Shown here piece after piece: positions 1-33,945 of a DNA stretch of 33,945 nt. The number at the start of each line of letters is the position of its first letter. Position 1 is the first letter of the stretch. The notes beneath the pieces are model-generated. The model ran no database searches. It saw only the letters and a list, made by a program, of their open reading frames with translations, and was not told the DNA's origin. Location of the stretch: contig WHTB01000013.1 in the NCBI GenBank assembly GCA_009379735.1, positions 1 through 33,945 on the forward strand. Direction: 5' to 3'. The position numbers and the translations under genes are program-made. This DNA is from Propionibacteriales bacterium (GTDB lineage: Bacteria > Actinomycetota > Actinomycetes > Propionibacteriales > Nocardioidaceae).

Positions 1-134
1 ATCACCTGGCCGCGAGGCAGGTCGGCGAACCCCTTCCACCGTTCCATGCCCCGGCCGATGACTTTCGGGGCGCCGGCGGCGAGGAAGAAGAGCGCAAGGA
101 AGACCTGGACACTCCAGAGGACGAACTCAACCAT
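1..134 (-). CDS. DoxX-like membrane protein, N-terminal part only
   Basis: The minus strand opens at an ATG (134-132), nine bases after an AAGGAG ribosome site (144-149). It reads 44 codons without a stop to the window edge. The peptide begins MVEFVLWSVQVFLALFFLAA, a hydrophobic first helix followed by G-A-P-K, which resembles the start of small DoxX/DoxX-like four-helix membrane proteins. The rest lies outside the window, so the family call rests on the first helix and the following basic stretch. It diverges from the ABC operon that starts at 386. Confidence 0.6.
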   Translation of the reverse strand, partial: MVEFVLWSVQVFLALFFLAAGAPKVIGRGMERWKGFADLPRGQV

Positions 135-196
135 GACAATCCGCTCCTTGCTGGTGGAGGTCGGTGGGCCGGGTCGTCGCCTGGCCCTCCCGTAAA

Positions 197-223
197 CATA
201 TGATACGCGAACCATAACATACG
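197..223. promoter_or_regulatory. 11-bp imperfect direct repeat in the doxX/ABC intergenic region
   Basis: CATATGATACG (197-207) and CATAACATACG (213-223) match at 9 of 11 positions and are 16 bp apart, in the most AT-rich part of the 251-bp divergent intergenic region. They lie 60-90 bp upstream of the DoxX-like start and could be a regulator site for that gene. No matching regulator can be named. Confidence 0.3.
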
Positions 224-280
224 ACAATGAGGCACCCGATGAGCTCGGCAGATCCGGCCTCCGCATTCCCCCCAACAAAG

Positions 281-315
281 TTCTGACCTACAGAACGTCG
301 CTCCTGAACCCAGAA
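281..315. promoter_or_regulatory. Tandem IclR-type operator upstream of lipoprotein 1
   Basis: Site 1 at 281-295 is TTCTG-ACCTA-CAGAA, a perfect inverted repeat that extends one more pair (G280/C296). Site 2 at 301-315 ends in the same CAGAA half but has a poor left half (CTCCT). The two are exactly 20 bp apart, the same phasing as at 7869, 30592 and 33364. A further near match, TTCTC-TGTGG-CAGAA, lies at 336-350. The pair is just upstream of a TTGACA (322-327), a position compatible with activation as well as repression. IclR1 or IclR3 is the inferred binder. Confidence 0.6.
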
Positions 316-321
316 GTTTCC

Positions 322-350
322 TTGACACTCCACTTTTCTCTGTGGCAGAA
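322..350 (+). promoter_or_regulatory. Candidate promoter of the first ABC/dioxygenase operon
   Basis: A perfect -35 hexamer TTGACA lies at 322-327. At a 17-bp spacing the -10 would be GCAGAA (345-350), a poor match, which suits an activator-dependent promoter. The putative -10 overlaps the TTCTC-N5-CAGAA element at 336-350. The hexamer TCTCTG also occurs three times here (337, 355, 378). The start codon follows at 386. Confidence 0.35.
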
Positions 351-385
351 AGGTTCTCTGTTGACCTCCAGAGGGAGTCTCTGTC

Positions 386-1438
386 ATGGCTGATGTTTCG
401 CGCGCTCCACTCAAGCGGTTCGGCCTGCTCGCGGCCGCGATCGGGACGGTCCTGTCGCTCACGGCATGCGCTAGTGCGCCAGGCTCGAAGTCGGATGAGG
501 GCGGTGGTGACTCGTCCGGCCCGGGGGTGACCATCGCCGGGGTCTTCTGCGTGTGCTTCGCCAATGTCTACCTCGCCTACGAGCAGGGCTTCTTCGAGGA
601 CGAGGGCGTGAAGGTCGACGAGCTGGTGACCACGAAGGCTGGCGCGGATACCTTCCAGGCGCTCGCCACGGGAGACGCCGACTTCGGTCTCAGCGGGCTC
701 GACGCGATCATGCGGGGACGCGAGAAGGGCGTCGAGGTCCAGTCGGTGGCGACGGTTTCCCCGGAGTTCTACGCGCTCTCGGTACGCGAGCAGCTGGCCG
801 ACGAGATCAAGGAGCCGGGCGACCTGGAAGGGCGAAAGGTCGGGGTGAGCAAGGTGGGTTCCGCGTCGTGGGCGTTCCTCGGACTCCTGCTGGAGGAAGC
901 GGGTCTCACCCACGACGACGTCAAGGTGGTCCAGCTCGGCGGGATCGACACCATGATGGCGGGTCTGAAGAAGGGAACCGTGGACGCGGCGATCACCTGG
1001 GAGCCGGGCACCGCCCAGGGGGAGATGCAGAGCTTCTCGAACATCGTCATCAACTCCTTGGACCCGGCCGACCACGAGCAGATCTACGGCTCCGACGTCA
1101 GCGTCTCGATCACGCTGGCCGTCCAGGAGGCCTTCGCCAAGGAGAACGCAGAGACTGTCGAGGGCGCGATCGCGGCCCTGAACAAGGCGAACGAGTGGAT
1201 AGCCGCGCACACCCCCGAGGAGGTCGCCGAGGCGATCGAGCCACAGACGGAGGGTCTCGACCACGAGCTGCTGGTCGCGTCGATCGAGAACACCATGGCG
1301 ACCATGCCCGAGACAGTGGCCGTAACCGAGACGGCGTACCAGGACAGCGCACAACGGCTCGAGGACGCGGGGATCGTCAAGTCGATCCCGCCGCTGGACG
1401 AGATCTTCGACTGCGACCTCGCTGAGTGCAGTGGATGA
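386..1438 (+). CDS. NitT/TauT-type ABC transporter substrate-binding lipoprotein 1
   Basis: A 350-residue lipoprotein anchored on the outer face of the membrane; it should capture a small anionic substrate and deliver it to the permease at 2252. Residues 10-28 form a signal peptide (KRFGLLAAAIGTVLSLTAC) with an LTAC lipobox and lipid-accepting Cys28. The mature part follows the SsuA/TauA/ThiY-like pattern: an early segment ending in YLAYEQGFFEDEGVKVDEL, then a second-domain motif KVGVSKVGSASWAFL, and WEP near the middle. The ATG has AGGGAG at 372-377. It is the first gene of an operon that also encodes a Rieske dioxygenase, so an aromatic carboxylate is a more likely ligand than nitrate or taurine. 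Actinobacterial phthalate importers of this family are known, but the ligand here is inference. Confidence 0.88.
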   Translation: MADVSRAPLKRFGLLAAAIGTVLSLTACASAPGSKSDEGGGDSSGPGVTIAGVFCVCFANVYLAYEQGFFEDEGVKVDELVTTKAGADTFQALATGDADFGLSGLDAIMRGREKGVEVQSVATVSPEFYALSVREQLADEIKEPGDLEGRKVGVSKVGSASWAFLGLLLEEAGLTHDDVKVVQLGGIDTMMAGLKKGTVDAAITWEPGTAQGEMQSFSNIVINSLDPADHEQIYGSDVSVSITLAVQEAFAKENAETVEGAIAALNKANEWIAAHTPEEVAEAIEPQTEGLDHELLVASIENTMATMPETVAVTETAYQDSAQRLEDAGIVKSIPPLDEIFDCDLAECSG

Positions 1439-2250
1439 GCGACGTCGTGGCCGGTAGCCCCGCCACGGAGTCGGGTGACAAGGGAGACTCGGCGCTGCTG
1501 GCCCTGCGCGACCTGACGGTCGCGTTCGGCGAGAACCTGGTGGTCGGCGGGCTCTCCCTCGACGTCGCCGAGGGTGAGTTCATCACGATGGTCGGGCCGA
1601 GCGGGTGTGGAAAGTCGACGACGCTCAACGCGATCAGTGGTCTCCTGCCGACGACTCCGGGTACGACGGTGTCGGGCAGTGTCGACCTGCGCGACGACGT
1701 GAGTCTTGCCTACGCCTTCCAGAAGGATGCCCTGCTGCCATGGGCGACCGCACGCAAGAACGTCGAGGTGGGCGCTGAGCTCGGCGGCGTCACCCGCAAG
1801 GACCGCGCGGACAAGGCTCGTGACCTGCTCGCGCATGTCGGCCTGCCGGACGTGGAGCACAAGTACCCGCACCAGCTCTCCGGCGGCATGCGGCAGCGAG
1901 TGGCCCTGGCCCGGGCGCTCGCGTACGACCCCGACCTGTTCTTGCTGGACGAACCGTTCGGGGCGCTCGACGCGTTCACCCGGATGGACCTGCAGAACAA
2001 GGTGATCGAGCTCTGGCGAGAGTCGAACCTGACGATGATCCTGGTGACGCACGACCTGGCCGAGGCGCTGGTTCTCGGGACCCGGGTGGTGGTCCTCGAC
2101 GCGCAGCCGGGCCAGATCCACGACATCGTGGACAACAGCGAGTGGGGCTCCGACCGCATGGCCGAGATGCGGTCCTCGAGCCAGTTCCTGGAGAAGTACC
2201 GGCACCTGTTCGACACCCTGGTCGCGCTGAGCCGGAAGAGGGCGGGCTGA
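1435..2250 (+). CDS. NitT/TauT-type ABC transporter ATPase 1
   Basis: Cytoplasmic ATPase of importer 1, about 271 residues. All nucleotide-binding motifs are present: Walker A GPSGCGKST (residues 54-62), Q-loop AFQKDALLPW, signature LSGGMRQR, Walker B LFLLDEP, and switch histidine VTHD. The Q-loop and the ALDAFTR D-loop are typical of the SsuB/TauB group. The chosen ATG at 1435 overlaps the lipoprotein stop as ATGA; a GTG at 1426 would add three residues. It lies between its lipoprotein and permease partners. Confidence 0.93.
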   Translation: MSDVVAGSPATESGDKGDSALLALRDLTVAFGENLVVGGLSLDVAEGEFITMVGPSGCGKSTTLNAISGLLPTTPGTTVSGSVDLRDDVSLAYAFQKDALLPWATARKNVEVGAELGGVTRKDRADKARDLLAHVGLPDVEHKYPHQLSGGMRQRVALARALAYDPDLFLLDEPFGALDAFTRMDLQNKVIELWRESNLTMILVTHDLAEALVLGTRVVVLDAQPGQIHDIVDNSEWGSDRMAEMRSSSQFLEKYRHLFDTLVALSRKRAG

Positions 2251-2251
2251 G

Positions 2252-3007
2252 ATGAGCGTCGTGCTGCTTCGGATCGCGTTCATCGCGGCGCTGTTCGGCC
2301 TGTGGCAGGTCCTGTCAGGGCCGGTGATCGACCCGTACTTCATCTCCAGCCCGAGCCGCATCGCCGCGGACCTCGTGGAGGGGTTCTCTGACGGGCAGCT
2401 CGTCGCCGACATCGCCACCACCATGTACGAGGCGGGCGCCGGGCTCGTGCTGGGCATGGCCACCGGTGTCATCGTCGGATTGGTCTTCGCCTTCTGGCCC
2501 CTGTTGGACAAGGTGATGGAGCCGATCCTGGGTGCACTCAACGCTGTCCCGCGGCCTGCCCTGGCCCCGTTGTTCGTGCTGTGGTTCGGGCTGGGGCTGA
2601 CGTCGAAGGTCCTGGTGGCGTTCTCCCTGGTCTTCTTCGTCGCGTTCTACAACGCGTACCAGGGCATCAAGTCGATCGACCAGGACGTGATCAACTCGGT
2701 ACGGGTGATGCGGGCCGGACGGCGGCAGATGCTGCGGATCGTGGTGCTGCCGGCCGTCTTCACCTGGGTCTTCGCAGCGTTCAAGCTCAGCGTCGGTTAC
2801 AGCCTGGTCGGCGCGATGATCGGTGAGTTCGTCGGAGCGACCTCCGGGCTCGGGTTCCAGCTCACCCAGGCACAGGGCCTGCTCGACACCGACCGGGTCT
2901 TCTCGATCGTGCTGCTCACCGGGGTCGTCGCGGCGGCAGTGCTGTTCGTCGCGGACCGGCTGGAGCGAGCGCTCCTCAAGTGGCGGCCGCAGGCCCGAGT
3001 GGGGTGA
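2252..3007 (+). CDS. NitT/TauT-type ABC transporter permease 1
   Basis: An integral membrane subunit of 251 residues with about six hydrophobic helices, of the SsuC/TauC type. The cytoplasmic coupling loop, which meets the ATPase Q-loop, is visible as SVRVMRAGRRQMLRIVVLPA, followed by FAAFKLSVGYSLVGAMIGEF. The region GALNAVPRPALAPLFVLWFG is characteristic of this family. The ATG starts two bases after the ATPase stop. Only one permease is encoded here, so importer 1 would use a homodimer, whereas importer 2 has two permease genes. A 74-bp gap separates it from the dioxygenase alpha gene. Confidence 0.93.
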   Translation: MSVVLLRIAFIAALFGLWQVLSGPVIDPYFISSPSRIAADLVEGFSDGQLVADIATTMYEAGAGLVLGMATGVIVGLVFAFWPLLDKVMEPILGALNAVPRPALAPLFVLWFGLGLTSKVLVAFSLVFFVAFYNAYQGIKSIDQDVINSVRVMRAGRRQMLRIVVLPAVFTWVFAAFKLSVGYSLVGAMIGEFVGATSGLGFQLTQAQGLLDTDRVFSIVLLTGVVAAAVLFVADRLERALLKWRPQARVG

Positions 3008-3081
3008 GGCGAGATCGGAGCCGCGAGCAACCAACCCAAGAGGATTTCCCACCTAGCTTGGCGATCGGGAGGAGTGGGTCG

Positions 3082-4464
3082 ATGAGTGAGCTGGAGCTGA
3101 CGCTCGACGACGTCAGGCGCGGCATGATCCCCGCACACATCTACAACGACCGCGAGATCTTCGAGCTCGAGAAGGAGCGGCTGTTCGGGCGGAGCTGGCA
3201 GTTCGTGGCGCACGAGTCCGAGGTGCCGCAGTCCGGTGACTATGTCGTACGACGGGTGCTCGAGGACTCCTTCATCATCTCTCGCGACGACCAGGGCGAG
3301 GTGCGCGCCATGTTCAACATGTGCCTGCACCGCGGCATGCAGGTGTGCCGCGCCGAGATGGGCAACGCGACGCACTTCAGGTGTCCGTACCACGGATGGT
3401 CCTACCGCAACGACGGCCGCCTCGTCGGGCTGCCGTTCCACCGGGAGGCCTACGGGGGCGAGGCGGGGTTCAGCCGTAAGGGGCAGACGCTGCTGCCCTC
3501 GCCGTCCCTCGGGACCTACAACGGGATGATCTTCATCAGCCTCGACCCGGAGGCCCCACCGCTGGACGAGTTCCTCGGCGACTTCGCTTTCTACCTCGAC
3601 TACTACACGAAGCAGAGCCCGAGCGGGATCGAGCTGCGCGGCCCACAACGCTGGCGGATCAAGGCCAACTGGAAGATCGGGGCCGAGAACTTCGCCGGCG
3701 ACATGTACCACACGCCCCAGACGCACATGAGCGTCGTCGAGATCGGGCTGTTCCGGGAGCCGAAGGCCGAGAGGCGCAAGGATGGCAGCACCTACTGGGC
3801 CGGCAAGGGCGGCGGCACGACGTACAAGCTCCCGGAGGGGACGTTTGAGGAGCGGCTGCGCTATGTCGGTTACCCCGACGCCATGATCGACCGGATGCGG
3901 GCGACCTGGTCTGCCGACCAGTGCGCCGTCGTCGGTGACAGCGGCTTCATGATCTCGGCCGCGTCGCTGTTCCCGAACCTCAGCTTCGTGCACAACTGGC
4001 CGCGGGTCGAGGACTCGGACGACGTCCTGCCGTTCATCTCGATCCGCTCGTGGCAACCGATCAGTGAGAACGAGACCGAGGTCGTCTCCTGGTTCGCGGT
4101 CGACAAGGAGGCACCTGAGGACTTCAAGGCCAAGTCCTACAAGGCCTACCTGATGTGCTTCGGAAGCACCGGGATGTTCGAGCAGGACGACGTCGAAAAC
4201 TGGGTGTCGCTGACGAGCACGGCAGCCGGGTCGATGGCTCGCCGGCTACGGCTGAACAGCCGGATGGGGATGCTCGCAGACGGGTCGGCAGTAGTCGAAC
4301 CGTTGTCGGGCGACGAGTTCGCAGGCCCGGGTGTCGCGCATGTCGGGTACGGCGAGTACAACCAGCGGCACCTGCTCGACGAGTGGGCGAACCACCTCGA
4401 ACGGCCGGTGACGAAGTCCGCCGGAGTGGAGTTCGGCGCCACCAAGGTCGAGGTGGGGTCATGA
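3082..4464 (+). CDS. Rieske ring-hydroxylating dioxygenase, alpha subunit 1
   Basis: Large catalytic subunit, 460 residues, which inserts both atoms of O2 into an aromatic ring to give a cis-dihydrodiol. The Rieske 2Fe-2S ligands are C81-L-H83 and C101-P-Y-H104. The mononuclear iron site is D207-x2-H210-x4-H215 (DMYHTPQTH), with the distal aspartate in FEQDDVENW (about 369-370). The ATG is set by a strong GGGAGGAG at 3067-3074. The overall pattern is that of alpha subunits that pair with a beta subunit (phenylpropionate/naphthalene/phthalate type); the substrate cannot be assigned. It overlaps beta by 4 bp. No ferredoxin or reductase lies in this operon; the nearest pair is at 9229-10656. Confidence 0.93.
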   Translation: MSELELTLDDVRRGMIPAHIYNDREIFELEKERLFGRSWQFVAHESEVPQSGDYVVRRVLEDSFIISRDDQGEVRAMFNMCLHRGMQVCRAEMGNATHFRCPYHGWSYRNDGRLVGLPFHREAYGGEAGFSRKGQTLLPSPSLGTYNGMIFISLDPEAPPLDEFLGDFAFYLDYYTKQSPSGIELRGPQRWRIKANWKIGAENFAGDMYHTPQTHMSVVEIGLFREPKAERRKDGSTYWAGKGGGTTYKLPEGTFEERLRYVGYPDAMIDRMRATWSADQCAVVGDSGFMISAASLFPNLSFVHNWPRVEDSDDVLPFISIRSWQPISENETEVVSWFAVDKEAPEDFKAKSYKAYLMCFGSTGMFEQDDVENWVSLTSTAAGSMARRLRLNSRMGMLADGSAVVEPLSGDEFAGPGVAHVGYGEYNQRHLLDEWANHLERPVTKSAGVEFGATKVEVGS

Positions 4465-5051
4465 CATCGGCGTACATCCCGATCGACTCGCGGAGATCTC
4501 CGCTCGGCGGGCACGCGTCGGCGACCGAGCGAGCCGGCCGGTCCCTTCCGTTCGCCGACGAGCGTCACCTCCTCGCCCATCAGTGGGTCGTCGACGAGGC
4601 GTACCTGCTCGACCAGCAGGACTACGAGTCCTGGCTCGACCTGCTCACCGAGGACATCCACTACTACATGCCGATCAAGGTCACCACGGCACTCGGTGCG
4701 GGCTTCGACACGGCGCCCGGGATGGCGCACTTCGACGAGAACAAGTACTCCCTGAGCCGACGGGTCGCGCGGTTCGCGACCGAGCACGCCTGGACCGAGG
4801 ACCCGCCTTCGCGGCTTCGGCACTTCGTGACGAACATCCGCACGTTCGCCACCGACGACGCCGACGAGCTGGTCGTCGACTCGGCGGTGCTCCTCTTTCG
4901 TAGTCGAGGAGATGTGCGCGAACACGCACTGATCTCGGCCGGCCGGGAGGACCTGCTTCGACGTACCGACGATGGTTGGCTGCTCGCGCGCCGACACATC
5001 GCCATCGACGAGTCGGTGATCCGGATGCAGAACCTGGCGATCTTCCTATGA
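4461..5051 (+). CDS. Ring-hydroxylating dioxygenase, beta subunit 1
   Basis: Small structural subunit, 196 residues, with a SnoaL/NTF2-like fold expected to form an alpha3beta3 hexamer with the preceding alpha. Family marks include the N-terminal HQWVVDEAYLLDQQDYESWLDLLTEDIHYYMPI, the central SRLRHFVTNIRT, and the C-terminal tail in which a His-Ile-Ala-Ile-Asp-Glu-Ser strand precedes the final NLAIFL. The ATG at 4461 overlaps the alpha stop as ATGA, indicating translational coupling. About 25 residues precede the conserved core, slightly longer than in beta 2. Confidence 0.93.
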   Translation: MTSAYIPIDSRRSPLGGHASATERAGRSLPFADERHLLAHQWVVDEAYLLDQQDYESWLDLLTEDIHYYMPIKVTTALGAGFDTAPGMAHFDENKYSLSRRVARFATEHAWTEDPPSRLRHFVTNIRTFATDDADELVVDSAVLLFRSRGDVREHALISAGREDLLRRTDDGWLLARRHIAIDESVIRMQNLAIFL

Positions 5052-5362
5052 ACCTGCGTTGGGACGGCGAGGACGAGGACCGTGCGGCCGCTGCGGCTGC
5101 GGCTCACGAGCGAGACGCCCTCCTGTCCCTGACGGTCGGCGAGCCGATCGTGATCGGGAACGAGTTCTCCGAGATACGAGTACGCCGGGTGGACACCAGG
5201 AACGGCTCCCGGTTGATGGTCGAGTCACCGAAGTCAGGTCAGTGGGTCACGCTCGACCCGCTCGAGCTCGAGTCGCTGACGTGGCAGAACCGGGCCACCT
5301 TCTCGGCGATGGTCGGGCACCCGTTCGGTCCGTTGGTCGAGGACGAGGACGGTGACGAGTGA
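5048..5362 (+). CDS. Small dioxygenase-linked protein S1 (unrecognised family)
   Basis: A 104-residue acidic soluble protein with no signal peptide, no membrane segment, and no Cys/His cluster to suggest a metal centre. I do not recognise the family. Residues 1-25 are low complexity (an acidic run, then seven alanines), and the last ten are almost all Asp/Glu. The core holds NEFS (38-41) and LDPLELESL (69-77). The same motifs occur 31 residues apart in S2 (17274-17525), also directly after a dioxygenase beta gene. It overlaps beta 1 (ATGA) and the SDR (GTGA), so it is produced with the oxygenase. A role in assembly, stability or electron transfer is possible but unproven. Confidence 0.8.
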   Translation: MNLRWDGEDEDRAAAAAAAHERDALLSLTVGEPIVIGNEFSEIRVRRVDTRNGSRLMVESPKSGQWVTLDPLELESLTWQNRATFSAMVGHPFGPLVEDEDGDE

Positions 5363-6144
5363 GCGACTGGCTGGCCGGAAAGCGTGCGCTCGTCGTGGGT
5401 GCTGGCTCGGGGATCGGCAGGGCAGTGGTGGACGCCTTCATCGCCGAGGGGGCCCGGGTCGCCGTACTCGAACGGGATCGGGACAAGTGCCTCGCCCTCG
5501 CCGAGGAGCGTCCCGACGTGCCCGTCGTGGAGGGAGACGCGACCACCCAGGCAGCCAACGAGCGGGCCGTCGCCACGACGACGGAAGCGTTCGGAGGGCT
5601 GGACACCCTGGTCAGCTGCGTCGGGGTCTTCGACTTCTACCGCGGGATCGGGGACATCGACGCCGAGGCCATCGACGACGCCTTCGACGAGATGTTCTCG
5701 ATCAACGTCAAGAGCCACCTGCACGCGGTGAAGGCGGCGCTACCGGCCCTTCGCGCCAGCAAGGGTTCGGTGGTCCTGACGGAGTCCACCTCGGCGTACT
5801 ACCCAGGTCGAGGGGGCGTGCTCTACGTCGCCTCGAAGTTCGCCGTCAGGGGGCTGGTGACGGCGATGGGACATGAGCTCGCTCCTGACGTGCGCGTCAA
5901 CGGAGTCGCCCCTGGCGGGACGTTGAGCACCGACCTGCGCGGGCTCGAGAGCCTCGGTCTCGGGGACCGCCGACTGGACGACTCCCCCGGTCGTGAGGAG
6001 GAGCTCGCCGGTCGGAATCCGCTGCATGTCGCGATGTCGGGCGCGGACCACTCGTGGAGCTATGTGTTCCTCGCCTCGGACCGGTCGCGCGGAGTGACCG
6101 GCGGGGTGGTCCATCCCGACGGCGGGATTGCCGTCAAGGGCTGA
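5359..6144 (+). CDS. SDR dehydrogenase, probable cis-dihydrodiol dehydrogenase
   Basis: A 261-residue short-chain dehydrogenase, expected to oxidise the cis-dihydrodiol made by dioxygenase 1 to a catechol with NAD+. The Rossmann nucleotide motif is GAGSGIG near residue 15, with an acidic ELERD-type stop after strand two (AVLERD). The catalytic set is Ser in ESTSAYY and Y-V-A-S-K. NVKS supplies the structural Asn. The length, the VSCVGVFDFYRG segment and the cofactor region resemble BphB/HcaB-type enzymes. The GTG start overlaps the S1 stop as GTGA. Its position after alpha and beta supports the role; other SDR activities remain possible. Confidence 0.85.
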   Translation: MSDWLAGKRALVVGAGSGIGRAVVDAFIAEGARVAVLERDRDKCLALAEERPDVPVVEGDATTQAANERAVATTTEAFGGLDTLVSCVGVFDFYRGIGDIDAEAIDDAFDEMFSINVKSHLHAVKAALPALRASKGSVVLTESTSAYYPGRGGVLYVASKFAVRGLVTAMGHELAPDVRVNGVAPGGTLSTDLRGLESLGLGDRRLDDSPGREEELAGRNPLHVAMSGADHSWSYVFLASDRSRGVTGGVVHPDGGIAVKG

Positions 6145-6182
6145 CCTGCCGCATCGAAACGTCCTGACCAGGGGAAGGAGAC

Positions 6183-6362
6183 GTGACAGTGGTTCGAGCT
6201 TCCCTGCTGGATGGGGTCAGGCCGAAGCGGGAGACCCACAGCGGCCTCCCGGATGGCATCCTGGGCCTGCCGATCTACCCAAGGGGGGTCCTGATTCGTA
6301 CCCGCAGACTCGCCGACTTCGGATGGCATCACAGGCGTCCCCGGACTGGGGAGCGGCCGTGA
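6183..6362 (+). CDS. Possible 59-codon ORF coupled to iclR1
   Basis: A GTG at 6183 is preceded by a very strong ribosome site (GGGGAAGGAG, 6172-6181). The frame runs 59 codons to a TGA (6360-6362) that overlaps the IclR1 GTG at 6359, the same GTGA arrangement used throughout this operon. About three quarters of third positions are G or C, a little below neighbouring genes. The peptide is basic (Arg-rich C-terminus) and unlike any family I know. It could be a leader that couples IclR1 translation to the operon, a decayed gene, or chance. Confidence 0.35.
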   Translation: MTVVRASLLDGVRPKRETHSGLPDGILGLPIYPRGVLIRTRRLADFGWHHRRPRTGERP

Positions 6363-7153
6363 CCAAGCGTCCGCGGAACACCGGCGCGGCCGGTGCCGCA
6401 GCCCCGCCGCAGTACCCCATCGAGTCGGTAGACAACGCGCTTCGGCTGCTGCTGCTCTTCGAGGAGGAGCAGCAGGTCCGGCTCACCGACGTGAGTCGTT
6501 ACCTGGGTGTGGCGACCTCGACCGCACACCGGCTGCTGGCGATCTTGCAGTATCGCGGGTTCGTCCGCCAGGACCCAGCGACACGCAGCTACGAGCCTGG
6601 CCCGTCGCTCAGCTCGATCGCGTTCTTGGCCATGCGACACCTCGACGTCCGGACCCGGGCCCGCCCTACCTTGGAGCGGTTGAACAAAGAGTTCGGCGAG
6701 ACCGTCCATCTGTCCAGGCTCGAAGGCACCAGCGTCAACTTCCTGGACGCGATCGAGGGCATCCGCGCGGTCCGTGTCGGCTCGCGGATCGGTCGAGCCC
6801 TGCCGGCGCACTGCACCTCGAGCGGCAAGGCGATGCTGAGCCTGCTCGACGTCGACGAGCTGAACCGGCTCTTCCCGGGCGAGGAGCTCGACGCGGTGAC
6901 CAAGCACACGATCACGTCCCGAAAAGCACTCCATCGTGAGCTGGTGCGAGTCCGTCGGCAGGGGTACGCCCTGAGCCGTGAGGAGAGCGAGGACGGCGTG
7001 CGGTCGGTGTCGGCCCCGGTGCGCGGGGCGAGCGGGGTCCTGTATGCCGTCGCGGTCTCCGTGCCCACGCATCGGATGAACACCGCTCTACGTACCGAGA
7101 TCACGACCAGCGTCGTCAACGCAGCCGAGGAGCTCGGGGCTGCTCTCCTCTAG
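6359..7153 (+). CDS. IclR-family transcriptional regulator 1
   Basis: A 264-residue IclR protein. The N-terminal winged helix spans about residues 20-80 (SVDNALRLLLLFE, then TDVSRYLGVATSTAHRLLAIL, wing FVRQDPATRSYEPG). The C-terminal effector-binding domain carries the typical PAHCTSSGKAMLS and ESEDGVRSVSAPV motifs. The start is the GTG at 6359, with GGGGAG at 6348-6353; an ATG at 6323 is an alternative without a ribosome site. It is a close paralogue of IclR3 (32470-33282), with a nearly identical recognition helix. It probably controls this operon and the divergently read aldolase, through the tandem TTC-N9-GAA sites. Its stop shares CTAG with the aldolase stop. Confidence 0.9.
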   Translation: MTKRPRNTGAAGAAAPPQYPIESVDNALRLLLLFEEEQQVRLTDVSRYLGVATSTAHRLLAILQYRGFVRQDPATRSYEPGPSLSSIAFLAMRHLDVRTRARPTLERLNKEFGETVHLSRLEGTSVNFLDAIEGIRAVRVGSRIGRALPAHCTSSGKAMLSLLDVDELNRLFPGEELDAVTKHTITSRKALHRELVRVRRQGYALSREESEDGVRSVSAPVRGASGVLYAVAVSVPTHRMNTALRTEITTSVVNAAEELGAALL

Positions 7154-7848
7154 CCGCCGGCGGCACGCCGAAGGAGGTAGGCGTACCCGGCGGTGAAGAA
7201 CCCTGGAGTCGTGATCGTCGCCCGCTTCTCACGCACCTCGTCGTCCGAGGACCACTCGGCGGGTCCGTTCGCCGCTATCGCGCGAAGCTGTGTGTCGCAC
7301 GCCCTGGCCAGCAGCACTGCCAGCATCACCGCGACGGCTGGAGTGTCCCCGACCGTGACAAGACCATGGTTGGGGATGAGCAGGCCGGCTGCGTCGCCGA
7401 GGCAGGCGGCCAGCGCCTTCCCCTGATCCTCGGTGGTGATGAGGTTCCCGGTGTCGTTGAACCGGGGAACGTCGGGGTCCAGGAACGAGATCGCGTCGTG
7501 CGAGATCGCCCGGAGCGGTACGCCGAGTGAGGCGAAGGCGACCGCCGCCTGCGCGTGGGTGTGGACCACGGCGTTCACGTCGGGACGGGCCGCCATGAGC
7601 TCGGTGTGGATCGGGTACTCGAGGTGCCGCTCGCCGCGTCCGTCGAGGACCTCTCCTCGCGACGAGACCAACACGACCCGGTCCTCGGTGACCTCCTCGA
7701 ACGCGTAGCCCGCGGCCTTCATCCAGACCCCGCGCCCGTCCGGGTCGCGAACCGACGCATGGCCCCACACCATGTCGGAGTGTCCTGCCACGCCGAGCGC
7801 CTGGTTCGCGTCAGCGGCGATTGCCGGCGGTGTGCGTTGTCCGCTCAT
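7150..7848 (-). CDS. Class II aldolase/adducin-family protein, possible aromatic carboxylate decarboxylase
   Basis: A 232-residue zinc enzyme of the class II aldolase fold. Zinc ligands are visible in HTHAQAAV (two His) and in IPNHGLVTVG (third His); a conserved Asn-His-Gly follows family pattern. Besides sugar-phosphate aldolases, this family includes decarboxylases of aromatic pathways: PhtC, acting on 3,4-dihydroxyphthalate, and CmtD of the p-cumate route. With a dioxygenase and diol dehydrogenase alongside and no sugar genes, a decarboxylase is the better guess, though it is inference. It starts at ATG 7848 and has its own upstream tandem operator. It ends within 4 bp of the convergent IclR1 gene. 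Confidence 0.82.
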   Translation of the reverse strand: MSGQRTPPAIAADANQALGVAGHSDMVWGHASVRDPDGRGVWMKAAGYAFEEVTEDRVVLVSSRGEVLDGRGERHLEYPIHTELMAARPDVNAVVHTHAQAAVAFASLGVPLRAISHDAISFLDPDVPRFNDTGNLITTEDQGKALAACLGDAAGLLIPNHGLVTVGDTPAVAVMLAVLLARACDTQLRAIAANGPAEWSSDDEVREKRATITTPGFFTAGYAYLLRRAAGG

Positions 7849-7868
7849 CTATCCGTCCATTCCGTAAC

Positions 7869-7903
7869 CTCTGTAATACAGAAACACTATCTGATCACAA
7901 GAA
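7869..7903. promoter_or_regulatory. Tandem IclR-type operator of the aldolase gene
   Basis: On the plus strand the two sites are CTCTG-TAATA-CAGAA (7869-7883) and ATCTG-ATCAC-AAGAA (7889-7903), exactly 20 bp apart. The first contains the perfect palindrome TCTGTAATACAGA. They sit 21-55 bp upstream of the aldolase ATG, where a repressor would block the promoter or early transcription. The half-sites match those at 281 and 33364. Confidence 0.6.
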
Positions 7904-7936
7904 AGACGTCGGGACCGGCCACCTCGGCCACCCCTA

Positions 7937-8016
7937 GCCGTGAACGAGGCGTAACCGCGTGTTCCACGTACACCACGAGCCTTGCAAGGCGCGGGGTGTA
8001 CGAACATCAGGTGGGG
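7937..8016 (-). repeat. Dispersed 80-bp repeat, copy A
   Basis: This 80-bp non-coding stretch matches 32345-32424 in inverted orientation at about 68 of 80 positions without gaps. The match includes an identical 16-bp block around CCTTGCAAG and an identical 23-bp block (plus-strand 7944-7966). Read on the minus strand, copy A begins 17 bp after the MFS stop at 8034. Here the arms GTACACC and GGTGTAC flank the CCTTGCAAGG palindrome and could pair in RNA, but copy B does not conserve that stem. Changes between the copies are mostly non-synonymous in the open frame, so it is not a peptide gene. Confidence 0.75.
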
Positions 8017-8033
8017 TGGGCCGCAGAACCGAG

Positions 8034-9266
8034 TCACTTCTTCCCAGACGTGGCGGCCGGAAGCAGGAGTACGACGACGAGCGCGCCGGCGAAGCTGAGT
8101 GCGGTCCACAGCCAGCCGTACGCATAGTCGCCGCCGCGGTCCACGACCAGACCGAACACGGCGGGTCCGGTCGCCAGGCCAGCGAAGAAGGCGCCTTGGA
8201 CTCGACCCGAGGCCTTGCCCAACATGCGCGGAGCCGTGCTACCGCGGACCAGGCCGAGCATCACGACGCCGTTCCAGGCGGCCGCACTGACTCCGATCAG
8301 CGCGGCTGCCACCCACACCAGGGCGGGGCTCCAGTGCTCCGACCCGACGATGGTCGCGGTGCCCGCGGTCGCGATCAGCGCGATCACGACCAGCACGCTG
8401 CGTTGGTCGGTGAACCGTCCGGTGCCCCGTTCGACGAGGACGTTCCAACCGATCCGGGCCAGCACCGCCGCGATGCCCACCACGGCGACGACGCCCCCTG
8501 CCACCTGCTCTGTGAAGGCGAGCCGCTCGTGCGCGAACAGGGTCAGGTAGACCCCGACGTTGGCGGTGCCGATGCCCATGCAGAAGGCGTACGCCGCCAG
8601 CACACCGACACCGGGCAAGGGTCCGGCGGGGAGCGGCTCGTTCGATGCCGGTGCGGGCGCGGTACGGACAGGCCGCCAGCTGAGGAGGGAAATGAACACG
8701 ATCAGCCCGAGGACGGCTGCCACGGCGAACGATGCGCGCCAGCCGTACCACCGGGCGACGAGCGGCAGCAGGCTCCCGGCAACCACCGCCGCGAGCTGGA
8801 CCCCCGACTGCTTGATCCCGACCAGCACTCCGTGTGGGGGCGGCAGCTGCGCGATGGCGAGGTTCGTCGCCGGGTTCCCCGCTGCTACGGCGAGTCCCGC
8901 GAGGAGGAGTCCGACGGCCAGGACTCCCTGGCCCTCCGCCACGGAGACGACGACGTTCCCACCGATCGCCAGCAAGACGACCAGCCTCAGTCCGGCTGGG
9001 CCACCGATCCGTCCCGTCAGTCGTCCGAACGCCGGCGAGGCCAGCGCCGCAGTCACGTAGTAACAGCTCAGCAGCACGCCGAGTCTGGCCCTGCTGAGGT
9101 GGAGGTCCACCAGGATCAGCGGGGCGAGCGCGCCGACTGCGAACTGCACCAGGGATGCCGACATCATCGTGCTGGCGAGTCGTGCGCTGTCGCCGGCCCG
9201 GGTGCGTCGCGTGCGGACGCCGGCGCTCCTAGGCAGCGATGCCGACAAGCTCAGCCGCGGTCGCAC
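8034..9266 (-). CDS. MFS transporter, last gene of the second dioxygenase operon
   Basis: A 410-residue major facilitator with about twelve hydrophobic segments. It belongs to the CynX/NarK-like side of the superfamily, judging from GRLTGRIGGPAGLR between helices 2 and 3 and VGIKQSGVQ in helix 5. It may import or export an aromatic acid or intermediate. The GTG start at 9266 lies inside the reductase gene and has GAGGAGG six bases upstream, so the genes overlap by 38 bp. An internal ATG pair, about 33 codons downstream, would begin near the first helix. The dispersed repeat copy A follows its stop. Confidence 0.85.
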   Translation of the reverse strand: MRPRLSLSASLPRSAGVRTRRTRAGDSARLASTMMSASLVQFAVGALAPLILVDLHLSRARLGVLLSCYYVTAALASPAFGRLTGRIGGPAGLRLVVLLAIGGNVVVSVAEGQGVLAVGLLLAGLAVAAGNPATNLAIAQLPPPHGVLVGIKQSGVQLAAVVAGSLLPLVARWYGWRASFAVAAVLGLIVFISLLSWRPVRTAPAPASNEPLPAGPLPGVGVLAAYAFCMGIGTANVGVYLTLFAHERLAFTEQVAGGVVAVVGIAAVLARIGWNVLVERGTGRFTDQRSVLVVIALIATAGTATIVGSEHWSPALVWVAAALIGVSAAAWNGVVMLGLVRGSTAPRMLGKASGRVQGAFFAGLATGPAVFGLVVDRGGDYAYGWLWTALSFAGALVVVLLLPAATSGKK

Positions 9267-10455
9267 GCGCCGCCTCCTCGTTCGTCATGGTGGCGACCAG
9301 CGGCCTGAGCCGCGCGAGAACCGCCGGCGCGTTGAACGTCACGGCAGCCACCAGGCGCGACGACCGGAAGTACATGCCGAGCAGCCGTCCCGGTCTACCG
9401 GGGAGCTCCACCAGATCAGCAGTGTCCGCGAGATCAGGACGGCCGACCAGCTGCAGCTTGGTGCGGTACTGGTCGGACCAGAAGTACGGCACCTCATGGT
9501 TGCTCCGCGGAGGCGGGGCGTCCAGCAGGTTGTGGGCGAGGACGTGAGCCTGCTCGACGGCGTTCGTCCAGTGCTCGACCCGATGGGGTGAGCCGAACGT
9601 CTTGTTCTGCCAGGAAGCGACGTCCCCGACGGCGAACACGTTCCGGTGACCCTCGACGCGACCGGTGGTGTCACAGGGAACGCCGCTGCCTCCGGCCAGA
9701 CCTACGCCACTCAGCCAGTGCTGGTTGGTCGTCGTACCCACTCCGACCAGCACGCAGTCTGCTTCGAGGGCAGTACCATCCGCCAGCCGCAGCGTTGCCC
9801 CCGAAGCCGAGGACACGAAGCTCGAGACCCGCGCGTCAGTCACGATGCGCACCCCGTGGTCCTCGTGCAGCTGTCGGCAGCGAGCACCGACCTGAGTGCC
9901 CAGAGCGCGCGCGAACGGGGCCGCAAGGGCCTCGACCATCGTGACGTCGAGCCCCTGCTGTCGCGCAACCGCGGCAACCTCGGCGCCGATGAACCCCGCA
10001 CCGACGACGAGCAGCGAGCCTGCGCGGCTGAGGTGGTCCCGCAGCCGGATCGAGTCGTCGAGCGTGCGCAGCACATGGACGTTGTCGCTGCTCGGCTGGT
10101 TCGCCAGTCCGCGCGCGGCAACACCGGTCGCGACGACGAGGTCTGAGTACGGCACGGCGTCGACGTTGTCGAGCACGACACACTCGTGGTCGACCGAGGT
10201 CGCGGTCCGCCCGAGGAGGAGCTGGACGTCGAGCTGGTCGAGGTCAGCTTGTCCACGCAGGGTCACGTCCGCTGCTGATCGGGCACCCGTCAGCACCTGC
10301 TTCGACAAGGGCGGTCGATCGTACGGAAGGTGAGTCTCCTTGCCCACGAGCGTGATCGCACCCTCGAACCCCGCGGCGCGTAGCTCCTCCGCCGTGCGCA
10401 GCCCTGCCAAGGACGCGCCAACGATCACCACGTGACGCGAGGCCTCGTTCGCCAC
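9229..10455 (-). CDS. FAD-dependent ferredoxin reductase
   Basis: A 408-residue flavoprotein that passes electrons from NAD(P)H to the ferredoxin encoded just upstream. The FAD-binding start is VVIVGASLAGLRTAEELRAAGF, the active-surface motif is LPYDRPPLSKQ, the NAD(P)H-binding repeat is VVGAGFIGAEVA, and the second FAD motif is NVFAVGDVASW. The length and order fit the BphA4/CamA/TodA class. It starts with GTG six bases after the ferredoxin stop. It is the only visible reductase for the two dioxygenases, so it may serve both. Confidence 0.93.
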   Translation of the reverse strand: MANEASRHVVIVGASLAGLRTAEELRAAGFEGAITLVGKETHLPYDRPPLSKQVLTGARSAADVTLRGQADLDQLDVQLLLGRTATSVDHECVVLDNVDAVPYSDLVVATGVAARGLANQPSSDNVHVLRTLDDSIRLRDHLSRAGSLLVVGAGFIGAEVAAVARQQGLDVTMVEALAAPFARALGTQVGARCRQLHEDHGVRIVTDARVSSFVSSASGATLRLADGTALEADCVLVGVGTTTNQHWLSGVGLAGGSGVPCDTTGRVEGHRNVFAVGDVASWQNKTFGSPHRVEHWTNAVEQAHVLAHNLLDAPPPRSNHEVPYFWSDQYRTKLQLVGRPDLADTADLVELPGRPGRLLGMYFRSSRLVAAVTFNAPAVLARLRPLVATMTNEEAARATAAELVGIAA

Positions 10456-10461
10456 GACGAC

Positions 10462-10656
10462 TCAGCCCTCCACGATCGTGAGGGCCAGCACGGGACAGCT
10501 ACGCACTGCCTCTTCGACGGTGGAGCGCTGTTCCTCGGCCGGTTGCTCGTCGAGGACCACGACGACGCCCTCGTCATCGATCGAGAACACGTCCGGAGCG
10601 GCCATCACACAGTTCGCGTAGCCCTCACAGGTGTCGAGCCCAGCCTGCACTTTCAT
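10462..10656 (-). CDS. [3Fe-4S]-type ferredoxin
   Basis: A 64-residue ferredoxin of the kind that serves cytochromes P450 and some oxygenases. The cluster ligands are the CEGYANC pair and the later CPV cysteine, giving C-x5-C...CP with three cysteines, which suggests a 3Fe-4S centre. Acidic character and the DVFSIDDEG strand are typical. The ATG at 10656 has GAAGAGG upstream and begins 20 bp after the dehydrogenase stop. BenA-like oxygenases usually use a fused reductase or a Rieske ferredoxin, so this redox partner is unusual in this setting. Confidence 0.9.
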   Translation of the reverse strand: MKVQAGLDTCEGYANCVMAAPDVFSIDDEGVVVVLDEQPAEEQRSTVEEAVRSCPVLALTIVEG

Positions 10657-10676
10657 CCAGTCGACCTCTTCATCCG

Positions 10677-11843
10677 CTACTCCTCGACGTCTCGGTCTGC
10701 ATCCGCGGGCTCAGGACCCGGAACGAGTACGTGGTGCGGGGCGTGACCCGTGGCATCGTCGGCGCACAGGTCGGTCAACAGCGCGGCCCCCTCGCTGAGT
10801 ACGGTCGCCGGGGCCGACATCAGCGAGAAGTCTGCTGTCTTGGCCTCGATGAGCCGCAGGGCTCTGGCGATGTCATACCCGTCGTGGCCGCGCACTCCGA
10901 GGATGCTGAGCTCGCGACTCGTGACGAGATCGACCGGAAAGTCGTCGGCCGGGCCGGTCGTCCCGCCGGCGAGGACCACCCGTCCGGAGCGCGCAGCGAA
11001 CCTGGGCGCGAGGCTCGCTGCCTCCGCCGAGCCGGTCGCGTCGACCACCACGTCGGCTCCGCGACCGGCCGTCCGGCGATGCACCTCGGCCAGGACGTCG
11101 TCATGGTCGATACGGAGAGCGGCGGTTGCACCCAGCGCCGTCGCGACATCGAGCCGCTGACCGTCCGAGGACCGGCCGATCACGATCACCTCGTGTGCGC
11201 CGACCTGCCGGGCTGCCGCGACACATCCGAGTCCATGGGCACCGGGCCCGAGCACGACGACGTTGTCGGCTGGTTGGGTGTCCGCGACCGTGCGCACCCA
11301 GCGGAGGCCGTTGGCGATCGGCGTGGCCAGGGCCGCGACCTGCGACTCGACGCTGTCGGGCACGGGATGGAGCCGGGCGTCGGGGTGCAGGTAGAGGTAC
11401 TCGGCGAAGCCGCCCCACAGGCCGGGCCCGGAGTCGAGTGACGTTCTGCCGTACCTGACGAACCGCTCGGACCGGAAGTCGGTGCGTGGGCAGACGCGGT
11501 AGTTCCCGGAGCGGCAGGTCTGGCACCACCCGCACGGAATGAACTCCTCCACGAACACCCGGTCACCCACGCCCACACCCCACCGCTCCGCCAGGACGTG
11601 GGAAGAGGCGTCGACCCGGACGACCGTCTCGTGCCCGAGGACCAGCGGCCAGAGTCGCTCCGCGATCGGCCCTCCGCGGAACAGGCTGAGGTCGCTGCCG
11701 CACACCCCGGCGGCAAGCACTCGGCCCATGCCCCCGTCTCCGAGCGCGCGTGGGACCGCGACGCGGCGGATCTCTGCTCGGCGCGGCGCGGTGCAGACGA
11801 GTGCCGCGCAGCTGTCCGGCAGGTCACGACTGGTTGCCGTCAC
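10677..11843 (-). CDS. Zinc-dependent medium-chain alcohol dehydrogenase
   Basis: A 388-residue MDR enzyme. Catalytic zinc ligands are the Cys of GVCGSDLSL and the His-Glu of GHET. The structural zinc loop has four cysteines in CGWCQTCRSGNYRVC. The cofactor motif is VVLGPGAHGLG. It probably interconverts an alcohol and an aldehyde or ketone with NAD(P). The GTG start at 11843 overlaps the stop of the ThDP enzyme as GTGA, so the two are likely made together. The dehydrogenase could then act on the aldehyde that enzyme releases. The substrate is unknown. Confidence 0.9.
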   Translation of the reverse strand: MTATSRDLPDSCAALVCTAPRRAEIRRVAVPRALGDGGMGRVLAAGVCGSDLSLFRGGPIAERLWPLVLGHETVVRVDASSHVLAERWGVGVGDRVFVEEFIPCGWCQTCRSGNYRVCPRTDFRSERFVRYGRTSLDSGPGLWGGFAEYLYLHPDARLHPVPDSVESQVAALATPIANGLRWVRTVADTQPADNVVVLGPGAHGLGCVAAARQVGAHEVIVIGRSSDGQRLDVATALGATAALRIDHDDVLAEVHRRTAGRGADVVVDATGSAEAASLAPRFAARSGRVVLAGGTTGPADDFPVDLVTSRELSILGVRGHDGYDIARALRLIEAKTADFSLMSAPATVLSEGAALLTDLCADDATGHAPHHVLVPGPEPADADRDVEE

Positions 11844-13624
11844 GACGACCACGCGGCCTCGGGCTGGGTGAGCCACGGCGACCGGACCGGCAGGACGACG
11901 ACCGCGCACGATCCCGCTGCGACGGCGGCAAGGCCGCGTTCGAGAGCCGGGACGAGGCCGGCCGGCTCCGCGACGGTTTCCCCTGCGGCACCGCACGCTC
12001 GGGCCAGCCGGGCGAAGTCCGGCGGGTCGTCGAACCGGGTGCCGACGACATCGTTCGCGGCGGCGGAGTAGCCGTCGGGGTACAGGTCGAAGACCGGTCG
12101 CCGGCTGGCCGCGTAGCCACCGTTCTGGAAGACGACGGTCAAGAACGGCGCCTTCGCCGCGCGCGCCGCCCACAGTGCTGCGGACGGGCTGGCGAAGAGG
12201 AAGCTACCGTCACCCACCACCGCGACGACCCGTCGCTCGGGCGCCGCCAGCTTTGCGCCGAGCGCCCCGCCAAGACCCCACCCCAGACCCGAGCCGCCTG
12301 GGTGGAACAACGTGGCCGGGAGGGTTCGGCGGAGCCCCTGTCGGAGCGCCTCGGCGTTGGTGGTGGCCTCCTCGATGAGGAGGTCGTCATCGCTCAGCAC
12401 GGAGTCGAGCGCGCGCACGGCGACTGCGGACGTCACCGGCATGCCGTCCGCCTCCGGTTCCGTCGAAGTTCGAGGTTGGTCCGCCAGCACACGGACGTAC
12501 TCGCGGCGTTCCTCCCACAGCGCTGACGGCTGTGCCGCCTCCCGCGCCCGGAGCTCCGCGCACAACAGCCGTAGCCCGGAGGCCGGGTCGGTCTGCAGCG
12601 TGACATCGGACGGGAACGACCATCCGGGGACCGACGACCTCACCGGATCGGTGTCCATGGTGATGATCGCAGCCTCGTCCGCCGGCACACCGAGGAGTGG
12701 CACCCAGGGCACGAGGCTGTCGACGACGACCACGGCATCGGCCGACGCGAGAGCAGCTCTGCTCGCATCAGGGTCGGAGAGGTAGGCAGGATGCGTCGAA
12801 GGGAAGTTGACGCGTTCGCGCCGGTCGATCACCACCGCGCCGACGAGCTCGGCCAGGTCGACGAGCTCGGCGACGGCGGCAGGGTTGCGACCCACACGGG
12901 CCGTCACGATCACCGGCCGACGACTGTAGGCGAGGACGCGGGCAGCCTCGCGAAGCGCCACCGGGTCCGGTGCCATCGGGGCAGGAACGCCGTACCTGTC
13001 GGACGCGAGTCGCCCCACACTCTTCGGCCGGCCGGACATCAACAACTCACGGCTCGCCGTCAGGTAGACCGGACCGGGTGGCGTCGAGCCCGCCAGCTGG
13101 AAGGCCCGGTTGAGCTGCCGGGCAACGGTCTCTGGACGTTCGAGGTCCGCGACGCACTTCGTGTAGGAGCGGACAACACCGGCCTGGTCCGGGACGTCTT
13201 GCTGCCAGTGCACCACGTGGTCCCGGCCGCCCGGCAGCTCGCCGTAGGCCGTGATCGGGGTGCGGCCCGCGATGATGACGACCGCGGCCTCGCCCCGGAA
13301 GGCGTTGTGCAGCATGGCACCCAGGTTCTGGGTGCCGACGTCGACGTGAACCATCACGACCTGCGGGCGGCCGGTCACCGCGAAGTAGGCGTGCGCTGCG
13401 GCCAGTGCCACCGCTTCGTGCGGGCACAGCACGATGCGGGGGACGTCGACGCCGGTCGCACGGAGCTTGGCGACTGCTTCCTGGATGGGCGCGGTGTCCG
13501 TTCCGGGGTTGAGGAACACCACGTCGACGCCCCGCTCCGACAGCTGGGTGACGAGGTCCTCTGCCACGGTCGATGGCGACGCGGGAGCGACGGCGAGGTC
13601 AGTCGCCTTGGCGGACTGTGCCAT
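11840..13624 (-). CDS. ThDP-dependent enzyme, benzoylformate decarboxylase/acetolactate synthase-like
   Basis: A 594-residue ThDP enzyme with the usual three domains: N-terminal pyrimidine-binding with the activating Glu in LCPHEAVALAAAHAY, a central domain, and C-terminal pyrophosphate-binding. The diphosphate motif starts with GDGSF and ends in QNGG. No FAD-specific signature stands out, which favours a 2-oxoacid decarboxylase such as benzoylformate decarboxylase over acetolactate synthase, though this is a soft argument. The ATG lies two bases after the permease stop. In an aromatic operon the natural guess is decarboxylation of an aryl-2-oxoacid to an aldehyde. Alternatives are a C-C lyase or ligase. 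Confidence 0.82.
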   Translation of the reverse strand: MAQSAKATDLAVAPASPSTVAEDLVTQLSERGVDVVFLNPGTDTAPIQEAVAKLRATGVDVPRIVLCPHEAVALAAAHAYFAVTGRPQVVMVHVDVGTQNLGAMLHNAFRGEAAVVIIAGRTPITAYGELPGGRDHVVHWQQDVPDQAGVVRSYTKCVADLERPETVARQLNRAFQLAGSTPPGPVYLTASRELLMSGRPKSVGRLASDRYGVPAPMAPDPVALREAARVLAYSRRPVIVTARVGRNPAAVAELVDLAELVGAVVIDRRERVNFPSTHPAYLSDPDASRAALASADAVVVVDSLVPWVPLLGVPADEAAIITMDTDPVRSSVPGWSFPSDVTLQTDPASGLRLLCAELRAREAAQPSALWEERREYVRVLADQPRTSTEPEADGMPVTSAVAVRALDSVLSDDDLLIEEATTNAEALRQGLRRTLPATLFHPGGSGLGWGLGGALGAKLAAPERRVVAVVGDGSFLFASPSAALWAARAAKAPFLTVVFQNGGYAASRRPVFDLYPDGYSAAANDVVGTRFDDPPDFARLARACGAAGETVAEPAGLVPALERGLAAVAAGSCAVVVLPVRSPWLTQPEAAWSS

Positions 13625-13626
13625 GC

Positions 13627-14457
13627 CTAGCTCGCCGACGTCTTCGGGCGCCAGCGGACCAGGTACCGCTGTACCTGGCCGATCACGCCGTACTCGATCA
13701 CTGCCATGATCGCCGCGAAGGAGATCGTCCAGGCGAGCACTCCGGCGATGTCGAAGTTCGAGAAGCTCTCGTTGATCTCGTACCCGACTCCCGCGCCGAG
13801 CCCGAACAGCTCCGACAGCACGACGACCTGCCAGGCGAGCGCAAGCCCTAGCTTGGTGCCGGCCACGATCGACGGTACGAGCGCCGGGAGGAGCACCCGG
13901 CGCAGCCGCTCGACAGGTCCGACGCCGAACACCTTGGCCATGTTGAAGAGCTCCGGGTCGAGCGCCTTCGTGGACTCCCAGATCTGGAGTACGACGAGCG
14001 GTGTCGCGGTGAGGAAGACGGCGACGACGGGAGCCGCGTTGTTCAGGCCGACGACCATGACGGCGACCAATGCCCACACCAGTCCGGGGATGCTTCGTCC
14101 GACCAGGATGAACATGTCCAGGAACAGCTCGATTCGGCGGCTTCGACCCATCGCGATACCCAGGACCACCGCGGCGACCACGGCGACCACCATCCCGGCT
14201 GCCACCCGGCCGAGGGTGAGGGCGACGGTGGAGAAGAAGTCCTCGTTCTGCACGATGTGCCACAGGCGTTCGGCGGTGACCAGCGGGCTCGGCACGACAC
14301 CGTCGGCAAACGTCTGCGACAGCAGCCACCAGGCCAGCAGAACCGACCCGGCGGCCAGCACCCGCTGCCACACCGCGCCGGTGAGGTACCACGGCCGACC
14401 GGCAGTCCGCATCGGCGCCGCAGCCTGCACGTCCGGTTCGAGGCTGATCGTGTCCAT
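13627..14457 (-). CDS. NitT/TauT-type ABC permease 2b
   Basis: A 276-residue inner membrane permease of importer 2 with about six helices. The coupling loop is KALDPELFNMAKVFGVGPVERLRRVLLPA, followed by VAGTKLGLALAWQVVVLSELFG. Its ATG overlaps the stop of the preceding permease by one base (TGATG). It is clearly homologous to that neighbour, so importer 2 likely uses a heterodimeric membrane channel, unlike importer 1. Confidence 0.92.
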   Translation of the reverse strand: MDTISLEPDVQAAAPMRTAGRPWYLTGAVWQRVLAAGSVLLAWWLLSQTFADGVVPSPLVTAERLWHIVQNEDFFSTVALTLGRVAAGMVVAVVAAVVLGIAMGRSRRIELFLDMFILVGRSIPGLVWALVAVMVVGLNNAAPVVAVFLTATPLVVLQIWESTKALDPELFNMAKVFGVGPVERLRRVLLPALVPSIVAGTKLGLALAWQVVVLSELFGLGAGVGYEINESFSNFDIAGVLAWTISFAAIMAVIEYGVIGQVQRYLVRWRPKTSAS

Positions 14458-15347
14458 CAGGCCGGCCCCGCGCTTCTCGTGTCGGCGACCCTTCTGAACC
14501 AGGCGGACTGGCGCAACAGCCGAGCGGTGATCGACAGCGGTGGACCACGACGTCGCCAGCGGGTCAGCCGGCTGTACAGCGGCGCGATCAGGCCGTACTC
14601 GATCGTCGCCATCACCAGCGCGAACAGCAGGGCCCACGCGAGCACCCCGTCCAGCGAGAAGACCTGGAAGTTGCGGTTGATCTCGTAGCCCACTCCACTG
14701 GTGACGCCGAACAGCTCGGCGAGCACGGTCACCTTCCACGACAGCGCCAGCCCGAGCTTCGCCCCGCCGACGATCGAGGGCAAGATGGCGGGGATCACGA
14801 CTTCACGCAGCTGCTGACCGCGCCCAGCGCCGAACACCTTGGCCATCTGGAAGAGATCCCGGTCGAGTGCCTTAGTGCCCTCCCAGATCTGCAGGGTCAG
14901 CAGCGGGGACACGGCGAGTACAACGGCCAAGATCGGCGCCCGGCCGGACACCCCGATCACCATCACCGCGAGCAGGGCCCAGGCGAGGCCAGGCATGGTG
15001 CGGCCACCGAGGACCAGCCCGTCGAAGAACCGCTCCACGCCCTTGCTCAGGCCCATGCCAATCCCGAGAAATGTTGCCACCAGCAAGGACAGGGCAAGCC
15101 CGACAAGAACCCGGGCGAGCGTCGAGATCATGTGCACGACGAAGTCCTCGTGCACGACGACGTGCACCAGCCGGTCGCCTACGGTCAGTGGTCCAGGGAT
15201 GATGTCGGTGCCGATCCACCGCGACAACAGCCACCAGCCCGACAGCGCAACGACGAGGGCGGCGACACGGTAGGTGAGCGGCTCCAGCACCGTCGCCATG
15301 CTCCGAGTGGGTGCCAGCACCTTCGCGTCGTGCGTCAGCTGGGACAC
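14457..15347 (-). CDS. NitT/TauT-type ABC permease 2a
   Basis: A 296-residue permease with the same layout as its downstream partner: LVLGGRTMPGLAWALLAVMVIG, coupling loop KALDRDLFQMAKVFGAGRGQQLREVVIPA, and GGAKLGLALSWKVTVLAELFG. A basic cytoplasmic tail (RLTRWRRRG onward) is somewhat long. The GTG start at 15347 lies three bases after the lipoprotein stop; an ATG at about 15300 would remove 16 residues and leave the first helix intact. Confidence 0.92.
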   Translation of the reverse strand: MSQLTHDAKVLAPTRSMATVLEPLTYRVAALVVALSGWWLLSRWIGTDIIPGPLTVGDRLVHVVVHEDFVVHMISTLARVLVGLALSLLVATFLGIGMGLSKGVERFFDGLVLGGRTMPGLAWALLAVMVIGVSGRAPILAVVLAVSPLLTLQIWEGTKALDRDLFQMAKVFGAGRGQQLREVVIPAILPSIVGGAKLGLALSWKVTVLAELFGVTSGVGYEINRNFQVFSLDGVLAWALLFALVMATIEYGLIAPLYSRLTRWRRRGPPLSITARLLRQSAWFRRVADTRSAGPA

Positions 15348-15350
15348 GTC

Positions 15351-16355
15351 CTAGCCGCCGGTGGAGCTGAAGATCGGGTCGGGAACGGCGGGGATCAGCC
15401 CGAGCTTCGCCGCTTCCTTGAGCTGCTTGTCGATCGCGGGCGCCGCCTCGTCCGCGGTGTCGTACGTGTAGATCTCGCCGAGGTTCTTGGTCAGCTCGGC
15501 CAGATGCTCCTGGTCCTTGGCGCCGAGGATGTCTTGCAGGTCCTCGTACACCGACGGATCGGTGGCGAGCATCTCGGTCGCCTTGTGTACGGCGCTGACC
15601 ACGCACTCGGCCTCTTTCTCGTGGCCGGACAGCCACTTCTTGTTGGCACTGATGCCCAGCATGTAGAGCGGGTCGCCGGTGATCTCCTCCCACTGGTCGG
15701 TGAGCTTGAAGAGCGGACGGAACCCACCGGCGAGCGCCAGGTTCGTCGCGTTCGGCTCGAACAAGATCGCGGCGGCCACCTCGCCCCGCTTGAGGAATGC
15801 CTCGATTGCGGGTGGAGGTCCGGTTACCGGCTTGAAGTCCTTCTCGAGACTGTGGCCCATCTTGGCAACCAGCAGGTTGAAGTCTTGGTACTGGCCCGAG
15901 ACCGGAGGGAGCAACGCGATCTTCTTGCCCTTGAGGTCTTCGAGCGACTGAGCAGTCGAGTCCTCGGGAACGAACAACGTCCCGTGCTCGGCCTGCAACG
16001 GCGCCAGCATGGCGAGCTTCTGGAGCTTCTCCTTCGAGCCTGCCCACGAGTTGTAGCCGAAGTAGCCCATGTTGGTCTGCCCCGACAGCAGCGCGATGTC
16101 GGCAGCATCCGGAGAGAACGCGGTCGGTTTGATCGTGACCCCGCACTCCTCGTCCAGCTTCTCCTGCTTGATCACTGCGGCGACCGTCCCGATCGAGCTC
16201 GGGTTCTGAGTCGCGCCGAACTTCACCACCGGGAGCCCGGGGTCGTCGGCCGCCAGCTCGCCGTCTACTGCCCCGCAGGCTGACAGCAGTGCTGCGCTGA
16301 CCAGTCCCACTCCAGCGACCTGCGCGTTGCGCCGGTGCGATGGCTTGACCTTCAT
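15351..16355 (-). CDS. ABC transporter substrate-binding lipoprotein 2
   Basis: A 334-residue lipoprotein with a signal peptide of about 26 residues ending in LLSAC (Cys27 lipid site). Typical marks of NitT/TauT-family receptors follow: VVKFGATQNPSSIG at the mature start, NMGYFGYNSW, LKGKKIALLPPVSGQYQDF at the start of the second lobe, and AAAILFEPNATN. The ATG at 16355 has AAGGAG at a good distance. The protein has little obvious similarity to lipoprotein 1, suggesting a different ligand. It is flanked by its ATPase and two permeases. Confidence 0.88.
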   Translation of the reverse strand: MKVKPSHRRNAQVAGVGLVSAALLSACGAVDGELAADDPGLPVVKFGATQNPSSIGTVAAVIKQEKLDEECGVTIKPTAFSPDAADIALLSGQTNMGYFGYNSWAGSKEKLQKLAMLAPLQAEHGTLFVPEDSTAQSLEDLKGKKIALLPPVSGQYQDFNLLVAKMGHSLEKDFKPVTGPPPAIEAFLKRGEVAAAILFEPNATNLALAGGFRPLFKLTDQWEEITGDPLYMLGISANKKWLSGHEKEAECVVSAVHKATEMLATDPSVYEDLQDILGAKDQEHLAELTKNLGEIYTYDTADEAAPAIDKQLKEAAKLGLIPAVPDPIFSSTGG

Positions 16356-16428
16356 CGCTTCTCCTTGAGGTTGGGTCCGAGCTTCCCGGACTGCTGCTGG
16401 TGGCTGGCTCCCGTGCGGCGGTAGCGCT

Positions 16429-17226
16429 TCACACGTCCGCCAGGTCCTTGCCGAGCCGAGTACGTGCCGGCCGGTCCGGCTCGAGCATGTCCAGTACACG
16501 CCGCTGGATCTCGACGAGCGCGACGTCCTCGGGCGAGCGAGGACGGCCGATCGGGACGTCGAACTCGTCGACGACCCGGGCAGGGCGAGGACTCACCACG
16601 CAGATCCGATCCCCCAGAAACGCCGCCTCCAAGGCGTTATGGGTCACGAAGAGCACCGTTGTCTGCTGCTCCGAGACGATCTCGAGCAGCTCGAAGCGAA
16701 GACGCCGAGCGGTCAGCTCGTCCAGGTTGCTGAAGGGTTCGTCCATGAGGAGCACGTCCGGCTCGATCACGAGCCCACGGGCCAGCGACACCCGCTGCTG
16801 CATTCCACCGGAGAGGCTCAAGGGGTACGCGTCGGCGAAGTCTGCGAGACCTACCAGGGCGAGGTACTCATCGGTCCGTTCCCGCCAGCTCTTCTTCGGT
16901 TCGCCTTTGCCGGCCAACGCGAACTCGAGGTTCTGTCGCACCGTCCGCCAGTTCAGCAGCTGAGGTCGCTGGAAGACATAGCCGCAGGTGAGGGCACCCC
17001 AGCCAGCGGAGCCGCCCACGCTGACCGTGCCCGAGTCGGGTGCTGTCAGACCGGCGAGAATGTCGAGCGTCGTCGACTTCCCGCAGCCTGACGGCCCAAG
17101 CAGACAAACGACCTCGCCGTCGTTGACGGTGAGGCTGAAGTCGTGCAGAACCTGCAGCACCCCAGTTCCGGACTTCACTGGGTAGGCCTTGTTCAGTTTC
17201 TCTAGCTCAATGGTGGCCATCGTCAT
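16429..17226 (-). CDS. NitT/TauT-type ABC transporter ATPase 2
   Basis: A 265-residue ATPase of importer 2 with Walker A GPSGCGKST, Q-loop VFQRPQLLNW, signature LSGGMQQR, Walker B VLLMDEP and VTHN, in which the switch His is followed by Asn in place of the common Asp. The start is uncertain: ATG at 17226, ATG at 17220, or a GTG at 17277 that overlaps the S2 stop as GTGA and adds 17 residues. The first conserved strand (IELEKLNKAYPV) favours the later ATGs; the overlap habit of this operon favours the GTG. Confidence 0.93.
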   Translation of the reverse strand: MTMATIELEKLNKAYPVKSGTGVLQVLHDFSLTVNDGEVVCLLGPSGCGKSTTLDILAGLTAPDSGTVSVGGSAGWGALTCGYVFQRPQLLNWRTVRQNLEFALAGKGEPKKSWRERTDEYLALVGLADFADAYPLSLSGGMQQRVSLARGLVIEPDVLLMDEPFSNLDELTARRLRFELLEIVSEQQTTVLFVTHNALEAAFLGDRICVVSPRPARVVDEFDVPIGRPRSPEDVALVEIQRRVLDMLEPDRPARTRLGKDLADV

Positions 17227-17273
17227 CCCGTCGATCGACTCGGAGCGTGAACAGCGTCGTGGTGGGTGGCTCC

Positions 17274-17525
17274 TCACTCAGGGTTGTCGTGGTGGGCGTC
17301 TATCTCGCGGAGCAGCTTGCGGAACAGCTCATGGGGTGCGCGAGCCAGCGACTCGAGCTCGGTGGAGTCGAGCACGATCTCGTTGCCGGCGACGGTGTCT
17401 CGGACGACGAGGCTGATCGCGTCCCCGCGTCGTGCATAGTGCAGCTCCACCAGGGAGAACTCGTTGCGGATGACAGCCGCCGGCGGCAGCGGGGTGTCCT
17501 TGTCCGTCTCTGACTCCGTAGTCAT
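17274..17525 (-). CDS. Small dioxygenase-linked protein S2 (homologue of S1)
   Basis: An 83-residue soluble, acidic protein of unrecognised family, with no Cys and no membrane segment. It aligns without gaps to S1 over about 50 residues: I-x-NEFS (21-24 for NEFS) and VLD-x2-ELESL (51-60), with a conserved Phe soon after. The spacing between NEFS and LD is 31 residues in both proteins. It lacks the alanine-rich N-terminus and acidic tail of S1, so the core is the conserved unit. The ATG is seven bases beyond the beta 2 stop, and the ABC ATPase follows. It occupies the same position (third after alpha and beta) as S1. Confidence 0.8.
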   Translation of the reverse strand: MTTESETDKDTPLPPAAVIRNEFSLVELHYARRGDAISLVVRDTVAGNEIVLDSTELESLARAPHELFRKLLREIDAHHDNPE

Positions 17526-17532
17526 GGCACGC

Positions 17533-18048
17533 CTAGAAGATAAAGGTGAGGTTGTAGATGGGGTACTCCCGGTCGATCAGGAGACAGGTCTTCTCCCTGA
17601 TTCGCCACGGCTCACCTGGCGCGATGAGGTAGCGACAGCGGGCGGCGAAGGTGCGAGGTTTCGCCAGCCCGACATGGAAGACGTCACCGTTGCGCAGCTC
17701 GTGAACCGTCTGGTTGCAGAGCACCTCGAGGAGCCCGTCCGCGGTGTCACGAACCTCGATGTTGGTCACATCGTGCTGCGTCCTCGACGGGGGGTTCTGC
17801 GCGTGCGCCAGCGTCTTGGTGAGACGGAATACGCGCTCCTCCATCCCTGCCTTCGTGTCCCTGATCAGCGACGGTTCGCGGGGGTCGTCGCTGACCACGA
17901 TCGGCAGCGAGTAGGTCGCATCTTCGGTGAACATGTCGACCCACTCGTCGAAGCGGCGGTCGTCGAGCAACCGCGCCTCGCGGTGGAGGAGGTCCTGCAC
18001 TGTGAGGAGTCTCTCGACCTTTCCGACGGCCTGCGTTGCCGCGCTCAC
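17533..18048 (-). CDS. Ring-hydroxylating dioxygenase, beta subunit 2
   Basis: A 171-residue small subunit. Marks are HREARLLDDRRFDEWVDMFTEDATYSLPIV, the central SRTQHDVTNIEV, and a C-terminal CLLIDREYPIYNLTFIF. It resembles BenB/AntB-type beta subunits. The GTG at 18048 overlaps the alpha 2 stop as GTGA. It should form the oxygenase with alpha 2. Confidence 0.92.
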   Translation of the reverse strand: MSAATQAVGKVERLLTVQDLLHREARLLDDRRFDEWVDMFTEDATYSLPIVVSDDPREPSLIRDTKAGMEERVFRLTKTLAHAQNPPSRTQHDVTNIEVRDTADGLLEVLCNQTVHELRNGDVFHVGLAKPRTFAARCRYLIAPGEPWRIREKTCLLIDREYPIYNLTFIF

Positions 18049-19352
18049 GCCTTGACCGCCTCGTTCAACATCCGCTTCCGCCACTCGCGGTAGATCGAGC
18101 GCTGCGGGTTCTCGTCCGTCGAGTGACCCACGCTCTCGCCGTACTCGTTGACCTCTTCGCGGGCCAGCCCCCGGCTCAGTTCCATCCAGGGGGTCGCGCC
18201 GACGTTCACGCCGGTCTGCGCACACACGAAGATCTCGATGTCGTCGGGCTGGCCGAAGCTGGCCGGCCCGAAGAAGCGCTGGTGCTCGGTGAGACGGTCA
18301 CGGTTGAACTCGTCGCTCGCTCCGACCAACGTCGTCGGGTAGACGTCGACGTACGTCTTGTCGACCTCGACCGGCCGGATCACCCTGATGTGGGACTCGA
18401 ACAGGTACAGGTTGGGGAAGATGAAGATGTTCCGCTGGGTGAGCACCTCCTCCATCCGCTCGTCGCCGTAGGCATCGGCGATCTGCTGCCGATACTCCGG
18501 GTTGCTCTTGGTGTCGTAGGTGCCGAGCATCCCGTCGGCTCGCTCCAGGAGCCCGTCACCGTGCGGCAACCCCTTGGCGTAGTTCTTGGCTCCCACCCGG
18601 TTCCGGGCTCTCGAGATGTCAGCCGCCTTGCGCTCGCCGGAGCGTTCCAGGATGTTGGCGTACGACTCGTGTACGTAGTTGCCGTGGTAGCCGTCGACGC
18701 CGTTCTCCATCTGCAGCTTCCAGTTGCCCGGGTAGTCATACCGGTGGGCACCGATGGGGACGGTGACCTCCCCGTCCGGTGCGCGGTCGCACCACGCGTC
18801 GACGTACCGCCGCACTCCCCCGAGCCGCTCGGACAGTGGCTCGCAGTCGGGGGCGATGTTGGCAAAGATCAGGCCGCGGTACGTCTCGACGTTCGGCACC
18901 GCCCCGAGCCGCAGCCCCCAGGTGTCGAAGTCCTTCGGGTATCCGCTGCGCTGCGCTGCGCCGATCAACGTGCCGTCGTTTCGGTACATCCAGCCGTGGT
19001 ACGGGCAGCGGAACGTGGCGGCATGGCCCCGCTCATCGCGGCAGACCACGGAGCCGCGATGCGCACACCGGTTGAAGAGCACGTGCACCTCGCCGTGATC
19101 GTCCCGGCTGATGATGACCGGCTGCCGCCCGATCGCGCCCGTGCAGTAGTCACCTGGGTTGGGCACCATGGACTCGTGTGCGACGAAGACCCACGACGTC
19201 TCGAAGATCCGGCTCATCTCGAGCGCGAAGATGTCGGGGCGCACGTACACATCGGAGTGAACCCTGAACCTCCCGGGCTCCTCGACCACGAGATCGGAGA
19301 CGTTGTGGTCGAGGACACCGGCGCCGCCGAATCCGGGGCTTTGCAGAGTCAT
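18045..19352 (-). CDS. Rieske ring-hydroxylating dioxygenase, alpha subunit 2 (benzoate dioxygenase-like)
   Basis: A 435-residue catalytic subunit. Rieske ligands are C96-A-H98 and C116-P-Y-H119; the iron site is D220-x2-H223-x4-H228, with the distal Asp in GQPDDIEIF (about 370). The run from SRIFETSWVFVAHES through NPGDY and GRQPVIISRD, and the segment YDYPGNWKLQMENGVDGYH, strongly recall BenA/AntA-type oxygenases that attack aromatic acids at the carboxylate-bearing carbon and its neighbour. The chosen start is ATG 19352; ATG 19370 would add six residues. It heads the long minus-strand operon and reads divergently from IclR2. Confidence 0.93.
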   Translation of the reverse strand: MTLQSPGFGGAGVLDHNVSDLVVEEPGRFRVHSDVYVRPDIFALEMSRIFETSWVFVAHESMVPNPGDYCTGAIGRQPVIISRDDHGEVHVLFNRCAHRGSVVCRDERGHAATFRCPYHGWMYRNDGTLIGAAQRSGYPKDFDTWGLRLGAVPNVETYRGLIFANIAPDCEPLSERLGGVRRYVDAWCDRAPDGEVTVPIGAHRYDYPGNWKLQMENGVDGYHGNYVHESYANILERSGERKAADISRARNRVGAKNYAKGLPHGDGLLERADGMLGTYDTKSNPEYRQQIADAYGDERMEEVLTQRNIFIFPNLYLFESHIRVIRPVEVDKTYVDVYPTTLVGASDEFNRDRLTEHQRFFGPASFGQPDDIEIFVCAQTGVNVGATPWMELSRGLAREEVNEYGESVGHSTDENPQRSIYREWRKRMLNEAVKA

Positions 19353-19433
19353 GGCGGTGATACCCCTCATCGGCACAGGTCGCCTGGACAACACGCACGC
19401 TAGGGAGAGGGGACCGGGCGAGCAACGGTAGGC

Positions 19434-19448
19434 TGCCATTGGATGGCA
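19434..19448. promoter_or_regulatory. Perfect palindrome between alpha 2 and iclR2, probable IclR2 operator
   Basis: TGCCAT-TGG-ATGGCA is a perfect 6-3-6 inverted repeat. It lies 82 bp upstream of the alpha 2 start and 65 bp upstream of the IclR2 start in a 161-bp divergent region. The 15-bp size and position suit an IclR-family operator controlling both directions. The sequence differs from the TTC-N9-GAA sites, in line with the different recognition helix of IclR2. Confidence 0.6.
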
Positions 19449-19513
19449 ACTCGCCAGTGTTTTGCATTGCCTCGCTACACACCGGCCGCCGGTCCGCGAC
19501 CTCGGGGCGAAAG

Positions 19514-20275
19514 ATGGTGAACGAAGTGGCGCGCAGCACAGGGCCGGCCGGCGTCAGCGTGTCGAGCAAGTTGCTCGCCGTTCTCGCCTGTTTCGACGTC
19601 GAGCGTCCCACCCTGACCTTGAGCGAGATCGCGGAAGCGGCGGGGCTGCCCCTGTCGACGGCGCGGCGGCTGATCATGGAGCTGACCGTGTGGGGCGGCC
19701 TTGAGCGCCTCCCCAGTGGGCGCTACCGCGTCGGGACGCGGCTCTGGGAGATCGGGTCGTCGGCACCGAGACAGCGTGACCTGCGCGAGGCGGCACTGCC
19801 CTACATGCAGGACCTCTACGAGGCCGCACAGGAGAACGTCCAGCTGATCGTGCTCGACGGTCTGCAGGCGCTGTGCGTCGACAAGATCTACGGCAAGCGT
19901 GCCGTTCCGACTGAGACAGACGTCGGTGGCCGGATGCCGCTGCACGCCACCGGGGCCGGGAAGGCACTGCTCGCGTTCTCCGCACCCGACCTCCTTCACC
20001 GGGCGATCGAGGCAGGTCTCACCCGGTGCACTCCCCACACTCTGGTCGAGCCGGGCCGACTCGCCGCCTCCCTCGAGAAGGCACGAGAAACGGGCCTGGC
20101 GTACTCCAAGGAGGAGAAGGTGCTCGGCGCGGTCTCGGTGGCGTCACCTCTCATCGACCGTGATCGGCAGCTCCTCGGTGCAGTCGCGATCGTGGCCAAG
20201 GTCGGCACCCGGATGGACCGGCTCGGACTAGCCGTACGCACCGCCGCCCTGAGCATCTCCCGCGTCATCGGTTGA
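19514..20275 (+). CDS. IclR-family transcriptional regulator 2
   Basis: A 253-residue regulator. The winged helix (SKLLAVLACFDVERPTLTLSEIAEAAGLPLSTARRLIMEL) is followed by an effector domain with MPLHATGAGKALLAF and a C-terminal VLGAVSVASPLIDRD. Its recognition helix (LPLSTARRLIM) differs from those of IclR1 and IclR3. The ATG at 19514 is chosen for its position after GGGGCGAAAG; the frame is open further upstream. It probably regulates the divergent alpha 2 operon in response to an aromatic acid. Confidence 0.88.
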   Translation: MVNEVARSTGPAGVSVSSKLLAVLACFDVERPTLTLSEIAEAAGLPLSTARRLIMELTVWGGLERLPSGRYRVGTRLWEIGSSAPRQRDLREAALPYMQDLYEAAQENVQLIVLDGLQALCVDKIYGKRAVPTETDVGGRMPLHATGAGKALLAFSAPDLLHRAIEAGLTRCTPHTLVEPGRLAASLEKARETGLAYSKEEKVLGAVSVASPLIDRDRQLLGAVAIVAKVGTRMDRLGLAVRTAALSISRVIG

Positions 20276-20282
20276 CCCTCTT

Positions 20283-20329
20283 TCGCGCCGAGGTTGCACA
20301 TCCGTCCCGTCTTCTCGCGCCGAGGTTGC
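20283..20329. repeat. 15-bp perfect direct repeat between iclR2 and the SulP gene
   Basis: TCGCGCCGAGGTTGC occurs at 20283-20297 and 20315-20329, 32 bp apart, in the 92-bp gap between two convergent genes. Neither copy forms a terminator-like hairpin with a T-run. Function unknown. Confidence 0.5.
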
Positions 20330-20367
20330 GCGGGTGCACCAGTGGGTGGACGCGCCGCTGCGACCGC

Positions 20368-22074
20368 TCAGCTCGTGGTGCTGCCCGGCGGTGCGTGGGC
20401 CACACGGGAGGCGTGAACGCGTGCATGGGCGATGGCTTCGGGCGTGTGCACGAACAGGTGGCGTTCGTGGGCGAGGCCGTCATGGACGCCGAGCTCTCGC
20501 AGAACCCGTTCGTGGTGTGCTTGGACACCAGAGAGCAGCACCGTGATCCCGCGGCCTTCGAGCTGGGCGATGGTGTCGGCGAGCACGTGCGCGCCGGTGG
20601 CATCGATCGTGGTGACTCGTGACATCCGGAGTACGACCACCCGCACGTCGCTGACCTCGGCGAGCTCGAGCAGGAAGTCGTGGGCGGCGGCGAAGAACAG
20701 GGGCCCGTCGATGCGGTAGCACACGATGTGCTCGTCGAGCAGGGCCCGTTCCTCGTCGAAGTGGTCGCCCTCGTCGAGCGGCATCTCGTCGAGCCGGGCG
20801 GTGAGCGCGGTCTGTCGCAGGGCGACGAACCCGGCGACCACCAGGCCGACCAAGACCGCCGTCACCAGGTCGAACACGACGGTTGCGACCGCGGTGATCG
20901 CCAGGACGGCTGCGTCGCCCCTGGTCGCGCGGAGCAGAGCGCGCAGGCTCGACACTCTGACCATGTGCACGGCGGTGGCGATCAGTACGCCGGCCAGAGC
21001 TGCCAGCGGTATCTCGCCGACCCATCGGGCCGCCACCAGTACGACGGCGAGCAGAACGAGCGCATGGGTGACGGACGCCAGGCGTGAAGTGGCGCCAGAG
21101 CGCACATTGACCGCCGTACGTGCGATGGCCGCGGTCGCCGGGATCCCGCCGAAGAGGGGGGCACCGAGGTTGGCGAGCCCTTGGCCGACCAGTTCGCGGT
21201 CGGAGTCGTGGCGTTGACCCACGCTGATGGCGTCGGCAACGGTTGCCGAGAGCAGGCTCTCCAGGGCCGCCAGCGCGGCGACTGCGATCGCGGGCAGGAC
21301 GAGGGCGTCCAGGTCGGCAAGGGGGACCGTGGGCAGGGTCGGTGCCGGAAGCGCCGACGGGATGCTGTGGATCTGGACTGCTCCCAGGTTGAAGACCCCG
21401 TTGGCGACAGCCGCGGCGGCCACGGCGATCAACGAGCCGGGCAGGCTGGGTCGGACCCGGGCAAGGGTCAGAATGCCGACCACGACGGCCAGGGTCATGC
21501 CGACCGGGATCCAGACGGGATCGGCCAGCCAGGCACAGACCGCGCGCACGGCGAGCACCAGCACCTTCTCTGCGTGCACCTGGACACCCAGGGCCGCCGG
21601 GAGCTGCTGCAGCCCGATGATGAGCGCGATGCCGACGGTGAAGCCCTCGACGACCGGGATCGGCACGTAGCGGATGAACCGTCCCGCGCCGGCGTACCCG
21701 AGTCCGATCAAGATCAGGCCCGCCAGCAAACCGACCACCAGCACACCGTCGGCGCCGTACACGGCGATGATCGGCACCAGCACCACGGTCATGGCCCCGG
21801 TGGGCCCACTGACCTGGACCCGGCTGCCGCCGAAGACAGCGGCGAGCCCGCCCGCCACGATCGCCGTGATCAGCCCGGCGCCGGCGCCCATCCCGGAGCT
21901 GACGCCGAAGCCCAAGGCGAGTGGCAGCGCGACCAGCCCCACCATCAGGCCAGCAGTGAGGTCGCGGCCCGGCCGCGCGTGAGCCCAGTCCGCGCGACGC
22001 GGCAACAGCGCAACGGTGCGGGACAGCGGGCCGCGTAGCCAGACCGGGCCTGGTCGGGCCGATGAGCCGGTCAC
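20368..22074 (-). CDS. SulP-family anion transporter with STAS domain
   Basis: A 568-residue membrane protein: an N-terminal transport domain (about residues 30-430, some ten to twelve helices) with the SulP hallmarks LMVGLVALPLALGFG and VQVSGPTGAMTVVL, then a cytoplasmic STAS domain (about 445-550; RIDGPLFFAAAH, VVVLRMSRVTTIDATGAHVL). The family carries sulfate, bicarbonate or dicarboxylates. The GTG start overlaps the ArsR stop as GTGA. Pairing with an ArsR repressor suggests metal- or redox-responsive control of uptake. Confidence 0.9.
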   Translation of the reverse strand: MTGSSARPGPVWLRGPLSRTVALLPRRADWAHARPGRDLTAGLMVGLVALPLALGFGVSSGMGAGAGLITAIVAGGLAAVFGGSRVQVSGPTGAMTVVLVPIIAVYGADGVLVVGLLAGLILIGLGYAGAGRFIRYVPIPVVEGFTVGIALIIGLQQLPAALGVQVHAEKVLVLAVRAVCAWLADPVWIPVGMTLAVVVGILTLARVRPSLPGSLIAVAAAAVANGVFNLGAVQIHSIPSALPAPTLPTVPLADLDALVLPAIAVAALAALESLLSATVADAISVGQRHDSDRELVGQGLANLGAPLFGGIPATAAIARTAVNVRSGATSRLASVTHALVLLAVVLVAARWVGEIPLAALAGVLIATAVHMVRVSSLRALLRATRGDAAVLAITAVATVVFDLVTAVLVGLVVAGFVALRQTALTARLDEMPLDEGDHFDEERALLDEHIVCYRIDGPLFFAAAHDFLLELAEVSDVRVVVLRMSRVTTIDATGAHVLADTIAQLEGRGITVLLSGVQAHHERVLRELGVHDGLAHERHLFVHTPEAIAHARVHASRVAHAPPGSTTS

Positions 22075-22409
22075 TGCGCCCGGAGGGTGGGCGACAGCTC
22101 GGACTCCAGGTCACCCTGCGCGGCGATCAGCCCGGACAGGATGCTTCGGGCGGCCAGCAGCAAGTCGCGGACCTCGGGAACGCTCACCGAGTAGATCACC
22201 TCGCCTCCCTGGCGGTGGAAGACCACCAGGGAGGTTCGCCGCAGGACGGCAAGCTGTTGGGAGAGGTTGCTGGGCTCGATCGCGATCTTCTCGAGGAGCT
22301 CGTGCACGGCATGGTCGCGCTCCGACAGCAACTCCAGGATCCGGATCCGGGCGGGATGTCCGAGGGTCTTGAAGAACTCGGCCTTGGCTTGGTAGAGCGG
22401 GACGCTCAC
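22071..22409 (-). CDS. ArsR/SmtB-family repressor
   Basis: A 112-residue winged-helix repressor: AEFFKTLGHPARIRILELLSERDHAVHELLEKI, recognition helix IEPSNLSQQLAVLRRTSLV, wing VVFHRQGGEVIYSV. No cysteine is present in the chosen product, so the classic thiolate metal site of ArsR or SmtB is missing. The GTG at 22409 is preferred for length; an upstream ATG at 22457 would add 16 residues that include a Cys. It is the first gene of the operon with the SulP gene. Confidence 0.85.
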   Translation of the reverse strand: MSVPLYQAKAEFFKTLGHPARIRILELLSERDHAVHELLEKIAIEPSNLSQQLAVLRRTSLVVFHRQGGEVIYSVSVPEVRDLLLAARSILSGLIAAQGDLESELSPTLRAQ

Positions 22410-22477
22410 GGCACAGCCCACATGCTGTCGATTCCTTCGCGGGACGGAGGGCCTCATCCGAGGCAGTTATCTGCAGG

Positions 22478-22511
22478 CTACATGAGTTGCGCAGTTCTTC
22501 AAGTCGTGTAG
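22478..22511. promoter_or_regulatory. Inverted repeat upstream of arsR/sulP, possible ArsR operator
   Basis: CTACATGA (22478-22485) and TCGTGTAG (22504-22511) pair at seven of eight positions across an 18-bp spacer that contains TTGCGCA. The element lies in the divergent region between the ArsR gene and the PEPCK-like gene, at a distance suited to repressor binding over the minus-strand promoter. Confidence 0.4.
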
Positions 22512-22636
22512 CCTTCGGGGACACGCGGCGTCGTGGAACCCAGGTCGTGCGCTCCGGCGCGCAGTATCCGGGCGCACCGCAGCGTCGCGCCGCGACCAGG
22601 ACATCCCCAGCTCAACAGCAGCGAGAGGACGGAACC

Positions 22637-24481
22637 GTGGTGGCCGATGTTGAGAAGGTGTTGGACGAAGCCGGTCTGAATAACCCGAAGGTGCGCGAAT
22701 ACGTCTCCTTCTGGGCCGAGTTGACCGGCGCCGACCGGGTCGAGGTCGTCACTGCCGCCGACGACGCCCGGCTGATCAAGGAGTCGCTCGAGGCCGGCGA
22801 GATCCTGCCGGCCGGCGAGGGCCGCTACTACTCGCGCAGCTACCACAAGGACACGGCCCGTTCGGAGGAGCGGACGATCGTCGCCACCAGCGAGGCGGAG
22901 GACCGCGGCGTTTACAACAACTGGCGGCTGGCATCCGAGATGCAGCCGATCCTCGAGGAGCGGATGCGCGGGGCGTCGGCTGGCAAGATCATGTACGTCA
23001 TCCCGTACCTGATGGCGCCTCCCGGCTCCCCGCTCGAGCCGTACGCCGCCGGGGTCGAGCTCACCGACCACCGCACCGTCGTGCTGCACATGATCCGGAT
23101 GGCCCGTGTCGGCGTGCAGTACGTCGAGAACCTCACCGATCCGAGCAGCTTCGTGCGTGCCGTCCACGTCACGGGCGACCTGGAACACCTCGGTCAGGGC
23201 ACCCCCGACGACCAGCGCTACTTCGTCACCGTGGGCGACGAGCGCACGATCTTGCACTTCGGGTCGTCGTACGGCGGCAACGCGTTGCTGGGCAAGATCG
23301 CTCATGGGCTGCGTCAGGCGTCGTACGACGGCTGGGCATCGGGGAAGTTCCTGGCCGAGCAGTTCATGCTCATCGGCATCACCGACAAGGAGACCGGCCG
23401 GAAGTACCACATCTGTGGCGGCTTCCCGAGCGCATCGGGCAAGACCAACCTGGCGATGATGCTGGCCCCCGACGCCCTCGGCGACCGCTACCACGTCTCC
23501 TTCTACGGCGACGACATCGCCTGGCTGTGGGTCGACCCGGAGGACGGCAAGCTCTATGGCATGAACCCCGAGTTCGGCGTGTTCGGGGTGGCCAAGGACA
23601 CCAACGAGACCACCAACCCGACGGCGCTGAAGTCCGTGAGCGAGGGCAGCCAAGCGCTGTTCACCAACGTCGCCTACAACGAGGCGACCCACGAGGTGTG
23701 GTGGGAGGGCAAGACACCCGAGCCCCCGGTCGATGTGACTGGCTGGCGAGACTGGAAGGGCAGCCTGATCTCGGAACGTCCGAAGCGGAGTGACGAGCCG
23801 TGGTCGCACCCGAACTCCCGCTTCACCACGACGCTGGCCAACGTGCCCAACGTCGCCGCCGACTTCGAGGACCCCCGCGGTGTGCCCATCGACGCCATCA
23901 TCTTCGGTGGCCGCACGCGCGACCGCGAGCCGCTGATCCGCGCGATCACCGACCTGGCCGAGGGCATCTACGACGGGCTGACCCTCGGCGCCGAGGCGAC
24001 CTTCGCGGCGGAGGGCATCGACGGTCAGCTGCGCTACGACCCGATGTCGATGCGACCCTTCATGTCCTACCCCGAAGGCGCTTATGCCGCGCACTGGCTG
24101 AAGATCATCGGCCGGGCCAGCGAGCAGCCGATCTTCGCCCACGTGAACTGGTTCCAGCGCGACCCCGGAGACGACCACTTCCTGTGGCCCGGCTACCGCG
24201 ACAACCTGCGGCCGCTGCTCTGGCTCATGCGCCTCAAGAACGGCGAAGTCACCGGTCGACAGACGCCGGTCGGTATCCTCCCGACCGAGGACGAGCTCAA
24301 CCTCGAGGGCGTCAGCATCACGCCCGATGACCTTCAGACGATCCTGTCGATCGACATCGACCGGTGGCGAGAAGAAATCACGAACCGCGGACAACACCTG
24401 ACCCAGTTCGACAACCTGCCCGACGAGATCTGGAAGGCACACCGCCGGATCGCCGGAGCGCTTCGGGACGAGGCGGGCTGA
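22637..24481 (+). CDS. Divergent GTP-PEPCK-family protein with altered metal site
   Basis: A 614-residue protein alignable end to end with GTP-dependent PEP carboxykinase, which makes PEP and CO2 from oxaloacetate. Conserved parts include TARSEERT (R75), MYVIPYLM, GSSYGGNALLGK, a kinase P-loop FPSASGKTN (263-271), GDDIAW (291-296), HPNSRF, and NWF...FLWPG. Key differences from canonical enzymes are GKK changed to GK220-I221, LAEH changed to LAEQ242, and the P-loop Cys of PSACGKT changed to Ser267. In rat PEPCK the second Lys and the His are Mn2+ ligands and the Cys is hyper-reactive. It may be an active variant, an enzyme with other specificity, or an inactive paralogue. The GTG start follows GAGAGGACGG. 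Confidence 0.88.
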   Translation: MVADVEKVLDEAGLNNPKVREYVSFWAELTGADRVEVVTAADDARLIKESLEAGEILPAGEGRYYSRSYHKDTARSEERTIVATSEAEDRGVYNNWRLASEMQPILEERMRGASAGKIMYVIPYLMAPPGSPLEPYAAGVELTDHRTVVLHMIRMARVGVQYVENLTDPSSFVRAVHVTGDLEHLGQGTPDDQRYFVTVGDERTILHFGSSYGGNALLGKIAHGLRQASYDGWASGKFLAEQFMLIGITDKETGRKYHICGGFPSASGKTNLAMMLAPDALGDRYHVSFYGDDIAWLWVDPEDGKLYGMNPEFGVFGVAKDTNETTNPTALKSVSEGSQALFTNVAYNEATHEVWWEGKTPEPPVDVTGWRDWKGSLISERPKRSDEPWSHPNSRFTTTLANVPNVAADFEDPRGVPIDAIIFGGRTRDREPLIRAITDLAEGIYDGLTLGAEATFAAEGIDGQLRYDPMSMRPFMSYPEGAYAAHWLKIIGRASEQPIFAHVNWFQRDPGDDHFLWPGYRDNLRPLLWLMRLKNGEVTGRQTPVGILPTEDELNLEGVSITPDDLQTILSIDIDRWREEITNRGQHLTQFDNLPDEIWKAHRRIAGALRDEAG

Positions 24482-24784
24482 CAGGCTGGCCTCTCCGGCC
24501 GCGCGGGCTGAACAACAGGTCAAGCGCAGTCAGGAATCCCTGGCCTCCGCGTCCGCGTGTGATCTCCCGGGGCGTAGGTCTTCGGGTGGCACCGACCTCG
24601 GCGGTGATGGCTTCGGCGCGGCTCGGTGCGTAGCCGAGCATGCCCGCCACCCACCAACGGGACCCGCTCGGTGCGCCACAGCGCCGCGACGCTGACGCGA
24701 ATTCACCGTTCCGGGCCCCGTCGCGAACGCTCGTGTTCGGTGACCGTCCTGACCTGGTCCTTGCCTGGCCGACGCGGAGGACAG
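24482..24784. other. 303-bp gap between the PEPCK-like gene and ribA
   Basis: No gene with convincing start and codon pattern was found here. A minus-strand frame is open across the gap but lacks a ribosome site, continues as a shadow of ribA, and gives an Arg-rich product I do not recognise. A short GGCC-tctcc-GGCC hairpin follows the PEPCK stop without a T-run. It may be decayed coding DNA. Confidence 0.4.
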
Positions 24785-25441
24785 TCACAGAACGAGCTCG
24801 TGTCCGAGACGGTCGCGCTTCGTTCCTAGGTACGCGGCGTTCTCGGGCCTGGCGAGGGACGGCATCGGCACCCGGCTCGCCACCGTCACCGTGCTCGCCT
24901 CGAGGGCCGCGACCTTGTCGGGGTTGTTCGTCATCAACGACACGGTCTGGACGCCGAGGTCCTGGAGGATCAGGGGGACCGCGCCGTACTCCCGGGCATC
25001 CACGGGGAGCCCTAGCTGCTGGTTCGCTCCGACGGTGTCCCACCCGAGATCCTGCAGGGCGTACGCCCGGAGCTTGTCGGCGAGGCCGATCCCCCGCCCC
25101 TCGTGCCCGCGCAGGTAGACGATCACGCCGAGCCCGATCTTCCCGATCTGCTGCTGGGCGGCCCGAAGCTGATCCCCGCAGTCGCACCGCAGCGAACCGA
25201 GAGCGTCGCCGGTGAGGCACTCGGAGTGGATCCGTACGGTCACCTCGGGCTTGTCACGCACCTCGCCGAGCAGCAGCGCGACGTGGTCCGACCCGGCGCG
25301 GTTGTCGTGGTAGCCAACGGCGACGAACCGGCCATACCGAGTCGGGAGGTCCGCCACGGCTACCCGCACGATCCGCTGTCTCAGCCTCGGCGTTGACCTG
25401 GTCGTGGCCGCGTCGTGCGTCCTGGACACCGCGCCCCTCAC
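24785..25441 (-). CDS. ribA: GTP cyclohydrolase II, stand-alone
   Basis: A 218-residue enzyme that opens GTP to the pyrimidine precursor of riboflavin. The zinc-binding HSECLTGDALGSLRCDCG has all three cysteines, RGHEGRGIGL is the following active-site loop, and RAYALQDLGWDTVGANQQLG and LMTNNPDK complete the RibA pattern. It is not fused to a RibB (DHBP synthase) domain, unlike many bacterial RibBA proteins. The GTG at 25441 overlaps the stop of the truncated PLP-enzyme gene upstream as GTGA. It is probably a second, accessory copy; a flavin supply for nearby flavoenzymes is speculative. Confidence 0.92.
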   Translation of the reverse strand: MRGAVSRTHDAATTRSTPRLRQRIVRVAVADLPTRYGRFVAVGYHDNRAGSDHVALLLGEVRDKPEVTVRIHSECLTGDALGSLRCDCGDQLRAAQQQIGKIGLGVIVYLRGHEGRGIGLADKLRAYALQDLGWDTVGANQQLGLPVDAREYGAVPLILQDLGVQTVSLMTNNPDKVAALEASTVTVASRVPMPSLARPENAAYLGTKRDRLGHELVL

Positions 25442-25965
25442 TGCGCAGCGAAGCCGGCGCCCACGATGGCGCGGTAGGCATCAGCGTCGGTGGCGCCCTC
25501 GGTGCAGACCAGGAGCACCGAGACATCCGTGTCGAGACCCAACGAGCGCCGGAGCGCGGGCGCGTTCTCTCCGGACAGCAGGGCCATCAGCCCAGCCAGC
25601 GCAGCGGCACCGGTCTCGCCCGCGGTGATCCCCGACGTGGCCAACGTGCGCATGGCCTCGCGCGCCCAGTCGTCATCTGTGGCCACGACCAGATCGAGAC
25701 CACGCGAGACGAGCGGCCACGCGACCTGCGACGGCGTGCCGCAGTTGAGTCCCGCCATGATCGACTCGTGTGGTCCGGGGACGGTCACCATCGTGCCGGC
25801 CCGGATCGACTCCAGCACGCAGTTCGCGGTCAGGGGTTCCACCCCGATGATCGTCGGTGCCGGCTCCGCCGCCTTGAAGTGGTTGACCGTCGCCGCCGCG
25901 AGTGCGCCGACCCCGACTGGGACCACGACGACGTCTGGTGCCGGCTGTTCAAGAGCGGCAAGCTG
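25438..25965 (-). pseudogene. Truncated PLP-dependent lyase (diaminopropionate ammonia-lyase/threonine dehydratase-like), C-terminal part
   Basis: The last 160 or so residues match the C-terminal half of diaminopropionate ammonia-lyase-like fold-type II PLP enzymes: VVVPVGVGALAAA, IIGVEPLTANCVLESI, IMAGLNCGTPS, TAGETGAAALAGL. Similarity continues upstream of the first possible GTG (25926) for about 13 codons (QLAALEQPAPDVV) and ends at an in-frame TAG (25966-25968). The N-terminal half, including the PLP lysine, is absent, and DNA beyond the break is unrelated and AT-richer. The gene is therefore broken by deletion or insertion. It still overlaps ribA by GTGA, showing an old operon. Confidence 0.8.
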
Positions 25966-26028
25966 CTAACGCCGAGCCCAGGCAGCGTCAAGGGTCGAGA
26001 GTAACTTGTGGGTGTTTTTGCTACTGGT

Positions 26029-26057
26029 AAAGAAAACGGGTCGCCACGTCGGTGGCG
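26029..26057 (-). terminator. Intrinsic terminator of the acyl-CoA synthetase gene
   Basis: On the minus strand the perfect 6-bp stem CGCCAC-CGAC-GTGGCG (26057-26042) is followed by ACCCGTTTTCTTT. It lies about 55 bp past the synthetase stop at 26112 and would also keep transcription out of the PLP-enzyme remnant. Confidence 0.6.
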
Positions 26058-26111
26058 TGTATGGCGCCCGTTTCTCAGGCTAGGCGTTCACGATGCGGCA
26101 CATGCTCGCAC

Positions 26112-27665
26112 TCAGTGCACCTGCTGCCGGAGGAGGTTCTTCTGGATCTTGCCGGTCGACGTGCGCGGGAGATCCTGGAACACCACGTGCTTGGGCACCT
26201 TGAACGCGGCGATGCGCGACCGGACATGGTCGCGCAGCTCCTCCACCGAGGCGGTCGCGCCGGAGCGCAGGGCGACGTACGCGACCGGCACCTCACCCCA
26301 ACGGTCGTCCGGAACCCCCACGACGGCCGACTCGAGGACGGCGGGGTGCTCGGCCAGGACGCGCTCCACCTCGACCGAGGCGATGTTCTCGCCTCCGGAC
26401 ACGATGATGTCCTTGGCCCGATCCTTGATCTCGACGTAGTGGTCGGGATGCATGACCGCCAGGTCTCCGGTCCGGAACCACCCGTCAACGGTCACCCGCT
26501 CGGTCGCCGCCTCGTCTCGGTAGTACCCGAGCATCACGTCGTTGCCCCGGGCGACGATCTCGCCGATCGTCTGCCCGTCAGCAGGCACGTCACCGCCCTC
26601 GGCGTCGACGACGCGCAGCGGCTCGGCGATGACGTTGCCCACTCCCTGCCGGGCGTTCAGCGTGGCGCGCTCGTCGGCCGGGCGGCCGTCCCACTCGGGG
26701 TGCCAGTCGTTGAGGGCGATCGGGCCGTACGTCTCAGTCAGGCCGTACAGATGGGTGACGTCCATGCCCAGGTCGGCCAACGACGCGATCAGGCTCGGTG
26801 ACGGTGGCGCGCCGCCGGTGTCGACCCTTACCCGGCGGTCGAGCGGTGGACCTGCCGCCTCAGCTGCGGCGGTGATCATCGAGAGCACGGTGGGTGCCGC
26901 GCTGAAGTGGCTGATCCCCTCGGTGCGGAGCAGCTGCCAGATCAGCGCCGGGTCGACCTTGCGGAGGCACACGCTCGTCGCCCCCGCAGCGACCGTGGCC
27001 CAGGTGAAGCACCAGCCGTTGCAGTGGAACATCGGCAGCGTCCAGAGATACCGCGTGTGTGCGTTCATCCGGGTGTGGAACGCCATCGCCAGAGCTTGCA
27101 GCGCCGCGCCCCGGTGGTGGTACATGACGCCCTTGGGGTCGCCGGTCGTCCCGCTGGTGTAGTTGATCGCCAGCAGCGCCCGCTCGTCGGTGCAGGAGTG
27201 GGGCTGGGGAGTCGACTCCGCGAGCAGGCGCTCGTACTCGTCGCCCGGCCCGCCCGCCACGACGCACCGCAGCCCGGTCGCGTCGGCAACCTGAGCAGCC
27301 TGCGCAGCGAACTCGTGCGTCGCGACCAGCACCCGTGCGCCGGCGTGCTGGATGATCTGCACCAGCTCACCCGCCGACAACCGCACGTTGAGCGGCACGA
27401 GTACGGCGCCGGCATCAGGCACTCCGTGGTGCAGCTCGAGCATCACCGCGCTGTTGGCGCACAACGCCGCGACGCGGTCACCCGGCCCGACACCGAACCC
27501 GGCCAGCAGACCGGTCAGGCGCATCGCCCGATCATGCAGCTGCGCGTACGTCAGCCTCAGGTCACCGTCGATCACCGCGACCCGGTCGGGCGTCACGAGC
27601 GCCGACCGCCGCAGGTACGCGGTCGGCGTCAGAGGGCTGAAGGTGAAGCTCGCCACGGTCGCCAC
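26112..27665 (-). CDS. Acyl-CoA synthetase, AMP-forming
   Basis: A 517-residue ANL-superfamily ligase that activates a carboxylic acid to its CoA thioester via an acyl-AMP. Motifs are YTSGTTGDPKGV (phosphate loop), DTGGAPPS, LYGLTETYGP (adenine site), GWFRTGDLA, IKDRAKDIIVSGGENI (hinge) and the catalytic lysine in TSTGKIQK. The HCNGWCF segment and overall pattern fit the medium/long-chain FadD3/AlkK-like group. The start is GTG 27665; GTG 27656 is possible. An aromatic or fatty acid substrate cannot be distinguished. Confidence 0.92.
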   Translation of the reverse strand: MATVASFTFSPLTPTAYLRRSALVTPDRVAVIDGDLRLTYAQLHDRAMRLTGLLAGFGVGPGDRVAALCANSAVMLELHHGVPDAGAVLVPLNVRLSAGELVQIIQHAGARVLVATHEFAAQAAQVADATGLRCVVAGGPGDEYERLLAESTPQPHSCTDERALLAINYTSGTTGDPKGVMYHHRGAALQALAMAFHTRMNAHTRYLWTLPMFHCNGWCFTWATVAAGATSVCLRKVDPALIWQLLRTEGISHFSAAPTVLSMITAAAEAAGPPLDRRVRVDTGGAPPSPSLIASLADLGMDVTHLYGLTETYGPIALNDWHPEWDGRPADERATLNARQGVGNVIAEPLRVVDAEGGDVPADGQTIGEIVARGNDVMLGYYRDEAATERVTVDGWFRTGDLAVMHPDHYVEIKDRAKDIIVSGGENIASVEVERVLAEHPAVLESAVVGVPDDRWGEVPVAYVALRSGATASVEELRDHVRSRIAAFKVPKHVVFQDLPRTSTGKIQKNLLRQQVH

Positions 27666-27705
27666 CCTACTGATCCGCGGGCCACCGATCGGCCTGCCAC
27701 AGTTG

Positions 27706-28836
27706 TCAGACGACTCGTGGGGTGTGGGACGGCATGCCGGCGCTGACAGCGGTGCCGGCGAGGAGGGCGGCCGCGCCGCAGAGCACCGTCGTCCAGGCCA
27801 ACGCTCCGGCTGGACCGACCTGATCGGCCATCACCCCCGCCAGCCAAGGTCCGACCGTCTGGCCCGCGGCGAAGACGATGGTGAGGGCCGCCAACGCGCC
27901 GGTGAGCGCCTCAGGCGACGTCACGGATCGGACCAACGAGGTCACCGCGGCCGGAACTGCCATGAACGTCGCCCCGTACGCAAGGGCCGAGACGAGGACG
28001 ACCGCGGGCGAGGAGCTGAGGAGTGCGAGTGCCGAGGCGCCGCTGACCACAGCGAGCAGGGTCGCGAGTACGCGCCTTCCGGGCCAGCGGCGGATGGGCC
28101 GACTCCATAGACCTGGCGCGGCCATCACCGCCGCCCCGAGGAGCGACCACGTCACGGCGGTCTGCAGTGGCGTCGCGCCTCGATCGACCAGGTAGGCGGA
28201 CAGGAAGGTGATGTAGGCGATATAGCCGATGGCAAAGAGCAGGTAGGTGACCGCGAGCCAGATGAGAGGCCGAAGTGAGCCCGTCGACCCGGCCACCCGT
28301 GCTCGCTGGTCGGTCCCGGCCGCCGTCCAGCTCAACGCAACTGCTACACCGGCGACAAGCGCCATCCCGACCCACGCCACCGGCCAGCGATCGGGGTGCA
28401 GGTCGAGGAGGAACGGCAACGTGGCGCCGCAGAGCAGGATGCCGAGTCCGGCCCCGGCGAAGTAGACGGCGCCAGGGGCGATGACCGCTCCCGTGATGAA
28501 GACCAGCCCGCCGCCGATCCCCGCAAACGCCCGCGCCAGCAGCAGTCCCTCGTACGCGTCGCCGACGGCGGTCGCGGCGAGCGAGACCGCGCAGACGACC
28601 ATGCCGGCGCGGAAGGTGAACGCGGTCCCGAACCGGCGGGCCAGGGGTGCCGTGATCATCGCACCGGCCAGATAGCCGAGCCCGTTCGCGGTGGTGATCG
28701 TGCCAGCCGCGGCGTAGGTCCAGCGCAAGTCGTCGGACATGGCGGGCAGCAGCAGGCCGTACGCGAAACGGCCGAGCCCGATGGCAGTGGCAGTGCCCAG
28801 CGCCATGCGCGCCGCCTGCCAACGGCGCTCGGTCAC
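27706..28836 (-). CDS. YbfB/YjiJ-type MFS transporter
   Basis: A 376-residue protein with about twelve helices. The N-terminal IGLGRFAYGLLLPAMSDDL and NGLGYLAGAM are characteristic of the YbfB/YjiJ branch of MFS, whose substrates are poorly known. The GTG start at 28836 overlaps the hydrolase stop as GTGA, so it is second in a two-gene unit with the hydrolase. Confidence 0.88.
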   Translation of the reverse strand: MTERRWQAARMALGTATAIGLGRFAYGLLLPAMSDDLRWTYAAAGTITTANGLGYLAGAMITAPLARRFGTAFTFRAGMVVCAVSLAATAVGDAYEGLLLARAFAGIGGGLVFITGAVIAPGAVYFAGAGLGILLCGATLPFLLDLHPDRWPVAWVGMALVAGVAVALSWTAAGTDQRARVAGSTGSLRPLIWLAVTYLLFAIGYIAYITFLSAYLVDRGATPLQTAVTWSLLGAAVMAAPGLWSRPIRRWPGRRVLATLLAVVSGASALALLSSSPAVVLVSALAYGATFMAVPAAVTSLVRSVTSPEALTGALAALTIVFAAGQTVGPWLAGVMADQVGPAGALAWTTVLCGAAALLAGTAVSAGMPSHTPRVV

Positions 28837-29678
28837 CCGATGGCTCGCAACCGCCGGTCCAGGAAGGACACGACAGTACGGGTGAGCGCGACCCGATGGT
28901 CGGACAGGGCGTGGTCGGTGGGAAAGATGTCGTGCTCGAGCTGGACCACCGGCCAGGTGCGGTAGCTGTCGACCACCGGCCAGTGATGCAGGTCGGCTGG
29001 CGTCACGGCGTCCCGGCTCGTGCCGAGGAGCAGGACCGGGCGGTCGGCCAGCGGTGCAGCGAGCCGGGACAGACACCACCTATCGCCGGCCGCCTCCATC
29101 TCCGCTACCAGCGCTTCGCCGCTGGTGTCTCTCAGGGGCAGGAGCTCGTCGTCGAATGCATCGACCAGCGCGGCCCGCAGCCTGGCGTCGGCGGTGGCCG
29201 CCGACGCAGCTGCCCCCATGTCGAAGCCGGCCACCGAGACAACCGCGGCGACCGTCGGGTCGGCCGCCGCTGCCATCAGCCCCGCGAAACCGCCCAGGCT
29301 GTGGCCGACGAGGGCGAGCCGCTGTGTGTCCAGTCGATGGCGGGCCGAGAACTCGTCCACGCGGACGACCTCGACGGCCCGCGCCGCGTCTTCGAGGACA
29401 TGCGCCCACGACCAGGAGCCGCCCACTCCCCAGGAGCCGCGGTAGTGGAACACCAGTGCTGCGTACCCGGCTCGACGTAGCGCCTGCGCCAGGTCGAAGT
29501 TCCGCTCGAAGCCGGGGAAGCCGTGCAGCAGCACGACGACGGGGTGAGGGCCAGGACCGGCGGGCAGATGCAGAACCCCGATCAGCGGCGTGCCACCGCT
29601 GACGATGGTGACCGATGGCGTACTGGCTGTCGGCGTCAGACCGAGCGGCGGGTCGTCGCTGAGATAGCCAGCGGCCAT
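28833..29678 (-). CDS. Alpha/beta hydrolase
   Basis: A 281-residue cytoplasmic hydrolase with the oxyanion motif VLLHGFPGFERNF, nucleophile elbow GHSLGG, acid residue in GTSRDAVTP and the late His in FPTDHALSDHR. The fold fits esterases/dienelactone-hydrolase-like proteins; the substrate is unknown. The ATG is set by GGAGGG just upstream. It is divergent from the TetR gene, which probably controls it through the two sites at 29695-29744. Confidence 0.88.
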   Translation of the reverse strand: MAAGYLSDDPPLGLTPTASTPSVTIVSGGTPLIGVLHLPAGPGPHPVVVLLHGFPGFERNFDLAQALRRAGYAALVFHYRGSWGVGGSWSWAHVLEDAARAVEVVRVDEFSARHRLDTQRLALVGHSLGGFAGLMAAAADPTVAAVVSVAGFDMGAAASAATADARLRAALVDAFDDELLPLRDTSGEALVAEMEAAGDRWCLSRLAAPLADRPVLLLGTSRDAVTPADLHHWPVVDSYRTWPVVQLEHDIFPTDHALSDHRVALTRTVVSFLDRRLRAIG

Positions 29679-29694
29679 GATCCCTCCTAGTTGG

Positions 29695-29744
29695 TACCGA
29701 TCGGTTCGATGCAGCGGAGACTAGCATGACAGTAACGGTCGGTA
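29695..29744. promoter_or_regulatory. Two TetR-type operator sites in the divergent promoter
   Basis: TACCGATCGGTT (29695-29706, containing the palindrome ACCGATCGGT) and AACGGTCGGTA (29734-29744, inverse TACCGACCGTT) lie in the 76-bp gap between the hydrolase and TetR genes. Each is close to one start codon. They resemble sites used by actinobacterial TetR proteins encoded next door. Confidence 0.6.
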
Positions 29745-29754
29745 CTATGTCCGC

Positions 29755-30336
29755 ATGCCCGTCGCCAAAGGCACCGCCCTCGACCCCGCGGAGACCCGGG
29801 CCGGGATCGTCCGCTCCGCCACCACGCTGCTGTACCAGCGAGGTCTGGCTGGCATCGGCGTAGCCGAGCTGTGCACGACCATGGGCATCTCGAAGGAAAC
29901 GCTGTATCGCCACTTCGGCTCGAAGAACGGACTCATCCACGCGGTATTGACGGCGCGAAGCGACCACGTCGTACGTTGGCTGGACGACGCGGTGAAGGAG
30001 GCCGGCGACGACCCCGACGACCAGGTCACCGCTGTCTTCGATGCCCTCGGTCGATGGCACGCCGAGCTGTCCTTCCGCGGCTGCGCCATCGTCAATGCCG
30101 CCACCCAGCAGTACGACGTCGAGATTCGCGCGCTCGCCGGTCGCCACCTCGGCCGCCACCGCGCGCTGCTCACCCGCATCGCCCACGACGCCGGCGTGCG
30201 CGACGAGGTCACGGTGGGCAAGCAGCTCTTGGCGCTGCTGGAAGGGTCCACCGTGCTCGCCAGCCTCGGCGGGGACACCGACGCCGCTTCGGTTGCCAAG
30301 GATGCTGCCCACGCGCTGATCCAAGCCGGTCGCTGA
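29755..30336 (+). CDS. TetR-family transcriptional regulator
   Basis: A 193-residue repressor. The N-terminal helix-turn-helix is AELCTTMGISKETLYRHFGSKNGLI (about 39-63); the C-terminal ligand domain contains LSFRGCAIVNAATQQYD, of the kind seen in the TetR_C group near CGxxF/GC-type motifs. The ATG at 29755 is preceded by another at 29747 out of frame. It likely represses itself and the hydrolase/MFS pair in response to a small organic ligand. Confidence 0.88.
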   Translation: MPVAKGTALDPAETRAGIVRSATTLLYQRGLAGIGVAELCTTMGISKETLYRHFGSKNGLIHAVLTARSDHVVRWLDDAVKEAGDDPDDQVTAVFDALGRWHAELSFRGCAIVNAATQQYDVEIRALAGRHLGRHRALLTRIAHDAGVRDEVTVGKQLLALLEGSTVLASLGGDTDAASVAKDAAHALIQAGR

Positions 30337-30395
30337 CGACAGCCCAGGATGCGCAACTGCACCGCGTCCTCGCTGCTCGTGCAACGCGCGACCTT

Positions 30396-30466
30396 GTGTC
30401 CCCGGAATGCGTACCGCCGCAGAGATTATCTGCGGTTTCGCGACACGTGTTCCCAGAATGCGTCCG
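30396..30466. repeat. Paired 20-bp imperfect repeats flanking a hairpin
   Basis: The 30337-30672 gap holds no convincing gene. It contains two related stretches, 30396-30415 and 30447-30466, sharing GTGT-x-CCC-x-GAATGCGT and starting 51 bp apart. Between them lies a perfect 7-bp hairpin CCGCAGA-GATTA-TCTGCGG (30417-30435), followed by only three T. The hairpin could end TetR transcription. The repeats are unexplained. Confidence 0.45.
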
Positions 30467-30557
30467 GTGCGGAGAGGTGCATCCCTTGGCGCGAAGAACT
30501 GGGGCAGATGCGCTGTCTCGGCGAGAGCGTGGGGAACGGGCAGGCGCTATCCCTGCC

Positions 30558-30587
30558 TTGACCGGGAGTGGGAGCGGCGCCTAAAAT
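30558..30587 (+). promoter_or_regulatory. Sigma70-type promoter of the VOC gene
   Basis: TTGACC (30558-30563) and TAAAAT (30582-30587) are separated by 18 bp, the best-looking promoter in the window. Transcription would begin near 30594, at the edge of the tandem operator 30592-30626. Confidence 0.6.
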
Positions 30588-30591
30588 CCAC

Positions 30592-30626
30592 TTCTGCTGG
30601 ATGGAACATTTTTCTATACAGCAGAA
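30592..30626. promoter_or_regulatory. Tandem IclR-type operator downstream of the VOC promoter
   Basis: TTCTG-CTGGA-TGGAA (30592-30606) and TTCTA-TACAG-CAGAA (30612-30626) are 20 bp apart and fit TTC-N9-GAA twice. The outer arms also form a perfect 9-bp inverted repeat (CTTCTGCTG 30591-30599 with CAGCAGAAG 30619-30627). The position, directly after the -10, implies repression by blocking RNA polymerase. Confidence 0.6.
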
Positions 30627-30672
30627 GGTCGCGGGAGCGGGCGCATAGCCCGTCATGACGGAAGGGGCGCGC

Positions 30673-31065
30673 ATGCGCATTCGGCACATGGGCTTCGTGG
30701 TATCGGACCTGGAGCGGTCTGCTGAGTTCTACGAGCAGGTGCTCGGCTTCAAGCGTCTCGGTGGGGCTCGCAAGCCAGGGCACTTCCCGGGTATGGCGAT
30801 GGATCTGTCCGACGGTGAGGTCAACTTCTCCTTGCTGCAGCCTGGTGACGACATCGATCGACAGTCATGGTCGCAGGGGACATTGGGCCCGAACCACATC
30901 GGGGTGACGATCGAGGACACCGGCCGGGTCGCGAGTGCGCTCAAGGAGCGGGGCGTTGAGATCTACGGCGCCGAGCAGGCAGATCCGCCGCGCTTCTTCA
31001 AGTTTCGCGACCCCGACGGCGTTGAGGTCGATGTGGCCACGCCCGAGCGCGGCTGGAAGCGCTGA
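30673..31065 (+). CDS. VOC-superfamily (glyoxalase/bleomycin-resistance fold) protein
   Basis: A 130-residue single-unit VOC protein. The four usual metal-site positions look occupied: His in IRHMGFVV, Glu in DGEVNFSLL, His in PNHIGVTI, Glu in DPDGVEVDV. Such proteins may be isomerases, lyases, epimerases or small dioxygenases. At this length it is not a typical two-domain extradiol dioxygenase, so it does not clearly supply the missing ring-cleavage step. The ATG at 30673 is chosen for GGAAGGGG five bases upstream; ATG 30655 lacks a site. The shared operator links it to the dioxygenase 1 operon. Confidence 0.88.
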   Translation: MRIRHMGFVVSDLERSAEFYEQVLGFKRLGGARKPGHFPGMAMDLSDGEVNFSLLQPGDDIDRQSWSQGTLGPNHIGVTIEDTGRVASALKERGVEIYGAEQADPPRFFKFRDPDGVEVDVATPERGWKR

Positions 31066-31109
31066 CGGCTCGACCGTAGCCGTACGCCTGGGGCGTCAGG
31101 CCCCTTAAC

Positions 31110-32303
31110 GTGTCTGTGGTGGGTGGACGACTCTCCTGGTGGCTGCTCGCGATCTTGGCGAGCCAGTTCCTGGTGCAGCTCACGGTCTCCATGACCCGAC
31201 CTGTGACGAGCTACCGGCTGCTGGCCCAAGGCGCCGATGCAGCCTCCGTCGGCCTGGTGGCGGCCGTGTTCGCCCTGCCGGCGATGTTCCTCGCCCTGTC
31301 GTTCGGCCGATGGTCCGATCGACGCAATCCCGGCGTGATGCTCGCCGTCGGAGCGGTTCTGACGACGGTGGGCGCCTTCGCGCTTTCTCGGTCCACCTCC
31401 GTGTTCGGGCTGGCCGGTTGGACCGCCCTTCTTGGCATCGGTCACCTCTCGCAGGTGGTCGGAGCGCAGAGCCTCGTCGCGTATCGATTCTCCGCCACCG
31501 ACGCGGTGACGAGCTTCGGTCTGCTCACGGTCTCGGGGTCACTCGGACAGATGTGCGGGCCGCTGATCGGCGGCTGGCTGGCGGAGGCAGAAGGTGGCCT
31601 CCCGACGACACAGTCCACCTCCCTGAGCTTGACTGTTGCCGCTCTCGTCGGACTCGCCGCGGTTGCCGTGGCAGCCGCTACCGTCTCGGCGAAGGCCAAG
31701 GGCACTCACGACGCGGAGCCGGCTGCACCGGACTCTGCCGTGACCATGCTCAGGACGCGAGGAATGCCCGCTGTGCTGCTGGCAAGCTTCGGCTCGAAGG
31801 GCTCGACGGACCTCGTCACGGCCTTCCTCCCCGTCCTTGGGACCGAGCTCGGACTCGGGGCGAGGTCAGTAGGAGGGCTCCTCAGCCTGAGCGCCGGAGC
31901 GGCCATCCTGGCGCGCGCCCTGATGCCCTGGCTCGTCCACCGCGCACGCACTGAGGTCCTCTTGGGCCTGAGTACGGCGATCTCCGGAGCATGCGCCTTC
32001 GGCCTGCTGGTAGGACCGCCGATCGCTGCGCTGGCAGGTCTGATGATCGTGCTCGGGTTCCTGCTTGCCCTTGCGCAGACGGTCTCGATGGTGCAGGTCG
32101 CGTCGCTCGCCTCGGCGCGGAGCAAGGGGTCTGCACTGGGAATGCGACTGGCCAGCAACAGGGCCGGCCAAGTGGCCATCCCGGGTCTCGGGGGTGTGAT
32201 CTCCGGGCTGGCCGGGGTGTCTGCCGCCTTCGGTCTGCTTGGGGTGATGATGCTGTCGATCGGCCTGGTGGTTCTTCGCAGCGTCCCTCGCGGCGAGACC
32301 TGA
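31110..32303 (+). CDS. MFS transporter
   Basis: A 397-residue major facilitator with about twelve helices. The loop between helices 2 and 3 is FGRWSDRRNPGVML, a classic MFS motif A variant, and a basic central loop follows KAKGTHDAEP. The substrate is unknown. The start is GTG at 31110 without a clear ribosome site (GTG 31116 is an alternative), 44 bp after the VOC gene, so co-transcription from the VOC promoter is likely. Dispersed repeat copy B follows its stop. Confidence 0.87.
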   Translation: MSVVGGRLSWWLLAILASQFLVQLTVSMTRPVTSYRLLAQGADAASVGLVAAVFALPAMFLALSFGRWSDRRNPGVMLAVGAVLTTVGAFALSRSTSVFGLAGWTALLGIGHLSQVVGAQSLVAYRFSATDAVTSFGLLTVSGSLGQMCGPLIGGWLAEAEGGLPTTQSTSLSLTVAALVGLAAVAVAAATVSAKAKGTHDAEPAAPDSAVTMLRTRGMPAVLLASFGSKGSTDLVTAFLPVLGTELGLGARSVGGLLSLSAGAAILARALMPWLVHRARTEVLLGLSTAISGACAFGLLVGPPIAALAGLMIVLGFLLALAQTVSMVQVASLASARSKGSALGMRLASNRAGQVAIPGLGGVISGLAGVSAAFGLLGVMMLSIGLVVLRSVPRGET

Positions 32304-32344
32304 CGACCGATCGGGCGGCCAGCGCAACTGACCCCGGGCCGCCG

Positions 32345-32424
32345 CCCCACCTGGTCCTCGCACGCCCCGCGCCTTGCAAGACTCGGACTGTCCATGGAAC
32401 ACGCGGTTACGCCTCGTCCACGGC
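32345..32424 (+). repeat. Dispersed 80-bp repeat, copy B
   Basis: This is the inverted partner of 7937-8016, about 68 of 80 positions identical, ungapped. It begins 41 bp after an MFS stop in the same sense as that gene, just as copy A does after the other MFS gene. The short word GCCTCGTCCAC at its end is repeated once more at 32432-32442. It could be a 3'-end element or a dispersed genomic repeat. Confidence 0.75.
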
Positions 32425-32469
32425 GGCTAAGCCTCGTCCACAGCTGCGGCGGCGTCGCCGCCGGTCCGG

Positions 32470-33282
32470 TCAGGAGGACCGGGGGCCCCCGCCCAAGGCC
32501 CGCGCGACCTTCTTGAGAGCGTCCGCCATGGTCGCGATGCGGCCCTTGTCCAGGCGGCTCAGCGGCGCGGCCACGGCGATGGAGGCGAGCTGGTGGCGCA
32601 GATCGTAGAAGGCGATGGCCACCGAGCCCACCCCGTCCTCAGATTCGGCGCGGTTGACTGCATAGCCCTGTCGACGTGCCCTCTCGAGTGCGACCGTCAG
32701 CTGCTCACGTGACGTGATCGAGCGCTTGGTCCTGGTCTCGAGCGCTCCGATATCGGGCGGGTACACCCGGTCGAGCTGATCCGCGGTCAGCTTGGACAGC
32801 ATCGCCTTTCCGACCGAGGTGCAGTGGGCCGGCAGCATCGCGCCGGTCCTCGGCGTGACCCGAAGCGCCCGCCCACCCTCCACCGCATCGAGGAAACGGA
32901 CCATCCGCCCTTCGAGTACGGCGAGGTGCGCGGTCTCGTCGAACTCAGCGGCGAGCTCCCGTAGGGTGTCTCGGGCTTGCTCACGTACATCCAGTGCTTG
33001 CACGACGGCTAGCCCGACGTCCACCAGTGCTGGGCCGGCCACGTAGGTGCGCGAGCCGGGCTCCTGCTGGACGAACCCGTGGTAGGCGAGCATGGCCAGC
33101 AGACGATGCGCGGTGGAGTTGGCGACGCCGAGATACTGGCAGGCTTCGGTCAGCCGAACCGAACGTTGCTGCCGGAAGAGCAAGAGCAGGCGCAGTGCGT
33201 TGTTCACCGACGAGATCGGGTACGTGGGAGCGGGCGTCCCACTCTCCGGAAGTGACTTCTGCACAGCGCTATGGTACGTCAT
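32470..33282 (-). CDS. IclR-family transcriptional regulator 3 (paralogue of IclR1)
   Basis: A 270-residue IclR protein. Both domains parallel IclR1: YPISSVNNALRLLLLF, TEACQYLGVANSTAHRLLAML, effector motif PAHCTSVGKAMLS, and late ESEDGVGSVAIAF. The recognition helix differs from IclR1 at only two or three positions, so both are expected to bind the same TTC-N9-GAA sites. The start is ATG 33282 or the adjacent GTG 33285. It faces away from the TctB gene across a 208-bp region with a tandem operator, so it likely controls that transporter and itself. Confidence 0.9.
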   Translation of the reverse strand: MTYHSAVQKSLPESGTPAPTYPISSVNNALRLLLLFRQQRSVRLTEACQYLGVANSTAHRLLAMLAYHGFVQQEPGSRTYVAGPALVDVGLAVVQALDVREQARDTLRELAAEFDETAHLAVLEGRMVRFLDAVEGGRALRVTPRTGAMLPAHCTSVGKAMLSKLTADQLDRVYPPDIGALETRTKRSITSREQLTVALERARRQGYAVNRAESEDGVGSVAIAFYDLRHQLASIAVAAPLSRLDKGRIATMADALKKVARALGGGPRSS

Positions 33283-33363
33283 CACCAGCAGCGACCCATG
33301 GATGTCGGTGCCGCGCTCGCGCCGGACCCTTGACGGCCGTGTGACCAGAACCTACAGTCATGG

Positions 33364-33398
33364 TTCCGTGTACCAGAAGTTGTTTCTACTCCAAGGAA
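33364..33398. promoter_or_regulatory. Tandem IclR-type operator between iclR3 and tctB
   Basis: TTCCG-TGTAC-CAGAA (33364-33378) and TTCTA-CTCCA-AGGAA (33384-33398) are 20 bp apart and both fit TTC-N9-GAA. An additional inverted repeat GAACC-N9-GGTTC lies at 33348-33366. The array is about 80 bp from the IclR3 start and 93 bp from the TctB start. Confidence 0.6.
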
Positions 33399-33490
33399 AC
33401 GACACCTGGTGACGTCGATTGGTCCGACCAGAGGACCCTGCTCGTCCTCAGTCGCGCGAGCGGCTTGCGACACCAAGCCTGGGAGAAGTG

Positions 33491-33945
33491 GTGCGAGCGG
33501 TTGACGCGGCGACAGGCATCACGGTGACACTGGTCGGCGCCTACGCACTCGACATCGCCTTTGACCTGGAGCTGACCGGCGAGGACGGCGTGCCGGGCCC
33601 GGGCCTCTTCCCGGCATTGCTCTCCGCCTTCATGGTGCTGCTCGGGCTGCTGCTCGTCGTCTCGGCGACCCGTCGACTGGTGAGCGACGAGACGGACGAC
33701 GACGAGCCGGAGCCAGGTTTCACTCGTTCCGGTCTCCGCCGGGCGGGCGTCGTCATTGTGAGCCTGGTCGTGGGGGTCATCCTGCTCCCCATTCTCGGCT
33801 TCTTGCTCACGGGCATTCTCCTGGTCGCCTTCCTGGTCTTCGGTGTCGAAGGTCGGCACAGCCTCGGTGCTGCTGCGGCATCGATCCTGATCCCCGTTGC
33901 TGCGCACGTCCTCTTCGTCACGCTCCTCGGCGTGCGTCTTCCCGA
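33491..33945 (+). CDS. tctB: TctB subunit of a tripartite tricarboxylate transporter, C-terminus beyond the window
   Basis: 151 residues are visible. The pattern is that of the small four-helix TctB protein (DUF1468): GVPGPGLFPALLSAFMVLLGLLLVV for the first conserved region, an acidic linker DETDDDEPEP, two more helices, and LFVTLLGVRLP at the end seen here. TctB works with the large TctA permease and a periplasmic or lipoprotein TctC receptor; neither is in the window. The start is GTG 33491 with GGGAG at 33481-33485. Members of this system import citrate and aromatic dicarboxylates such as terephthalate, but the ligand here is not known. Confidence 0.8.
   Translation, partial: MRAVDAATGITVTLVGAYALDIAFDLELTGEDGVPGPGLFPALLSAFMVLLGLLLVVSATRRLVSDETDDDEPEPGFTRSGLRRAGVVIVSLVVGVILLPILGFLLTGILLVAFLVFGVEGRHSLGAAAASILIPVAAHVLFVTLLGVRLP

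Follow-up and report, generated by a model that had tools for sequence, protein, structure and literature searches.

The Mn2+ site formed by Lys, His, and Asp is regarded as a core catalytic element of PEPCKs, and the same Lys/His/Asp logic at metal 1 is followed by ATP-PEPCK (EC 4.1.1.49), which belongs to the same superfamily as GTP-PEPCK (EC 4.1.1.32). The protein described here shows whole-length homology to GTP-PEPCKs, including M. tuberculosis Pck (PDB 4WOU, 4R43) and rat PCK1, at 36–37% identity. In rat PCK1, acetylation of K244 abolishes Mn2+ ligation at this residue and leaves approximately 1% of the activity (PMC7948413), and Gly338 has been named together with His264 among the residues that stabilize GTP (PMC4631375). 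PPi-PEPCK (EC 4.1.1.38) is evolutionarily unrelated to the ATP- and GTP-dependent enzymes (PMC8100219). At the level of regulation, LacI-family proteins control PEPCK together with glycolytic genes in the alphaproteobacterial PckR and GapR regulons (PMC4052901). Here, we analyzed a 33,945-nucleotide stretch of DNA from a Propionibacteriales bacterium (contig WHTB01000013.1; hereafter, the window), which encodes a GTP-PEPCK homolog in which two of the three metal-1 ligands and the reactive P-loop Cys have been replaced.

A full-length GTP-PEPCK homolog with substituted metal-1 ligands

The gene lies at positions 22,637–24,481 of the forward strand and encodes 614 residues, starting at GTG 22,637 (with GTG 22,640 as an alternative) and containing zero internal stops. 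An AGAGGA motif resembling a ribosome-binding site is located shortly upstream of the start and recurs ahead of other members of the clade described below. Both domains of the GTP-PEPCK family, PF00821 (400.8 bits) and PF17297 (192.4 bits), were matched at full length and above the curated cut-offs, and the NCBIfam equivalog model for GTP-PEPCK, NF003253, called the protein an ordinary PEPCK (621.6 bits, cut-off 504); the canonical paralog encoded in the same genome scored 997.6 with this model. The GDDIAW, P-loop GKTN, HPNSR, NWF, and FLWPGY..N motifs are intact, in agreement with the original prediction, made from the sequence alone, that the nucleotide loop, GDDIAW, and overall length are preserved. 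AF2 predicted a PEPCK fold (pLDDT 87.4, pTM 0.90), whose nearest solved structures are those of M. tuberculosis PEPCK (Z 43.7 to 4WOU, rmsd 2.1). The protein differs from ATP-PEPCK in possessing the GTP-PEPCK domains, and its full-length homology to GTP-PEPCK rules out its being a PPi-PEPCK. The entire gene is overlapped on the opposite strand by an open frame of 674 aa (22,499–24,523, reverse strand); such a frame is expected in GC-rich DNA and does not count as evidence of a gene.

The GKI, LAEQ, and PSASGKT motifs that had been read in place of the canonical GKK, LAEH, and PSACGKT were borne out at the DNA level, and a comparison of 122 variant and 49 canonical sequences (in which a few loci represent one gene counted twice) showed that they are fixed. 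The position of the metal-1 Lys (rat K244) is occupied by Ile221 (codon ATC, 23,297–23,299, forward strand, as for all codons given here) and that of the metal-1 His (rat H264) by Gln242 (CAG, 23,360–23,362), with Ile and Gln in 122/122 variants and Lys and His in 49/49 canonical sequences. The metal-1 ligand positions read I/Q/D throughout the clade (122/122), so that only the Asp of the Lys/His/Asp set is retained. Ser267 (TCG, 23,435–23,437) takes the place of the reactive P-loop Cys of the GTP-PEPCK family (rat C288) in all 122 variants; this Cys is present in 48/49 canonical sequences, the lone Ser being the C273S crystal construct. Beside the lost Lys, the active-site Cys (rat C245; 49/49 canonical) is replaced by Ala222 (23,300–23,302) in 122/122 variants, and both conserved active-site cysteines are thus absent from the clade. 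The changes cluster around metal 1, where a Tyr/Phe has also been replaced by His223. In the GTP-side loop, Lys320-Asp321 (23,594–23,599; Lys in 113/122, Asp in 122/122) substitutes for the canonical Pro-Gly (rat 337–338) and introduces new charges. At approximately 40 further sites, the 122 variants share a fixed or almost fixed residue that differs from the 49 canonical sequences. Depletion of cysteine extends to the whole protein, with 0–4 residues per variant (mean 1.3) against 5–13 per canonical protein (mean 8.7), ranges that do not overlap; the corresponding contents are 0.22% and 1.41%, compared with an average of 0.75% for the neighboring ORFs.

The residues for GTP, OAA/PEP, and metal 2 are common to the variant and GTP-PEPCK. 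In the alignment of variants, the P-loop, both Asp residues of GDD, and the R-loop Glu and Arg are invariant, and the guanine pocket is nearly so. The OAA/PEP-binding residues Arg75, Tyr212, Lys220, Asn393, and Arg395 are likewise invariant, which suggests that the substrate is OAA/PEP or a very similar compound. Comparison of the variants with canonical and archaeal-type enzymes identified no replacement metal-1 ligand. Asp321 was considered as a unique substitute ligand, and this proposal was weakened by the archaeal-type PEPCKs; since these carry the Asp while keeping Lys and His, Asp321 cannot be claimed as the replacement. The archaeal-type enzymes (L139, L140; ~30% identical) occur in other members of the actinobacterial phylum and also keep the Cys.

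The variant forms a separate clade

From the 335 encoding stretches detected in our scan of genome contigs, we retained the best 80 and added loci from whole genomes. The I/Q/S triplet was found in 122/122 clade members with zero exceptions, while K/H was found in 49/49 canonical sequences and K/H/C also in archaeal-type, proteobacterial, and Bacillota PEPCKs. Most clade members are 68–81% identical to the window protein and are distributed over several actinobacterial families, the named hosts including Aeromicrobium, Nocardioides, Mumia, Blastococcus, Modestobacter, Phycicoccus, and Sporichthya; a single member, from G535, falls outside the class. No intermediates between variant and canonical sequences were detected in class- and phylum-level sampling, in which the identity to the window protein drops from 68% to 44%. 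Phylogenetic analysis, which had been suggested with the triplet as a marker, placed the variants in a monophyletic group apart from the canonical enzymes and from characterized GTP-PEPCKs such as M. tuberculosis Pck (SH-aLRT 100; bootstrap/SH-aLRT of 100/99 in a second tree). The group is set on a long stem, and the position of the root is unsure because of the long branches.

The dN/dS of the window gene against six relatives is about 0.21–0.35, which, together with the triplet in 122/122 members, rules out decay and supports the earlier view of a conserved subfamily rather than a pseudogene. Independent homologs with the same residues exclude a sequencing error. Plasmids, considered as a possible origin, gave only distant matches with best identities of about 39%. 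We found no published account of this clade, or of natural PEPCKs devoid of Lys and His, in open-access text.

Occurrence alongside or in place of canonical PEPCK

The genome from which the window derives contains one other homolog, on contig C354, which is 41% identical to the window protein and carries GKK, LAEH, and PSACGKT; the second, canonical PEPCK that the original prediction proposed to look for is thus present. Among 345 genomes searched across the class, 38 carry the variant and 307 do not. The variant is the sole PF00821 protein in 24/38 variant-bearing genomes and is accompanied by a canonical gene in 14/38, while a PEPCK match is absent from 51/307 genomes without the variant. 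The variant is associated with absence of the canonical gene (odds ratio 8.6 with a Fisher p of 4e-9, or 4.3 with a p of 0.0009 when genus g19 is excluded), although the p values are only indicative because the genomes are related. On the variant tree, the variant-only state requires at least seven changes. ATP-PEPCK was found in none of the variant-bearing genomes searched.

Genus g19, which we infer to be Aeromicrobium, carries the variant alone in 12/12 genomes and GlpX FBPase in 12/12, and both PPDK/PEP synthase and ATP-PEPCK are absent from all 12. PEPC is present in 10/12 of these genomes, so the variant is not needed there for OAA synthesis, and isocitrate lyase is present in two. In four of the genomes (G018, G351, G141, G262; L083, L084, L085, L094), the PEP carboxylase gene is located ~4–11 kb from the variant. 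Aeromicrobium stalagmiti (L005) encodes both the variant and a canonical enzyme, and the genus Aeromicrobium is, therefore, not uniform. A. massiliense (L026) probably corresponds to variant-only genome G337. In API 20NE assimilation tests, this species was positive only for maltose and gluconate, with the other tests negative (PMC3569385), a pattern that gives no hint of organic acids being used for growth; a search of open-access text found no report of such growth for variant-only Aeromicrobium. Genome G106 (L159, L160) encodes two variant PEPCKs and one canonical enzyme; since its contamination is 5%, a mixed assembly is possible.

A putative operator shared with canonical PEPCK genes

Allowing up to two mismatches, the LacI-type site TKGATCGATCCAA was found upstream of 12/122 variants and 12/50 canonical genes and in 0/516 shuffles, and every strict match in 1.62 Mb of loci lies at a PEPCK gene. 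In seven loci (L173, L174, L176, L185, L186, L188, L190), the site is located near position 1501. Genome-wide searches of six genomes placed it also at the genes for pyruvate kinase, PFK, glycogen phosphorylase/GlgE, GlgX, and LacI-family regulators, as well as at two further places without an identified gene. In the variant-only genomes that have the site (G006, G344, G238, G365), it is found at the variant; among genomes with both genes, G012, G034, G159, G195, G204, and G298 have it at the canonical gene, whereas G168 has it at the variant. Neither the variant of the window nor the canonical paralog in its genome has the site. These matches point to TKGATCGATCCAA as the mark of a central-carbon regulon in Nocardioidaceae, with a LacI-type protein as its putative regulator, and no earlier report of such a regulon in this family was found in open-access text. 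The arrangement resembles the PckR and GapR regulons in the LacI-type control of PEPCK and glycolytic genes, but differs from them in phylum, in gene set, and in the putative status of the regulator.

Function of the variant

The occurrence, operator, and residue results are best read as pointing to a catalytic role at the PEP/OAA step, in which the variant would be a PEPCK, or a phosphotransferase of the PEP/OAA node, with a remodeled metal-1 site. With confidence slightly better than even, we consider the clade to be enzymatically active at the PEP–oxaloacetate step, most likely in the GTP-dependent conversion of OAA to PEP or in the reverse direction. The either/or occurrence and the shared operator suggest that the variant is able to replace canonical PEPCK, and the coexistence of both genes in 14/38 genomes indicates that their roles can differ. 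GTP and metal 2 would be bound as usual through Lys269, Thr270, and Asp292, and the catalytic metal would be held by oxygen ligands, namely Asp293 and perhaps Gln242 or Asp321, a coordination that would favor Mg2+ over Mn2+. Speculatively, the loss of Lys, His, and two cysteines may lower the dependence on Mn2+ and the sensitivity to oxidation or thiophilic metals. We propose only tentatively, as a possible but doubtful extension, a naturally evolved PEPCK that can do without the Lys- and His-bound Mn2+ regarded as essential to the family. Such an enzyme would probably operate with Mg2+ in an oxygen-ligand site, would withstand oxidation and thiophilic metals by being nearly Cys-free, and would have displaced canonical PEPCK repeatedly in actinobacteria. 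Several points speak against the favored catalytic reading, namely the ~1% activity that remains upon acetylation of rat K244 (PMC7948413), the API 20NE profile of A. massiliense (PMC3569385), the genomes with both genes, the absence of TKGATCGATCCAA from the window's own variant, and the comparison that yielded no replacement metal-1 ligand. A further such point is that PPi-PEPCK could provide an alternative source of PEP in variant-only genomes.

The loss of the metal-1 ligands, with retention of the residues for metal 2, GTP, and carboxylate binding, would also fit catalytic neofunctionalization, by which the variant became a GTP-dependent enzyme of the PEP/OAA node, either a kinase or a phosphotransferase, that acts on another small carboxylate and is controlled together with glycolysis and gluconeogenesis; with no enolate to stabilize, metal 1 would not be needed. 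The long stem, the ~40 fixed differences, and the genomes with both genes are in line with this scenario, which we rate as unlikely though far from negligible, since by itself it leaves unexplained both the tendency of the variant to occur without canonical PEPCK and the presence of the canonical-gene operator at variants, and the loci compared revealed no conserved neighbor pointing to another pathway. Had the protein instead become a sensor or regulator that binds GTP or PEP without catalysis, the disappearance of two metal-1 ligands and the reactive Cys would be readily understood. Such a non-catalytic role, which had been raised in the original prediction, is improbable in view of the invariance of the substrate, nucleotide, and metal-2 residues and of the other catalytic residues compared (including the P-loop Lys, both Asp residues, and the R-loop Arg), the variant's standing as sole PEPCK in 24/38 genomes, among them complete genomes of a genus in which no other known PEP-forming enzyme was found, and the canonical-gene operator in some genomes; moreover, no fixed partner protein was found at the loci compared. 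The changed chemistry raised beside it is plausible.

The conserved predicted fold and the acceptance by NF003253 (621.6 bits, cut-off 504) are what an ordinary PEPCK would show, one whose substitutions are nearly neutral, whose Mn2+ is adequately bound by Gln242 and Asp293, and whose kinetics and metal dependence are canonical. Neutral changes would vary, however, whereas the 122 variants show little or no variation at the triplet and ~40 other sites, which set them apart from the 49 canonical sequences; the cysteine counts of the two groups do not overlap, and modification of rat K244 is crippling (PMC7948413), which renders this possibility very remote. Under the favored reading of a catalytic enzyme with a remodeled metal-1 site, the widespread variant, as the only PEPCK in many bacteria, suggests that the reaction is feasible with a rebuilt metal site. 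An apparent PEPCK stand-in that has dropped two of three ligands would make the role of the metal in OAA decarboxylation and phosphoryl transfer addressable with natural enzymes. Because the equivalog model assigns the whole clade, whose activity is presumed, to ordinary PEPCK, there are consequences for metabolic models of Aeromicrobium, Nocardioides, Blastococcus, and their relatives.

Locus neighborhood and a candidate ArsR operator

No fixed operon partner that would name a function was found among the loci compared, where the commonest neighbor is an ArsR/SmtB-family regulator, located near the variant in 21 loci and usually divergent from it. In the window, this regulator is encoded at 22,071–22,457 (reverse strand), divergently from the PEPCK gene, and an upstream motif search identified a palindromic operator, GCTACATGAGTTGCGCAGTTCTTCAAGTCGTGTAGC, between the two genes (22,477–22,512, no strand assigned). 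A palindrome like CTACATGAGTTGAAGAACTCTTCAACTCGTGTAG precedes 29/115 distinct variant genes, that of the window included, with scores above 21 bits, compared with 13.3 for the best of 575 shuffles and no canonical gene above 11.2, a separation that is optimistic because these upstream regions had also served to train the matrix. In four of five genomes, the exact core was found at the variant promoter and in at most two other places each; the fifth genome (G378) gave no exact match. Given its presence near the variant in 21 loci, ArsR is probably the local regulator of the variant PEPCK through this palindrome. Where a canonical enzyme coexists, as in the window's genome, the ArsR-type regulator might, speculatively, switch the variant on when needed. 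Most ArsR proteins at variant loci are without cysteine, which weighs against metal sensing of the classical thiolate type. A GTP cyclohydrolase II domain protein, which is not a conserved neighbor, is encoded downstream of the PEPCK gene at 24,785–25,441 (reverse strand). A SulP-family transporter gene (20,368–22,074, reverse strand) lies downstream of the ArsR gene and overlaps it; it is accessory, occurring at 5 loci only, and among NCBIfam models it comes closest to the C4-dicarboxylate transporter DauA, at a score well below the cut-off.
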